Program-made: the position numbers and the translations under genes
The notes under the pieces: generated by a model
Databases searched by the model: none
Seen by the model: only the letters and a program-made list of their open reading frames with translations
What the model was told of the DNA's origin: nothing
In this document: positions 1-64,000 of the stretch, one piece after another
Layout of the letters: each line of letters begins with the position of its first letter
Position numbering within the stretch: position 1 is the first letter of the stretch
Source of the DNA: Coniochaeta sp. PMI_546
Lineage: Eukaryota > Ascomycota > Sordariomycetes > Coniochaetales > Coniochaetaceae
DNA: 64,000 nt
Direction of reading: 5' to 3'
Assembly: GCA_021432605.1 (NCBI GenBank)
Contig: MU271149.1
Location: forward strand, 1,240,001-1,304,000

Positions 1-3000
1 CGGCTCAGTAATGACCTGGAGTTAAGCGGATGAGTGAGCTCAAATACAGCCGAAATACCGTATTCGCCAGATTACCGACCTAGTACCACAGCTTTTGCAC
101 AATACTTGGTTAGGATTCCAGAGTGAAACTCGCCTTCTGCCCTCTTTGGAACTTCATTGACATGAGATTGCTCAAGGTTCCCAGGGCGTCCTCTTGTTGC
201 TCACAATGGCGCCTCCAACCGGCACCTGAACTTCCTGTAACTGTGTTCTTGGGCACAAGGGAACAAAGACAGCCATGATTGCGATCCAAATCCCGCCGTG
301 TCCTGATAACCAGTGACCGTGCTGTGTTTGACATCGTCGTCAGTACAGTGTGCAAAGGTCGCACTTCACCCACCCCTGAAATGTCGTTGGTGCTTGTGTT
401 TGAGGCACAGGAGCATAAAAGCTACCAAGGTCTGACTGCGGTCTCCTGAAACTGTCACCCTCTGCGGCTCTTGCTAAACGATGGTACAAAGGTTTGTGAG
501 ACGCTGTACTCAGTACTATAGCTGCTCAATTCCACATTTGATTCCACAGCTGACGGCCCCCTTTTTCTGCAGTCATATTCGGGCTGGCATTGCGCAATAT
601 CAGCTTATCGAGAAATGCAGCCGGCTGTGGCTGGTCTTCGAGGTTCTTGGTAGGCTCGTGATGACGAACTCTGTCTGTGTCCTTCATGCGGCGGCTATGC
701 ACTCAGGCCATCTATACGTACATCCCGTCCTTGACCCCCTCGACTCTCGACCCTCGACCCTCGACCCGCGAACCTTGGCATTGCCGAGCCACCTGCATTC
801 ACACCGACATGGCCAGCTATCGGCTACATTAGTGAGGCCCAATGATGGGCTTGATAACACATTATACGCTCTGAATACGCACCATGCCATGTCGTATATG
901 TCTATCTGCTGTACTCGCCCGCCAACAACCATCAAGGATAGTCGCGCACATAGTTATAATCCATAAAAAGATCACCTTATCTGAGACAATGAACACGAGA
1001 GCTGCCCTCTGAGCCAAAACCGATAGCGGGACACGGCCCACTGCAAGGATGCTAGACTGCATGTGTAATGGGCCAGGCTCTGGCTGCAACCCAGTGCGTG
1101 AGCAGCCAGAGCGTAGAGCGTGAGACAAGCTTTCAAGGGATCAGAGATCTGCATGATTTCGTTATTCTACTTTCGACCACAGACACTATAGCTGTTTATG
1201 GGCTCCTCCGTCAAAATATACAGGACAAAGACAGCTTAAATTCGACAGCGAGACTAGGCCAACTATTGAGCACCATGAACAAAGGGCTTCTAGTAACTTG
1301 CAACACAGAGTCCTTGGTCCACAGAGTTCTGCATCCCTAGGGACTGAAATGGTGACCAAGAATGGCTCGATGCCGAGATATCCTTGGCTAGCGTAAGAGC
1401 ACGATAAGAGATACCAAATATGTGGAGTTCCCTTCCCCAGATTCTGTGGTGCTCCCAAGTAACTGCTAAACGCGCGTCGCAGAAGTTTAACCACCGCAGT
1501 CCCTTGTCTGAAGACGACAGTGAGCGATCACTGAGAGAAAATCCCAAGAATTTCAAGATCAAACCAGACTTTGTTCTTTCCGGGAATGAGGACTGGTGGC
1601 CCAGGTTCGGATTAGCCGCATTGCTCGGCCATTTTTTGTTGTTCAGCCTGTCTAAAATAGTTCAAATGGCGAGGGACAGATCTGCCATCCCGCTGAGCCG
1701 TCCCGTGGTTGTGGTCCTGGCTGCCAATCCTAACATACCGGCGGAGATATGAACGATTTCCGACCTCACATAAGCTAGAACACGCTGGGCACACCCAACT
1801 GGTATTCATACAGATCGTACACGTAGTGTAGTGCTCGAGAAATATACCAAGGTTGGTTGGTACTAAGGCCAGGACATGATGACCAGCCATCAGCAAATCC
1901 CGACTCCGGTCTTCAGAAAGCGGGGGCGGGGTTTGGCTTGGTTCCTGTAATTCGGACAGCTTCTCCGCTCACCAAGATCCGCCCAGATTCTCCCAAGCCT
2001 TTCCTCCAAGCCGTCTCTCCGCCTTCCGCTCTGGATTTGGGCGCTGTGACCTTCTAGTGTAGATTTCAGATTGCCGTGTTCCGGCAGGTCATGATGATTG
2101 GGACAGTCGACAGCCGGATAATCAAAATCCGCACGAGAGCGCAGTCAGCACTACACAGCAAGTTCTGTTAAGTCGCATGGACATACTATGTAGCCAACAG
2201 CGTCCATATGCAACGGCCATCAATCAGCACACACGTTGCGAACCCCCACACAACTCCATAACTTTCCATTTATCAAGCTTTCGACAAACAGGGAAGTGCC
2301 GGATTCACAGCATGCCCACATGTGTCCAGATACACTTGTCGATCGCTGCGGGTTGCCTTTTGTGTTATGCTTTGTCTGCTCCTGAGGGTAGTGTGCTGTA
2401 CATGTGCCGTCTAGTGTAGTTGTCGTCGACATGAAATCATTCGGTGGAGTTTTGCCCCGAGCTGCAAGTCGATGCAGTCGATCAAGGGGCCCGCCCAGGA
2501 CGCTTGATGAGTGAGCTTAAAGACTGGAGAGTGACATCGTCAGAACTATTCATCCAGCCATCCCTCCCGTCGACCTCTCACGCCAGCCGGTATCGGCTCC
2601 GGTGGCGAGGCTCCCGATAAGCATGCCGTCCGGGCGCCGTTCGAGCTTACTAGACTTGCAGTACCACAGGAACACACTTCCACAAAGCCCGCCCATGTCT
2701 TTGAGAAATCTTTGATCTGCCTTGTTGACATTCTACGTAATGTTTATTGAAGTGAAGCAGGTTAGGAGAATACGCAGTTTGGATGGCTGCCAAGGTTCAC
2801 AGCTGTACTGTAGTTAAGCCAAGTGGCTCAGCCGCCGCCACAACTGCATCATCCGAGGGGCGCGTATACACGTACACTTAAGTACCTGCGTAGTGTACTT
2901 GTGTAACGCAAATAGTGTCGAGTCTTCCAGATGCGGTCTTGGTCGAAGATCATGAGATGCACACGACATCACCGCCGAGCATTCCGGACCAGCCTGCGAC

Positions 3001-3274
3001 AGAACCCGCCCCCAGAAAGGGTATAGTCTGTCCCACTCTTCCCGCTGTTATCCCCGACTCTAGCCCCGGGCCTGCAACTTTCTGTGTGGTTTGCAGAGTG
3101 TAGACGTAGTTGCCGGAAGCGATCTCCATGCAAAGTGCTATCACAAGCATCGACACCCAACCCAAGAGGACCAACGATTTATTAGCGCTGCATCATTACA
3201 TCTCGTTGTGTGGTCCCGAAGATCCAGAAGCACCATCGCGTAACTCAGCCTCGAGAGCTGCACGAACAGAAAAA
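1..3274. other. Gene-poor left edge; no gene recognised
   Basis: Both strands hold only scattered open frames, the longest 161 codons at 481-966. None shows a known motif, a plausible splice partner or fungal-like coding composition. A short 7-bp tandem repeat lies near 736-770. The last few hundred bases should contain the promoter and leader of the cyclophilin gene that starts at 3275. An unknown lineage-specific gene cannot be excluded. Confidence 0.5.
736..770. repeat. Short 7-bp tandem repeat (CCCTCGA)
   Basis: About four to five imperfect copies of CCCTCGA run head to tail. The array is too short to assign any function; it looks like an ordinary intergenic minisatellite. Confidence 0.6.
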
Positions 3275-4328
3275 ATGGCCCCAACCGTCTTACCGGAGTC
3301 GGGAAACCCGCTGTGAGTAGCCCTACCCTTCAAAACTTGCTCACGTATTTGGAATATGACTGCTCTATCATCTAAGCCACTCCCACGCGTCATAGTTGGT
3401 TCTTGGAGATCGCTTGGTGAAGACGGAGCGGAGCGCTCAACACCCCCGATCCGTTGCGAACATACTGTTCAGGACTAGTGGCTAACAATTCTGTCTTGAA
3501 GCGTATTCTTTGATATCACACTCGGAGGTAAGTGAAGCCGGATCTTGAAGTTATTCACTTGTCATGCAACCTTCCATTCAACTGAGGTCTCTCACTGAGT
3601 GGTGAGAGGCTCCAGTCAGACCTTTGCCCACGATCACAACGCGACAATCAGGCTTACACATCAGCCCCTGACAAGCAAGCACCATTTCCCCCGAGCACTC
3701 GGTTGCTCCCTTGATCATCAGCAAAACTCTGTGTTGACCATATCGATATGCAGGTGAGCCCCTGGGCAGAATTACCTTCGAGCTCTTCAAAGATGTCGTG
3801 CCCAGGACCGCCGAGAACTTCAGACAGTTCTGCACGGGCGAGTACAAGTCGCAACGTCGGCCGCAGGGCTACAAGGGGTCCAAGTTTCACAGGATAGTAT
3901 GTCTTTCCTACTTCCCATCTTCCCCACTCCCCATCTATCCGCCCTTCCTTCCTCCCCGACTAGATCCGGCCGCTCATACAGAACGCCAGATCCCTTCCTT
4001 CATGTGCCAAGGCGGCGACTTCCTCCACGGCGACGGCACGGGCTCGACCTGCATCTACGGCACCAAGTCCTTCGCCGACGAGAACTTCAACCTCAAGCAC
4101 GACCGGCCCGGTCTCCTGTCCATGGCCAACGCCGGGCCCAACACCAACGGGTCGCAGTTCTTCATCACCACCGTCCCCACGCCGTTTCTGGACGGGAAGC
4201 ATGTCGTCTTCGGAAAGGTGGTGGACGGCATGGACGTCGTGAAGAAGATGGAGGCTACCAAGACGGGCTACCGGGGAAAGGACGTGCCGAACTTGGATGT
4301 TGTTATTGCGCAGTGTGGTGAGCTGTAA
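3275..4328 (+). CDS. cyp3: Peptidyl-prolyl cis-trans isomerase H (cyclophilin H)
   Basis: Single-domain cyclophilin of 181 residues. Members isomerise Xaa-Pro bonds; the H class binds the U4/U6 snRNP protein Prp4 in the spliceosome. I read four exons: 3275-3312, 3502-3527, 3754-3896 and 3990-4328. The joins restore [13 protein letters not shown] and [15 protein letters not shown]. Active-site residues are present: the Arg of FHR, the Gln of QGGDF and the Phe residues of QFFIT. The short N-terminus before VFFD and the ending VVIAQCGEL resemble the H class more than CypA. The position that is Trp121 in human CypA is Phe here (TPFLDGKH), so cyclosporin binding may be weak. The first ATG lies just after an A-run and is followed by a gtgagt donor. 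Length matches the family, about 180 residues. The subfamily call rests on overall resemblance. Confidence 0.93.
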
Positions 4329-5055
4329 TGGTTCAGATGGAGGCCTAAGTCGGAAAGTGCGTCGGCGTCAAGGACCTAGAAAATGGCGGTACTGATTTGG
4401 GTTAGATAAATGGAGACTCACCCGGTTCTCTGCGGGTTGAAGCTTATGGCCAGTAACTTCCACCTCGTGTGTCACGGAGGAGTGTGAGTAGACTGAGATG
4501 AATGCGAGCGTCGAATATGGCATGGTTTGCAGAGTCAAGTGGACGAGGCTAGCTACAGAGGATTTGGTACGCAATCAATATTCCTGAGGCTACCATGATC
4601 CCCAAGGAATATTTGAGACATCAGGTTCTTTAGACCCATGCTGTGGCAAAAACATATTATTATATCTACCGGTATGCCTCGAAATCAACATTTGTCACGT
4701 CATATCACAGAACAGAGGTTCAAGTAGGAGTAAATCCATTTTATTTATAAAATTCAATAACGCCAGCCACTCGGGCAATCGCAGAGCCATCGACATCCAG
4801 TCGTATGTATGCCCAGGGAATACCACAGGTCCCTATCCCTATGAACGCATCCACGTCCATCTCCCGTGGGAAGAAGAAAAGAAGAGAAGCAATCCTAGCA
4901 AACCGATGGTATTTGCCATTTCCAACTCCAAGAGTGATGCAACCGGGTATCTCAAAAGAAACCATGCCTTCTCCCTGATGTATGTACACCGCGAACTGGT
5001 TGATGACTTTCCGAGAGTAGCGAAATGCCCACATCATGTACAGATCCACGGCTCA
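4329..5055. other. Convergent 3' intergenic region
   Basis: Lies between the ends of the cyclophilin gene (+) and the DUF7492-type gene (-). I see no gene; it should hold the two 3' UTRs. The part near 5056 encodes the His-rich extension described separately. Confidence 0.6.
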
Positions 5056-5136
5056 TCAGGCATGATGATGAACGTGATGGTGCGCATGGTGGTGCACATG
5101 CTGATGAGCGTGATGATGAACGTGACCCAACGCCCG
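5056..5136 (-). other. His-rich in-frame extension behind the TAG stop of the DUF7492 gene
   Basis: Directly after the TAG stop (5137-5139, minus strand) the same frame stays open for 26 codons to a TGA at 5056-5058. Fifteen of those 26 codons are His, arranged as repeated HHH blocks separated by Ala, Val or Gln. The stop is followed by CGG, the triplet known from type II readthrough contexts, although those are best documented after UGA. No convincing intron would remove the stop. It could be a readthrough tail or the former C-terminus of a recently shortened protein. Confidence 0.6.
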
Positions 5137-6630
5137 CTAAGCGTGTCCACGACCGAATCCCCACTGGCCAGCCGCCCGACGACCCTTCTTGGCGGCCGTC
5201 GGTTTCGCGTCCTTGAGGAAGCCGGTCACGGTCGGGGAGCCCGAGCTGCCCTGCGATCCGGCGCTTGACGTCGAGATCGAGGCGGCCGCGGATCCGGACG
5301 GCAAAGACGAGGGCGATCGGCTGATTGTTGAGGTCACGGTGGTGCTGTAGGCGACGACTGTCTTGGTGACTATCGAAGAGGCCGTAGCTACCCCGGGGTT
5401 TGCAGAGGCAGTGCTAGGGTAGATGGTGACGGTCGTGACAGTGGTGCTGTCGTACACCGTTGTTGTCTTCACGCGCGCGCCACGGTCGGTACCTGTGGGC
5501 CTCGTAGCCGTTGTAACAGTGACGCCGCCGTATGTTGTTGTGGTCTTGACGCGGCCACCGCCGGCACTGCTGCTACTGGCCTGGGATGAGACTGAACTCG
5601 CCGAAGAGTTGTTTTTGCTACCAACATCGATCAAAGCCGAGACGTCCACAATGAACATGTTCTTAACCTGTTCTTGAATGGCCGCCTTGTTCAGATCGGT
5701 CTCGGTCACCACAAAAGTTTGGCGTGATCCGCCGCCGCCCTTGGTGCATGTAGGCCCTTTGACTTCGCCGAGAATATCGTCGCACGGGTCGACGACGTCG
5801 ATGTCTATGACCGTTGTATAGAGCTCAGGGATCTTCACTTTCGCTCCATTCTCGCCAGGGGCAGCTCCTGGGGCTGATGACGGAGGGACTGTGACATTGG
5901 CTCGATCCATCGTTGGCCAATCCCAGACCCAGATCAGGGTGTACGGCTTCCCAGCAGGGAGATCGACAGGAAGAGCGAGGTCGTTCTGGCACCACAGGTT
6001 GTCGCCCATGGGCTGCTCAGTGGCCTTGGGGTACTTCTGTCGACGCTGCGTGGCGATCTCCTGAGTGTTGTCCTGGTAGCAGCGGCCATCGTCGAAGTTC
6101 CGAGTTGCCAGAAGCTTTCCCTTGCTGTCACCACCAGTACCCTTCGCGTTCCACTGATAATGAATATCGAGCAGATTCGCGTCCGTGCTCAAGCTCGGGG
6201 TACCGTATATATACACCGTTCCCCGATTGAGTGTCTTGTTCACCTGGGCATTCGGAAGGGTTGTGTGGCCGTTTTCCTGGTATTGGAGAACGATCATATC
6301 CCCCGGGGCCGCCTTTAGAGGAGGGTTCGCTGTTGTGTAGTTGGAAGTACGTTGAGCAGGATGCGCGATCTTGTCATCTGGACGGATTACCTTGTCCACG
6401 GGGCCGTTCGGTGGAATCAGATAGATGTTGGCGTTATCGAAGTAGCCGGGCGCACCTCTGGGCCAGAAACCACGCGGGAAGCCCTCGGCGCCGATGGTGG
6501 TCCCGTTGGGTGCAACACGCAAAAGGCGCTCAACGCTGGTATGGGCACCAGCGGGTAGCGCTGACCAAAGAAGGACCCAGAACAAGCTTACGAAGCCCCA
6601 CGTGTGCCATCCGGGGCGTGTTTTAGCCAT
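5137..6630 (-). CDS. Secreted DUF7492-type, LPMO-like protein with Thr/Ser-rich tail
   Basis: Single-exon protein of 497 residues. Residues 1-29 form a signal peptide ending PAGA, and the mature chain would start with His30 (HTSVERLLRVAPNG), a pattern I associate with the fungal DUF7492 family. A second candidate metal ligand is His122 in ENGHTTLP. An N-terminal His plus an internal His resembles the copper histidine brace of lytic polysaccharide monooxygenases; activity is inferred, not shown. The globular part runs to about residue 310. It is followed by a Ser/Thr-rich linker with three diverged repeats around VKTTTTY, VKTTTVY and TKTVVAY, typical of O-glycosylated wall or secreted proteins. 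I chose the Met at 6630 because it gives a clean signal peptide; an upstream in-frame Met at 6678 would add 16 residues. See the His-rich extension after the stop. Confidence 0.8.
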   Translation of the reverse strand: MAKTRPGWHTWGFVSLFWVLLWSALPAGAHTSVERLLRVAPNGTTIGAEGFPRGFWPRGAPGYFDNANIYLIPPNGPVDKVIRPDDKIAHPAQRTSNYTTANPPLKAAPGDMIVLQYQENGHTTLPNAQVNKTLNRGTVYIYGTPSLSTDANLLDIHYQWNAKGTGGDSKGKLLATRNFDDGRCYQDNTQEIATQRRQKYPKATEQPMGDNLWCQNDLALPVDLPAGKPYTLIWVWDWPTMDRANVTVPPSSAPGAAPGENGAKVKIPELYTTVIDIDVVDPCDDILGEVKGPTCTKGGGGSRQTFVVTETDLNKAAIQEQVKNMFIVDVSALIDVGSKNNSSASSVSSQASSSSAGGGRVKTTTTYGGVTVTTATRPTGTDRGARVKTTTVYDSTTVTTVTIYPSTASANPGVATASSIVTKTVVAYSTTVTSTISRSPSSLPSGSAAASISTSSAGSQGSSGSPTVTGFLKDAKPTAAKKGRRAAGQWGFGRGHA

Positions 6631-9600
6631 GATAGTGCTGGTGGACCTGCGGTCGATAATGAGGGCAAAGTTGTTCAAGGTGAGAAAGAATGATGTCGTC
6701 TTCTAAGAAGACCCGCGTCGACGTGATGATGAGATTTGTCGTTTCCGCGGCGATCCGAGTTGTGAGTGTTGTTTTGATGAGTAGAAGTATTAGTACGAGG
6801 TTCGAAATTTGGTGGTGTATCGTAGGTTTTTTGTCACCACGCGCTCGAAAAAGGCCAAGAATTTGCAAGTTGAGTCAAGGTGACTGAATGGTAACAGAAT
6901 GGTCCGGCCTTCCCAACACCACTGCGTTCGAAGAATCCAAAGTCAAATTATACCACCTGGGCAGGTTCAGCACAGCTGATATAAAGAAATGAAGTATAAG
7001 TCCGCCACAATAACCGCCTTGTTCTAACTCAGCATTGTGTCGACAGAGAAAGACACTGTTCTCCGGTAGTGTGACCGCCTTTTTGAACTTTGGGATCTGT
7101 GATATTATGTCCCTTTGTGAAGGCCGAGGGCGTGGCTCGATATCGGTATGGTGAAGCAAAGAAGGTCGACGTCGTCAACTCCAGAGACTCGAAAGGAGAG
7201 ACTACGGCCGGTTTACGGTCGCTGAGATGGTCTTTTACCAAGCACTTGGGTCGACAAAGGAAACAAGAGTGGGATGTGCCTGGACTTGCGATGTTGATGT
7301 TCAAGTAATACGGAGATCTTGGGCTTTGTGTGAGGTCCGGGTATTGCTCAAGGGGATGGTCCCGGATAATAGGGGATTGCCACGGGAAGACATGGAACAA
7401 GGCAGGAGTCACATCAGGGTATATCGGCTCACTGACTGAGTGAGGAGTCAGGCCAGCATCGAATGTATGCACATTCACCACAATAAACGAGATGAGAAGA
7501 GTGAAGAGATGACTTCTATTTCTTTAGCCGTCAGACAGGCATGGTTGTCGCATGTGGCAGCCAGTCAAAGCGTGATAACGTCCCGACCATAGGAAACAAG
7601 CAGGTCGAACTGATGGTCTCATGTTTCTGCACTGTCTGGAAGAGGAAACATAGCTGCTATTCATTCGCTCGCGGGCAGTCTTGCGCATAGAGACTAGAGG
7701 GCGGCGGCAGCAAAGGAGGCCAATATCCACTTGGACAGACAACCATCCGACGAGATGCGATGTTGCAGGTTGCAAGGGTGTCATGTGGAAAATGCGAACA
7801 GATGTGTGGAGGAGAGACGTTGAACATGGCAGAAGTGGGACGGTCTCCACAAGAGGCTCGTTTGATCTGTACCAGGGGGGCAGCGCCAAGCACTGAAGAT
7901 GCACGTGCCCTTGATAGGTTTGAAGTACTCTTCAGCCTTCCGTTCTATGCAAAGAGACATAAACTGCATCAACCCGTTCCCAAAATGGCTCGCCAGGGGT
8001 CGATGACTGGACGAGCGGCTCCCCAGACTCGCCCCCTTGCATCCGCCAGTCGTTGCACGTCAATGCTTCACTTTAGATAGGCGAGCCCTACGGGATTTAA
8101 AATGGTTGCATTATCAGCAGCCACCGCCGTTGACGATTCGCTCCTGGGCTCCCGAACCTGCGGCAGGCTAGCAGAATAGTCGCCGGGTGCTCAGGTGCTT
8201 TCCTGCCTTGATAATTCCATTAATTATCGCCCCGTCGTTGATCTCGACTCCTGGAGCTTAGTCCACAATCATCCCAAGTTTCGGCGACTTCATATGGAGA
8301 AACTCAAATAATAGAACTCACGTCTCCCTGCCCCATTTGGTTGGGTCTTAAACCAGCACCCCCTTCGATGAACGAAGGGCTCCAAAGGGCACTCAGGACA
8401 ACTGATGGCAACTTGGACTTTTCGCACTTTATCTTGGTCAGCTTATCCCGAGCATGTGTTTCAGAGCGCCCTGTTTCCCGTTTCCTGGGCCCGAAGCGAA
8501 CAGATTCACAGGGCCAGATCGTCACAAGAGATCAGGCATTGAGTAACGTCTACGCCCTGGTGGCGATCGTGTTTGTGACAATGTCGTGCTTGTGCTCCGG
8601 CGCATGAACTGCGTGGCAATTGATCCGGCCCTGATCCTCGACACGGGCCTCAACTCTATTTCCTGTCGTCAGAAACCCAAGACTATTTTCAATTTCTGCT
8701 GTCTGCTGCCTCTGCCTCTGCCTCCGCCCCTGCCATTACCTTTCGACTCCTGATTCAACAGGTTGGCTGTAAATTTGAGACTAAGAAACATCACGTCTTT
8801 ACTCTTCTCCTAAATTTTCCCAGGATTTGGCGTGGTTCTCGTGACGGAAGTTGCGAATTGGCAACAAGTGGTCACATGTGCAGTGAAGAGTCTGAAGGCC
8901 AAAAACATGGTCCTCTGTGCACAACTCCACGACAGATCGTGTTTCATCCCAGCCTGCCACTTTCCAATTCAGGAAGGGTCTCGACTCCTCCATTTGGCCT
9001 CTAGCGGCATATAATTGCCGTAGTTCGCCTCCTTCTTTCCTGGAAAAAAGCTCGATTTACGCGGCCTCCCCTTCTTCGTGGTCTCGTCTTCGGCCTAGAG
9101 GCGTTTCAAACGCTCCATACAGTCTCTCCTAGACACACCCTCTCACATAATGGCTAGTACCTTACACCTAGGGGAGAATATTATGCCTTCTGCCTCTGAC
9201 TTCCTTCGACCGTGAGTAGTTCAGGTATTGAGAAGTCCTCTATCGAAGCTGGCAATGCAACGAGACCTATAGCTGTCAGCTCTACAACTCCGAACCGCCT
9301 TTCAACACCGATGGGCCGTTCTCTGCCTACCGTACTGGCTGCGGGCCTATGATCAGGAAGCATTCATGACACAAGACGTGACTGTCTGTGGCGTGGTCTC
9401 TGTCATGGTATACGTAGTGCAGTTAAACTCTAGTTCCGATTCGTGCCCATTGGGAACTACCTATGTCGACCGCATCAATGGGGCAAAACGGTAGGATACC
9501 ATGTCCTCAACTACGTTCTAACCATTGATGCACCGCAGGTGGAAACCATAGACTACTAGGTAATTGTATGATATCAGCTGTGAAGTCGAGACTGGATAAT

Positions 9601-9945
9601 GCTCAGAGAGTATGAGTTGACATAATGAAGTAAATTGATTAATGAGGGAATCAAATATTAATCTTCTCGCGAAACAAAAGAACCGCCCAGCCCGGATTTT
9701 GTTTAAACCACCAGGTCGTGAGACCGCTGTTCATCTGCGCATCTTGTTCTGATCTTCGCAAAGTGTAACCGTTGAGAATAGCATCTTCCTTGTCCCATAA
9801 CCATCCCATCCAAAAGCCGAAAGGAGAAAGTCCCAACACCGTATTAGCGCCTGATCCAATAAAAGCCCGCGCCTCATCATCCTCATTTATTACATGACAA
9901 GTACAATCATTTCATCTCTTCCGCTCTGGTTCCGGGTATCATTCA
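6631..9945. other. 3.3 kb intergenic stretch; no gene recognised
   Basis: The left end should contain the promoter of the DUF7492-type gene. The right end is downstream of the TEA gene, whose stop codon is at 9946. Open frames of 60-150 codons occur (for example 7029-7481 minus) but show no recognisable motif. A CTGCCTCTGCCTC-type low-complexity run lies near 8698-8738. I see no transposon ends or RNA gene. Confidence 0.45.
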
Positions 9946-12900
9946 TCACTCCTCCGTCCTAGCCATCTTCATCCTCGGCTGCCCCATACTATAATCCTCC
10001 ACAAACATCCTCCTCCGCTTGTGGCTCCTGAACCGCTCGTACTGCGCCTCGTGGCCATTGGGCGCCATCTCCGGGACCCCCACGGCCTGGTGCGGGAAGT
10101 ACCCGTCCGACAGCAGCTGCTGGCCCTCGCCCACCGTCTGCAACTTCATCGCCGGCTCGACGGCCTCGTGGCTCTGGTTGATGGCCTCCCAGTCCTGGCT
10201 GAGGTCCGTGCTGGGCGTGCGGCCGGCGACGCCGACGGGCACGCTGACCCACGACCCCTGCCGCTCCTGGCTCTCGCGGGAGGAGCACTCCGTCAGCGGC
10301 CGCGGCGAGGTGTCAGCCGAGATCGGGGTGGGGTCCTTGCTCTGCCACTGCTCGGGCTGGTTGAGCGGGTGGATCGATCCCTCCGATTTCATCGGCTGGC
10401 CCGTGATGGGGCTGTCGTGCGGCGAGGGGACGGCCCAGTCCAGCACGGAGGACTGCGTGACGTGTCTGCTGGCCGGGTTGTACTGCGGCTGTGGCTGCCA
10501 GTAGCCGGGGTGTAGCCTGTTGTCGACCGCCGGGATGGAACTGGCTGCGTTGGCGGCCGTGACCCAGCCTTGGAAGTCCTGCGGTACTTCTTCGTAGACA
10601 CCTGTGTGGTAGCCGCCGCTGGGGGCCGTGCTGGCGGCGAGGTAGGAGGAGGAGTCTGTGTCGCCCGAGGATGCAACGGACATGAAGCTCATGGACGGGT
10701 GGCGCATGTCGGCCTCCTGGACCTGTTGGCCGGCAGCGGCGTCGAAGCTCTGGTGGAAGGAGCCGTTCATGCTTGCCGTCGGCGGAGGGGTGGCGAGGCC
10801 GCCGTGGTGGTGGCTTGCGAGGATGGATAGGCCGCCTGGCCCGTTCGGCGATGTTAGAGACTGGTACATTGGCTGGCCGTTGGCGTGGTAGCCCTGCGGG
10901 ATGGGCTGGTTGCCATTGAAGGAGAAGATGCCGTTGGGGCGGTTGCTGGGGTTGTCCCAAACCGCCTGGAAGTTCTCGTTCATGCTTGCGTTGAGCTGGT
11001 GTTGGTAGCTGGGTGTTGGGGAGAGGACCGAGTCCCGCGAGAGCTGGCGGCCTGCATGTGGGCCAGACGGCACGGAGAGGGAGTTTCGCGGCGTGATCTG
11101 GCCGTGGACATTGCCGTGGGTCGGTAAAATCATCGACCGCTGCTGATGTTGCCGCGATGTTGGGTCCAGAGGAGTCAGGAACCGCCATGTACCCCTGCCT
11201 GAAGGAGCTGTCACCAGCTTGTCTTCACCTTGGTGCTTCTGGATGCTGTGGATGGTTTCGAAGGTCCACAGAAGAACGGCGCGTCTTTTCCAGGGGGTCT
11301 TGATAGCGCCATCTGTTTTGTTAGTCGGATCGGTCTCGTCCGTGTGCATTTCTGGTGGACAGGAGTAGATTTCCTGGCACATTGCGATCTGGGGTAGTAG
11401 GTCCATCTGGGTGACGTTCTTGTTCTTCTTGCCCCTTGTACGGCCCTTAGAGTTGGCTTGTGCCGCTCCCTCATCAGTCCGATCGTTGCGCGGGGACATT
11501 GGGTGAGCAGGATACTCGGCGCAGTAAGTCAGCATCCGCGCCGCAGTATCGGCAGGGAACGGCACGCTGACGACCTGTCGCCGACATCTTTGGCTCAGAC
11601 AGTCGCACCCGCGGCTGCTGTTAGTCGCGCCAGCTTCGCAGCCAGGGCGATGAACGTATAGCACCCCCATCTCGGTCTCGACGTGGGTGAGAGGCTTGTC
11701 GTTCTCACCACGGAGCAGCTCGGCGGGGCGTACCAGCCGCGTCTCCACCTTCCACCGGTGGTTCAGCAGGTGTGGCTGCTCGACGTTGATCTCGACCCAG
11801 CTGTTGAGCTCCGACTGCGCGGGGAAGTGTCTGCGCCTCTGCAATTCGAGAGTCAAGTGCATGTGCAGGAACTCGCACCGGTTTGGGTTCGGAACACCCG
11901 GCTCCTGGAGTTCACCCCCTGATTCCTCGACAGCATTGTGTAGACGCGCCGCGAGCTCAGGGAAGTCGGCATCCCACTGGCTCGAGACCTCACGGACGCA
12001 GCTACTCTCGACCTGCTCGAGGTTCTTGGTCAATTGGTGCAACAGCGTACCCGGCACCATTGCGCGCTCCTCGCGTGGCCAGGAGTCCTTGAACGCATTC
12101 TCCTTGAGATAAGGGTAGTCCTCTGGATGCGCGAGCTCGTCACCAGTGGTAGGATTGGTTGCCGTGAACGTTGCTTCGCCAGGGTTGCCGTCCTCATCAG
12201 GCGGAGCTTCGTGGGCGGTGACGACATAGTCGGCGTGCGCGACGAAGATCCAACATCTCCTCGGCCGTACGCTAACGAGCTGCTCGTCTGCCAACAGCTG
12301 CGCAAAATACTCGTAGTTTGGCCGCTCGGCCGGCAGACGGTTCTCGTTTACCAAGGAGTAAATGACTGGGTGCAACCCGAGGTTGTCGGTGGCGTCCAAA
12401 TCCTTGCCGCCTGCAAGGCTTTTGCTTGCATCCGCTCCGGACGACTTGATGACTTTTCCTTTGCTGGTGAAGAAGAAGTGGTCTGTAAGGGAGAAAAAGC
12501 GTTGGTTAGCCCCGTGCGCGTATGCAAGCCCTTCGGTCGAAGTTGCACAAAGGGATAGGGTAAGCGCCAACAAGCCACGAATGCAGCCAGCGTCAAGAAC
12601 AAACAATGAATCTGCAGGATGCAGTGCGACAGCTCGGAGTCTTCACGTGGCCGCTTCGCGCCCGAAACCGAAACCTTTGGCGGGGATGGTTCCAACTTAC
12701 AGCATGGTATGCCCTTGAAGAAGCCTTTGAGGACTTGAATATGGCTTGATACCTTCTTGCGACCCTTGCCCTTCTTCTTGGGATCAGTTTCCCTGCGATC
12801 CATGACCAGCCAGAGCTCAGGGTCTGGTGCTACGCCTGGCGGAAGGCTCTCAAGGTAGGCGAACCATAGGTACCGCTCGATTAGCTCGTTGCGACCGTAC

Positions 12901-13603
12901 TGTTTGAACTCGCCGTCTTCCTTCTTGCCGACCTTCTTCTTGCCCATGGTCAGGGGAATCAGAAGCAGGGCTATGATTGGAAACAAAGTCAGCACTGGAC
13001 CGTGTCATGAGGGCGTTGTTGGGGCAGGCTAGGTCTCTTACCGTCAAGACAGGCAGCCTCCAGTACGTCCGGCCATACTTGCTGCTTCTTGTCGCTGCGT
13101 GCGCATGCAGAGCCGTTCGCCTTGTCCTCGTCCTGCTTCTTCCTGTAGTTGGCGAACTGTGGTGCGCGAACCATTGGATTCCGTGTCATCATTAGAAGTG
13201 TTGTGGGTGCGCGAGGGTAATACTGGGAGGAGACATGGTGACTACGTCTCCTGTCCGGCACTCTCGCGCCGGACGGAACAGCTTGTTGTCCATAGACAGA
13301 ACTGAAAGCCTGCGACGGGATGATAGGCGGTGTTGGTATTGACGATTGTATTGAGGTGTATGCGTCTAGATGTTGTTGCTGTTGCTGATGATGTTGGCTG
13401 CTGTTGTATGGCGGACCTGTGGACGGTAATGTGGGAGTATGTCGTAACTGTGCATTGCCGTTGGACTCCTCCAGGGGCTGCCTCGGAGCGCCGGCGCCCG
13501 GCATGCTGTAGCTCCTCTCATACCGCTGGTAGTCTGAGTGTGGAGCGAAGCATGACGGTGCATTAGGGGGGGGTCTTGTAGATAGCTCCATCATTGTCCT
13601 CAT
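9946..13603 (-). CDS. TEA/ATTS-domain transcription factor (AbaA/TEC1 superfamily)
   Basis: Model of 1122 residues in three exons: 13603-13042, 12970-12701 and 12482-9946. The joins give an unbroken frame. The TEA domain spans about 176-274: the first helix (VWPDVLEAACLDALLLIP) crosses intron 1, followed by YGRNELIERYLWFAYLE and KVSSHIQVLKGFFKG. TEA proteins bind DNA and control development in fungi (AbaA in conidiation, Tec1 in filamentation). Here about two dozen extra residues separate GRNELI from KVSSHIQ. A poly-Gln tract (about residues 75-80) and a large conserved-looking middle region (about 280-640) precede a Gln/Ser/Pro-rich tail ending in a basic SHKRRRMF patch. AbaA orthology is uncertain because the rest of the protein does not resemble Aspergillus AbaA. 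The start could also be the Met at 13732; intron 2 (218 nt) might hide a small exon. Confidence 0.85.
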
Positions 13604-14543
13604 GCAATGGAACGTAGAGCTAGGAAAGAATGGCAGTGGCGACAGGCAATGCTTCACTTCACGGTATGTGTGATGATTCCTCTGTGAAAGAAAAAGCTTT
13701 GGAAGGAATGGGACCCTCGAGTCTGGTCGCAAGCTAAAGGACGGAAACGAGAGGTATGCTGAGTATCCAGGAACAACTGCTCAGGCATGAAAGAGGAGAA
13801 TGCCATATCTTATAACCCAGGAGGCATGTGTGGACATCACATATCCTCTCTCCCATTGTTACTGACGACCCTACATAGCTATGGGTGAATCACCCGCTTT
13901 CCCGCCCTGGTCGGTTGGCATGACTTCTGCAACACTTACTCCAGGGCGGACAGCCGACCACATGGTGATGTGGGGGGGAAGGCAAGGTTCGACGCTGTCA
14001 TGGACACCATGCCCACCTTCCCATCTTTGCTTGCTTGCAGAAGAACAGACGTTTAGGAGCTAGCAAGTAGTACAATGCTACTCCGCATTTACGGGCGCAT
14101 CTGCCACAACAGGGGGGATGCGGCCTAGATCAGCAGAGACTGAAGGGTGGGTTGTTGGTGGGGAGGGGTTGACGGCGACGGTCCGGAGGGTTGTGAGAAA
14201 AGATCGAGTGTGATGACTAGTGCCACCGGCATGCGAACAGATTAGCCTCACACAAGAGGTGATCGCGGTGGATAAGGTACAACACTAGAGCCGAAATGTA
14301 GATATCCAAGGTGTGGGTCGAGGCTGAAAGCGTTCAAGGGTGGTAGGGGTGGTTGAACTTGCGCGCTCCCTGCAAAGGGATGCCGAGTTGCTATTGACCT
14401 CTTCTGCATCAACCCTCTGTGCATCAGCCCTTTCTGCACCAACCCTGCCCCTGTCCTTGGGGGAATCTGAGCACAGGGCAAACAAACAGACACTAAAAAA
14501 CTTGTTGACAGTATTGATATTGGTGCTAGTTCTTCATCAAATG
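13604..14543. other. Intergenic region between TEA gene promoter and mrd1 3' end
   Basis: Contains the upstream region of the TEA factor and the mrd1 3' UTR, both on the minus strand. The TEA reading frame stays open upstream to a Met at 13732. I see no further gene. Confidence 0.5.
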
Positions 14544-17336
14544 TCATGCCTCATCTTCATCCCCAGTGTCTCCAATATTGACCCTCTGCCTGCCTCTCCC
14601 TGTGAGTTGTTGCAATGTGACCTTGTTGACCTGTCCGCCTATCTTCTTCTGCATTTTAGCGATCTCCTCCTCAGCATCAATAGCCTCGGCCTCAGCAAAG
14701 TCGAGTACAAGTTTTCGACCCAGCAGGTGGGTATCCTTGAGAGCATTAAGAGCGTTTTCGGCCTCGCGCGGCGTAGTGAACTCCGCAAAGGCAAAGCCTC
14801 GCGATGTGGAGTTGAACTTTTTAGGCACACGAACTGAACGGAGCTGGCCATAAGTACCAAAAAGCGCACGGACATCCTTCTTGGACGCCTCGAACGGGAG
14901 GTTCTTGACGACGATCTTCGTCCTTTGTCCGGCGGCTTTCTTGGCAACGTCCTCCCGTCTGCGTTCCTCCGCTGCATCGAGGCCCTTGTGGGAGGCCTTG
15001 ACAGAGAGGACGTGCCCATCTAGTACGTAACCATCCATGACCTTGAGAGCGGCTTGGGCTTGCTCTTTTGAGCGGAATTCCACAAAACCGAAGCCCATGC
15101 TGAGGATTTGTCCCGGCTTCTTGGGATCGACCTTGGTCTTCACCCGAGCTGACACGAAACCATCAAGGGGTCTGAATGTCTCTGCGAGTTGCTCAGTAGT
15201 CGTCTTGAAGTCGAGGTTCTTCACGAAGAGTGACGAAGTCTCAAGCCGAAGATCTGTCTCGTCATCGCGTTCCAGTAGCTCAGTAACCGACACCTTCTGG
15301 ACACCGGCGGGGCGATCATCCTTAGCGGATGGCAGAGTGGATTCTGTGAAGAGATTCTTGGGCGCCTTCTCCAAGAAGAGAACCGAGTTCTCGATGCGCC
15401 GATATGCCAACCTCGCAAAGGCCGTCTTAGCGTGGGCCGGCTGCACGAACTGTACAATAGCAATTGTCCCGCTCGGGGGCATTAGGACTCGCAACACGGT
15501 CCCAAACTCTTCAAACATCTTCCTGAGTTCTTCAATGTTAGTCCCGAAAGGGAAGTTCTTGACCAGGATAGCAGTATCGCCCCTCTGGTGAGACCTGAAG
15601 GCATTGAGGTCGACGCCATTGGCGGCGAAGTAAGCCTTAGTCTCTTGAATAATTGAAGTCTCAGCTATCGCTTGTCTCACTGCCGCGTCGGCGGAGGTAG
15701 GATCAAGCAGTTCTGACTTGGAGACGCCGAGGCGATCCGCCACCGACGCGTTGACCGCGTCCTGGTTCATGTAGAGAGAATTCCAGTTGAATGTGTTTGA
15801 CGCCGCCTCCGCCTTCTTTCGGATGAGATTCTGCTTCTTGAGGGGCAATTTTGAAATTGCGAACTCGTCAAGTTGATTCTCCCTTTTATGGGCTGCAGGA
15901 AGCACGTGCATAATCCGACCTTGAAAAGTTGTACCATCTGCTTGTTGGAATGCCATGAGAGCAGCAGATGGGTCTTCATAGAGCACCAACGCGTAGCCCT
16001 TGCTCTTACCTTGGCTGTCAACTGGGAGATGGACCTGCAAGCTGTATTAGCAGATATTACAGAGCAAATGTTTATGTTCTCGTGCAACAATTCAAAGTCT
16101 TGTCCAAAGTTCAGAAAACTCGAAGCATCTACTAAAATACTGAGCCCAAGTTCGCATCATTTACCAACTGTGGGTATAAGATGTCCCTATCATGGATTCA
16201 TCATGTTGACAAGGCGCAAGCCAGCTGGAAGGGAGAAATTACGATGACGTTGTTTACATACCTCTTCGATGGCGCCGAACTTTTCGAAACGCGTTCTCAG
16301 GTTGTCTTCTGTGGCAGTGTATGGAAGGTTCCTGACGAACAATCGTGCGGTTTTCTGAATCAGAGTCTCGGCCGTGTCTCCATCCTCTGGCTCCGCCGGC
16401 TCTTCCGGGTGGTCAACATCGATGTCTTGGACGGGTTGATCCTCTTCTGTGCTCGGCCCGGCGGTGGTTGGAATTTGCAGGGGGGCGCCACCCACGACAG
16501 GAGCACTTCGAGCAACAAAACTGGGATCGTCCGGATCAACGAGGTCCAGGAGGCGATTCGTACGCGATCTTAACCAGTCATCGTCGGTCGCTCCGGTAGG
16601 GGGTGCTTCCTCCACCATTTCGGGAGTAGGAACTTCTGGCAGAGTTTCAGATTGGGGAAGCGGCATATTTTCGTCGTGTGCAACAACTGGCGCCTCCTTA
16701 GGTACCTCCTTGGGCCCCTTGGCGGGTATCTCCTCGTACTCGCCATCACTCTCATCTTCAACTGGCGGAGGTGCCATCTCTACGTCGCCAGACACGCCGA
16801 TGTCCTCGCGCAGCTTCTTGGAAGCATGCTTTGGGTCCATGACCTCCAGAAACTCTTGAAGCTTGGGGTCAGCCTCGTCTAGGTCATCTCGTTTCCGCTT
16901 CTTGAGGGCAGGGTCTTCGCTTGGTGGCGTGAGTGGTGCATGCTTCTCTCGAGTAGAAGGCTTGGTAGAGGCAGGAGTGGAGGCAGAGTTCGAGGTAGGA
17001 TGGATCTTTCTGACACTGGGCAGTTCCGGGTCGGTAATCTGGAATCGGTCAATTCTTGACATTCAGTGCATGAAACCAGTGTAAGCTGATACTCACAGGC
17101 CTGGCCACCTCGACCGCTATCCTCGACATGCGGATGTAGGAGCGGTTGAAGTATTTGACAGCTTTGGCCGCATCTTCGGGGGTCTTGTAACCGACATAAC
17201 CTATTCGCCGCTTGGGGATGAGTTTGATGTCCGTGATCTCTCGTCCTTTGCTTGAGAAGTGCTTGCGGAAGTCGACCTCGTTTATGTTTGGTGGCAGGTT
17301 CCTCACAAAGATGCGGGACGACTCTAATGACTCCAT
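14544..17336 (-). CDS. mrd1: Multiple RNA-binding domain protein Mrd1 (RBM19)
   Basis: 835-residue protein in three exons: 17336-17097, 17038-16262 and 16034-14544. All joins are phase 0. It carries five RNA recognition motifs: RRM1 about 8-80 (RIFVRNLPPNINEVDF), RRM2 about 310-390 (LFVRNLPYTATEDNL, interrupted by intron 2), RRM3 about 493-565 (ILVKNFPFGTNIEEL), RRM4 about 605-690 (LFVKNLDFKTTTEQL) and RRM5 about 710-790 (IVVKNLPFEASKKDV). An acidic and lysine-rich linker separates RRM1 and RRM2. This arrangement and length match Mrd1, the nucleolar factor of the 90S pre-ribosome needed for cleavage of pre-rRNA at A0-A2. The start is the Met that gives the family N-terminus MESLESSRIFVRN; the frame is open 27 codons further upstream. 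Divergent from the LC8 gene. Confidence 0.97.
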
Positions 17337-18168
17337 GATACGGGTTGCTAATGCCCCTGAAACTTCGGTTCTGGGATGAAGTTGTGTGTTGATGTAAATA
17401 ATAAAGTCGCTTTCCAAGGCCTCAAATTTTGCCCTTTTTCACTGCTTTTTACAAAACTCCACTCTGCAAAAGCTCAATATTTCTCAACACCTTATCTTAT
17501 CTCCTCGTGATCAGCATCCCCTGGCAGCGGTACCGAGGTCAGTACAAACTGTACATGCCTTACCTTAGTAAGGTGAGCATGTGGGGCCTCTTATGTCTCC
17601 CCACGTTTTCCACAAGCAGGCAGGCATCAAGGTACGCATTTTTGGTGGGATGGGTTGTGGTCTGTGCGTGCTGCCTTCTCCAATTGTTGCTCAATTGACG
17701 ATTGACCTTACCAGCCCAACGAACTCGTGACAGCATCCCAACGTTAATACCTGCTCCAAACTTCTTTTTTATGTTACCAAACCGCTCCAGCTGCTCAATT
17801 GCACTCTCGTAGAAGCGACAAGGGACAAGGCCTACCTTATATCACAGTCCATATAATATTCCCTCTCTTTGTTTTTGCGCCAGAGAACGGGTCAAAACAC
17901 ATTGTCATACCTAGCACAACTGGAGCTGCATGTGAGTCCTCTGCAGCCCCCTCGACCCCTGCAAGCTAGAAAGGGGGCCCTCTTTTCTGTGGCCGCCCTC
18001 CACGACCTCACTTCTCGAGGAAACAACAACAAGAACATCCCTGAGATCGAAGACTAAGCAGAGCCTGCGCACCGCGCATCTAGACCACAGCCACTAATCG
18101 ACATCAGGAGATTCATCTTCTGTTTCTGATTGTCCATCCATCGATCCTCACTCAGACCATTCTTGACA
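17337..18168. promoter_or_regulatory. Divergent promoter region mrd1 / LC8
   Basis: The 832 bp serve mrd1 leftwards and the dynein light chain rightwards. An RRPE-like CAAAATTTGA (read towards mrd1) lies at 17422-17431, about 86 nt upstream of the mrd1 ATG. An imperfect palindrome built on ACCTTA/TAAGGT occupies 17553-17582. Short open frames here show no protein motif. Confidence 0.55.
17422..17431 (-). promoter_or_regulatory. RRPE-like element upstream of mrd1
   Basis: CAAAATTTGA read in the direction of mrd1. The A4T3 core resembles the ribosomal RNA processing element of yeast. The identical 10-mer, in the same orientation relative to the gene, lies upstream of nan1 at 48410-48419. Function is inferred from this sharing. 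Confidence 0.4.
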
Positions 18169-19010
18169 ATGTCGGCCGATGCGCCTGGTAGGCCCAGCAC
18201 CTCCCCCGGACCGCGGGAGAAGCTCGAGGGTAAGCAGTGTTGGAGTTTCCGGCCGTATCTTTTGGTGATGGCTCTAGCAGTCCGCATCTGTTATCCGTGT
18301 GAAGCAATGGGCTGACAGAACACTGGATGACCAGCACAGATCAAGTCGGCAGACATGGTATGGCGACTAGCTCGCCCAAAACCGACGTCTCGTCACTTTT
18401 GGCTAATCACATCCACAGACCGACGACATGCAATCTGAAGCTATCGAAGTCGGTACGTGATGCTGCCGGCAGCCCGGAATATCCAAATCGCAGACGAGGA
18501 GAGGCTAAGGCTAAAATGGACATGTCGCAGCTCAGGAAGCGATGGCCAAGTTCACGATTGAGAAGGTACGTGGAGCGAAGAGTCTTCAGCGGGACGAGTC
18601 GTGGAATGCTGTGGATCGGTCGATCCAGTCGCGATGGTGGGCACTGAGCTAACCCTCTTGGCCGAAAAGGATATCGCACAACACATCAAGAAGACGGTAC
18701 GGATACAGACCCACGGGCAACATTCCTGTGCCCGTCATACTCTATCCTATTCGGGAAATGCTTGCAGGACTCTGACATGACAAAATATCACCAGTTCGAC
18801 GAGAGGAAGGGCCCGACATGGCATTGCATCGTGGGACGCAACTTTGGAAGTTTTGTGACGCATGGTAAAGTTGACCCTCTTCTCCGAGCATGGCCACGGT
18901 TACCATACCCCCTCTGATGATCTCCGACTAACATATGCGCGGTAGAAACGAAGCACTTCATCTACTTCTACCTCGGACACTGCGCCATTCTGCTCTTCAA
19001 GACGCAATAA
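18169..19010 (+). CDS. Dynein light chain LC8 (DYNLL type)
   Basis: 103-residue protein in seven tiny exons: 18169-18229, 18335-18357, 18419-18452, 18533-18565, 18670-18696, 18795-18864 and 18947-19010. All joins keep frame and rebuild the LC8 chain: [38 protein letters not shown] and [22 protein letters not shown]8 is a homodimeric hub that binds short linear motifs, including those of the dynein intermediate chain, and also works outside dynein. A Pro/Ser-rich N-terminal extension of about 20 residues ([17 protein letters not shown]) precedes the conserved domain; LC8 proteins themselves are about 90 residues. The acceptor of exon 2 was taken as the ccag before CACAG because only that frame gives AQIKSADM. 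The gene is very intron-dense: six introns over 842 bp. Confidence 0.96.
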
Positions 19011-20488
19011 TCTCAAAGGTCCGGAAGAGGTCGTGGCTGCTTGGTCATTACGGCCGTGACCGTGGCTGCTGTGGTTGTGGCCATCGTGGACTCGACCGCT
19101 GAGCTGCCACCGCGCCTTCGCCTTAGCAGCTTAGCGCCTCCCAGAGGTTGAGGCTGGTGATCCAGAATCGAGGCTCGTCGGGTTCCCCGAGCATATGTCC
19201 TCTAGCTTATAGCGATACCGAAAGCAGAGGGGGGATCGAGTGAGACATAAGAGGGTTGCTGTTCCTGGCGATTGTGGGTTGTGTATACTACTAGATAGCA
19301 CGAAGGAATGGAGTCGAGTTTACGTCCCTCTTACATGATACTGTTGATGGACTCTCGCCCATGATCTGCGCCCCAACCAGATCGGGGATGCAGGGACTGC
19401 ATCGATCTGTGTTCGCCACAGGGGGCATCGCTGTTCGCCGACCATCTACATCTACCTAGCGGATCCCCATCCGTCTCTGTCCGTCTCGCGCCAAAAGCTC
19501 CTCCTCAGGAATGCTGATGTCTGAGCGCTCGTCGTCGGGGGGCTTGGCACGCCGGATTCGCTGTCTCAGGCACTCCTTTGTTCGGCTTGTCGATCGACGT
19601 TAACCGCGTCGACCATTTCCCAACCGAGCTGATACCTAAATACGTACTAGACAGGTTCGTTCCACGGGTCGACCTCTCCGATGGCCGTGATTTGTCGCCT
19701 TCACATATCTCCTGCTACTGATTGCGACTTGATGTCATGATCTGCCGCTTGTCTCAACGCCATATGGGCTTGATGATGGCGGATTGTGACCCTACTGCCT
19801 CCCGAGTCCTGTTGTACCTGCATGGGTATTGGATATGCAGTGCCACACTATCAACACCTTTACATCATGTGTGACGGCTCTTACCGGACCATGGCCTTCT
19901 TCTTGTTTCGGCAGAATCAGCTGATCGCTGCCCATGTTCAGACGAGGATACGCACGTAGGTACAGGCACGATAGGTTCCAGGAATCACCAGTTTGGGAGC
20001 AACAAGTTGTTGGTCTCATTCAATTTCAAATCCATTTTTCGAGTGAACTGATGCTAACCGTGCTGCAGCAAGAGCTCTGGTATCGTCGGTACATGTAAAA
20101 TCCAACCAGAAAACGCCTAATGCCATGATGCCATCCATGATGCCCCTTGACCAAACCAATGGGATCAAATGGGGCCTTCCTGGGTGATGCCCCTTAATCA
20201 GAGCATCGACCCAAGACAGGCTGATCCTGCGCTGCTGCCTTGAGAAGACCGACAGGATACTCGAGTCTACCTCACCATTTTGTTGATACGTGTGAAAGCC
20301 AACTCGTATCCAGACCATGAAAACAACGCTGTTATGCAATGTGGACTAGCTTGAAGCCATCCATTCCGTCGTAAAACCGTGAAGATGCAAGCCGCTTCTG
20401 TGTACGCAACCTCTGGCCCCCCTTTTCCCTTCCTTCACCACCTCCTTATCCCTGTGGTGGCCTGATATCAATCGTCTCCTCCAATGCC
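19011..20488. other. Convergent intergenic region LC8 / ELL
   Basis: Should hold the 3' UTRs of the LC8 gene (+) and of ELL (-). Short minus-strand open frames (75 and 107 codons near 19792-20339) have no recognisable motif. I see no RNA gene or repeat. Confidence 0.5.
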
Positions 20489-23042
20489 TCACTGGCTGAT
20501 GTATCCGACCGCGTTCCTGATCTCCTGCTTCATGTCGATCAACCGGCGGTGCATCTTGAGCAGCTGCTCGAGCCTGTCCTCCGGAGGGTCCTCCAGTGCA
20601 CTCAGCTCCCGGTGGAGCGCTTCGTACCTGGCGTAGTAGCTCTTGAAGCGGTAAGCTTCCTCCCTGAGCTCCTTCGAGACCTTTGTACCATGGTCATGCT
20701 TCGCGCGCTTCGAAAGGCTCGAGTCGGATGAGTCGCTCTTCTCGTAGCGGTCTGAATGGTTCTTCTCAGGCCGGGTAGACTCGAACTTCCTCTTCTTGAC
20801 CGCCACGATGGTGTTCCTCTCATCAGCGGCCTCAATGTCGGAGGCATTCGTAGGTGGAGAGGAAGCCAATGGTGATGACTTGACGGGCGATACCTTGGCC
20901 TTGGCCGATGTTGTGCCCGAGCTCTGGGTGGAACTCTGGGAACCACGGCTGTTCTGGCTGGAGTCGGACTTGCGATGCTTGGGCTCGCTAGGCTGAGGCT
21001 TGCTGATTGCATGATCTTGATGCTTGAAACGCTTGCTCAGTGGCGTGCCCGAGCTGGAACTGTCGTCCTCTTCGTCTCGTGAACGCTTGGGCGCTCGGAT
21101 TGGCTTCGCACCCTCAGCCCGGATCGAGTCCATGATCTTGGGTGGTGCAGCGGACTTTGCTGGGGCCGGCTTGGGCTTCGGGACCGGAACGTCGCGTGTC
21201 TTCTCGGCCGGCTTGGGCCTCTCTGCTGTGCGTTCGACAGGCTGTGGCTTGGTCTTGGGAGTCGCCTTCAGGCCCTTCAACTCTTGCGCCTTCTTGCTCG
21301 CGGCGGTCGTCTTCGAGAGTGGTGCCTCCTCGCTGCTGTCCGAGTCTGAATCTGATATGAACTCCTTCGACAACACCCTGCCACCTTTGCCAGCCGCTGC
21401 CTTGGCCGTGGGCTTTGTTGGCGATACCTTCGGTGAAGTCTTGGCCGAGGAAGGCTTCGACGTGGGCTTCGACGAAGCTTTCGTCGCCGTAGGCTTATTC
21501 GAAAGGAGCCGCTTAGCCTGTGCCTGTGCCTCCGACACCTTCTTCGTCTTGTTGCCTGAATTTGTGCGTGCCATCGGTTCTCCTCCCACTTTGGGTTTCC
21601 TGCTGGAACTTGAGCCCGAGTCCTCTTTCTCCGAGTCCACACTAGGACTTGAAGCTTCCGCTGCCTGGACGTTTATCTTTGGTGCAGCTGCGACCGGGCC
21701 TTTCGCGATGGCGGCCTGGACCTTGCTGAGACAGATGCCCTTACCGCGCTCTGAGATTGGCAATAGCTTCTGCCAGAGAGGATCTGAAACGCCCAGCCGC
21801 ATTCGGTCGTACTTCTTGACTGCGTTGTCGATGGCCTTCCGTCGATCCTCCTCTTTCTGATATGGGTAGGCAAAAACGTCGAGCTCCTTCCAGCATGGCT
21901 GCTTCAAAGTCCACTTTTGCAGGCCTGCGTCGAAATGGGCAACCTTCTCTAGCTGGGTATGGAATTCTGCCTCCGTCTCTCCTTCCCACTTCGGAAGGAG
22001 GTCCCCAAATGACTGATCTCGGACGGCGAGCTCGTGGATGAGCGGGAAGCGGAGTCTCTTGGCTTTCTCCTGGGCCTGGTTATTGCTCGTCGGGCCCAGT
22101 GACGGCGAGCCAACACCGCTCAAGGCAGGGCTGCCGGGTTGTGATCGGGGAAGCGCACTCGGCCGTGCCAAAAGCTTGGCCTTTCCAGCTTTGGTAAGTT
22201 TGCCTCCTTTGACCTGAACGGCTCCTTCGAAGATCCGCGTCCTGCATCCAACGTTAGACTTCCGTGCAAAAGCAAAAGGCTGGTAATGTACGCACGAATT
22301 CTCCAGCTTGTCGGCCTCCGCCTGGTGAAACTTCGCAGATAATGCATCAATGTCTGCCTGCTCTTTTTCCGCCTTCGTCTGCGGTCTCGGGGTCACCTCG
22401 CGATTCTTGCTCTCCTTCAGATCCCTTCCCTTGGGTTTAGGCTTGCTCCTATCCCCTTGCGTCTGCCTCAGCAGCGCATTGCGATTTTTCTGGCTCAAGA
22501 TGGACATTGCCGGATTTGGAAGTCTCTCGAGACAGGTTGGTGTGGCAGAGTTGGAGAAGAACAGATCGTACTCGAAGTCGGGTGAGGTTTGAGGGATTTG
22601 GTACTCGTGGTTTGAGAAAAGGAAGGACTACGATTGACAGGTTAGAAGCTGATTTCCTGGAAGGATTGAAATTTGTGTTGATCAAGAAAAGGGTTTTCTG
22701 GCCAATAGAGCTGGGCAACAATAGCAGCAACAATAGAGGGTGTGCTATTGTCACTTGCGGTGTGTGGCAGTTGTCTATTCACCGTCTCCTCACCTCGAAC
22801 GCACCAGCAGACGAGACAAGACCAGACAACCCTGGCAAAGAATACGGCAGCAAAAAGGCGAAACTTACGGGAGTGTCACCCAGTGACAATTGGATCTCCT
22901 GGCCATTCCGAACCGACTCGATCATATCCTCGAGGACATCATCGCTCAGAGTTAGAGCAAATGCCTGCTGCGGCAGCTCGGCCATAGAGTCGACCGAGCT
23001 GCCGAGCTGGAGCTGCACGTTCTCGAGGATCGGGAGCACCAT
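20489..23042 (-). CDS. ell1: RNA polymerase II elongation factor ELL (fungal)
   Basis: 752-residue model in three exons: 23042-22869, 22627-22296 and 22241-20489. The joins give MVLPILENVQLQLG at the start, GDTPSFLFSNHEYQ across intron 1 and ENSTRIFEGA across intron 2. The N-terminal ELL domain runs to about residue 350. It is followed by a long Lys/Ser/Pro/Ala-rich low-complexity linker and a C-terminal helical segment (about 690-752, EEAYRFKSYYARYEALHREL) that fits the occludin-like domain of ELL proteins. ELL raises the catalytic rate of RNA polymerase II by suppressing pausing. Intron 2 is only 54 nt, a multiple of three without a stop, so retention would add 18 residues; it has a clear gtgcgt donor, a ctaac branch point and a gcag acceptor. 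The frame is also open 78 codons upstream of the chosen Met. Confidence 0.9.
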
Positions 23043-26000
23043 TTTGAAGGAGAATGAACACCAATCCCCAGGAGATATCCCCCTGAGTACAGGCCTCCGG
23101 ATAACTTGTATTTGTGTGCTGTGGTTTGTTGTGTTGTCGTTGCTATCGTGCGTTGCCGGCTTGACGGTGGAGTCGTCAACAGGGTTGTGGATATGGCTCG
23201 TTAGGAAAGTACCGGGCACTCCCCTCTTCGACGTCCCCGACCAAGCTCGTTTCCGGTCAAACTCCTCGTCAAGCAACCCTATGATGATATTCTAGAATGA
23301 AGGGCGTTACATATTGTCACAAGCAACTTTGATAAGAGTCTAAGAGTTCAGAGGGAGGGATGATGGAATCGAGAATGTAGGAGCGGGTAGGCGGGTCGAG
23401 ACTCGGCCGATCGGTGGAGCGAGTGAATATGGCTGGACACTTGAGGTTCGCTTCACTTCTTCAAGCCAAGAGTGATTCAACAGGACGAAGTTGTAGGAGG
23501 CGAGAGAGAGTGACGCCGGAGAGGAGAGGAGGCGGAAGAGAGGTGAATAGTGAAGGGAGTGAGGGGAATCTAGGGCACGAAGTCGTACTTGGGATCAAGA
23601 GTTCGGCTGCAAGAGAGAGACAGACAGAGTCAAAAAGGTACAAGACAGTCACGCCAAAAGAGGGTGGGCAGTCAGTGGAGCAAGGCGGAGTCGTGGTGCA
23701 AGTGGTTGCAGGAACAGGGTTTCGACAAGTATCGGCGAGTACCGCAGTACCTTTGATGTTGGAGGGTATCACAGCAGACCATGTTGAATCTTCATCTAGA
23801 CATACCACAATATTACACGTGCAGTGCACAAAGGTCGCAAAGCACACCAGGTGACCTTCATATTACCCATCAAATGGGTGAACTGGCTGCAATGAATGAG
23901 GCTTCTGGATGGCTTTCAAATTGCCCTTGTGTACAGTGCTAAAGAAATCCTGGCCGGGTAAGGCCAGGGGCGGGCAGTACAAGATGGTACAATGGCGATC
24001 GGAGAGCCCCACTGGAAGAAGGTTGCTGTGACGCTATGGCTGGCAGGGGTCAAGGATGGACGGGTGAGCAGCCACTTGCAGCAAATCAAATGCTACGCCA
24101 GCTGGCGAGCAACCGCATTATGCACATATCAGAGTGCTACTACTATAGTAGTTATGCAGCGAGGCAGTTTGGCTTCAACATCTATCGGCCGACTCAGGGA
24201 ATTGACAACTCATGTCTAGTGATTATATGTCGAATCGACCTACTTGTTTGTGTGTGCAGACTACAGAAGAGTGTTTGTTGAAGCCAAAGAGAATTGTCTT
24301 ATTGTCCTGTTGCAAACCGAGCAGGCGAGTTGAAGAAAGCTCCATTCTGATCATGCCGTACCTTACAGTCTGTCTGGTGTTCAGGTTCGGTAAGGAGGTC
24401 CACTTTTGCGCCACGGCTCTAGCGCTCGGAATGCTTTGGAGTTGAGGTTCAACCTGAACTGGCATTGATTTAGAGTTCGACTTTTCTCTTTGCCTCTTGA
24501 AATAATGCTCACTGAAACTTCACAAAGGTTTCTCTCGAGCTTATACTATACTGCAGGGTCGGTAGCGAATCTTGCGGATCAGCGACAAAGAGTAAAATGA
24601 CGGTACGCAAGGGAGACGACGTTTCGGAGGTACTATATTTGCAGCACGGCACTAGGAACAAAGCTCAGTCCGAACCGAAGTACGAAGTGCCATGCGGCAA
24701 ATGAGCCTTTCTCCAGCCCTCGCTTGTTGCCGGATGCTGCTTTGATGCCCGGGAAATCGTCGAAAGCTGGCAGGAGCACGGCAAGGTACAGCATATATGT
24801 GCCTGGGTAAGGTCTGTCATACAACAGCTGGCAGAGGAACCAGAGTTTTGGCAGAATCGAGAGAGGCCCTGACATCATCCCGACTGTTGACTCGGTTATT
24901 GACTGGTAACTGAGTTATGCACAGTAACTTGAAAGTTCTGGCAGCATCGAGACGTAGCATTCCGTCCCTCATCTTGCCATGGACTGAGCAATTCTACAGT
25001 ATTGCCCTTCCATGCGGATGTTGATGGAGTGGATTCACCGGCAAAGCGGACGAGGCCAGAGCCAGGCCGTTCTGGATGTCTCGGCCAACCGTCCTAGTAC
25101 AGGACACACCAGTGTTCATGTAGTCCCTTCTATCCATGCACACGCGTATTAGCCCTATTTATGTACTCGTGTATCTATCTTTGTCTAACCGTTCTGACAA
25201 GTCCTGAGCCGAGTGACCCAAGGCAGAACTGCAATAATGACAACCATTGTTGACAAAGTATTCCGCAGTCAAGAAAAAAACATGCGCCACAAAGCGGTGA
25301 TGTCGAAAGGAAAGGCGAGACTCTGCTCTGCCCGCGTGAGCAGTCATTCAGACGGTCCGTTGGCTCTTTTCGGGTCCATATCCACAACGGCTGCTGCTGG
25401 CAGTGGCTCTCGTACGAAATGCAGGTCATCCCAAGTGGTGCCCCAGCAGGCCCACCGGATTATCGACCTAGCGTACTGTGGTAATAGCAAGCAACAACAC
25501 CACGGCGTTTCTTCAGTGACGATGGCATCAACTCGCCGGCGAGGTACGCAATGGCTCAGGTCATGAGAACTTGGTTTATTACTTCTCTGGCAGCTTCGCC
25601 GAATCTTCCGAGGCAGATCAGCTCATGCACCAAGGACGCCGCCGGGAAAGATCGAAGATTTCCACATTTCCAGATTCCGCTGAAACCAAAGACTCCGGTA
25701 CGGACTCTTCCGTCAGCGTCCCGACAACGCCTGGTCCGGGGCCCGCAACCAAAAACTAAGGTAGCCAGTGACACGCCTGCGGGAGAAATATGGCCCCTTG
25801 CAGTTTTGCTGTGCACGTTTGAGATCTTGGGCCAACTGTTCGCCTTGCACCTTCGACCTTTCTGAGGATTACTTGCAGCACTGCAGGGAGTCGATGCGCA
25901 CCGGGCTCGTCATGTCTTACAGGATATTACAACTATATATCTTTGCAAAGCCGATCAAGCTTCGAGCTGTCGAGTCTGCGACTGATGCAGACTGGCCGAT

Positions 26001-28515
26001 CGAGTCGATCGAATCAAGTACTTGTTATCGCCATACGACACCTTCATCCATATACGTGTTCTGCATGTATTGGGTTTCGCGGACGATTATCATGCAATGT
26101 AGTACGATGCACGGGATGTTGTGTCCAGGATGCGAGAACTAAAGAGTGTTCAAGATCGACAGCATTGTGGACAAGCAGGATCAACGAACACGTCCCCGCT
26201 GACAGCCTCCTCTAACATCATGGACGGTCACACCAGCGGAGTGGATTCCTTGATGGCAGCAGACAAATGTTAGTCGTATATCCTCGTAGGACGAGGTTGT
26301 GTGGTATCACAGACTCGTGCTGACATGGTGGAGGAATAAGGCCCGACTGGGGGCTGGTTACCGTTGGTATGTTTACCTTATTCAACTCTTGTTGGCACTG
26401 GACGAATACCTAGAGGGGCGGGGTTGGATGCAGCCCTGCGAGCTGGAGGTCCATTTTCGGTGAACCAGCTAATCAACCAACCTCGTGTGTATCGGGCGGA
26501 AGCTCCTGGGTTCGAAAGTGCATATGTGACCACCATACACGTACATATGTGCATCAATGAGCTTGTTCTAGACGAAGCCACAGACTAACTTGATATGGAG
26601 CATAGAGTTGGACGACCATCTCAACTACAAGACTTGACTCCGTCATTAATTCGAGCATACTAGAGGTATGCATGGGACTGGCCTTCCCAACAGGACTGCA
26701 TGGTGTAAATGCAATGGCCCACTCATTATGCTGTTCTCGGGTCAGGACGATATGCATGTCTTATCGACACGGTCTCTCCCGCTCCCATGTTCACGGTCTG
26801 GCACATATGTCAGCAACACCATTAGCGGACATCATTCCAATTGCTGGATGCTAGGAATAAGCGCAGCAGCCAAGCTCCAGCCGATGGAAGATATGACGAA
26901 GACTACCGGCCTTGCCGGAATGCTACATAAGGAAAGAATAGCCCTCCAGGTAGCCAGGCTTCGATTGTCACGCGTCAGAGTCTGCACACTCGCCGGTCAA
27001 GACCTGGACTGCTGGCCCCGTCAAATGTTGGCTGGATGTGTAGCACAGCTGACAAGCCGAGAAACTGCGGGATCGGCCAACAAATTAGACGACCGGAGCG
27101 GAGGTCGGACACACGCTCCACCTTGGAAGCAGGGTGTGTGTACACAGTAAGCAAAAGGCGGACGACAAAACACGGAACGTTCCTTTAACATCAGTGGTCA
27201 ACCTTCTGGCTCGTCGCTAAGAAGCGAAATAGTAATTACGATTGACGAAAAAAGAGACGAGCAGAGTTGGCAGTTGACAGTTGGGTTGAGAATGAAACAA
27301 CTCCCCAATTCTTCAATGTGCCGCCATACCCTGTTACTGCGGCTGCCCCAGACACGGCCGGATTTCAGCCTCCAATCAAAGGTCACCGACCACGAAGTCA
27401 AACGACGCCCACAACCTCAGGTCGCCTTACGACGCTCAGCTCACTCATCACTCCCACCGCCTGCCCTACCAGACGGGCCATCCTTTTTGCTGATTTTCTC
27501 GACTCTGCCACAACTAGGAACTTGTTCCGGCTGCAGCTGACACTATCACCCGGGCTGCCAAGAGGGGCGCCAGCGGCGCGACACTCTAGTCAGGCAGGTA
27601 CCGATGTTGAACTGTGAATTCGGATGAAGGAGTCGCGTTGAATGGGTAGGATTCTCTTCACCCTCCACCACAATCGACTCCCTACCACTGAAGACCAATA
27701 TCTTCTCGTTAGAGACGGCCGAAGGAGGCGAGCAACTGTCTTCTAATCCTGGCAGAACTGTTCCTGGTACACCGTCAGTAATTCTCTCACTGAAAAAGCT
27801 TCCCCGCAATACACCCCCAAAAGGCGCTGCTGAGGTCCACGGGTTTCACGGTGCTAGACTTCCGCTCCCTAGCTCCCGTGATATATTATTACATAAACCT
27901 CTCGAACCGGTCGTCTATATTTCTCCAGAATTGGACGCGATCCCGTCCTTGCTTCCGGGCAGACGAACTATATCCCCCCGCTGTTATTGGTCATTCTTGC
28001 AAGATGGAGGGCGGATATGGATGGTTCCGTCCGGGTTAACGCGACAGGTACGGTGCAGTACAGGATCGGAGCGATGCGACCTCATGAAAATACCCGGCTG
28101 AAGGCGAGTTGTAACGTTCTCGCCAGAAGCCAGACTGGGGGTGCACTTGTGTTTAGAGTATACGTAAGTGCAAGTGCTGCATTGCCTTCCTTGATTATGA
28201 AGAAGTGTGATATTCCCGTCTTCCGCCCTCGTCCATCAAATTGTGAGAATCGAACTCTCATTCCCTTCTCGGGTTTGGTCGCCTGACGATGGCCAGATCC
28301 ATCCATCCCTCAGAAGCCATGCCCAACTAGGGAGGAGGGTGGATGCAGAGACACGATATCCCGCGCTCCTTCGTACAGCTGCAACACCGCCATGCTGTCT
28401 GAAGTATTCCGACATGCAAGCTCATTTGGTACCCCATTCTTCAGTTCTTCTTACCCCTCCCAATCCTGCCCTTTCCTCGGTCAACGTAGATATACATCGC
28501 ACAGCTCTTGAATTG

Positions 28516-28532
28516 TCTCTCTCTCTCTCTCT
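28516..28532. repeat. (CT)n microsatellite
   Basis: A run of about eight TC units. A (GA)n tract 530 bp to the right is the opposite strand of the same motif, but flanks show no further homology. Confidence 0.8.
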
Positions 28533-29063
28533 TACGATCGACAGCCAAAAAGGTTGTGGGGCAACAGCTCTTCGTGTGCCGTTCTAAATCGGGTGAATCG
28601 TCAGAGCTCGGTTGTGCGGGTGCCCCACCATCCCTGGGAAGCACGACGCATGGGCCATGGGGGGCTTTCGTGGCCCGCCCTGCCGCCTTTTTTAATCGTG
28701 GGTGCCTCGGGCGATGCAACGTTTGGTTACAGACATCCCCTTCCAGCTGTCAGCGGGAAGTTTCCAGCTGTCGAGGTGTAAGACATCGTGGTGGCGAGAT
28801 GGGAGAAGGGGAAAAGAGATAAATTCATCTCCGAAGTGAGTCAAGACGAAAGACATTTTCCGTAGGATTCGTGCTTCTAGGCTGTGGAGCTCTCGCTACG
28901 GTTGTGCGAGCAACGAGCTAACACAGCAGCTGGACTGAAATCTGCTTGTCCGGCCAAGTGCAGATGCCAAGCGACCGAGGTGCGGGTTTGTGATGCCCTC
29001 AAGATTGCGAGCAGGACCGTCTGAGGGGGCTCAGTTGTGCAAGCTGTAAAGCAGCAAGTGAGG

Positions 29064-29080
29064 GAGAGAGAGAGAGAGAA
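29064..29080. repeat. (GA)n microsatellite
   Basis: A run of about eight GA units in non-coding sequence. Confidence 0.8.
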
Positions 29081-29774
29081 TAGTCGCCCAAGCTGATGTG
29101 AAACAAACAAGGGTCGATTCTCTAAATCTTGAACGGGTACCAATCACGACGGCTTGAAGTCCAACAATTCGGTTGGCTATGAGATAGGCACTTGCAAACT
29201 CCTTTCAAGTTCCAACACGCAGCGTCACGACCATCTACTAGAGCTGTACCGGGATCATTGACATGAACACCTTATCACATTCTCAAGCTCAACTCTCGAA
29301 GTATTCCACAACCTTTTGTTGGCAAAGTAAAGCACAAGTGTTGCCTGAGCGTACCAAATAAATCGCACTCGCCATGTTTGCAAGTAAACATACATGTACA
29401 GCTCAGGAGCTGGATGTTGCTCCTACTGCACAGCTTGCTAACACAGCTTGCCTGACTGGCTACCTTTCTCTTGGTGATGCTATCAGGTGTCACATGCGGC
29501 TGTTGGTGCTGAAGTCGTTATTTGCTGTGGTTTGATATGGTCCATAAGCGAAGCTAAACGATGTGTTTGCTCCTGTTTGTGAACAGCTCACGCGTACCCG
29601 GGATTATATCGAGAGGAAGCGCAAGAAAACATCAAATTCAGAGATCAATGTGATTGTGGTACTTTCCACGAGGCATGGCTCAAAGCACGCCAGATTCGGC
29701 TTGCTCCATCCTCTGGCTTGTGCTAGGAGATAGCATGTTCAATGCATATGAAGGAGCTCTAATGAGTGGTTGAC

Positions 29775-29780
29775 TATATA
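29775..29780 (+). promoter_or_regulatory. TATA-like box for the 29869 gene
   Basis: TATATA in the context GACTATATAGGC lies 89 nt upstream of the ATG at 29869. The spacing fits a fungal core promoter with a short leader and supports that open frame as a real gene. Confidence 0.45.
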
Positions 29781-29868
29781 GGCAGCTTGCTGTCGAAGCA
29801 TGAACCAGTCGTTGTCCAGTCACTCACAGAGGCAATAGACGCCTTGAAGAGGCGCTTAGCAGGACCGC

Positions 29869-30966
29869 ATGGCATATCGCAACCTCGATGCTTGTCGGCG
29901 AGGCGGAGGAGGCGGGGGAGGTGCAGGCAGTGACTTCACTTGGCCATGGACGCACCCGGAGATCACTAAGTTGGCATCGTCGCGCTGTCATCCTCATAAT
30001 ATGCCGCAAATCGAAACCTGGGAGGCTCCTCTTTTCCAACCTCGCATGACTTCACATGGACAGTGGCCTTACGCGGCACCACCGTCCACTGCCAGATCTT
30101 CCACGTCCCGCATCACTCCGCCGCTCAACCGGCAGCGGCCAGATCCTACCACTTGGAGACAGAAGAGAGTCGGTGGCACAGGGGGTGCCGTGCAACGAGA
30201 ATCAACCGCATCATTAGATGACATTGCCATCCCTGTCGAAATAGCGCTAAAACGCCTCTTTGACGCTCTCTCCGCTTGCAAGAGCCTATACGAGGAATAT
30301 CAGCAATTGTTCCAGCAGCAAGCAGGTCAAACCACCTCTTGGGCCGCGAGTGGCACGCTTGACAAGCTCTGGCGCGATATGATAGCCCGACATGGTGATG
30401 CGGCTAGAATCCAAGAAGTGACGGATAGGTTCAAGGGCCGGCTGTCCTCACTCAAGGGTGTTCTCGATCCTCGCCGGTCTAACCACGTTGAACACAGTAA
30501 CTTGGCTAAGCAAAATCGTGGGGTCCTCGAGCGCCGACTATGGGCTGCCAGGAAGGCAGAGGTGCATTGCGAGGGCCTGCTGGACTTGGTCTACCGAGCT
30601 AAAATGGAGAGAATGGCCTGCACACTATTAGTGGAGGAGCTCAGCGAGGTGACGGCCATGTTAGATCCCAATACACACCCCGTTCTGTATTTTGACAATG
30701 AGGAGGAGAAGGCGGAGTCCATGAAGGGTAAAGGGCCAGCACAGGTGCGCCAGAATATGAAGACAAGGAGCCAGCGAGGTTTGAGGGAGACAGCAGTGAT
30801 GGAAAGGCAGGGAGACGTAAATCCTACGCCTTTGCCTCCGGCTAACGCCTTCGGTCAATCTACGGCGGGCCTTCAGCCGGGCAATGAAGGAAGCGAGTGG
30901 GAAGAGGCGCAACCTGGAGAGCAGGAGACAGGTGATGGTGGTGATGATGGCTGGGGACGAGCTTAG
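29869..30966 (+). CDS. Orphan helical protein, unknown function
   Basis: Uninterrupted frame of 365 residues that I do not recognise. Residues 10-100 are low complexity, with a Gly run at 13-19 and Pro/Arg/Thr-rich sequence. Residues about 115-275 look helical and charged, possibly coiled coil, with blocks such as IALKRLFDALSACKSLYEEY and RRLWAARKAEVHCEGLLDLV. The C-terminus is acidic and Gly-rich (EETGDGGDDGWGRA-like), which suggests a soluble intracellular protein. No signal peptide or membrane span is visible. A TATA-like box sits 89 nt upstream. The start could also be the Met at 30001, which would drop the Gly-rich part. A small intron in the Gly-rich DNA cannot be excluded. Confidence 0.6.
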   Translation: MAYRNLDACRRGGGGGGGAGSDFTWPWTHPEITKLASSRCHPHNMPQIETWEAPLFQPRMTSHGQWPYAAPPSTARSSTSRITPPLNRQRPDPTTWRQKRVGGTGGAVQRESTASLDDIAIPVEIALKRLFDALSACKSLYEEYQQLFQQQAGQTTSWAASGTLDKLWRDMIARHGDAARIQEVTDRFKGRLSSLKGVLDPRRSNHVEHSNLAKQNRGVLERRLWAARKAEVHCEGLLDLVYRAKMERMACTLLVEELSEVTAMLDPNTHPVLYFDNEEEKAESMKGKGPAQVRQNMKTRSQRGLRETAVMERQGDVNPTPLPPANAFGQSTAGLQPGNEGSEWEEAQPGEQETGDGGDDGWGRA

Positions 30967-31800
30967 GATGTAGTAAGCGTCAATCACGGATTTTGATGTC
31001 ATGAAATACTTGTATCCTCCAAGATCTCCAGGGGGTGTCAGGGAGCCAGAGAATGTCCGACTGGCTACTGAGTTCTACATTGCATCTGCCTGTGAGGTTT
31101 GAGCTAGTCATCACGCGTCTACTCGCGTATTCTGCGGTACGCTGGTGGGAGGTACGATAATAGCGGCAGCTCTGTCCAGATATGAGTCATACCAATATTC
31201 ACGACCGTTTGTCCCTCTCAACATCATTTTCAAATGCCACGTCCTTGATATCGCTTGGTGCGCTGTCCCGTCAACATGGGATTCCTAACAGAAGTGTCCG
31301 TAGTCGAGGCTGCAAAGTGGAACGAGGTTTGGCCTAGCTTGACAATTCACTTGGAATTGTGCAAACACATGTACTATCAAGTATCACCAACCTAACTTGG
31401 TGTCGTGTAGGAACTGAAGTTAAGCAGAGGTCATGTCAAAAGTGAGGCTCCCCAGCCCTATCCCGCGCTCAGCGAATCAGGGGCGTTAATGAGACCAAAT
31501 TCGGCAGATCGACAGGCCCATCGGCGGCTCCACATGCCCTATTCGGCATGGCCCATCCCATGTCCCACAAAATCTGTCTCTCCACCGAAGACGGCGGCCA
31601 TAGATCGTCACTCTTGAAGAAGTCTGCACAGTAGATCGAGGGTGCTAAGTCGCTAGTAGCTGTTATCCACCGGTCTACGATATATACCTGGTTGGATTCC
31701 AATTGAAGTCCTAGCTCTGCACAATTCTGAGTATCCGTCTCTCTGTTTCCGCTGTCGCTCGGGTACTCCTGGCGATCCAGCATCGGGTCGTTTCTCTCTG
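30967..31800. other. Intergenic region upstream of the methyltransferase gene
   Basis: I see no gene here. It should hold the 3' end of the 29869 transcript and the promoter of the gene at 31801. A 104-codon minus-strand open frame at 31469-31783 has no motif. Confidence 0.5.
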
Positions 31801-32999
31801 ATGCCGGTGCTGCGTGAAGAGCTCCCGCATTTATGGCAGAAGCCTAACTTTGAGGAGCTTTTCGAGTGTCTCGATAAGCTCGAAGTTAAGCCTCCGGTGT
31901 GGGGGTCCAACGTGCCTCGCGCGGATGCCGCTAGGGAACAAAATGTCGGGTTGAGAGATCGAAGAGAAGTAAACCAGTTTCTCTCTTCACTTATCAGCAG
32001 CAGTCTGGCATGGATCGATAATGATGATCAACGCGAGGAAATCTGGACTGTGGCTAGTCGGAGGCTTGCTGAGAGATGTGGGCGGACAGGTAGGCTAAGC
32101 CACAACTGTGTTCATGAAAGGACGCCTGACAGACACTGACAACTCTACGTAGCCATGGGCGAAATCACGAGATCGTTTTCTTTCATACAAGAGGACGGAA
32201 GTACGTTCAGTTTGACCCTTAGAGAACCTCCCATCACGGGGGAATCACTTGGACTGAAGACATGGGGTTCATCCTATGTTCTCGCCAAACTTCTGCCTCA
32301 GTTTGCCAAGGATCAACTATCGAACATTCTAGGTGCTCAGAGACGTCCAGAGACGCAAATCTTGGAGTTAGGATCTGGTACTGGCCTCTTGGGCCTGGCA
32401 GCCGCCTGTTTCTGGCATGCTCCAGTTATACTAACTGACCTTCCTACCATCATACCGAATTTGGCTTATAACGTGGACGCGAACCGGTCAATAGCGGAAG
32501 CTTTTGGCGGTCGTGTGGATGCTGCTTCTCTGACATGGGGTGACCCTGACCAGACCGATGAGAGGTTTCAAGTCCCTCATCAATACCAGGTAAGCGGAGA
32601 CCGCGAAGGATGGATATCATACACGGGGCATGTGCTTACGAAGAAATCACGGTTCTGTTACAGCTCGTCATAGTCGCTGATCCCCTGTACGATGATGATC
32701 ATCCGTCACTGCTCGCCGGGGCCATACATGAGCAGCTGTCCCTGAGTCCACATGCACGCGTCTTGGTCATGGTTCCATTGAGAGACGAGATCACGCGGAA
32801 GCTCAAGTCCATGTTTCAAGAACAACTTCTTCGGCAAAGACAACCACTTGTATGTGTTGGTGAAAGTATGGCAACAGGCCAGGACGACTGGGGCGAGGAT
32901 GATGAGGGGCAAGAAGTGACCTGTTGGTGGGCCATCTTCAAAAGACAAGACTTGGCGACGGAGGAGACATCTGAAGCGAGAGAGCCTCTGGCCAGGTAG
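31801..32999 (+). CDS. Protein-lysine methyltransferase, EFM2/Rrg1-like (Methyltransf_16)
   Basis: 353-residue seven-beta-strand methyltransferase in three exons: 31801-32089, 32153-32589 and 32664-32999. The joins give CGRTAMGEITRSF and PHQYQLVIVADPLYDDD. The S-adenosylmethionine-binding motif I is ILELGSGTGLLGLAA, starting near residue 166. The acidic residue at the end of strand 2 is within LTDLPTIIPNL. The post-II motif is DPLY at about 248-251, the DxxY signature of family-16 protein lysine methyltransferases. The N-terminal extension of about 100 residues (LREELPHLWQKP) is typical of Efm2/Rrg1 rather than METTL21 proteins. In yeast Efm2 methylates translation elongation factors; the substrate here is inferred by family only. 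The C-terminal strand EVTCWWAIFKR completes the fold, so the gene looks intact. Confidence 0.9.
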
Positions 33000-33513
33000 C
33001 GATTAGAGGGATCACTGTCATACAGTTGGGCCATAGATATCGCCATTCTTGCTTCACAAGGGTCAATCAGCTCAACATGCATGTGACGTGAACATGTGTT
33101 CAGTCACATATATCTTGCATTTTCCTTTGTAATTCCGCGCCTTTGTACCGAAGACAACAATAAACCACTAAACGCTATAGCTCGAGTGTTCTTTCAGTGA
33201 CTATTGTCCTTTACTGAATCAATCATCAGCGGCTGATTCAAGTAAGGTAAGAATACAATGAATTGGGTATCTGTCTTAATGACATCAACAAGGCACGATG
33301 ACACGGTATTATAGACATATCGTATTCAAGTTGATACAGCTCAGCTCTGGACAAGTCGACCATTATCTCTCCAACGAGTAACCCTAGAAAGGATGCTCCA
33401 ATGTCATGTTTCTTGCCAGATTCCTATGCTCCCCTGAGACACAAGGAGACAATACTCTGATTGTCGCTGTAAAGCCCATATGGTGATTAGCGGGTGCCAT
33501 TGTAAGCTCACAG

Positions 33514-33710
33514 ATGGGTGAGCCAGCCTTTCTCCCAGAGTCGAGCAAGGAACTGATGTACGAGGATGGTGATGAGAACATTCGGGCGCCACCTTCTCCC
33601 CCTGATCTGAAAGAGTACATGAAGTACGAAGACGGTGACTTGATGGTACGAGTTACCGCTCTTTTCCATATTGTCAAATAGTGAAGCACGAGGATGGTAA
33701 ATCGAAGGTA
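33514..33710 (+). repeat. Three degenerate ~65-bp units encoding YEDGD/HEDG
   Basis: Units start near 33558, 33624 and 33686 and share the word (G)TACGARGAYGGTRA. In the plus frame from the ATG at 33514 the first two read LMYEDGDEN and MKYEDGDLM. The third, in another frame after a 40-nt gtacg...tag segment, reads VKHEDGKSK. This may be a relic of a repeat-bearing protein or a small unannotated exon set. The two later units contain hydrophobic-Lys-x-Glu (SUMO-site-like) words, which may be chance. Confidence 0.35.
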
Positions 33711-33804
33711 CGAGGCGCCACACCAGATTGTCTGCTGTTCTCCTTGCCAGGACTAAATACCTGATTCACTTGAGAACTTCGAGTGACTGCTCTCCTCTCC
33801 AGCC

Positions 33805-33812
33805 TATATAAA
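33805..33812 (+). promoter_or_regulatory. TATA box for the 34008 gene
   Basis: TATATAAA, a perfect TATA box, lies about 200 nt upstream of the ATG at 34008 and about 30 nt upstream of a plausible start region near 33840. Confidence 0.5.
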
Positions 33813-34007
33813 GTCTCTTGATCTCGTTCTAAAGCGTCAACCTTTCACTTTCAGCCACTCTTCAATCTTTGCTGCACAAAAACGATTGTGTAGCAAGCAC
33901 AGTAATAGTGTCGATCTCGCGATATCCAGGAGGACGTTTGGTACCAGAGACACGTTGTTTGTGTCAAGAACACCACCATCAAGTCGCCTCCCCATTCCCT
34001 TACAACA

Positions 34008-35005
34008 ATGTCTTCTTCGGGGCCTTCCGCCCGAAAGCATTACCCGAGGACAACTCCACGGAATTTCACCGAGGAGCAGATTTGGTTTGTCCTGGCTCTG
34101 GTCCGCACCCACTCGAACCGGGAAATCATGGCGGAGTTCAACCGTCATTTTGAGGGTGTCCGGACATTGGAGCTCAAACATGTGAAGTACATCCGTACCT
34201 CATACGGAAATGATCCGAACTGGGGGTAAGTGATGCCCAACCGCTGCACTGAGCACCCCTACTTGATGTTTTTCTGACATACCACTTTGCCAGTGCTCCC
34301 AATATCGTGATGCCGTTAGGCCCTACGCCGCCGATCGCGAGCCCATCTATGCCGGGCAGGTCGAGCCAAGTCGTGACCCGCGACCAGGGTCAAACCTTCA
34401 ACGATGACAGCAACCATCAGTTGCCTATCGTTCAGCCGGAGAACGATAGCACAGGACACGCCTCGCTTGAGCACATCTCCAACACGTTCGGGGCCAACGC
34501 CAACGTCAATATCAACCCGAACCTAAGCCAGTACCGGCAGAGTGGATATCCGCAATCTCCCATGCTGGCGTTCGAGACCCAGGCCAGACAGAGCCGGCAA
34601 GCAAACCGCTTTCAGCCTCGGTCATTGATGCCAGAGCCGGACTTCTCTTACATCCCCGTCCTAAGCACTTGGCACGAGGGGACCCACGACAACTGCGAGC
34701 TCAACGCCCAGCACAGGCACGAAGAAAATGGCGCCGTGTCCTTCCCCTCGACGGCCGCCGTCATGCAGATGATGAGGCGCTTGCAGCCCTCTGCCCCACC
34801 AAGGTACATTGAAGAAATGATGGAGAGCATCAGGGCGCACACGATTGCGATGAATGAGCTACAGGCGACCATGTTGAAGGCGTTGGTTGCCAAGCGTAGA
34901 GGGGTCCAGCCATCAGCTGCTCCTGGAAGCTCGGATGGAAGTGAGGTGGCTGTGGAGGACCAAGCTGACGGTGAGGAGCGCGGAGAAAGGTTAGGGTCTT
35001 GGTAG
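34008..35005 (+). CDS. HTH-like protein with C-terminal HxxC-x5-HxH domain, paralogue A
   Basis: 309-residue model in two exons: 34008-34225 and 34294-35005. The intron has a gtaagt donor and a ccag acceptor. I do not recognise a named family. Residues about 16-72 look like a helix-turn-helix unit: FTEEQIWFVLALVRTHSNRE, then IMAEFNRHF and VKYIRTSYG. A Pro/Ser/Asn-rich linker follows (about 73-190). The C-terminal part (about 196-240) reads STWHEGTHDNC then QHRHEENGAVSFPS, giving a possible metal site with a His three residues before Cys207, then His213 and His215. A helical tail ends the chain. The gene at 37467-38309 is a diverged paralogue with the same two ends, and a decayed copy lies between them. 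The conserved ends with a variable linker suggest a DNA-binding or regulatory protein; that is inference. Confidence 0.7.
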
Positions 35006-36300
35006 ACGAATAGGAAGATTAAATGCGGTGAATTGAGAGCGATGACCCCTCGATAATGTCGTTGAGTTCCCTCTGGCAAATCTTCCTGATGTAATACTTG
35101 TATTGATTGAGTCGAAGATGACATCTGGTTTGGGAGTCGTAACGCGACGACTTGCTTGTGACTGCCGGTATACCGCTGGGCTACCATTGATGCCGGACCG
35201 CCTGATGTGATGACGGCCTATTAGAAGCATTGCCTGAGAAGTATTGAGCAAGATATCTGCTTGTGAGGTCCTCTACCCTTGGTAGCAAGGGCTTTTGACG
35301 ATGCATTCGGCAGGCACATATAATGTGGTGCCTGCTAGAAATCCTTACTGGCATGTGGTTTTGTGCTAATCGGTTCAGAACAAGTTCCCCCAGCCCCCGT
35401 AGGGGGTCCATGCGGGTTGTCTTGTCCTACCGCGTTGACACCATGCGTTATTGCACTGGTTTCTCTATTTTCCAAGGCCCAGCACTGAGATCGACATGAT
35501 AGCCGACCTCAACTCCAACTTCAACTGTCTGACTGCAACTACAGTTCTTACACCCTCCCTCTACTTCCTCCCTTCGAAAACCGCTCCTTGGACGTGGATT
35601 ATCATTTAGACTTTAGGGCATATATATATGATTGTCGTTACATCCGTGCTAAGTGCTGGAAACAGGAGAGTCTTCCGAAAGATCGAGCAGACCTAGATGA
35701 ATCACCTGGCATGTGAGAAGGCCCCCTTTGATACAAAGTAAAGTATCACTCAGCAAGATGACTAGACACATCTGAGAATGTATATAAGATCAAGTCTGCA
35801 GTGATACTAATCAGAATCATCGCTGATGCGGGTATTCTTCTAAACATGAGGATACAAACGAAATTTATTATTGTCGCCGTAATCCTAGTCAAAGAAGGTA
35901 AAAGCTGTCACAGAAGACGTCTAAAAGAGGTTTGTTGTTTGCTCAACCCTGATCTGACTCTGTCATATCTATGATGCAATATCTAACTCAAGATGTTGGC
36001 AGACCTCATGAGCGGCTGTCAGCAAACGACGTGATCCTTCATGGGCTCAACCGGACTCTTCGCAGCACCTGGTACAGTAGCTATCAGTCTTTGGAGCTTA
36101 AAAGTTGGCCCTGGCATGCTAGACGACAGCTGGGGCAAATGTAGCTTCCAATTAGGCTTCCAAGGATGGACGCGACCATCGGATGATGAGAGTTTGACCA
36201 TTGAAGTATACTACAGATCGCGATAATGGCATTCAGGCGATTTGGTAGACTGGAATCGATCGAACGATATAGCAAAGGAGAGCGAGAACAGTTTTGATCA
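35006..36300. other. Intergenic region between the paralogue copies (left part)
   Basis: No gene recognised. Short open frames of 60-86 codons lack motifs. Sequence around 35600-35900 is somewhat AT-richer than its neighbours. Confidence 0.45.
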
Positions 36301-36469
36301 TTAGGATAGGAAGATCTGCGGCGTACAAGACCAAAAATAATGGACAGTGGTTGACTTCCCGTGGCATCTTGATGAGGCCCATGTCAGTGAGATACTATCG
36401 ATGCCACTCCTAGCACCCTTGACCTTAGTATGAGACAAAACAGAGGAGTTGTAGATCGGAAAATGTGTA

Positions 36470-36752
36470 CTAACAACTGTGCAAGAAGCCGACCCGACTT
36501 GAAAGGCTCTGGGCAGATTGCTTAGCCGGTCCGGCAACTTCTGCAGCATGTCTTGCGCGGCTAGGAGTGATACGAACTTGACTCCGCCGTCATCAATGTG
36601 CCGGTGCTGGCAATGCACCGAGCCACCCGTGTGTACTCAACCAAGTATGCCAGGCCACGTTCCACAACTTCGTGTGGGCCATCATATACAAGGCATCTTG
36701 TCGGCCCAACATGGAGCTGGTTTGATATCTTTCGATATCTGTCAAGGGTCAC
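36470..36752 (-). pseudogene. Decayed third copy of the HTH-like family (C-terminal domain)
   Basis: The minus strand encodes two pieces that match the C-terminal domain of the flanking paralogues. One frame (about 36690-36640) reads CLVYDGPHEVVERG, like VWLEGPHEGCPFQG of paralogue B. A second frame (about 36635-36500) reads CQHRHIDDGGVKFVSLLAAQ, like QHRHEENGAVSFPSTAAV of paralogue A. The frame changes between the pieces, the domain Cys is not in register, and no HTH-like N-terminus is found upstream. An intron joining the pieces is possible but no clear donor is seen. It is most likely a broken copy inverted relative to the other two. Confidence 0.5.
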
Positions 36753-37466
36753 CTGGTGTTGCTTGTAGGGTAAGACGCGTTTCTTGATAGTGGACCCTGC
36801 CGGTGATCGCTCCTTGACATAGCAGCCATGAGAACAATGTTGCGATCATCCTACTATGCCATTCTAGAAAAGCCACCGGGAACTGACAACACTGAGGCTA
36901 TTCAAACATGGAACCTTCTGCCTCCAGTCGTGGACAGTCCCAAGGATTGCCTCGCCCGGGGGCATGGATGGAAGCACGACGAGGTGGCTTTGGATCCGAT
37001 GTCTGTAAGGATATGACATGTAGTCATCGTCATCATATTACGCTTGTATTGGTAGTGATGTGTCGGAGTTACGAGTCTCTTGCCTCGTCGTGAGAGACAG
37101 AACAATACAAAGGATTTCTGGATCGATTTCCATCAGTTCCCTGTGGACTAGACCCCGGTTGTTCGGCGTGCCACTGATCTCTCGGTGAATGATAGGTCAG
37201 CGGTGTTGTGTAACTTCCTTTCACTCACTTCTCAGGATTCTGGGTTTGCTGGAAGTAGACCTCGAGTGAATTCGACACCCATGGTGAACGGACCCATGAC
37301 TTCGCCCAGAAACTATAAAGAGCAATATTTGGGTGATTCTACCTTCTTCATCTTCTCAGTCGCCACCTCTCGAACCACACCTTGTTCTTCCGAATCATTG
37401 GACACTGTTTATCATCCGATCAAGTAATCGCTTTGTCTCGGCAATATGTCAGCTACCTAAGGTTCG
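36753..37466. other. Intergenic region upstream of paralogue B
   Basis: I found no N-terminal domain for the minus-strand relic here and no other gene. The right end holds the promoter of the gene at 37467, with a TATAAA at 37314-37319. Confidence 0.45.
37314..37319 (+). promoter_or_regulatory. TATA-like box for the 37467 gene
   Basis: TATAAA in the context AACTATAAAGAG, about 150 nt upstream of the chosen ATG. Paralogue A has a comparable box, which supports both as transcribed genes. Confidence 0.45.
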
Positions 37467-38309
37467 ATGAAATGGAGCCACGAGCAGATCCAGTTCGTGC
37501 TCGATAATCAGAAACAGACAGCGTCCAAGATCTCGGAGTTGTTCAATTCCCGCTATGCGGGCCTTGCGACAATGTCGGCAGAACAAGTTAAATATGTGAG
37601 GCACCGCTATCGAGAGAATCCAGATTTTCGGTATGTAGACACCGAGACATCTCTGACATGCTCCCACTGTCGTATGTGTTCCTAATCTTATCTGGGGTAG
37701 TCGTGCCGCGTCGCACAGCCACGTCAACGACAACGGGAATCAGCAGGCCACCAAGGCGGAAGTTGAGGCTGTCGTACAGTCGCCTCTCCGGCCAGCTTTC
37801 CAGCCAAGCGTGCAGCCATTCTCCTTGACAGCAACTGCTGCGTCTAGAGATTCGCAGAACTTCGGGTCTCATAGCGACGACCATAGCGACGAACATGTAA
37901 GTACAAGCTCAGTGGTACAAGCCTATATCAAGTGCTAGCTCAGCCACTTTGTAACAAGACAGCTAACAGCTCCAAGCATGTCAACAATGACATGAGCGAG
38001 CGTGTGCATCGTAGTCCTCCAACTCCAGAGGTCAATGGGCCTGTTCGCACCATCACATTTCGGGCACAACCAATCGTCTGGCTGGAAGGACCGCACGAGG
38101 GATGCCCCTTCCAGGGAACCCATCACCATGAAGCGGATGGTGGTGTTACCTTTCCGTCAGTCGCCGCACTTATGGATATGGTTCGCAGAATGAAGGAGCC
38201 TTCCTTCTCCCTTGCCGGTCTCGCCGATGCTATGGAGCGTATTGAGAGGGAGGAGGCAGAAGCCAAGGCGGCAGCGGCCACTAACTCCCAAGCTGGTCCC
38301 TCGGCCTGA
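37467..38309 (+). CDS. HTH-like protein with C-terminal HxxC-x5-HxH domain, paralogue B
   Basis: 230-residue model in three exons: 37467-37630, 37701-37896 and 37977-38309. Introns start gtatgt and gtaagt. The N-terminus (MKWSHEQIQFVLDNQKQT, ISELFNSRY, VKYVRHRY) aligns with the HTH-like part of paralogue A at 34008, including the W/F-x-x-EQI-x-FVL start and VKY-x-R. The C-terminus reads VWLEGPHEGCPFQG then THHHEADGGVTFPSVAALMD, sharing with A the spacing His-x2-Cys-x5-His-x-His and the G-x-V-x-F-P-S block. The linker is unrelated in sequence and shorter. Function is unknown. The third acceptor (ccaag) lies only about 10 nt after a gctaac branch point; a slightly different exon start is possible. 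The two paralogues are in the same orientation about 2.5 kb apart. Confidence 0.65.
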
Positions 38310-40234
38310 TCTTGTGAAGTGTATCGGCCCCTTGGGCACTGGGTGTGAGATGGTTCGGCCGGACCAGGGGGGGAAGGATTGGGGGCGTGACCATCTTTCA
38401 TGACGACGATTCTGTCCCGCCTTGTAATAGCGCATGCAAGCATGAATATCAAAAGTCACTGTTGACATCCTTCAATATGATTTCGGCGTTTTAAGTGTAT
38501 AACTGCGTCGGGATAGGGCACAGCTCGTCCGAAAGCGAGACACTGAACCCTGTTCCGCCAATGCCCAATATATCTCTGGTTCTGGGCACCGTAGAGGAGA
38601 CACAAGCGATGGAACTTGTCGACATCGAGAAGCTTGGAGTCCTCGCAGATCATGGTGGGATCTCGGTGCCTGCTTTATTGTACGAGTAACTGGTGACGAT
38701 CTGTCAAGTGAACGTGGGCAACTTGTTTAAATACTGTGTCGTAATGTCGTCGCGGTCGTCGAAGGTGTCTTGACATTCGTAGCTTATCTGTTTGCTCGGC
38801 GAATCGTGTGCCCTCATCGACAGGCATGGCTGAGTCACGGCATGGTTAGACTTTCAGCAGGCTCGGCCACCTTGTTAAAGTGAGGTGGTGGTGGCAGATG
38901 TGTTCAACGAGATGCCAGAACACATCCCCATCTCGAGTGGACAAGCTTCCTTCTTGTGAGGCAAAGCGATTCCCACGCTCTAGGCCTAATGCTGGAGAGC
39001 CAGCGCATCTGGTACTGGTAACAATAGGCGTCTGGGCCTGGCTGCGTACTGTGGGAAGGTATACACCGGTGACTTTATTCGACAATTTGCCAAAATTAAC
39101 CGTTCATAGATATGAAAGGCTTTCGGTAACTTGCCGCTGGCCCTCGATATGATACTTGATGTGTTACAGAAGTTGTCAAAGGCACCGTAGTCATAAGACA
39201 ACACAGTTCTTGTGAAGTAGGAAGGCGAAGAAAGGGAGATGCCAAGATCTTCCGGAGAGCTTCAGGGCCTTGCGAGAAAGTGTGTGGCGGTCTGGTAAGA
39301 GTTTAGTAGTGGGTAACTGGGAGGGAACAACACATATTTATACCTTCTGCGACCATAAGACCTGGTAAAATCAAGCCGCCAGTCAATCAGAGCGTGCTTG
39401 GTGCCTGCCCTGTTTGTGAATACACGGTGGCGTCTCCCGTCGTTTGGCCATACACATACTCAGACAACATGTAATGACTCAACAGAAGGCAACGGTACCG
39501 GCGGACGACTTGATGGTCAGATGGCGTGGTCGTTGGCTAGTTTGTCGCCCGGAGAGACACTGACCGACCTTGGTCGCTGCTATGAGCCTGCCAGGATTGG
39601 ACATCGCAGGAAACCAGACTTGGACCAAGCAACAAACAACAAAGAACCAAACAAGAAGGCTTTGGGTGGATTCAGGACAAGGATGTGAGGATATCTAAGC
39701 ATCAGGTGTGCGAGGAAGGTCTTGCTCACACAAAAAGAAAAGCGTAACGAGCAGTTTGAGGAGGCAGTTGTCTTGGTCATACGACATTGGGACATAGATA
39801 ACATTCAAGGCAGTCACTTCAAACTCTGTCGTGTCCAAGGAAAACAAGAAATCCGTGATAAAGTTTGTTGATGGCTGTAGCTAAGTATGGCTTGCGCTCT
39901 TCTTTCCCCTGTCTCCGTACCTATATGGTGATGATCAAGTTTTGTAGGAAAAGCCATCCAGCGCCGCGGTAAATCCATCCGTAATGGGTATCTGAGTTGT
40001 AGAACTAGAAAGACAAGGCAATTCAGGGGAAGCTCTAGGTAGGGGGACAAAGAATGGTGTCAAATGGTGTCCAGAACAGAGGAAACTTAAGGTAGATAGT
40101 AGTATGTATAGAGGCGGAGGTGGTAGTAAGATTGGTGCGGCACGGGGGGATGGTGTTGGTTGAGTGGGAGGAATTGAGGGCCTTGCGGTGTCGGTTGTAG
40201 AATGGCCACAAACGGACCCGAATATGCTGTCCGA
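38310..40234. other. Intergenic region; no gene recognised
   Basis: Lies between paralogue B (+) and the 3' end of the DUF7624-type gene (-). Several 60-96 codon open frames lack motifs. I see no repeat or RNA gene. Confidence 0.45.
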
Positions 40235-42705
40235 TCAGACAGCAATGCTAACGTTCTTCCTGCTGTCTGCTTCTTCTAGTTGGAAGCCGAAGACAAGCTT
40301 GAATAGCTCTCGTAGAAATCCATATTGTCCAGAGTGCTGTGTCATCCAGCTCACACTCTTCGCCACGTCCGTCGATGTGGTGCGCTTTCCTCGTGCTGGT
40401 AGCGCGCCGGACGTACGAAAGGCCGAATCGGCCAGAACAAGGTTCTTGTAATTCTGAAGAAGCGTAGCATGTGCTGGGAGGGATCCAAATGAGCCTGTGG
40501 GTAGACTCTTGACGAATGATTGGAGGGATGTAGTTCCTCCTGACCCATCCGAAGCGGCAGCATCGCGGTTGAACCCGATATTCATCGCTGCTTTGACAAC
40601 AAGTGTCTTGATACGTGTGATATTGATATCCTCTACTGCAGTTGTTGCCGTACTCGAGGTTTTTGTGCTGGTCTGCGAGTACCCCGAGTAGGTCGACGCA
40701 CTGCTAGACCAACGGCCTCCCTGAGTGCTTCGATTGTCTGGGTTGGTTCCAAGAACCATGATATTCGGCAATGTTGGGCTTGCGCTCTCGGGTGATATTG
40801 GCGTATCCTCGAATTCCGTGACCGGTGTCTCCGGGACCACAGGCTCTCTGCGTGGTGGTCTATCAAGCTCGGACAAGCTCCTTAGGCTTTCTCGCTTCGA
40901 GTGCAATGAAGTTCTGCTGCCGGCACTAGACCGAGCAGTCTCTGAAGGGATGCCGTTTCCTCCCTGGAAGAAGCTCACTTGGCTCGGCCGTGGTGTCCCC
41001 CTGTCCGGCCTCACTTGTGTCCAACCCTCTCTGAATATGTCGCATAGCTCCCAGCATGCCTGAACGGCAGAGCCCAAAAGCTCCTCGTCGGCCGCCTTTC
41101 CATCTCTCTTACTCTGTCGTATGCTAAAGAGCATCTCCGCAAGTGTCCAACAAGCGCGCAGCAGCGAGTCAGTTTCTTCTGCCAGCTCGCTGCGCTGCTT
41201 CATTAGACGGTGGCACAGGGTGATGTAGAAGTCGAGTGTCCGCTCTCGGAAGGCTTCTGGGAGGAGACGGCTATCCTGAGCGCTATATAAACTGTGGGTT
41301 CTAGTCAGCAACAGATTCGCCATCGACGGGCATTAGAAAGAACATACTGATTGTTTAGCTCGAAGCTGACCCGAAGAACGGAATCAGCCGCATCGCCCTT
41401 CCGTTGGCGGACATCGAACAAGGCTTGGCAAAAGTCGCGGCACAAATCGAGGTTCGTACGGATGTTGAGCGATTCCGAGACGTCGTCACGACTGTTGTAA
41501 AGCCGCTTGCACAGCTTCCAGCAGCTCTTCCAGGCCTTTTCGTGCGCGTCCGGTGTGCCCGAACTATTGAACACCCTCTCACGGTGGATCGAGCTTAAGT
41601 TGGCCAAGGTATTGCATAGGGTCCAGCACTCCTCCAGTGCTGCTTTCAGAGCATGGACTTCCGCATCTTCTCCGGTACCTGGTGTGCGATAGTCTTCTCT
41701 GTCAATGTCATCCTCAACGTCCGCTTCTCCTTCTGTTTCCGTGCTCTCGGGTATCACTACATGATTGTTAGCGACCATAATTAGGGCGCCGGTAGCAGTG
41801 ATCCTCACATCCAAGACTGCTCGCAGTGCTTGTACGTATCCTTGCACCATCGGAAAAGACATCCGGCAAGTTCTGTGCCTGGGGCGTAGGGGCTTCCATA
41901 CTGAATCTTGGTCTCACGTTCGTTGCGATTGGGGGAGGATCTCGGCTAGGTGGTGACTTTGTCTGGAGGAAGTCAGGCAGGTGTTCTCGAGGTACACATT
42001 CACTGTGGAGCTTACCCTCGAAGAATGCTCGCTTGGTGGAGGACTTATGGTACCGTCTGTGCTAGGAACGGAGTTTGGTTGCTTATTCTGTTGGACGTCA
42101 TGTGATGTCTAGCAGCAAGTGTTAGCATGAGCAAAACCACGGATGATGTTTGGTGTCCATACCCAACTTTGAAAGCTTTGCGGCGCATGGATCACAGAGA
42201 CAACTTCCTCACTCTGAAGACTTTTGCGGACATGGTCGGGGATGTTTGTCTTTATCATAAAAAGCTATCATCGGTCAATACCATGCATAAGGTCGAACGG
42301 CATCTTGAGTAGTCACCTGAGGAGGAGGAGCTGCGTCTAGGTTGGCCTGCTCGGCAGTCTCCTCTGTGGCTTCATCCTCTATCTCCGTTCCATTTGATGT
42401 AACAGGTGAAGGCCCGACGATGTCGCTGCTCGGACTCATGAGGTGGGCAGGGTGGGATCTTATTAAGGAATTAGGGCGGAGAGACTGGGTATCAGAGCCA
42501 GTGGAGGACCTAGATCGACATTAGTGGCTTGGGAACCACCAAGCTTGGCAAGGGTGCGAAGTAGGAAATATTGGAACACCTACCGGGCCATGTATTGCGA
42601 CTGAAGAGAAGTGGACTCAGGTGATGACACGGACATGTCTCCTAACGGCGAGTAGGACGAGAGAATACCATCGGTTGAGGATCTCAATGGAGCTTCGAGA
42701 GCCAT
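40235..42705 (-). CDS. Fungal-specific DUF7624-type protein, CWxLC-repeat helical
   Basis: 675-residue model in six exons: 42705-42584, 42509-42317, 42108-42016, 41962-41809, 41756-41348 and 41291-40235; all phases agree. The N-terminal about 190 residues are Ser/Pro/Thr-rich and disordered-looking, with several SP/TP sites. The middle (about 215-375) is helical with recurring Cys-Trp words: EECWTLCNTLAN, KSCWKLCKRLYN, DLCRDFCQALFD, RACWTLAEMLFS and QACWELCDIF. A Ser-rich linker follows, then a conserved C-terminal region (about 555-675) containing RIKTLVVKAAMNIGF and SVSWMTQHSGQYGFLRELFK. I believe this matches the fungal DUF7624 family, whose role is not known to me. Intron 4 is 52 nt with a gctaac branch point; if it were unspliced, the frame would be entered from a different Met (41862). 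Confidence 0.82.
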
Positions 42706-45700
42706 TGTCCGCCTAGAGGTAGTGCCGTTGGCCTGATGATATGGACAGAGATTCTCTGAGGATGCGAAGCCTCGAAGCCTCGCGTCCCAGGGATGGATAG
42801 TTACTCGATCGCCGGTCCGAGTCTGCCTGGTCTGGAGAAGGGTCTCGACACTATCTCAATCTTCCCGATGGATTTTAGGAGAGGCGCAATTAAGGTATGC
42901 GACTTGGAGGGTTGAGTAGAGGGCCGCGTAAGGATTCAAGCGCGTGCACCTGGCTGCAACAAACAATCCGAACTCTGCTCTAGAAAGGCAAGTGTAGCTC
43001 AGGAAGGAGGGGTGGGCAAGCGGGCAGTAGGAGCTGCTACCTTAAAGGTCACGATTGAAGAGGAGATAGCAAGCGGGCACAAGCGGCTGTTGGCTCTGCC
43101 TAACTGACCGATGAGCGAGGATGGGCTTGCGACACGGAAAGAGGTGGAATGCACAGTGGTGGAGGGAATGATCCGACGTCCCAAGACGTGGGTAAGGAAG
43201 TTAGATTGGAAACCTATCGCATGAGTAAAAAGGTCGGAGAATGTGCTATTGATCGGGGTTGTCCTGACAGGCCTGTGGTAGTTTGTGGAAGAGACGATGA
43301 TTTGGCCGACGAGGTCGAGGGCCGAGGGGTTTGTCGCTTGGGACAATCAGACCAGGGTACCGCAGGTAACCAAGGGACAGGGGAAAGGTGGATGGTTCGG
43401 GTCAGCCAAACGGGAAATGCACTGGTAGCTCCACCGGCTGTGTCGCGCACTTCTCCAACGACCTGAGCTAACAGGAGCTACCTTAGGTCACCTTACCACA
43501 GTAGCTGCCCGTCAAAGGAACAGTAGACACCGGTACAATCGATCGCAAACGCTACTGCGACTGGCGTGTAACTAGTTTGTGCAACGGTATTACATCTTTT
43601 GCGCTCTTGTATGCGATCCAAAGATGGTCATGAATGTTCCGTTGGTCGTCTTTCGGATCTGCTGGCAAGGATAAGAACGGTGGCAGAGAGATCGAAGCAA
43701 GCCACAGGGGGCCTGTTACCCTAGTCCAGTACAAATACACTACACAGTCATAAGGGTTTCGGCGGACAGGGATCGTGGAAGCTCTCTGCTCCGTTGTCTG
43801 GAGGGGAGGTTTGGTTTGGAGTCGACACTAATCCCTTTCGAGTATATGTTGGATTGTGGACGACGTGCTTGGCCTGCTTGGGTTGGGAAAGCGGCGTGCC
43901 ACAGAGGGAGCAGTATGCGAGGACGTCGAGTAGTCGATGCACGTACTAGAAGTGCAGAAAGGCGTCGAGACTTTGTGAGAGCACTTGAGCTTGCAGATGC
44001 ACGTCTTTCTTCCTTCACCCACACCCGGCTGGCATCTGGCCAGTAGAATCAAGAAGCTGCAGGAGCTTGACAGGCGTGGGCGCTTAACAGCCCAGTCATG
44101 GCGAGGGTCCAATGGCCCGCTTCATCCAACGATGGAGCGGCATCCATCCTTCTGTACCCCCCTGCAAGCCCATCTCAAACCAGTCTGGCAGGGAGGGGCA
44201 TTCGCATCCACCAATTGCAGTTGTCCTGGAGGACTGCCTGTCTTGCATGCGAACCAGCCTTGCTGATTCGGAAGTGCAGCATTTTTCGAAAAAGCATTTG
44301 GGTTGAGCGAGATGGATTGTGAACCTTGGAAGCTCTTCCACCTTGACTCTTGTGACAGAGCCAATGATGGCACGGAGGAAATTGCTGAGCCGTAGCACAA
44401 GTGTTACTACGGCTGTCCCCGTCGTCCGTCTGTGTGGCTGGACGGCTGAAGCTGTGTACTGTGATAGTGAGGACTGCGCTCCCTCGAGGGGCAGGCCCAA
44501 CATGTTTTTCACACCAGCGCACCGTCTCTTCCGACCACATAATTGCAGCTATCACCCTTTCCTCCCAGCCTCAGCCTCCTGAAGACCCTACTAGACAAGC
44601 ATTAGTGAGGCATCAATGGCCGTTGCAGTGATGAAACCAGACTGTAGCAGTTTCTGTTAGCACGTAACATCGCCGAGAGATTCACGAGCACGACGCCCTG
44701 ATGTGGAAGTGAACCTCGTCTGTAGCCTGTTCGTGCAATGTATGTATGTCATGGGCGTTCGAGATACACCCTGCTAGAAGAAACGATACATACCATTTGC
44801 CGGGAAATGCCGTCTGCTGCAAAACGCCCTTTCGGGCAAAAAAGTAGGTAGAGCTCCCGTTGCTGTACGTAGATTGAAATGATAAGGTAATATGCAGTAA
44901 CATGGCTTTTGGTTTGTCACGCCATGGCCGACACCACCTTCCTTGCGAGAACATCAAGCAGAGTAGATTGATCAAGGTGACCAAATTGGTGCTCCTTGAG
45001 GCTGGCTGTCCGATCGACAGTACCCGACGTCCAGGTGATTATTCGGGTATCTTAGACAGACAGTATGCCCGACTTCGAATTTTGTCCTGAAGTGTGTACT
45101 TTGTGGTACAGGAATACTACAAACTTGGAATGCTGGTTGCGGGTACGGCGCGAAGGACGTTCCCGACAATCTGGTCCCGCTGTCTCAGTTAGGATTAGCT
45201 CTCTTGGAGGGGCCCACCAGCGCGGCTTGTATCAGTGGTTTCACTGTTTTACAATGGTACTAAGAGTCGAAGACAGCAGGGACAATAGATTTCTGGCGGT
45301 CCTGTGTGTCGCCCAAAGTTCAAGGGGAATGAATGGTGACGACGACTAGGACCTGTTTCTACGTGCTGTTGCTGTTCACTGTCCTGGGTACTATGAGGCG
45401 GTGAAAGTTACAGCCAGATTCAAGGTTACTCCGCCGACTCGAGCTAAGGTAGGTAGGGCCTAGAGGTAGAGGGTGGGGGCTAAAGCTAAGGTAGACCTTA
45501 GCTAGCGATGAACATTTGACCACGACAATCTGAATCCACCTACTGCGATGCCAATCCTCTGCGTCTGAGTTCTCGGCAAACCATTTGTGTCCAGGTGTTA
45601 CACACACTTCGCGCGATGATTCAATGATGCACACCTGACGCCGTGCTCCTACTATGAAAGTGCTCACGTCAATCAGCGTGCCAACCGCTTGTCAGACGGT

Positions 45701-47163
45701 CACACCAAGAAACACACTAGGAGCTTCCCCGGCTACGATGCCGTTCGATATCTCATTCAAGGATGCTCATCTTCCTTCTTCTCGCCCGACTTTTCCTTCA
45801 ATAAATGCAATCCTTCGGCCACCAACATGGTCTTGGGCTTCTGGCGAGCTCGGTTGCGGATGTCGCGCCTGCTATAGCCAATAACATTCAAGGGCCTCCG
45901 AGGGACTAACCTGTCTTGGTCCTGTCGGGCGTTGTTGCATGGTTCAAGCGGCGCCATGATCGCAAGTTCAGGCTGCAGAGCCCTGAAAGTGACACAATAT
46001 CAGGATGATCTGGCATCTCCATGTGGGTTGGCTGATGCATATGTCGACTCTAGCTCAACTGCGTTGTGACGCCTAAGCGATCTTCCTTCTGAGGATGCAC
46101 ATTGGCGCCGACCAGGCCGCGACTATTTACATGGGTGCTGGAACTTGGGCTGATTCGGATTGGCTCGAGCTATGGATGCCCTGTATCGTGAGTATCAGAG
46201 AATGCATGGTGATCCTGGGCTGTAAAGTGCCAGCCTCCCGGCAAGGAGCTTATGCAATGCAGTTTGTCCATGATATCTGATGGGATTGCCAATTCCCGCG
46301 GCTGTTTGACATGAACCAACGTCCCTCATGATCTTATCCCTGTCGTTGCGCGAGCTCATGCTTCGTTCAGATGACTCAACGATAACTGACCTTGTGGCCT
46401 GCTGCCAAGGTATTGGCCTTTGACGGCTGATCCTTCGACCCAAGGACCAAGACGCCCGACTATGTGAAACGATGGTAACGCCTTATTTCTTTCGTGTTAG
46501 AGAACACACTACTTCCCCCGTCGGGTTGTGTAACGATATCATAGCTAAGGGGCTTCAGGACTATTGGGTTGTGTTGGTAATAGAGTCATCTGCGTATCGT
46601 GATTGTGTCTAGCAAAAGGTAGACAAAGTGCATGAGAGACACCGAGGTAACTCAAGATATTGAAGTGTCCTTCATCGCTGCCGAGAGCGATTCGAATTAT
46701 CTAGCTGGAGAGACTGTTCCCCCTGATTGCTGCTCAACGCGAGTCTTGGAGAGCAGCCTCACTTCGTCCTACCGTCAGCCTTGTGCTTGGTGCAGCGTGC
46801 CCCTACTTACTATTTGTTGTTGCCATGCGCCTCGTGTAGTTCTCATATACTAGTTCGTAACAGTTTGGCGGCTTCTCAGTTGGACAAGATGCTCTGGTCG
46901 CCGTATCAGCCGGTGCTTCTTCTGCAGGCTGCCTCAGCACTACCTCATATGAAAGCCCTAAATGTCCGTCTGCCTAACCGATGTGTACTCTCAACTTCCT
47001 CCCCAAATTCACTCTCGAGCATTCGAAGCGTGCTGCTCTGTTACCTGCGATTGCCGCCTCGCGGTGCATAATCCTGACACTTACTTACACCCTTGCCGTC
47101 TGATAGGATTAACTTCTTATATACGCTCACTACATTCTCCTTGAGGCATCCTCAATCAGCAAA
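42706..47163. other. 4.5 kb gene-poor region
   Basis: The left part is the upstream region of the DUF7624-type gene. No protein family is recognised, although several overlapping frames stay open between 44096 and 44582 on both strands. Copies of the ACCTTA/TAAGGT word cluster near 43483-43495 and 45440-45503, including a 9-bp-arm palindrome. Confidence 0.45.
45484..45503. repeat. Perfect palindrome AGCTAAGGT-AG-ACCTTAGCT
   Basis: Two 9-bp arms are exactly complementary with a 2-nt spacer. The same TAAGGT/ACCTTA word recurs at about 17560-17575, 43483-43495 and 45440-45450, always outside coding sequence. Confidence 0.75.
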
Positions 47164-47640
47164 ATGTTTTCCTATGAACATCTCAGCCGCGTGATCGAGG
47201 ATTCCGGCTTGTCCGTTTTTTAGAAGGAGCAAGTAATACACTAGGCAGCTATAGCTTGCATTTGGTCACCGCGTCGACTGAACGACAAGCCCTCCTACGC
47301 CGCACTCTCATATGTATGGGGAACACCCACGCCGACATGCTCTATCAGACTAAACGATTAAAGCTTCATTGTGGCAGAGCTGACCTTCCGCCTTGACCAT
47401 TGTCGTGATCTGCACCAACAACCTCCATTCCGATCTATAGACCCGGCAAACTTTATTTCAACGCCAACGACACTCAGCGCACATGTAGCAAGAGTCATGT
47501 TCGGGCACGGTGCCGTCGACAGCGAGGATGAACCATTTTCTGTCATCTTCCGCGAAGCAGCTTCACGCTAGATGGACGCCGTGAGAGGAATCTTGAGGTC
47601 TTCACAGAGAGCCAGCGCCTGTCTGCTGATCTGTTTTGAA
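47164..47640 (+). pseudogene. Remnant of a HET-domain (heterokaryon incompatibility) gene
   Basis: The plus strand encodes recognisable pieces of a HET domain, including a PSYAALSYVWGTPTPT block that matches the conserved ALSYVWG signature of these proteins, then a stretch comparable with the following helix region. HET-domain proteins mediate non-self recognition and cell death in filamentous ascomycetes. The copy is broken, with several interruptions, and only a short part of the domain remains, so it looks old. Nothing suggests expression. It lies alone in a gene-poor stretch next to rpb10. Confidence 0.65.
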
Positions 47641-47815
47641 GGGCACAGCGTCATTGAAAAACTATGCTGATGCTTGACCTTCCTTGTCTGCATCCAAAAA
47701 CAAAAGGACCGTGGCAATTTACACAGCTAGTCCCATGCCAGTAATCCTAAACTCCTTCCGCCATATTCTTCCAAAGCGCCTGACGCCGAGCAAATGCAGA
47801 GTGTTGTTTGTTTTT

Positions 47816-48250
47816 TCATTGGTTGTTGCGATCCTTCTGTTGAAGCTCAATCTTCTTCTCGTTCCGTCCATCGGGAGTATACCTGTCCATGCGTTAACGC
47901 TAGAAACACAACCGAAGGACGAAGGAGTCTGTCCACTTCGCAAAAGGGAGGGACTTACTTGAGGAGTTTCTCAATCAGATCAACGTGGGTCATGACCATG
48001 CGACGGCAGCAGTAGCGTTTCAGTCCCAGACGGTCCATGGCATCACTACCAAGTGTCAGTACCAGCTCATGCAATGACATTCGATCAGCCTAACATACCC
48101 CTCTTGCATACCCTCGTCCTCAATCATCCTCAGGTATCGCTCCCAGAGATCGCCCGTGACCTAAAATTCAGTTAGCATAAGCGCCCCGCGATTACCTCTC
48201 TCAGACCAACATGCCTTGCCGCAAGAAAAACACCGTATGGGAATGATCAT
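47816..48250 (-). CDS. rpb10: RNA polymerases I/II/III common subunit RPB10 (ABC10-beta)
   Basis: 83-residue subunit in four exons: 48250-48215, 48160-48099, 48045-47959 and 47882-47816. Joined, they give [28 protein letters not shown], the zinc-binding [20 protein letters not shown] and [12 protein letters not shown]. The Cys set CFSC plus YCC forms the known zinc site of RPB10, which helps assemble the polymerase core around RPB3/AC40. Length fits the family (about 70-80 residues) with a slightly longer tail. The first intron starts with GC rather than GT (AAG then gcatgt) and ends tttag; this is the only join that yields GKVTGD. The last intron begins gtaagt directly after the codon pair CTC AA, so without it the protein would end at LLK. 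Head to head with nan1. Confidence 0.95.
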
Positions 48251-48619
48251 TTTGGCTGAATGATTCACACGTCGCGGTCGCAGTACTTGGGAGATGTGAC
48301 AGAGATGCCCTTGTTGGGTGTCGCAAAGAACGTAGTTTGACGACGATGGCAAAATTGCTGAAGCCGACAATGGATGGAGGATCTTGAAGTTCAAAGGCAA
48401 CAGCTCCACCAAAATTTGACCATTAGGAGAATGAATATTCCGGATAAGCTTATCGATAACATATTGTCCCACTTGGTGCAGGTACGTACCCAACTGCTCC
48501 GCCAAAATTCTTTTTTCGAAGCTTTCTTGGAGATATTAGAAAGTTCAACGGTTGTCGGGCTGGCAGACACTTTTAACTTTACGATTCCCTTGAGTTACCC
48601 AATCTTGCGCCAGCTCACG
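48251..48619. promoter_or_regulatory. Divergent promoter rpb10 / nan1
   Basis: A 369-bp region drives an RNA polymerase subunit leftwards and an SSU-processome subunit rightwards. The CAAAATTTGA element at 48410-48419 lies inside it. The nan1 frame is open from 48374 onward, so part of it could be translated as an N-terminal extension. Confidence 0.6.
48410..48419 (+). promoter_or_regulatory. RRPE-like element upstream of nan1
   Basis: CAAAATTTGA in the orientation of nan1, about 200 nt before its ATG. It is identical to the element upstream of mrd1 (17422-17431). The core resembles the yeast rRNA-processing element; function is inferred. Confidence 0.4.
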
Positions 48620-51600
48620 ATGGCCCCAGCAAGAGATCGAAAGGACGACTCTGAGAGGGCAAACAAGAGGAAAAGAGAAAAGGCAGAGACCGAGGAGGAA
48701 CGGCGCAATCGTAAGAAGCAGAAGTCGAAGCGAAAGTTACTTCCAGGGGAGAATCGCCAAAAGGACGATGATAGCGTTCCAATACCGAAGCCTGCAGATA
48801 TAATAACTCCGAATGGAGTCTCGGACCCGTCAAATCTTCAACTGGTGCGCCAGGGTGATACCAATGCACGGCTCGAGGCTGTTGGTTTCCCTCCAGCATG
48901 GAATGTCTCAAGGCCTATAGGCGGCAGGATGCTCGACATAGATCCCGTCTTCTCGGTAGACGAAGTGTAAGACGCTCTGGAGATGGTCATATGTCGGTCG
49001 CTAACTGAGATTTAGCCACCTGATCCTCACATACAACACCTCGATTCAAGTATACACAACCGCTGACTCTCTCCTCGTGCGGAGAATAACACTTCCCTCC
49101 TCCCACGAGACCGGGCATGGCTCCAAAGACCAACATATTGTATCCACAGTGCTCTCCAAAGACTCGCCAAATCAACTCTGGGTTGCTACATCAGATGGCC
49201 GTGTATTCTGTATCGATTGGACGAACGGCTCCGGAGTGGACGCGCCGTACCACATATCCACCATCCTCGATATGACCGTCGACTCGATCCCTGTGGGCAA
49301 GGCGACCGAGGATGTTCTTCTAGTCTTGGAGAAGACGGGAATCAGTGGTGGAAGGATCCGTGCTTATAACCGGAATACCCTGAAGACCGGGACTGGGACG
49401 TTACTCTACAACTGCTCCGACTTCCCTCACCTGCTACGGTCAGCAAACAATGCTTCCGTTATAGTCGTTGCGGGCAAGGACAGCATACACGTCGGCAACC
49501 GGATCTCCAAGACAGCGGTTGTTAAGTCTCCTGCAGACTTGGAGTATGGTTTCTTCTCATTTGCTGTGGAAGACATGATCACAACTTTGGATATTCGATG
49601 CCTAGCTCGACCGACGAAGAAGCAGCTAAGTGGCCCACAGCCTGTTGATCTGGCCGTCGGCTGCGCTCGAGGCAAGATCTTCCTCTTCTATGACGTGGTG
49701 GCTAGAGCTCCTGTCGCCGGGCCAGCGACACCCCGGAAAGGAACTGCATTACAGCCCGTGAAAAAGCACTGGCACCGACGGGCGGTCCATAGTGTCAAGT
49801 GGTCCCATGACGGTGAGAATATATGTCTGTGTGAGATAACTACCTGTCGCTGACATTACCACAGGCAACTACTTGATTTCTGGCGGAGCCGAAGAGGTGC
49901 TGGTGCTTTGGCAGCTTGACACCGGCAAGACCGATTTTCTTCCTCACCTCGGTGCCACTATCGAGAATATTGTGGTCTCCCCGCGAGGCTCGTCTTATGC
50001 CGTACACCTCGACGATAATTCGACCATGGTTCTTTCTACTGCCGAGATGAGGCCGACTACTTACGTCTCAGGGGTTCAGTCCGTGGTGTTGAGCGACACA
50101 AAGTCAAAAGAGTTGCTCGTCCACAGGGTTTACGAGGTTCCAGAGGAGATATCACAGTCCATACCAGCAGCTAGTAATCCTGCCAATCCCTCCCAGATTA
50201 CCCTCGCTGTAGGCAACGGACAGCAGGCCATGCTCGCTGACGGCAACTCACTCTCCGCCCCTTACGTCCAAATTTTCGATGTCGAGTCCTCACAAAGCGT
50301 CTCAAAACAGGCTGTGGCCCGAACCAACCCAACAGAGGCCAACATCACGTCCGAGGGACATCCCATTATCGAGCCGATGCTGACACAGGTTTCATACTCC
50401 CATGACGGCACTTGGCTTGCCACAGTTGACGAGTGGCAGCCGCCGGAGAGGGATGTCAACGCACTGACAGACGGGTCTCGTTCATTAGCCGATCTTTGCC
50501 GCGAGCGCCGAGAGATCTATCTCAAGTTCTGGGAAGTTAACCAGGGCACGGGCTCGCTGCAGCTGGTGACTCGGATCAATGACGCCCATAGGACAGTTCA
50601 ACCGGAGTCGATATTCGACCTTGCCACAAACCCGACAGCAACTCAATTTGCCTCTATCGGCGGCGACGGCATTGTTCGTGTATGGTCACCGAGGCTAAGA
50701 CAGAGGGACGGTCTTGCTGCGACTGGTCCCGAGGGTCACGAGCTCTGGAGCTGGTCCTGCTCTCAGATTGTCCATCTCGGGGAGAATGTCGTACCCGAGG
50801 ACGATGTTATTGGTCTTCAAGCACACAGCAACATGGCAGGCGCCATCGACTACTCCGAGGACGGCTCTATCCTATTTGCTGCCTATGGCGGTCCATCAGA
50901 TGCTGTAGTCTACATCATTGACACGGAGTCTGGTGAGATCCGCGACAGGATTCACGGCATGTTCACTGGCGAGATCAGGGCGCTGAAGGCGATAGCGTCC
51001 TGCCTGGTGATGCTCTCGAATGAGCTTACCGTTTACGACATAGTATCTGACGAGCTGCGCTACGGGCTGAACCTAAGTGACAGGTTCAATGAGTCCACGA
51101 AGCTGACGCAGCTCGCTGTCAACCGACGCTCTCGGAGTTTTGCATTGGCTGTCCCTCTCCTGGCGCCGGGTCAGAAGAAGGCTACCAAGGGGACCGCTTC
51201 CGAGTTGGCGATATTCTCTATCGAGGAGAATACACCTCAATTAGTGCAGCACTTTCCTCATCTCATCACGGCTCTCCTGCCTGCGGCACGGTCTTCCGGC
51301 TTCATCGTCGTTGACTCGGCCGCCCAGATATGGTCCGCTAATGAGGGGACCGAAGCCGCCACATTGGCCAAACCTCTGGAAGATCTGAAGCTGGATCAGG
51401 TCACCTCACCTGCGGAGGATGAGATGGAACTGGCCATCCACGCTGAAGAGGAAGAGGAGGACGGCGATGAGGAAATGCAAGATGCAGGTGCTGATGATGA
51501 GGCGGATGACTACGACATCCATCAAGCTGTTGTGGCTCCCCAACATCTTGCCGACATCTTCAATGCCGGACCATCGTTTGCTATGCCACCGATCGAGGAC

Positions 51601-51660
51601 CTGTTTTACCAGGTTGCAGGGTTATTCTCCGCAAAGCCGCTCTCGACCACTTCCGCTTGA
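48620..51660 (+). CDS. nan1: SSU processome WD-repeat subunit Nan1/Utp17 (WDR75)
   Basis: 979-residue protein in three exons: 48620-48966, 49016-49812 and 49865-51660. The joins give DEVHLILTYNTSIQVY and SHDGNYLISGGAEEVLVLWQ. The N-terminus has a dense basic nuclear/nucleolar signal (RANKRKREKAETEEERRNRK region). Two beta-propellers follow: blocks such as QLWVATSDGRVFCIDW, VHSVKWSHDGNYLISGG, EEVLVLWQLDTGKTDFLPHL and FASIGGDGIVRVWSPRLR mark WD-type blades. The C-terminus is acidic (about 920-945, rich in Glu and Asp). This matches Nan1/Utp17, a t-UTP subcomplex member that loads early on pre-rRNA and supports small-subunit assembly. The start was chosen as the Met just before the basic stretch; an in-frame upstream Met at 48374 would add 82 residues. 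Length is near the family norm. Confidence 0.93.
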
Positions 51661-52355
51661 AGCAAATTATTGCAAGGGCATCGAGGCCACCGGCTGAGTG
51701 CTGCTCAGCCATGCGCAAGCTCCCGAGCCACAAGGACAATTGCGTTCGTGTCGTCATACGCCGATTCGGGCTCAACTGAAGCCCGCGCGACATGGAGCTG
51801 CGGCCTGTCCAAACCCGGTCCAGGTTTGGCGCCGATCTCGGCCTCGCGGGTTTCTCGGAGCGGAAAGGTGCGGCTTTGGCTGCTCGAGAGAAGTGATCGG
51901 ATAGAATATACTGCTGTACTATGTATATGCTAACATCACGCCAACCATCGGGTCGCGGTGCAGAAATGCGGGGCAAGGGTCGATAGCTATTGCAGGCGAC
52001 AGATTACGCCATATTATGGCTCTGAGTTTGTGGAGAAGTGAGCTGATGGACCTCACTTCATGCTTCCACATTCCCGATATCAGTCTGAGGGAACAGACTA
52101 CGCAAGATTTTAAATAGATACCATATCCATCACCTGTTATCAAACCCTGCAAGTCCTGCTTACCTGTGTCCTGGCGTCTCTGTGGTGCTTGCATAGCCTT
52201 GTACGCCCTTTGACTGTCATTGGGTTCGGGCACGCTTGCTAGTAACTTCGAAGATTGGAATGCCTTTCAACCAAAGTTTGAAGGCATCAACAACAATTCG
52301 CTTGCACCGATCTTCACATCTTGTTTGCAAAGTGTTGTAGTATCCGCTGCTCAAG
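51661..52355. other. Intergenic region nan1 / oxygenase
   Basis: Holds the nan1 3' end and the promoter of the oxygenase gene, both on the plus strand. Minus-strand frames of 104-131 codons here show no motif. Confidence 0.5.
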
Positions 52356-53606
52356 ATGTCGTTCACCTCGATCCCAATCCTGGACATGGCCCTCGCCAAC
52401 GATCCAGCGACCAAACCTGCCTTCCTCGCCGACCTCCGGCATGCACTGCTAGAAGTCGGCTTCTTGTACCTCAAGAATGTCGGGATCCCAGACGAGCTGT
52501 TCAAGCAAACTATCAGAGAGGGCAAAGCCTTCTTTGACATACCCGAGGAAGAAAAGTGAGACCGGAAAACACCAGTCACTCCTCTCACCTACAAACAAAC
52601 GGAGTTTTACTAACCATCATCAACTACCCCAAGGCTCAAAATCGAAATGAAGAACGCCCCCTCCTTCCTGGGCTACAGCCGCCTGTCAGCAGAGATAACA
52701 GCCGGCGCAGTCGACCACCGCGAGCAGATCGACCTCTCAACCGAGCACCCGGTCCCCTCCCCGGACGCACCACGCTACCACAACCTCCTAGCCCCCAACC
52801 AGTGGCCCTCGCCCGCCGTGCTGCCCAAGTTCCGCCCCGTGTTCACGGAGTACATGTCGCGCATGGGTCGCGTGTCGCTGGCCTTCACCTCCCTCATCGC
52901 CGAGGCCATAGGCCTGCCCGCCGACGCGTTCGATCGGTACTTTGACCAGCCCGCCGAGAGACAGCAGCACAAGCTCAAGATCGTGAAATATCCCGATGTC
53001 GGAGACGGGAAGAGAGGGAACCAGGGCGTCGGGCCGCACAAGGACAGTATGCTGACTAGCTACCTGCTGCAGGCCAGCCAGCACAGGGGCCTGCAGGTGC
53101 AGAATGTCCGGGGCGACTGGATCGACTGTCCGCCTATCGAGGGGACGCTGGTGGTCGCTATCGGGCAGGGATTGGAGGCGTTGACGCAAGGGGTGTGCGT
53201 GAGTACCACGCACCGGGTGCTCAGTCCGCCGGCTGGACAGGGGGCGCGGTTCTCCATCCCGTTCTTCCAGGGGGTCCGCGGGGATGCGGAGTTTGAGGAG
53301 CTCGAGACGGTGGGTGTGGGCAATGTGCCGGAGGAGGTCAGGGAGCTGAGGAGGAAGGTGTTGGAGCGGAATGGGGGGCGGTTGGACGATGTCGAGTTCA
53401 CGTTTCGCGTTGGGGGCGCGGCGAAGACGCTGGGCGAGGCGACGCTGAGGAACAGGGTTAAGAGCCATCCCGATGTTGGGGAGAGGTGGTATCCTGATAT
53501 TCTGGCTGAGATTAGGGAGGAGCAGGCCAGGGCTAAGAGGAAGGCTGAGGGTGTCACTGAGGCGAAGGGGATTGCGCCTGCTGCGAAGACGGTTGAGGCG
53601 CATTGA
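52356..53606 (+). CDS. 2-oxoglutarate/Fe(II)-dependent dioxygenase (IPNS-like)
   Basis: 390-residue enzyme in two exons: 52356-52555 and 52634-53606. The join gives FFDIPEEEKLKIEMKNAP. The N-terminal DIOX_N part (SIPILDMALAND, LRHALLEVGFLYLKNVGIPD) and a C-terminal 2OG-Fe(II) domain are both present. The iron ligands read as His202 and Asp204 (GPHKDS) and His260 (STTHRV); the 2-oxoglutarate-binding Arg272 lies in RFSIPFF. All catalytic residues are therefore intact. The fold places it with isopenicillin N synthase-like oxygenases, which hydroxylate or desaturate small molecules; the substrate cannot be told. No biosynthetic cluster partners are adjacent, so a housekeeping or isolated role is as likely as secondary metabolism. 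The second exon is clearly GC-richer than its surroundings, as expected for well-used codons. Confidence 0.93.
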
Positions 53607-53847
53607 TGGAAGGTCAAGAATTTGGGTGATAGATGAATGACTCTAAGCGTGTTCTACGTCCTGCATCTTCTTCTCTAGGAGACCTTGTCTCCCCCAATAT
53701 CTAAAAAGCACATGATGTAGGTGCGCCTCCAGCCGATGCTCCTCAAATAATCGACCCCATCCATTAATATTTGCCTTCGGCTTGTCGTAACATCATGAGT
53801 CCCTGAACTGTACGCCTCGCTCGTCCCAAACTTTCGAACATCAGCCC

Positions 53848-54146
53848 CTAAGGCTTGACCTCGACTCCGGGGAAGCACTCTGCGACCGTCTTGTTGTGCT
53901 TATTCACGCAATGCTCGGTGAGGCTATGTTTGTTCCACTGTCAGTAGGAGTTGCAAGATCCGTGGTAGAGAAAGAATCAGCTTACCCCTTCTCCCGAGTC
54001 GTCGACAGGAAGGTCTGGAAACAGACTTTGCACTGGATCGACTTTGCGGCCTCGTTGACTTTGAGTTGGGACTTCGCTCCGCCCTTGGCGTCCTTTGCGT
54101 TGCGCTCGCGCTTCTGCGCCGCCTTGGCTCCGTTACCGCCACCCAT
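53848..54146 (-). CDS. Small 4F5/ZNF706-like zinc-finger protein
   Basis: 78-residue protein in two exons: 54146-53986 and 53923-53848. The intron has a gtaagc donor and a catag acceptor, and the join gives TTREKGLTEHCVNKH. The N-terminus (GGGNGAKAAQKRERNAKDAK) is the lysine-rich 4F5-type motif. A single C2H2 zinc finger follows: CKVCF, then LTEHCVNKHNK. This layout is that of the small eukaryotic At2g23090/ZNF706-type proteins, linked in other organisms to protein-aggregation modulation and translation; its role in fungi is unclear. The start is the Met followed by the Gly triplet. The frame remains open 53 codons upstream. Convergent with the oxygenase gene. Confidence 0.88.
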
Positions 54147-55179
54147 TGTTGATGTGCTGGAAGTAATGCGTAGGAAGTTGCGGGTAGTTACAAGGTGGTA
54201 GGTAGTCTGGTGGCTTGCTTGGTGATCCTTATGTCGAGCGAGGTTTTGGAAATAATTTATTTGGAGCAAACGGAGACGCAGGATCGACGGGGACTCGACG
54301 GGCACCCGTCCCGCTTTTATCAGTGGCTGACATTGAGCTGAGTGAATCGTACGGGGGCCATAGGGGGCTGACAGCAGCCTAGAACGAAAATTCAGATCGC
54401 CTTATTCGCCTTATCGGGCCCCGTGATTAAGGCGGCCTCGCCGTCACGTTACGCCAACTGTGATACACGTTTTACAATGCGTGTTAGCCTGACGGGACAT
54501 ACGAATCCTCAACCTCGTTCAACTGTGGTAGGTGTGACTCTTCAAGGTCTCCAAGGTGCAAGACAATTGTCAAATTGTTACCTGGGTACTTCGAAGTCGT
54601 ACCCAGAATCCAAATATTCGTGCGTCTGGAAAACGGAATTGTTTCAGCAAAGCGAGGTGTCCCTGGGACTGGCGCGAAACTGGGGACGGTCCTGGCCGTT
54701 TGATGAAGCACTAGACCGTTTCGTTCCAAGACGTGTTCAACCTGGAACCTCCAGCTTCAACGAGACTGGAAACTTCATCAACCGGGCACCTCACAGCTTG
54801 CCGGTCCTGTTTCTGCTTCGAAACCGTCAACTACAGTTGCTTAGATCTTGCGTGGATTATCCAGGATCTTTGTGGATCGTGAGCTGCTGTCCCCGGTATT
54901 CGCACAATCCATCGATAACACAACTGTATTTGGTCTTCCCCACGACTTCATCCTTGACGATTGCGACCCATTCATTGAATAAGAGTGTCGTCGCCTGCTC
55001 GATCTGGCTACTTTTTCACGAACATTGGAATGTACCTCTAACTAGAGTCTTAATCTCTCTTCACCGTCACGGCGCGTCTAACCGATCGTGCGGGACCCTG
55101 CATTGAGCCAGAAACATCGCTTGTTTGGTATATCTGCACTGCCACCTCGTACCCTTGAGCCACGCGCAGAAGAGCCGCA
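54147..55179. other. Intergenic region with a long orphan open frame
   Basis: A 227-codon plus-strand frame (54423-55106) is open, but its composition does not look coding and I recognise nothing in it. A perfect 8-bp-arm hairpin lies inside it at 54582-54606. The right end is the promoter of the gene at 55180. Confidence 0.4.
54582..54606. repeat. Inverted repeat CTGGGTAC / GTACCCAG, 9-nt loop
   Basis: Arms at 54582-54589 and 54599-54606 are perfectly complementary. No T-run follows, and fungal Pol II does not use such terminators, so this is a structural observation only. Confidence 0.7.
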
Positions 55180-56227
55180 ATGGGAAACCGACTCACGCTG
55201 TCTGCGGATAAAATCTCCGCAGAGGACTTCGCTACATATCTGGCCAGTTACGAGGACTGCATTGAGTCTATATCTGCGTCGAGGGCTTGTAAGTCGAGGC
55301 CGTCCGGAATGGACTACCGGGAACACAAGGCTAAGACTGCAACCAGTAAAGCCGGGCGACAAGACCCTGGCAGAATTGGACAAGTACCGCTATGGAGATG
55401 CCATAGCGGACTTTTCCGGTGAGAAGCCTCGGAAGCAAATGGAACTGGACGATGTCAAGACTCTCGTGAGCTGGAAGCTGTGAGTTTGCCTTTCCTTGGC
55501 CCGCTATGGGACGAAGCGGTCTTACTACATCCGTCTGTACGCACTCTCAGCATTTCATGTTGCCATAACGACTTTGCTCGAGGTTGAATGTTGCGCCTGA
55601 TGACCCATGATTCTGCTATCACGAAAACCAACTAATCTCATCGTTGCCAGCCGACATGGCAAATTCCGACCAACTTTGATGAAGCTCGTTTCGTCTAACG
55701 ATCCAGACTTGGTCAAACAGACGGTAAAGGAAGCATCGGAATCCTACAGGCGCAAAGCTGACGTAGCTACGGCACTCGGCATCTTGACAAAGCTCAAAGG
55801 CATAGGACCGGCAACAGCCTCGTTGCTCCTTGCCGTGCTCGATCCTGAACGAGTCATCTTCTTCGCTGATGAAGCTTTTTACTGGTTATGTTGCAGTGGA
55901 CAGAAAGAGACCATCAAATATAACGCAAAGGAGTATCAGACTCTGTCCGAAAGGACCCGCAAACTCTGCAAACGACTGCAGGTCAAGGCGGTCGACGTTG
56001 AGAGAGTCGCCTTTGCCATAATGAGGCAGCAAGAGGGAGATGTGTCGACAGGAAAGGGCACGAAGGGAAAAGAAGTATCACCGCCACCTAAGTCTACGCG
56101 TAACCATGCAGAGAAAGCTCAACTGCCGGCAAAGAGGAAGGCGATATCCGGCGAAGAAGAACTCGAGACGACAAAGCCAGTCCCTGAGAGGCGCTCGAAG
56201 CGGATCCAGAGAATAAAAGAAGCCTAA
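55180..56227 (+). CDS. Helix-hairpin-helix protein, glycosylase-fold-like, unknown function
   Basis: 272-residue model in three exons: 55180-55288, 55347-55479 and 55651-56227. The joins give ISASRALKPGDKTLAELDKY and VSWKLRHGKFRPTLMKLV. The middle holds a helix-hairpin-helix segment, LTKLKGIGPATASLLLAVLD (about residues 130-150), followed by FFADEAFYWL, as in HhH-GPD DNA glycosylase-like folds. The catalytic Lys and Asp region is not evident, so I would not call it an active glycosylase. The C-terminus is Lys/Arg-rich and disordered, with an ERRSKRIQRIK nuclear-signal-like end. It resembles uncharacterised proteins widespread in filamentous ascomycetes. A role in DNA binding or repair in the nucleus is inferred. 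The first intron is 58 nt with a ggctaag branch point. Confidence 0.78.
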
Positions 56228-56879
56228 TGCACGCGAATCGGGATCAGACCCGGTGCAGTGGAGACATGAGTACCGGGACCGAAGCTCAATGCATTGGCGA
56301 GGGAGCGCAACATGCATTATACAATGCAATGGACAAGTTTTAATATGCATCACTGATATTCAGCTCCTGTGCGGTGCCGGAACGAAGACACTAGGACGAG
56401 ATATACGACCATCCGTCGGTGTGCAACCTTGCAATCGACATCTGGGTACTACAATAAATTTTCCTATTGGTCGTGTTTGGCGAACTTCTCCCGCGCCTCT
56501 TGGTCCGGCGTGGCGGCCCGTGGCTGCGATCGGCCTTCATGCGGAACCGGCAACAGAGACCGTACTACATCCCTCCCCATACCCCTACAACATTGATCTT
56601 GCCGAGGATTAGCCGGGCTTACAGTAGGAACCCTGCCGTGCCTCTTCGTCATGTGTGCGTCCTGAACATACATGGGGATCATGGCAAAACTGCGGGTGAT
56701 TCTGTCTTCATCTGCGAGTGACCAAGGTAAGACAATGATGGGATCTCTCCGGCCTTGTTGTTTATCTGTGCGACGCTCCTTGACCAGGCATGCGACGGTC
56801 TGCTTCTTCCGTACACTTTTCTCCTTCTCTCCTTCCAGCCAAACGCAACAACTGCAGTCCAGAACTTCCCGCATACATC
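56228..56879. other. Intergenic region upstream of the DUF1479 gene
   Basis: Contains the 3' end of the HhH gene and the promoter of the DUF1479 gene. The DUF1479 frame is open back to an ATG at 56790. Nothing else recognised. Confidence 0.5.
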
Positions 56880-58496
56880 ATGCTTCCCTCCCCACCCCTC
56901 TCTCCGCGTGAATCCAAGACGGATTCCCTCCTAGGGGAGGCCGGCAAGTTCATGATGGAGACTTTCTCACAACGAGAACCTATTCATCTGCAACCGCGGT
57001 TTGCCGAGATCAAGAGCAAGATTGTGTCTGGGAATGCGGATGCCATTGCGGCCTCATGGAACAGGTTGTTACGAGAATTGAAGAGCGAGATCGATTTGAT
57101 ATCCACCATGAGTGCCACGGAGATAATACCATCCATTGACTTCGAGAATATCAGCGAACCGTCTTTCAGCGAATCCAGGGAGGATTTCTCTTCCAAGCTC
57201 CGGCAAAGAGGAGTTGCCATCATACGCGGCGTTGTCCCGAAAGAAACAGCCTTGTCTTGGAGGCAAGATGTGGACGAGTATCTCTGGGTCAACTCGCAAA
57301 CGAGAATCTCAACATCCGGTTCCGATTATGATAAGCACCATATTCATGAGCTATTCTGGAGCCCAGCACAGGTTCAAGCACGGGCTCATCCTAACGTGTT
57401 GGTAGCACAAAAGTTTGCGATGTCCCACTGGCGCACGCCGAGTCCACAGTCACCTGGTCCTGCATCAGTACCGGCACCTCTTGTCGCAACTACTACACCC
57501 GTGACTTACGCAGACCGACTGTTAGTCCCGATACACGATCCGTGGACGCAACATGCCAGGGCGGCCTGCTCAACCGCACAAGTTGACAATGGAGGCGTCG
57601 AGCGGTGGGAGGTTGATGGCTACGGGCGGGCAAGGACGTATACTTACGTCTTCGAAGGTTGGTGGGAGGGTCATGACCCGTGGGATGCGTCCACACGTGT
57701 ACTTGCCTCTCCGGACCTGTACGGCGGTGCAGGTCGATGCAGTACGTTTCGCATGTTTCAAGGCTGGCTATCACTCGGGGGGTCACAGTGTGCTGAGTTG
57801 AAGTTCGATCAGGCGATATCCCAAAAAGTCGAAGATGGAAGAAAAGGGGCAGGGCTCGCAGTTGTGCCACTCTTGAAGCATGCAACAGCTTACTTCCTAC
57901 TCCGACCCTTTTTCAGTCCCAGGACGGCGGTATACGACGAAACATCATTGAGCGCAACAGCCAAATGGGAGGCCTTTCTCTCAGAAACGAATTGGACCCT
58001 CATCCCACCCGACGAACAAGACTCTGTTCTCCACGGCGCACTACCCAGCTATGCCCAAGAGATCAATAACCTCCTCCACCCTCATCTACGACTTGGTGAG
58101 AGCCTAGTCTCCATACCAGCCCTGGAACCAGGAGATTACCTCGTATGGCACCCGGACCTGATACACACGGCCGTGCCGGGAGACGGCACCATGATGATAT
58201 GTCTCCCTGCCTGTCCATTAACGCAGAGCAACGCGTTATACATAGCGCAACAGAGGAAAGCGTTCCTGCTGGGAAATCCCGCGCCGGATTTTGCCCGTGG
58301 AGGGTCTAATCAAGGCGAGAGCTACCACATCGGCCGACCAGGTGTGCAGGATGTCAGCGAGGCTGGGGGAGAGGACGGGCTGCGGGCCATGGGACTCTAC
58401 CCCTGGGATGAGGAGGATGCGGAGACGGAGACAGAGAGGCAGGTCTTTGCCATGGCGAATGGCATCTTGTTTCCGGATCGGTTCGGCATGATATAG
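56880..58496 (+). CDS. DUF1479 family oxygenase-like protein (YbiU-like)
   Basis: Uninterrupted 538-residue frame from the Met at 56880 (MLPSPPLSPRESK); an earlier in-frame Met at 56790 would add 30 residues. DUF1479 proteins are predicted Fe(II)/2-oxoglutarate oxygenases of unknown substrate. Family landmarks include RGVAIIRGVVPKETALSW, GHDPWDASTRV, LYGGAGRCSTFRMFQGWLSL, HATAYFLLRPFFSP, GDYLVWHPDLIHTAV and the C-terminal GRPGVQDV. The distal His-containing WHPDLIH is present. At the place where the family normally has a His-x-Asp ligand pair before GG-x-VERWE, this protein reads QVDNGGVERWE, so the His appears to be Gln. If that alignment is right, iron binding is altered. It could be a diverged non-catalytic member or use another ligand nearby (HDPWTQH lies 20 residues upstream). 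Confidence 0.85.
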   Translation: MLPSPPLSPRESKTDSLLGEAGKFMMETFSQREPIHLQPRFAEIKSKIVSGNADAIAASWNRLLRELKSEIDLISTMSATEIIPSIDFENISEPSFSESREDFSSKLRQRGVAIIRGVVPKETALSWRQDVDEYLWVNSQTRISTSGSDYDKHHIHELFWSPAQVQARAHPNVLVAQKFAMSHWRTPSPQSPGPASVPAPLVATTTPVTYADRLLVPIHDPWTQHARAACSTAQVDNGGVERWEVDGYGRARTYTYVFEGWWEGHDPWDASTRVLASPDLYGGAGRCSTFRMFQGWLSLGGSQCAELKFDQAISQKVEDGRKGAGLAVVPLLKHATAYFLLRPFFSPRTAVYDETSLSATAKWEAFLSETNWTLIPPDEQDSVLHGALPSYAQEINNLLHPHLRLGESLVSIPALEPGDYLVWHPDLIHTAVPGDGTMMICLPACPLTQSNALYIAQQRKAFLLGNPAPDFARGGSNQGESYHIGRPGVQDVSEAGGEDGLRAMGLYPWDEEDAETETERQVFAMANGILFPDRFGMI

Positions 58497-59098
58497 AGGC
58501 TTGCCCTGGCATCCCAGCATGTGAAGCTAAGTTGATGGAGGGAGGGCTCCGGAGACAGTCTGCTGCTTGTGCCAGACCATGTATCGGAATCCGAAGGTGA
58601 ACCAGGTCTACACACACCTGAAAATCTGTGAGCATAATTAACCAACCCAGTAACTAGGAATATGACCTCGTATGTGTATCGAAACGCGACTATTGTCTCA
58701 CACTTGGATGTCACACCAAAGGCGATTGTCCAAAATTTCCAGCACCAGCAACACAGTATTCAACATGCTTTCCCCTCCCAATTAATCATTCGCTCGAATA
58801 TCACAATTTCTCACCACGACCCAGTCCCTCTTGTTATGTCCCAGCACCACTACGCGAACCATCAAGTCACCGACTCATGTGCATCTCTGCCCACCAGGGT
58901 GTATCTTCGTCCGATCGCGTACCTCTGCGCCTTCTCCTGCTGGTCCCGCATAGACCAAGCATTGTAAAAGCTGATCATGATTTTAACTTGAAGTTTTCTT
59001 GCTCGGCGCCATAGCAAAGCCAAAAAAAATGCTTCTCCCGTACTGCCCTTTACACAGGATCACATGCTTTATAGTTGGCTGTGTAGCGCTGTTCTTCC
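58497..59098. other. Intergenic region upstream of the 5S gene
   Basis: No gene recognised; a 101-codon plus frame at 58662-58967 has no motif. It should contain the 3' end of the DUF1479 transcript. Confidence 0.5.
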
Positions 59099-59217
59099 AC
59101 GTACGGCCATAGATGCTGGAAAACTCGGGATCCCGTCCGCTCTCCCATCGATAAGCCAGTAATCGTCAGACTAGTACTCGGGTGGGTGACCACCGGGGAA
59201 TCCCTGATGTTGTACGT
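59099..59217 (+). rRNA. 5S ribosomal RNA
   Basis: A 119-nt segment matches the fungal 5S rRNA. It starts ACGTACGGCCATAGATGC, contains AAACTCGGGATCCCGTCC and GGGTGGGTGACCACCGG, and ends AATCCCTGATGTTGTACGT. The two ends pair as helix I (ACGTAC with GTACGT), and a T-run follows directly, as needed for RNA polymerase III termination. Dispersed single 5S genes outside the rDNA repeat are the rule in filamentous ascomycetes. The copy looks complete, with the internal control region (GATAAGCCAGT onward) present. Confidence 0.95.
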
Positions 59218-59224
59218 TTTTGCA
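59218..59224 (+). terminator. Pol III T-run after 5S rRNA
   Basis: TTTTTGC directly follows the 3' end of the 5S gene; a run of five or six T on the sense strand is the usual RNA polymerase III stop signal. Confidence 0.7.
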
Positions 59225-59252
59225 ATTCGTCGCTACTTTTTATAATCATATC

Positions 59253-59690
59253 TTACGTGATGTACTGCTCGTGCTCCTGTCCCCATGGAGACCAAGGCTG
59301 TGTCACTGGTGATGTACGTTCTCCTCCTCCGTTGGTGCTCCGAGCTGTTTCGTCAGACAGCTCCCTACGCAGTTCCTCGTACTTGCGATGTATGTCCTCG
59401 ATCCCTCGGCGCCACCTTTCGCACTTCTCGCATAGCCCCTGACTTCTGTCTCGCTTGTGTAAGATCCTGCACGCCTCGGCGTAGTCTGCGTCTGGGTATC
59501 TGATTGACTGCTCGACTGGTTCTTCCGCCGGCTTATCGTCGTGGTTATCGACGGGCTCCTCGGCGTGGATCTCGTTGGGCGGCGATGCCCTCTCTTGCCG
59601 GTGTCCTGCCCCGTCGCCGACTCTGTGCTCATTCCATGCCCGTCGAAGGGTCTTGAAGGGACGTGTTATGGTACCAGTAACTCTGGTCAT
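59253..59690 (-). CDS. Small highly charged orphan protein
   Basis: Single frame of 145 residues, not recognised. The N-terminus is basic (TRPFKTLRRAWNEHR), the middle acidic and Pro-rich, and residues about 75-125 carry ILHKRDRSQGLCEKCERWRR with a CxxC, then a charged helix (IHRKYEELRRELSDE) likely to be coiled coil. A TATATA on the minus strand (59743-59748) lies about 50 nt upstream of the ATG, a promoter-like spacing that favours a real gene. No signal peptide or membrane span. Its 3' end is only 35 bp from the 5S rRNA gene, in convergent orientation. Confidence 0.5.
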   Translation of the reverse strand: MTRVTGTITRPFKTLRRAWNEHRVGDGAGHRQERASPPNEIHAEEPVDNHDDKPAEEPVEQSIRYPDADYAEACRILHKRDRSQGLCEKCERWRRGIEDIHRKYEELRRELSDETARSTNGGGERTSPVTQPWSPWGQEHEQYIT

Positions 59691-60345
59691 GGTGTTGTTT
59701 TGGCGCGATTCGGGTAGAAATGCGGTTGGTATGTGTCTGCAATATATAAGCGAACGCCTTCTGCAGCGATCAGGGGATTATTCCGATGTGGTTGACTTCT
59801 TTGAAGGGAAAGTAACGAGCACGTCTCGTAATCGAAGTCCTCGACAGAGACCATAAAGACCATGTATGGAATGTTTAATAAGACAGTTGGCGATAATGTG
59901 CAAGGTTTTTATATGCCCCATGGAGCACTCGGTGTCACATAGATCGGCCAACTTCGTAACTTTGAACCCTCATTGTCATTTCCCATCACTCGACCATATG
60001 AGATGAACTTTAGACTCACAGGCATTAGCCACAGATTACCAAATGGGATACGCAAGGAAAACAACCATAACACCCTTTCCTCGTATCATCAAGCGCCTAT
60101 GGAAGACCTCCAGTAGGCCCCGTAGGAACCAGGAGCTAGGAAAACCCTCAATACTGCAAATTCCAATTGTCATGTCTTCTTACACCTCTTTTGTTGTCTC
60201 CTCTCCCCTTTTCCTCGCAATTCCATGCATTACCACGGTATCTACCCCGGAATCACGAGCCGTTCAGATTCGGCATACCATTCTCACGACATCGCTGGGC
60301 ACTTTGCACCATCTGCCAACACCATACGAGATCACCACCTCACAT
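59691..60345. other. Intergenic region between orphan gene and BAP31
   Basis: Contains a minus-strand TATATA at 59743-59748 for the orphan gene and the 3' end of the BAP31 gene. Plus-strand frames here are mostly antisense to BAP31. No other gene seen. Confidence 0.5.
59743..59748 (-). promoter_or_regulatory. TATA-like box for the 59690 gene
   Basis: TATATA within AATATATAAG, about 50 nt upstream of the minus-strand ATG at 59690. Confidence 0.4.
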
Positions 60346-61143
60346 TCATTTATCCTTCTTGGGGGTCGGGTCGACGTTGCTGTTAGAAGCAGCAAGACGG
60401 TCTCCCATCTCGTTGTACTCCTTGTGAAGACCAGCAGCCTGCTTCTTGAGGGTCTCGATATCGCGATCCTTCTCGGCGAGGGCCTTGCGGAGACGGGCGA
60501 TCTCGCCGGGCTCGCCGGCGGCGGCGAGCTTGGCGCTCTCCTTGGAGCCCTTTGAGGTGGTGCCCTCGTAGACCTTGATCTTCTCCTCGAGACGGAGGAC
60601 CTCGAGGATCATGATGTAGGTGCGGTTGAGGATCAGGGAGAGGAAGAGGGTGAAGCCGCAGAGGTACATGTTGCGCTGCGAGTAGAACTTGCGGGCTTGC
60701 ACCTCGAGACGCTCGTGGCCCATGACGGCGGCCCTGCTTTGGTGGAAGGGGTGGTTAGCTGTCGGCTGATGATGGAGTCGCGTATACTAGGAAAGCGTGT
60801 GGTTGTGACCTACCCATTCTGACCTCCTTCGGTCGCAGCGGCTAGCTCAACCTGGACGCGATAGACGCGGTTGACGCTGTCTATGAAGAGGATGAGGATG
60901 AAGATAAAGGTTATCTTCAACCCGTATTGTAATTTTGCTATTATAGGGTTTTCGGAGATGAAGCTGTTTTGGATGGTCAGCAAGTGTCACAGCAAGGGCA
61001 CGTGTTTGCCAGATGATTGGGAATGAGGAATCATACGTGAACATCTTCCTCCGCAGAGTAAAGGGAAGAGGAACGATGAGGAGCATGAACAAGGCCATCT
61101 CTGCCACCAGGAGCAGGAAGACCAAGGTGTAGTAGAGCGTCAT
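60346..61143 (-). CDS. BAP31/Yet3-like ER transmembrane protein
   Basis: 214-residue ER membrane protein in three exons: 61143-61037, 60963-60814 and 60733-60346. The joins give LRRKMFTFISENPI and GGQNGAAVMGHERLEV. Three hydrophobic spans are visible: about 5-25 (TLVFLLLVAEMALFMLLIV), 50-67 (ITFIFILILFIDS) and 107-129 (NMYLCGFTLFLSLIL). They are followed by a cytosolic coiled coil (VLRLEEKIKVYEG, LRKALAEKDRDIETLKKQ). It ends KKDK, a perfect di-lysine KKxx signal for retrieval to the ER. BAP31 proteins act as ER sorting and quality-control factors for membrane proteins. The start is the family Met (MTLYYTLVF); the frame is open a further 155 codons upstream to 61608. Divergent from ero1. Confidence 0.93.
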
Positions 61144-62483
61144 TGTGATGGCTGGAGCTAAGAGGGCTACGGTGTGTTCAGCTGAAGTGGAAGATGAGGG
61201 GAAGCTCGCAGTGTCGAGTCGAGAATCAATCAAGGATCGGGAGTTGAAAAGGAGAATATACGAGTCGGAGCTGTCAAATATCGAGGGAAGACGGTATTTA
61301 AAGCTTGGTCGATCAGAAGCTGAGATTTTGCAGTGACGGTAATAGGTGGCCTGTTGCCTTGGTGGAAGGAATTGAAGAGGGAGCTTCGTCACAGCTTGGT
61401 TGAAGTTGGCTTGTGAAGTGGGCTGCTGCGACCGGGGTAGAGAGGTCAACAACGTCATTCTGTGGCAGGTGCGAGCAGGGACCTTTTCCGGGAATCCACT
61501 CATGTGGCTAGTACGTGGGTCTTCCGTTTTCAAAGTCACTCTCGGCCTCTGAAGCCACATCTCAACTTCCATTACGTAAGGTGCCTTGATACCATCTTGT
61601 CCATCCATGTCGGTACATTATTACCTTTTCCACGATCGTTCGTCATTCACCTCCAAGTCCATACCAAAAGCTCTGCTCACCCATCTCGTGAATATAAAAG
61701 CATCCAATCCATTATTTCATCTCTGGAAGCACGCTCTTCGAGACGAGCAAATAATATATCCGAGAGGAAGAGAACACAGTATCTTCACCAATCGTGGTTT
61801 CCTCTATTTCTGGACACGCGAGTCACGGCTGGTTCCGGCGAGGCAGTGGCGCAAGGATTCGCTAGCATCTGCTGATTTCGCCTCAACGTCTTACTGTGTA
61901 CAGTTCTGGACACATTTCAACTTTGACATCGACGGTGAGCCGCAGGATGATCACATAATAATGTCCGGAATCCAGTAACTCCTCGTAAATCTAATAAGAA
62001 TGGTCCGATAGAAGAAACAAGTGATTCAACCTTCTCGTCCCCTTTGTTCTGATTCTTAGACTTGCCTATTCATTTCCCATCTTGTCGCTCTCTTAAAAAG
62101 TTTCCACTTCGCATCTTTCTTCAACGCCAACTCTTCAATAAGTCAGCAAAATCGTCACCATATAAACAGCCTGCAACCCCACAACAGTGCGTCCAAACTT
62201 TCGAATCAGAGATCTACGATATAGCGATTTGGAAGATTCCCACCTTCCCGGCAGAATTGGTTGTGCAGTGAGACTTTAGCCAACTTCCTTACTGGGCAAC
62301 CCTGTGCATTGAACACCTGGACACTGGCACCTTGGCTGCTGCCGCTCGACATACCGTTTCAGACAAGGTCAACTGGAAACCTGGGGACAGATCAGACCGC
62401 CGCCCGAACTGCCGAAGAGCACTCTATACACTCTGGCATCTTCCAAATCCTATTAATCATCCGCGACCTCCTACGTACGGACC
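61144..62483. promoter_or_regulatory. Divergent intergenic region BAP31 / ero1
   Basis: The 1340-bp region serves two ER genes. A TACGTG core, the word bound by yeast Hac1 in UPRE-2 sites, lies at 61512-61517. The BAP31 frame stays open from 61143 up to 61608. Plus-strand frames of 125-137 codons (61462-61875, 62261-62638) show no motif; the latter partly overlaps the first ero1 exon in another frame. Confidence 0.5.
61512..61517. promoter_or_regulatory. UPRE-2-like TACGTG core
   Basis: TACGTG in the context AGTACGTGGGTC between two ER genes. A hexamer is weak evidence alone; the interest comes from ERO1 being a classical unfolded-protein-response target in yeast. Confidence 0.3.
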
Positions 62484-64000
62484 ATGAAGTCGGCCTCACG
62501 TCTATTCTATCTGACCCTATTCGCACTCTGGAGTCCGCGGATCCAATGTCAGAACCAACCAGATTCTCAAGATGCTTGCGTGGTACGCTCTCGCAGACTC
62601 CTTTCTTCTCTTATGCCTCCTCCCTAGCCACATTATAGCTAGCTGTCCAGCTGTAGCAGCTACACCTTCTACATACCAAGTTACCCCCTCTAACGCCTCC
62701 TTTTACCAGATCTCCCCCAAAGCCATCGTCAGTGATGCATGCGCCTCTTACTCCACCCTCGAGCGGCTAAATCGCAACGTCAAGCCGGCTCTCGACGATC
62801 TCACCTCGACGACTGACTTCTTCTCCCACTACCGCCTGAACCTCTTCAACAAAAAATGTCCGTTTTGGGACGACGAGAACGGCATGTGCGGCAACATTGC
62901 CTGCGCAGTAGAGACCCTAGACAACGAAGAAGACATCCCCGAAGTATGGCGGGCTAGCGAACTTGGCAAGCTAGAAGGGCCTCTGGCCAAACACCCTGGC
63001 CGGAAAATACAAAAAGAGAAGCCCATGCGCCCGCTCCAAGGCGGGCTCGGCGAGGGTGTCGGCGAGAGTTGCGTGGTAGAATACGACGACGAGTGCGACG
63101 AGCGAGACTACTGCGTCCCCGACGACGAGAGCGCCAGCTCCAAGGGGGACTACGTCAGTCTGCTCCGCAACCCGGAGCGCTTCACCGGCTACGCCGGCGA
63201 CGGCGCGAAGCAGGTGTGGGACGCCATCTACCGCGAGAACTGCTTTCAGAAGAGCTCCTTCCCGTCGTCCGCCTCGCTCGGCAGCGAGCCGCAGTCCAAG
63301 GGCCCGGCGGCGATGGACTTCAAGGCCGTCATGGAAGCCGCGGGTCGACAGCACGTTCTCGAACAGCAGCGTCAGTCTAACCCGTTGACGCCGTTCGTCG
63401 CCAAGACGGGGCTGGAAGCCGAGGACGAGTGCCTTGAGAAGCGAGTCTTTTACCGGGTCATCTCCGGCATGCACGCTAGCATATCTACCCATCTGTGCTG
63501 GGACTTTCTCAATCAGACGACTGGCCAGTGGCAGCCCAATGTGGCGTGCTACGTCAACAGGCTGCACAAGTTCCCGGACCGGATCAGCAACCTCTACTTC
63601 AACTACGCCCTGCTCACCCGGGCCATCGCCAAGCTGGGCCCTTACCTCTCCGAGCCCGGCGTATACACCTTCTGCACCGGCGACCCGTCCGAAGACGCGG
63701 CCACCCGCGCCAAGGTCCTGGCGGTGGCGGAGCAGGCGTCCAGCGTGCCGCAGATCTTCGACGAGAACCTCATGTTCAAGAACGGCGAGGGGCCGAGCCT
63801 GAAGGAAGACTTCCGGAACCGGTTCCGCAACGTGTCGAGGCTGATGGACTGCGTGGGCTGCGACAAGTGCCGGCTGTGGGGCAAGCTGCAGACGGCCGGC
63901 TACGGCACGGCACTCAAGGTGCTGTTCGAGTTCGACAATGGGAGCCCCGAGATTCCCGTGCTTAAGAGGACGGAGCTGGTGGCGCTCTTCAACACGTATG
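62484..64000 (+). CDS. ero1: Endoplasmic reticulum oxidoreductin ERO1 (5' part, cut by window end)
   Basis: ERO1 is the FAD-dependent oxidase that passes oxidising equivalents to protein disulfide isomerase in the ER lumen. Exon 1 is 62484-62582 and encodes a signal peptide (MKSASRLFYLTLFALWSPRI). Exon 2 starts at 62710 and runs open to 64000. Hallmarks: ISPKAIVSDACASYSTLERL, FFSHYRLNLFNKKCPFWDD and GMCGNIACAVETL. The acidic shuttle-Cys region reads ESCVVEYDDECDERDYC, and the active-site CxxC lies in CVGCDKCRLWGKLQ, followed by GYGTALKVLFEF. N-glycosylation sequons occur (FLNQTT). About 460 residues are present; the C-terminal membrane-association part lies beyond the window. Other acceptors upstream of 62710 are possible, with an in-frame extension rich in Thr and Ser; 62710 was chosen because it directly joins the conserved start. 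Divergent from BAP31. Confidence 0.95.

Follow-up and report, generated by a model that had tools for sequence, protein, structure and literature searches.

Among Sordariomycetes, for example in Fusarium and Neurospora, mRNA is edited from A to I by Tad2-Tad3 together with Ame1, as demonstrated in F. graminearum (PMC11156358, PMC11087585). The strongly preferred sites of this fungal editing have U at -1 and A or G at +1 and +3, and lie in hairpin loops (PMC11156358, PMC11087585, PMC4817773). Stop-loss editing of UAG to UGG (Trp) was reported for 323 genes of F. graminearum, and in N. crassa NCU03242, the orthologue of PUK1, UAGUGG is edited to UGGUGG at the site of the first PUK1 stop (PMC4817773). 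Replacement of the MV residues of Ame1 by KN, the residues of Leotiomycetes, led in F. graminearum to loss of function and to the same defects as deletion of ame1 (PMC11087585). In hyphae of this species rare editing was found outside the sexual stage, with two canonical stops among the sites (PMC11169179). The function of stop-loss events in sexual reproduction is called unreported in a 2024 review (PMC11156358), and when the literature was searched for C-terminal extension by stop-loss editing, no title among the matches listed dealt with the function of such editing. In type II ribosomal readthrough the stop is generally UGA with CGG or CUA directly behind it, and most cases have a 3' stem-loop (PMC3542737).

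The locus described here lies in a window of 64,000 nucleotides from Coniochaeta sp. PMI_546, the window being the whole stretch of DNA that was analysed. With stop-loss editing in F. graminearum (PMC4817773) it shares a canonical UAG, a U at -1, a possible hairpin loop and, if edited, a C-terminal extension; the extension differs in its regular, His-rich make-up and its protein-like codon constraint, and editing is here a proposal. The likeness to PUK1 and NCU03242 (PMC4817773) is that of a UAG interrupting a frame under protein-like constraint, and a PUK1-like example occurs in the same genome. Whereas the stop of PUK1 cuts the kinase domain, the short form of the present protein retains its whole domain and is probably functional.

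The DUF7492 gene and its product

The reading frame starts with an ATG at window position 6630 and ends at the TAG at 5139-5137 on the minus strand (Table 1). It was assigned by hmmscan of the 497-residue product to PF24320, DUF7492 (E 7.1e-85; 284.9 bits against a Pfam gathering cut-off of 27), and no other Pfam family had an E of up to 1. No further DUF7492 copy was found in the 33.5-Mb genome beyond this locus. Pattern searches for orthologues gave 46 matches among genome contigs of bacteria and archaea and seven among viral contigs, of which none was confirmed in either set, and a full-text literature search returned no paper naming DUF7492. Convergent with the gene, an ORF that looks cyclophilin-like by eye from its translation occupies window positions 3798-4328 on the plus strand.

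By eye, the protein has a signal peptide that ends ...PAGA before His30; the domain follows, and after it come a linker rich in Ser/Thr and a basic C-terminus, KKGRRAAGQWGFGRGHA. The protein is likely secreted. His30, read by eye from the translation, is likely the N-terminal residue of the mature protein, as in LPMO-like proteins, and a His placed right behind a plausible signal peptide is compatible with an LPMO-like copper site. X325 proteins have a His at the mature N-terminus. The present protein resembles the X325/Bim1 group of LPMO-like copper proteins (X325 is named in PMC8615602) in being fungal and in this apparent N-terminal His, but it belongs to another Pfam family and its copper site is only putative. 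A PDB sequence search at E up to 1 returned just three lipase chains (E 0.24-0.41), over the linker, none of them significant, and a single-sequence (alignment-free) AlphaFold model had a mean pLDDT of 31, too low to show the fold. The label LPMO-like given to the gene in the initial annotation is thus only partly supported: His30 is compatible with it, but the Pfam family is DUF7492 and no LPMO family, and no significant PDB relative was found.

Table 1. Features of the DUF7492 locus (window coordinates)
Feature	Position	Strand	Basis
Tandem TGA TGA closing the extended frame	5053..5058	-	Sequence
In-frame tail of 26 codons with 15 His; five HHHX units, HQHV among them, X alternating Ala/Val	5059..5136	-	Sequence
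Predicted hairpin ACGC[UUAGCGG]GCGU, 4-bp stem, 7-nt loop	5130..5144	-	Structure prediction; depends on flank length
TAG stop, candidate UAG-to-UGG edit site, A at 5138	5137..5139	-	Sequence and published fungal editing preferences
ORF, 497 aa, intronless, ending in TAG	5137..6630	-	Translation
DUF7492 domain, protein residues 28-282	5785..6549	-	hmmscan and genome search coordinates
His30, putative first mature residue behind the signal peptide	6541..6543	-	Translation, by eye

A histidine tail behind the stop

The frame behind the TAG reads RALGHVHHHAHQHVHHHAHHHVHHHA (26 codons, 15 His) and is closed by the TGA at 5058-5056. The in-frame codons and His residues from TAG-CGG to TGA described in the initial annotation were confirmed, with the CGG at 5136-5134, as was its judgement that the tail is not a random 3' UTR, on the strength of His counts beyond chance and of a third-position bias among the HHHX units. 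When both strands of the window were divided into overlapping stretches of 26 codons, 127,844 in all, 25 contained nine or more His, and every one of these overlaps the His tail. The maximum reached in Markov simulations of orders 1, 2 and 3 was 6, 7 and 7 His, respectively (100,000 sequences per model). The DNA pattern for HHH[A/V]HHH[A/V] was matched twice in the 33.5-Mb genome, both times inside the tail.

Pairwise comparison of the five HHHX units gave differences at 0/40, 6/40 and 27/40 of the first, second and third codon positions. All six second-position differences fall in one column, that of the Ala/Val alternation, and only 3 of the 495 possible choices of four columns were as extreme in variation as the third positions. 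Variation among the units is almost confined to third codon positions, so the tail evolved as protein. Comparison of His codons with one another gave 15 third-position differences out of 26, which is near saturation, with CAC and CAT mixed almost at random. The codon-position pattern supports a selected protein extension over random UTR; the simplest reading is that of an old repeat whose amino acids are held by selection. This suggests that the tail has been translated over a long time, which does not date the TAG. Chance and a simple DNA repeat as origins of the tail are ruled out by the His counts together with the codon-position pattern. Antisense coding is ruled out as well, since the other two phases place most variation at first or second positions, and a plus-strand ORF over the tail (4906-5268) was set aside as being without other support.

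His-rich peptides bind Cu, Zn or Ni, and the HHHX units of this protein most likely do so too, by analogy with such peptides. By title, none of the papers found to contain HHHAHHH, HHHVHHH or HHHAHQH concerns this protein; the string HHHAHHH occurs in one on nickel binding to Hpn-like polypeptides (PMC8704837). Speculatively, and provided that the N-terminal His serves as a copper ligand, the tail might supply or hold copper, or act as a metal-mediated anchor for the protein.

The stop codon and possible traces of editing in the genome

The A of the candidate edit site is preceded by U at -1 and has G at both +1 and +3 (CUUAGCGG), in agreement with the stop-loss-editing preference (purine at +1 and +3). 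In the hairpin ACGC[UUAGCGG]GCGU the A would stand third in the loop behind a U, a placement resembling that of U33-A34 in the anticodon loop of a tRNA; most predicted structures add one or two further U-G pairs. Such anticodon-loop geometry (four Watson-Crick pairs, A third in a 7-nt loop) was found at 5 of the 1160 TAGs of the window, including that of the tail, and at 20 of the 1160 with G-U pairs allowed. With flanks of +/-30 nt, the span used for editing sites in PMC4817773, 1988 of 2000 sampled structures placed the A in a hairpin loop; a value of 0.99 is reached by 7.7% of the 1160 TAGs. Symmetric flanks of 12-40 nt gave a loop probability of 0.88-0.99, which fell to about 0.01 at +/-50 and +/-60 nt and rose again to 0.55-0.84 between +/-80 and 150 nt. 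The average of this probability over 100 flank pairs was 0.49; over 25 flank pairs the mean was 0.58, which 17.7% of 300 sampled TAGs equalled or exceeded, and in an off-centre window of 61 nt the UAG falls in a stem. The predicted hairpin depends on the flanks and gives no more than mild support to the TAG as a good editing substrate.

A kinase-domain search of the genome gave at least 141 matches (123 of 201 candidates scored), at least 21 of them with internal stops. Twenty of these 21 were inspected by eye (C2:2949390 was left out), and in 18 of the 20 the stops appeared to lie in introns or at match edges, L045 being the least clear. One match, an AGC/NDR-type kinase at G000:C2:1760874-1761062 (L036, L055), has an exonic in-frame TAG in CD*WSIG, followed by TGG. 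The closest solved kinase to the piece before the stop was CBK1, and the TAG is predicted in a hairpin loop at +/-30 nt (0.973). By sequence this stop matches the PUK1-type edited stop reported in N. crassa, and the gene is a putative PUK1 orthologue. Another kinase-like gene, at G000:C5:157435-157923 (L042), has a TGA inside an exon with no obvious intron and is possibly a pseudogene.

Three DUF726 (Ame1-family) loci were found in the genome. The one at G000:C11:79431-80548 (L011, L013) has MV, while the aligned copies on C7 and C2 have KN and LD. Counted from the catalytic Ser, the MV residues stand at -30/-29, a shift of one residue from the published spacing. Together, the DUF726 copy with MV, the residues of the editing type, and the in-frame UAG of PUK1 type are indirect evidence that the fungus edits stop codons. 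A piece of isocitrate lyase from the genome scored highest against PDB chain 5e9h (297 bits), followed by 5e9f and 5e9g (288) and by 1dqu (274); enzymes of Fusarium and Magnaporthe thus rank ahead of that of Aspergillus, in keeping with a Sordariomycete. DNA methylases were searched because the RID methyltransferase is another stop-edited gene in F. graminearum (PMC11156358); none of the four matches has an internal stop, and the search gave no second corrected stop. A mating-type alpha-box search of the genome returned no match, an empty result that does not imply absence.

Explanations of the interrupted frame

We infer that the UAG of this gene is edited from A to I to UGG, so that a secreted DUF7492 protein would exist in two forms with different C-termini, and put the probability of this reading at roughly 0.5. 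The confidence expressed in this and all other readings is a matter of judgement and was not computed. Editing was absent from the proposals of the initial annotation, which had offered either programmed readthrough or a recent nonsense change. The second of these, a change of the CAG-to-TAG or TGG-to-TAG type at the level of the species or isolate, would have severed an ancestral His tail and left it as a fresh remnant. Either change would take one transition, the loss of 26 C-terminal residues would likely be tolerated, and an intact tail is what a very recent event predicts. Against this, the tail has no decay save one Gln among the His positions, and a PUK1-like stop of the edited type is present in the same genome; moreover, judging from the published preferences, UAG would be the one stop of the three whose one-step edit to sense has the preferred U before the A. 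We regard a recent nonsense change as rather unlikely. The PUK1-like stop bears on editing in the lineage and not on the DUF7492 site, a point that counts against the editing reading.

Readthrough of UAG-CGG would extend a small fraction of the protein in every tissue. A coding-like tail is equally its expected signature, and the CGG directly behind the stop is a type II element (PMC3542737). The type II context, however, is generally UGA followed by CGG or CUA, and the stop here is UAG; in the available type II table of PMC3542737 the entries are UGA-CGG, UGA-CUA, UAA-CGG or 'etc.', and none is written UAG-CGG. Nor does the RNA have the stem-loop about 8 nt 3' of the stop that is associated with type II sites, since the 84 nt downstream fold like shuffled sequences (-19.8 against a shuffle mean of -19.65 kcal/mol; z -0.06). 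Type II readthrough as raised in the initial annotation is therefore poorly supported, and this reading is improbable; on indirect evidence, editing fits this fungus better. That the codon at 5139-5137 is in truth a sense codon misread in sequencing or assembly draws support from the reliance on a single assembly, but no other stop interrupts the ORF over its 497 codons, and the tail reads through to a tandem stop of its own, so that we consider an error very improbable. A small intron taking out the TAG, suggested by the resemblance of GCTTAG|CGG (by eye) to a fungal 3' splice site, has the least to commend it: the stretch scanned, which reached 500 bases upstream and 90 downstream, contains just two consensus donors (GT[AG]NG), and no donor-acceptor pairing gives a frame-keeping intron of 40-300 bases that excises the TAG. 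An intron removing the region had been named in the initial annotation as fatal to its interpretation; on this consensus splice-site scan the intron is rejected.

Under the editing reading, the UAG would end translation at residue 497 in most tissue. Under editing conditions, that is, sexual development and possibly stress, the Tad2-Tad3 deaminase with Ame1 would turn the A of the UAG, presented in the anticodon-like hairpin, into inosine. UIG would be read as Trp, and the protein would gain Trp plus 26 residues ending in the (HHHA/V)n tail, most likely a ligand for Cu, Zn or Ni close to where the enzyme domain may have its copper site. A stronger form of the proposal, that the UAG is kept under selection and lets sexual-stage A-to-I editing toggle a His-rich metal-binding tail on a secreted copper-type enzyme, is put forward tentatively, as somewhat less probable than not. 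If true, the protein would carry a metal tag under developmental control, and stop-loss editing would have a case with a function. In the combination of a UAG with a regular, codon-constrained tail, the extension itself argues for function, and the question of what stop-loss editing does could be approached in one gene with a simple readout, metal binding.

Elsewhere in the window are a 5S rRNA gene (59099-59218, plus strand) and a C/D-box snoRNA of family Afu_335 (16109-16208, minus strand).
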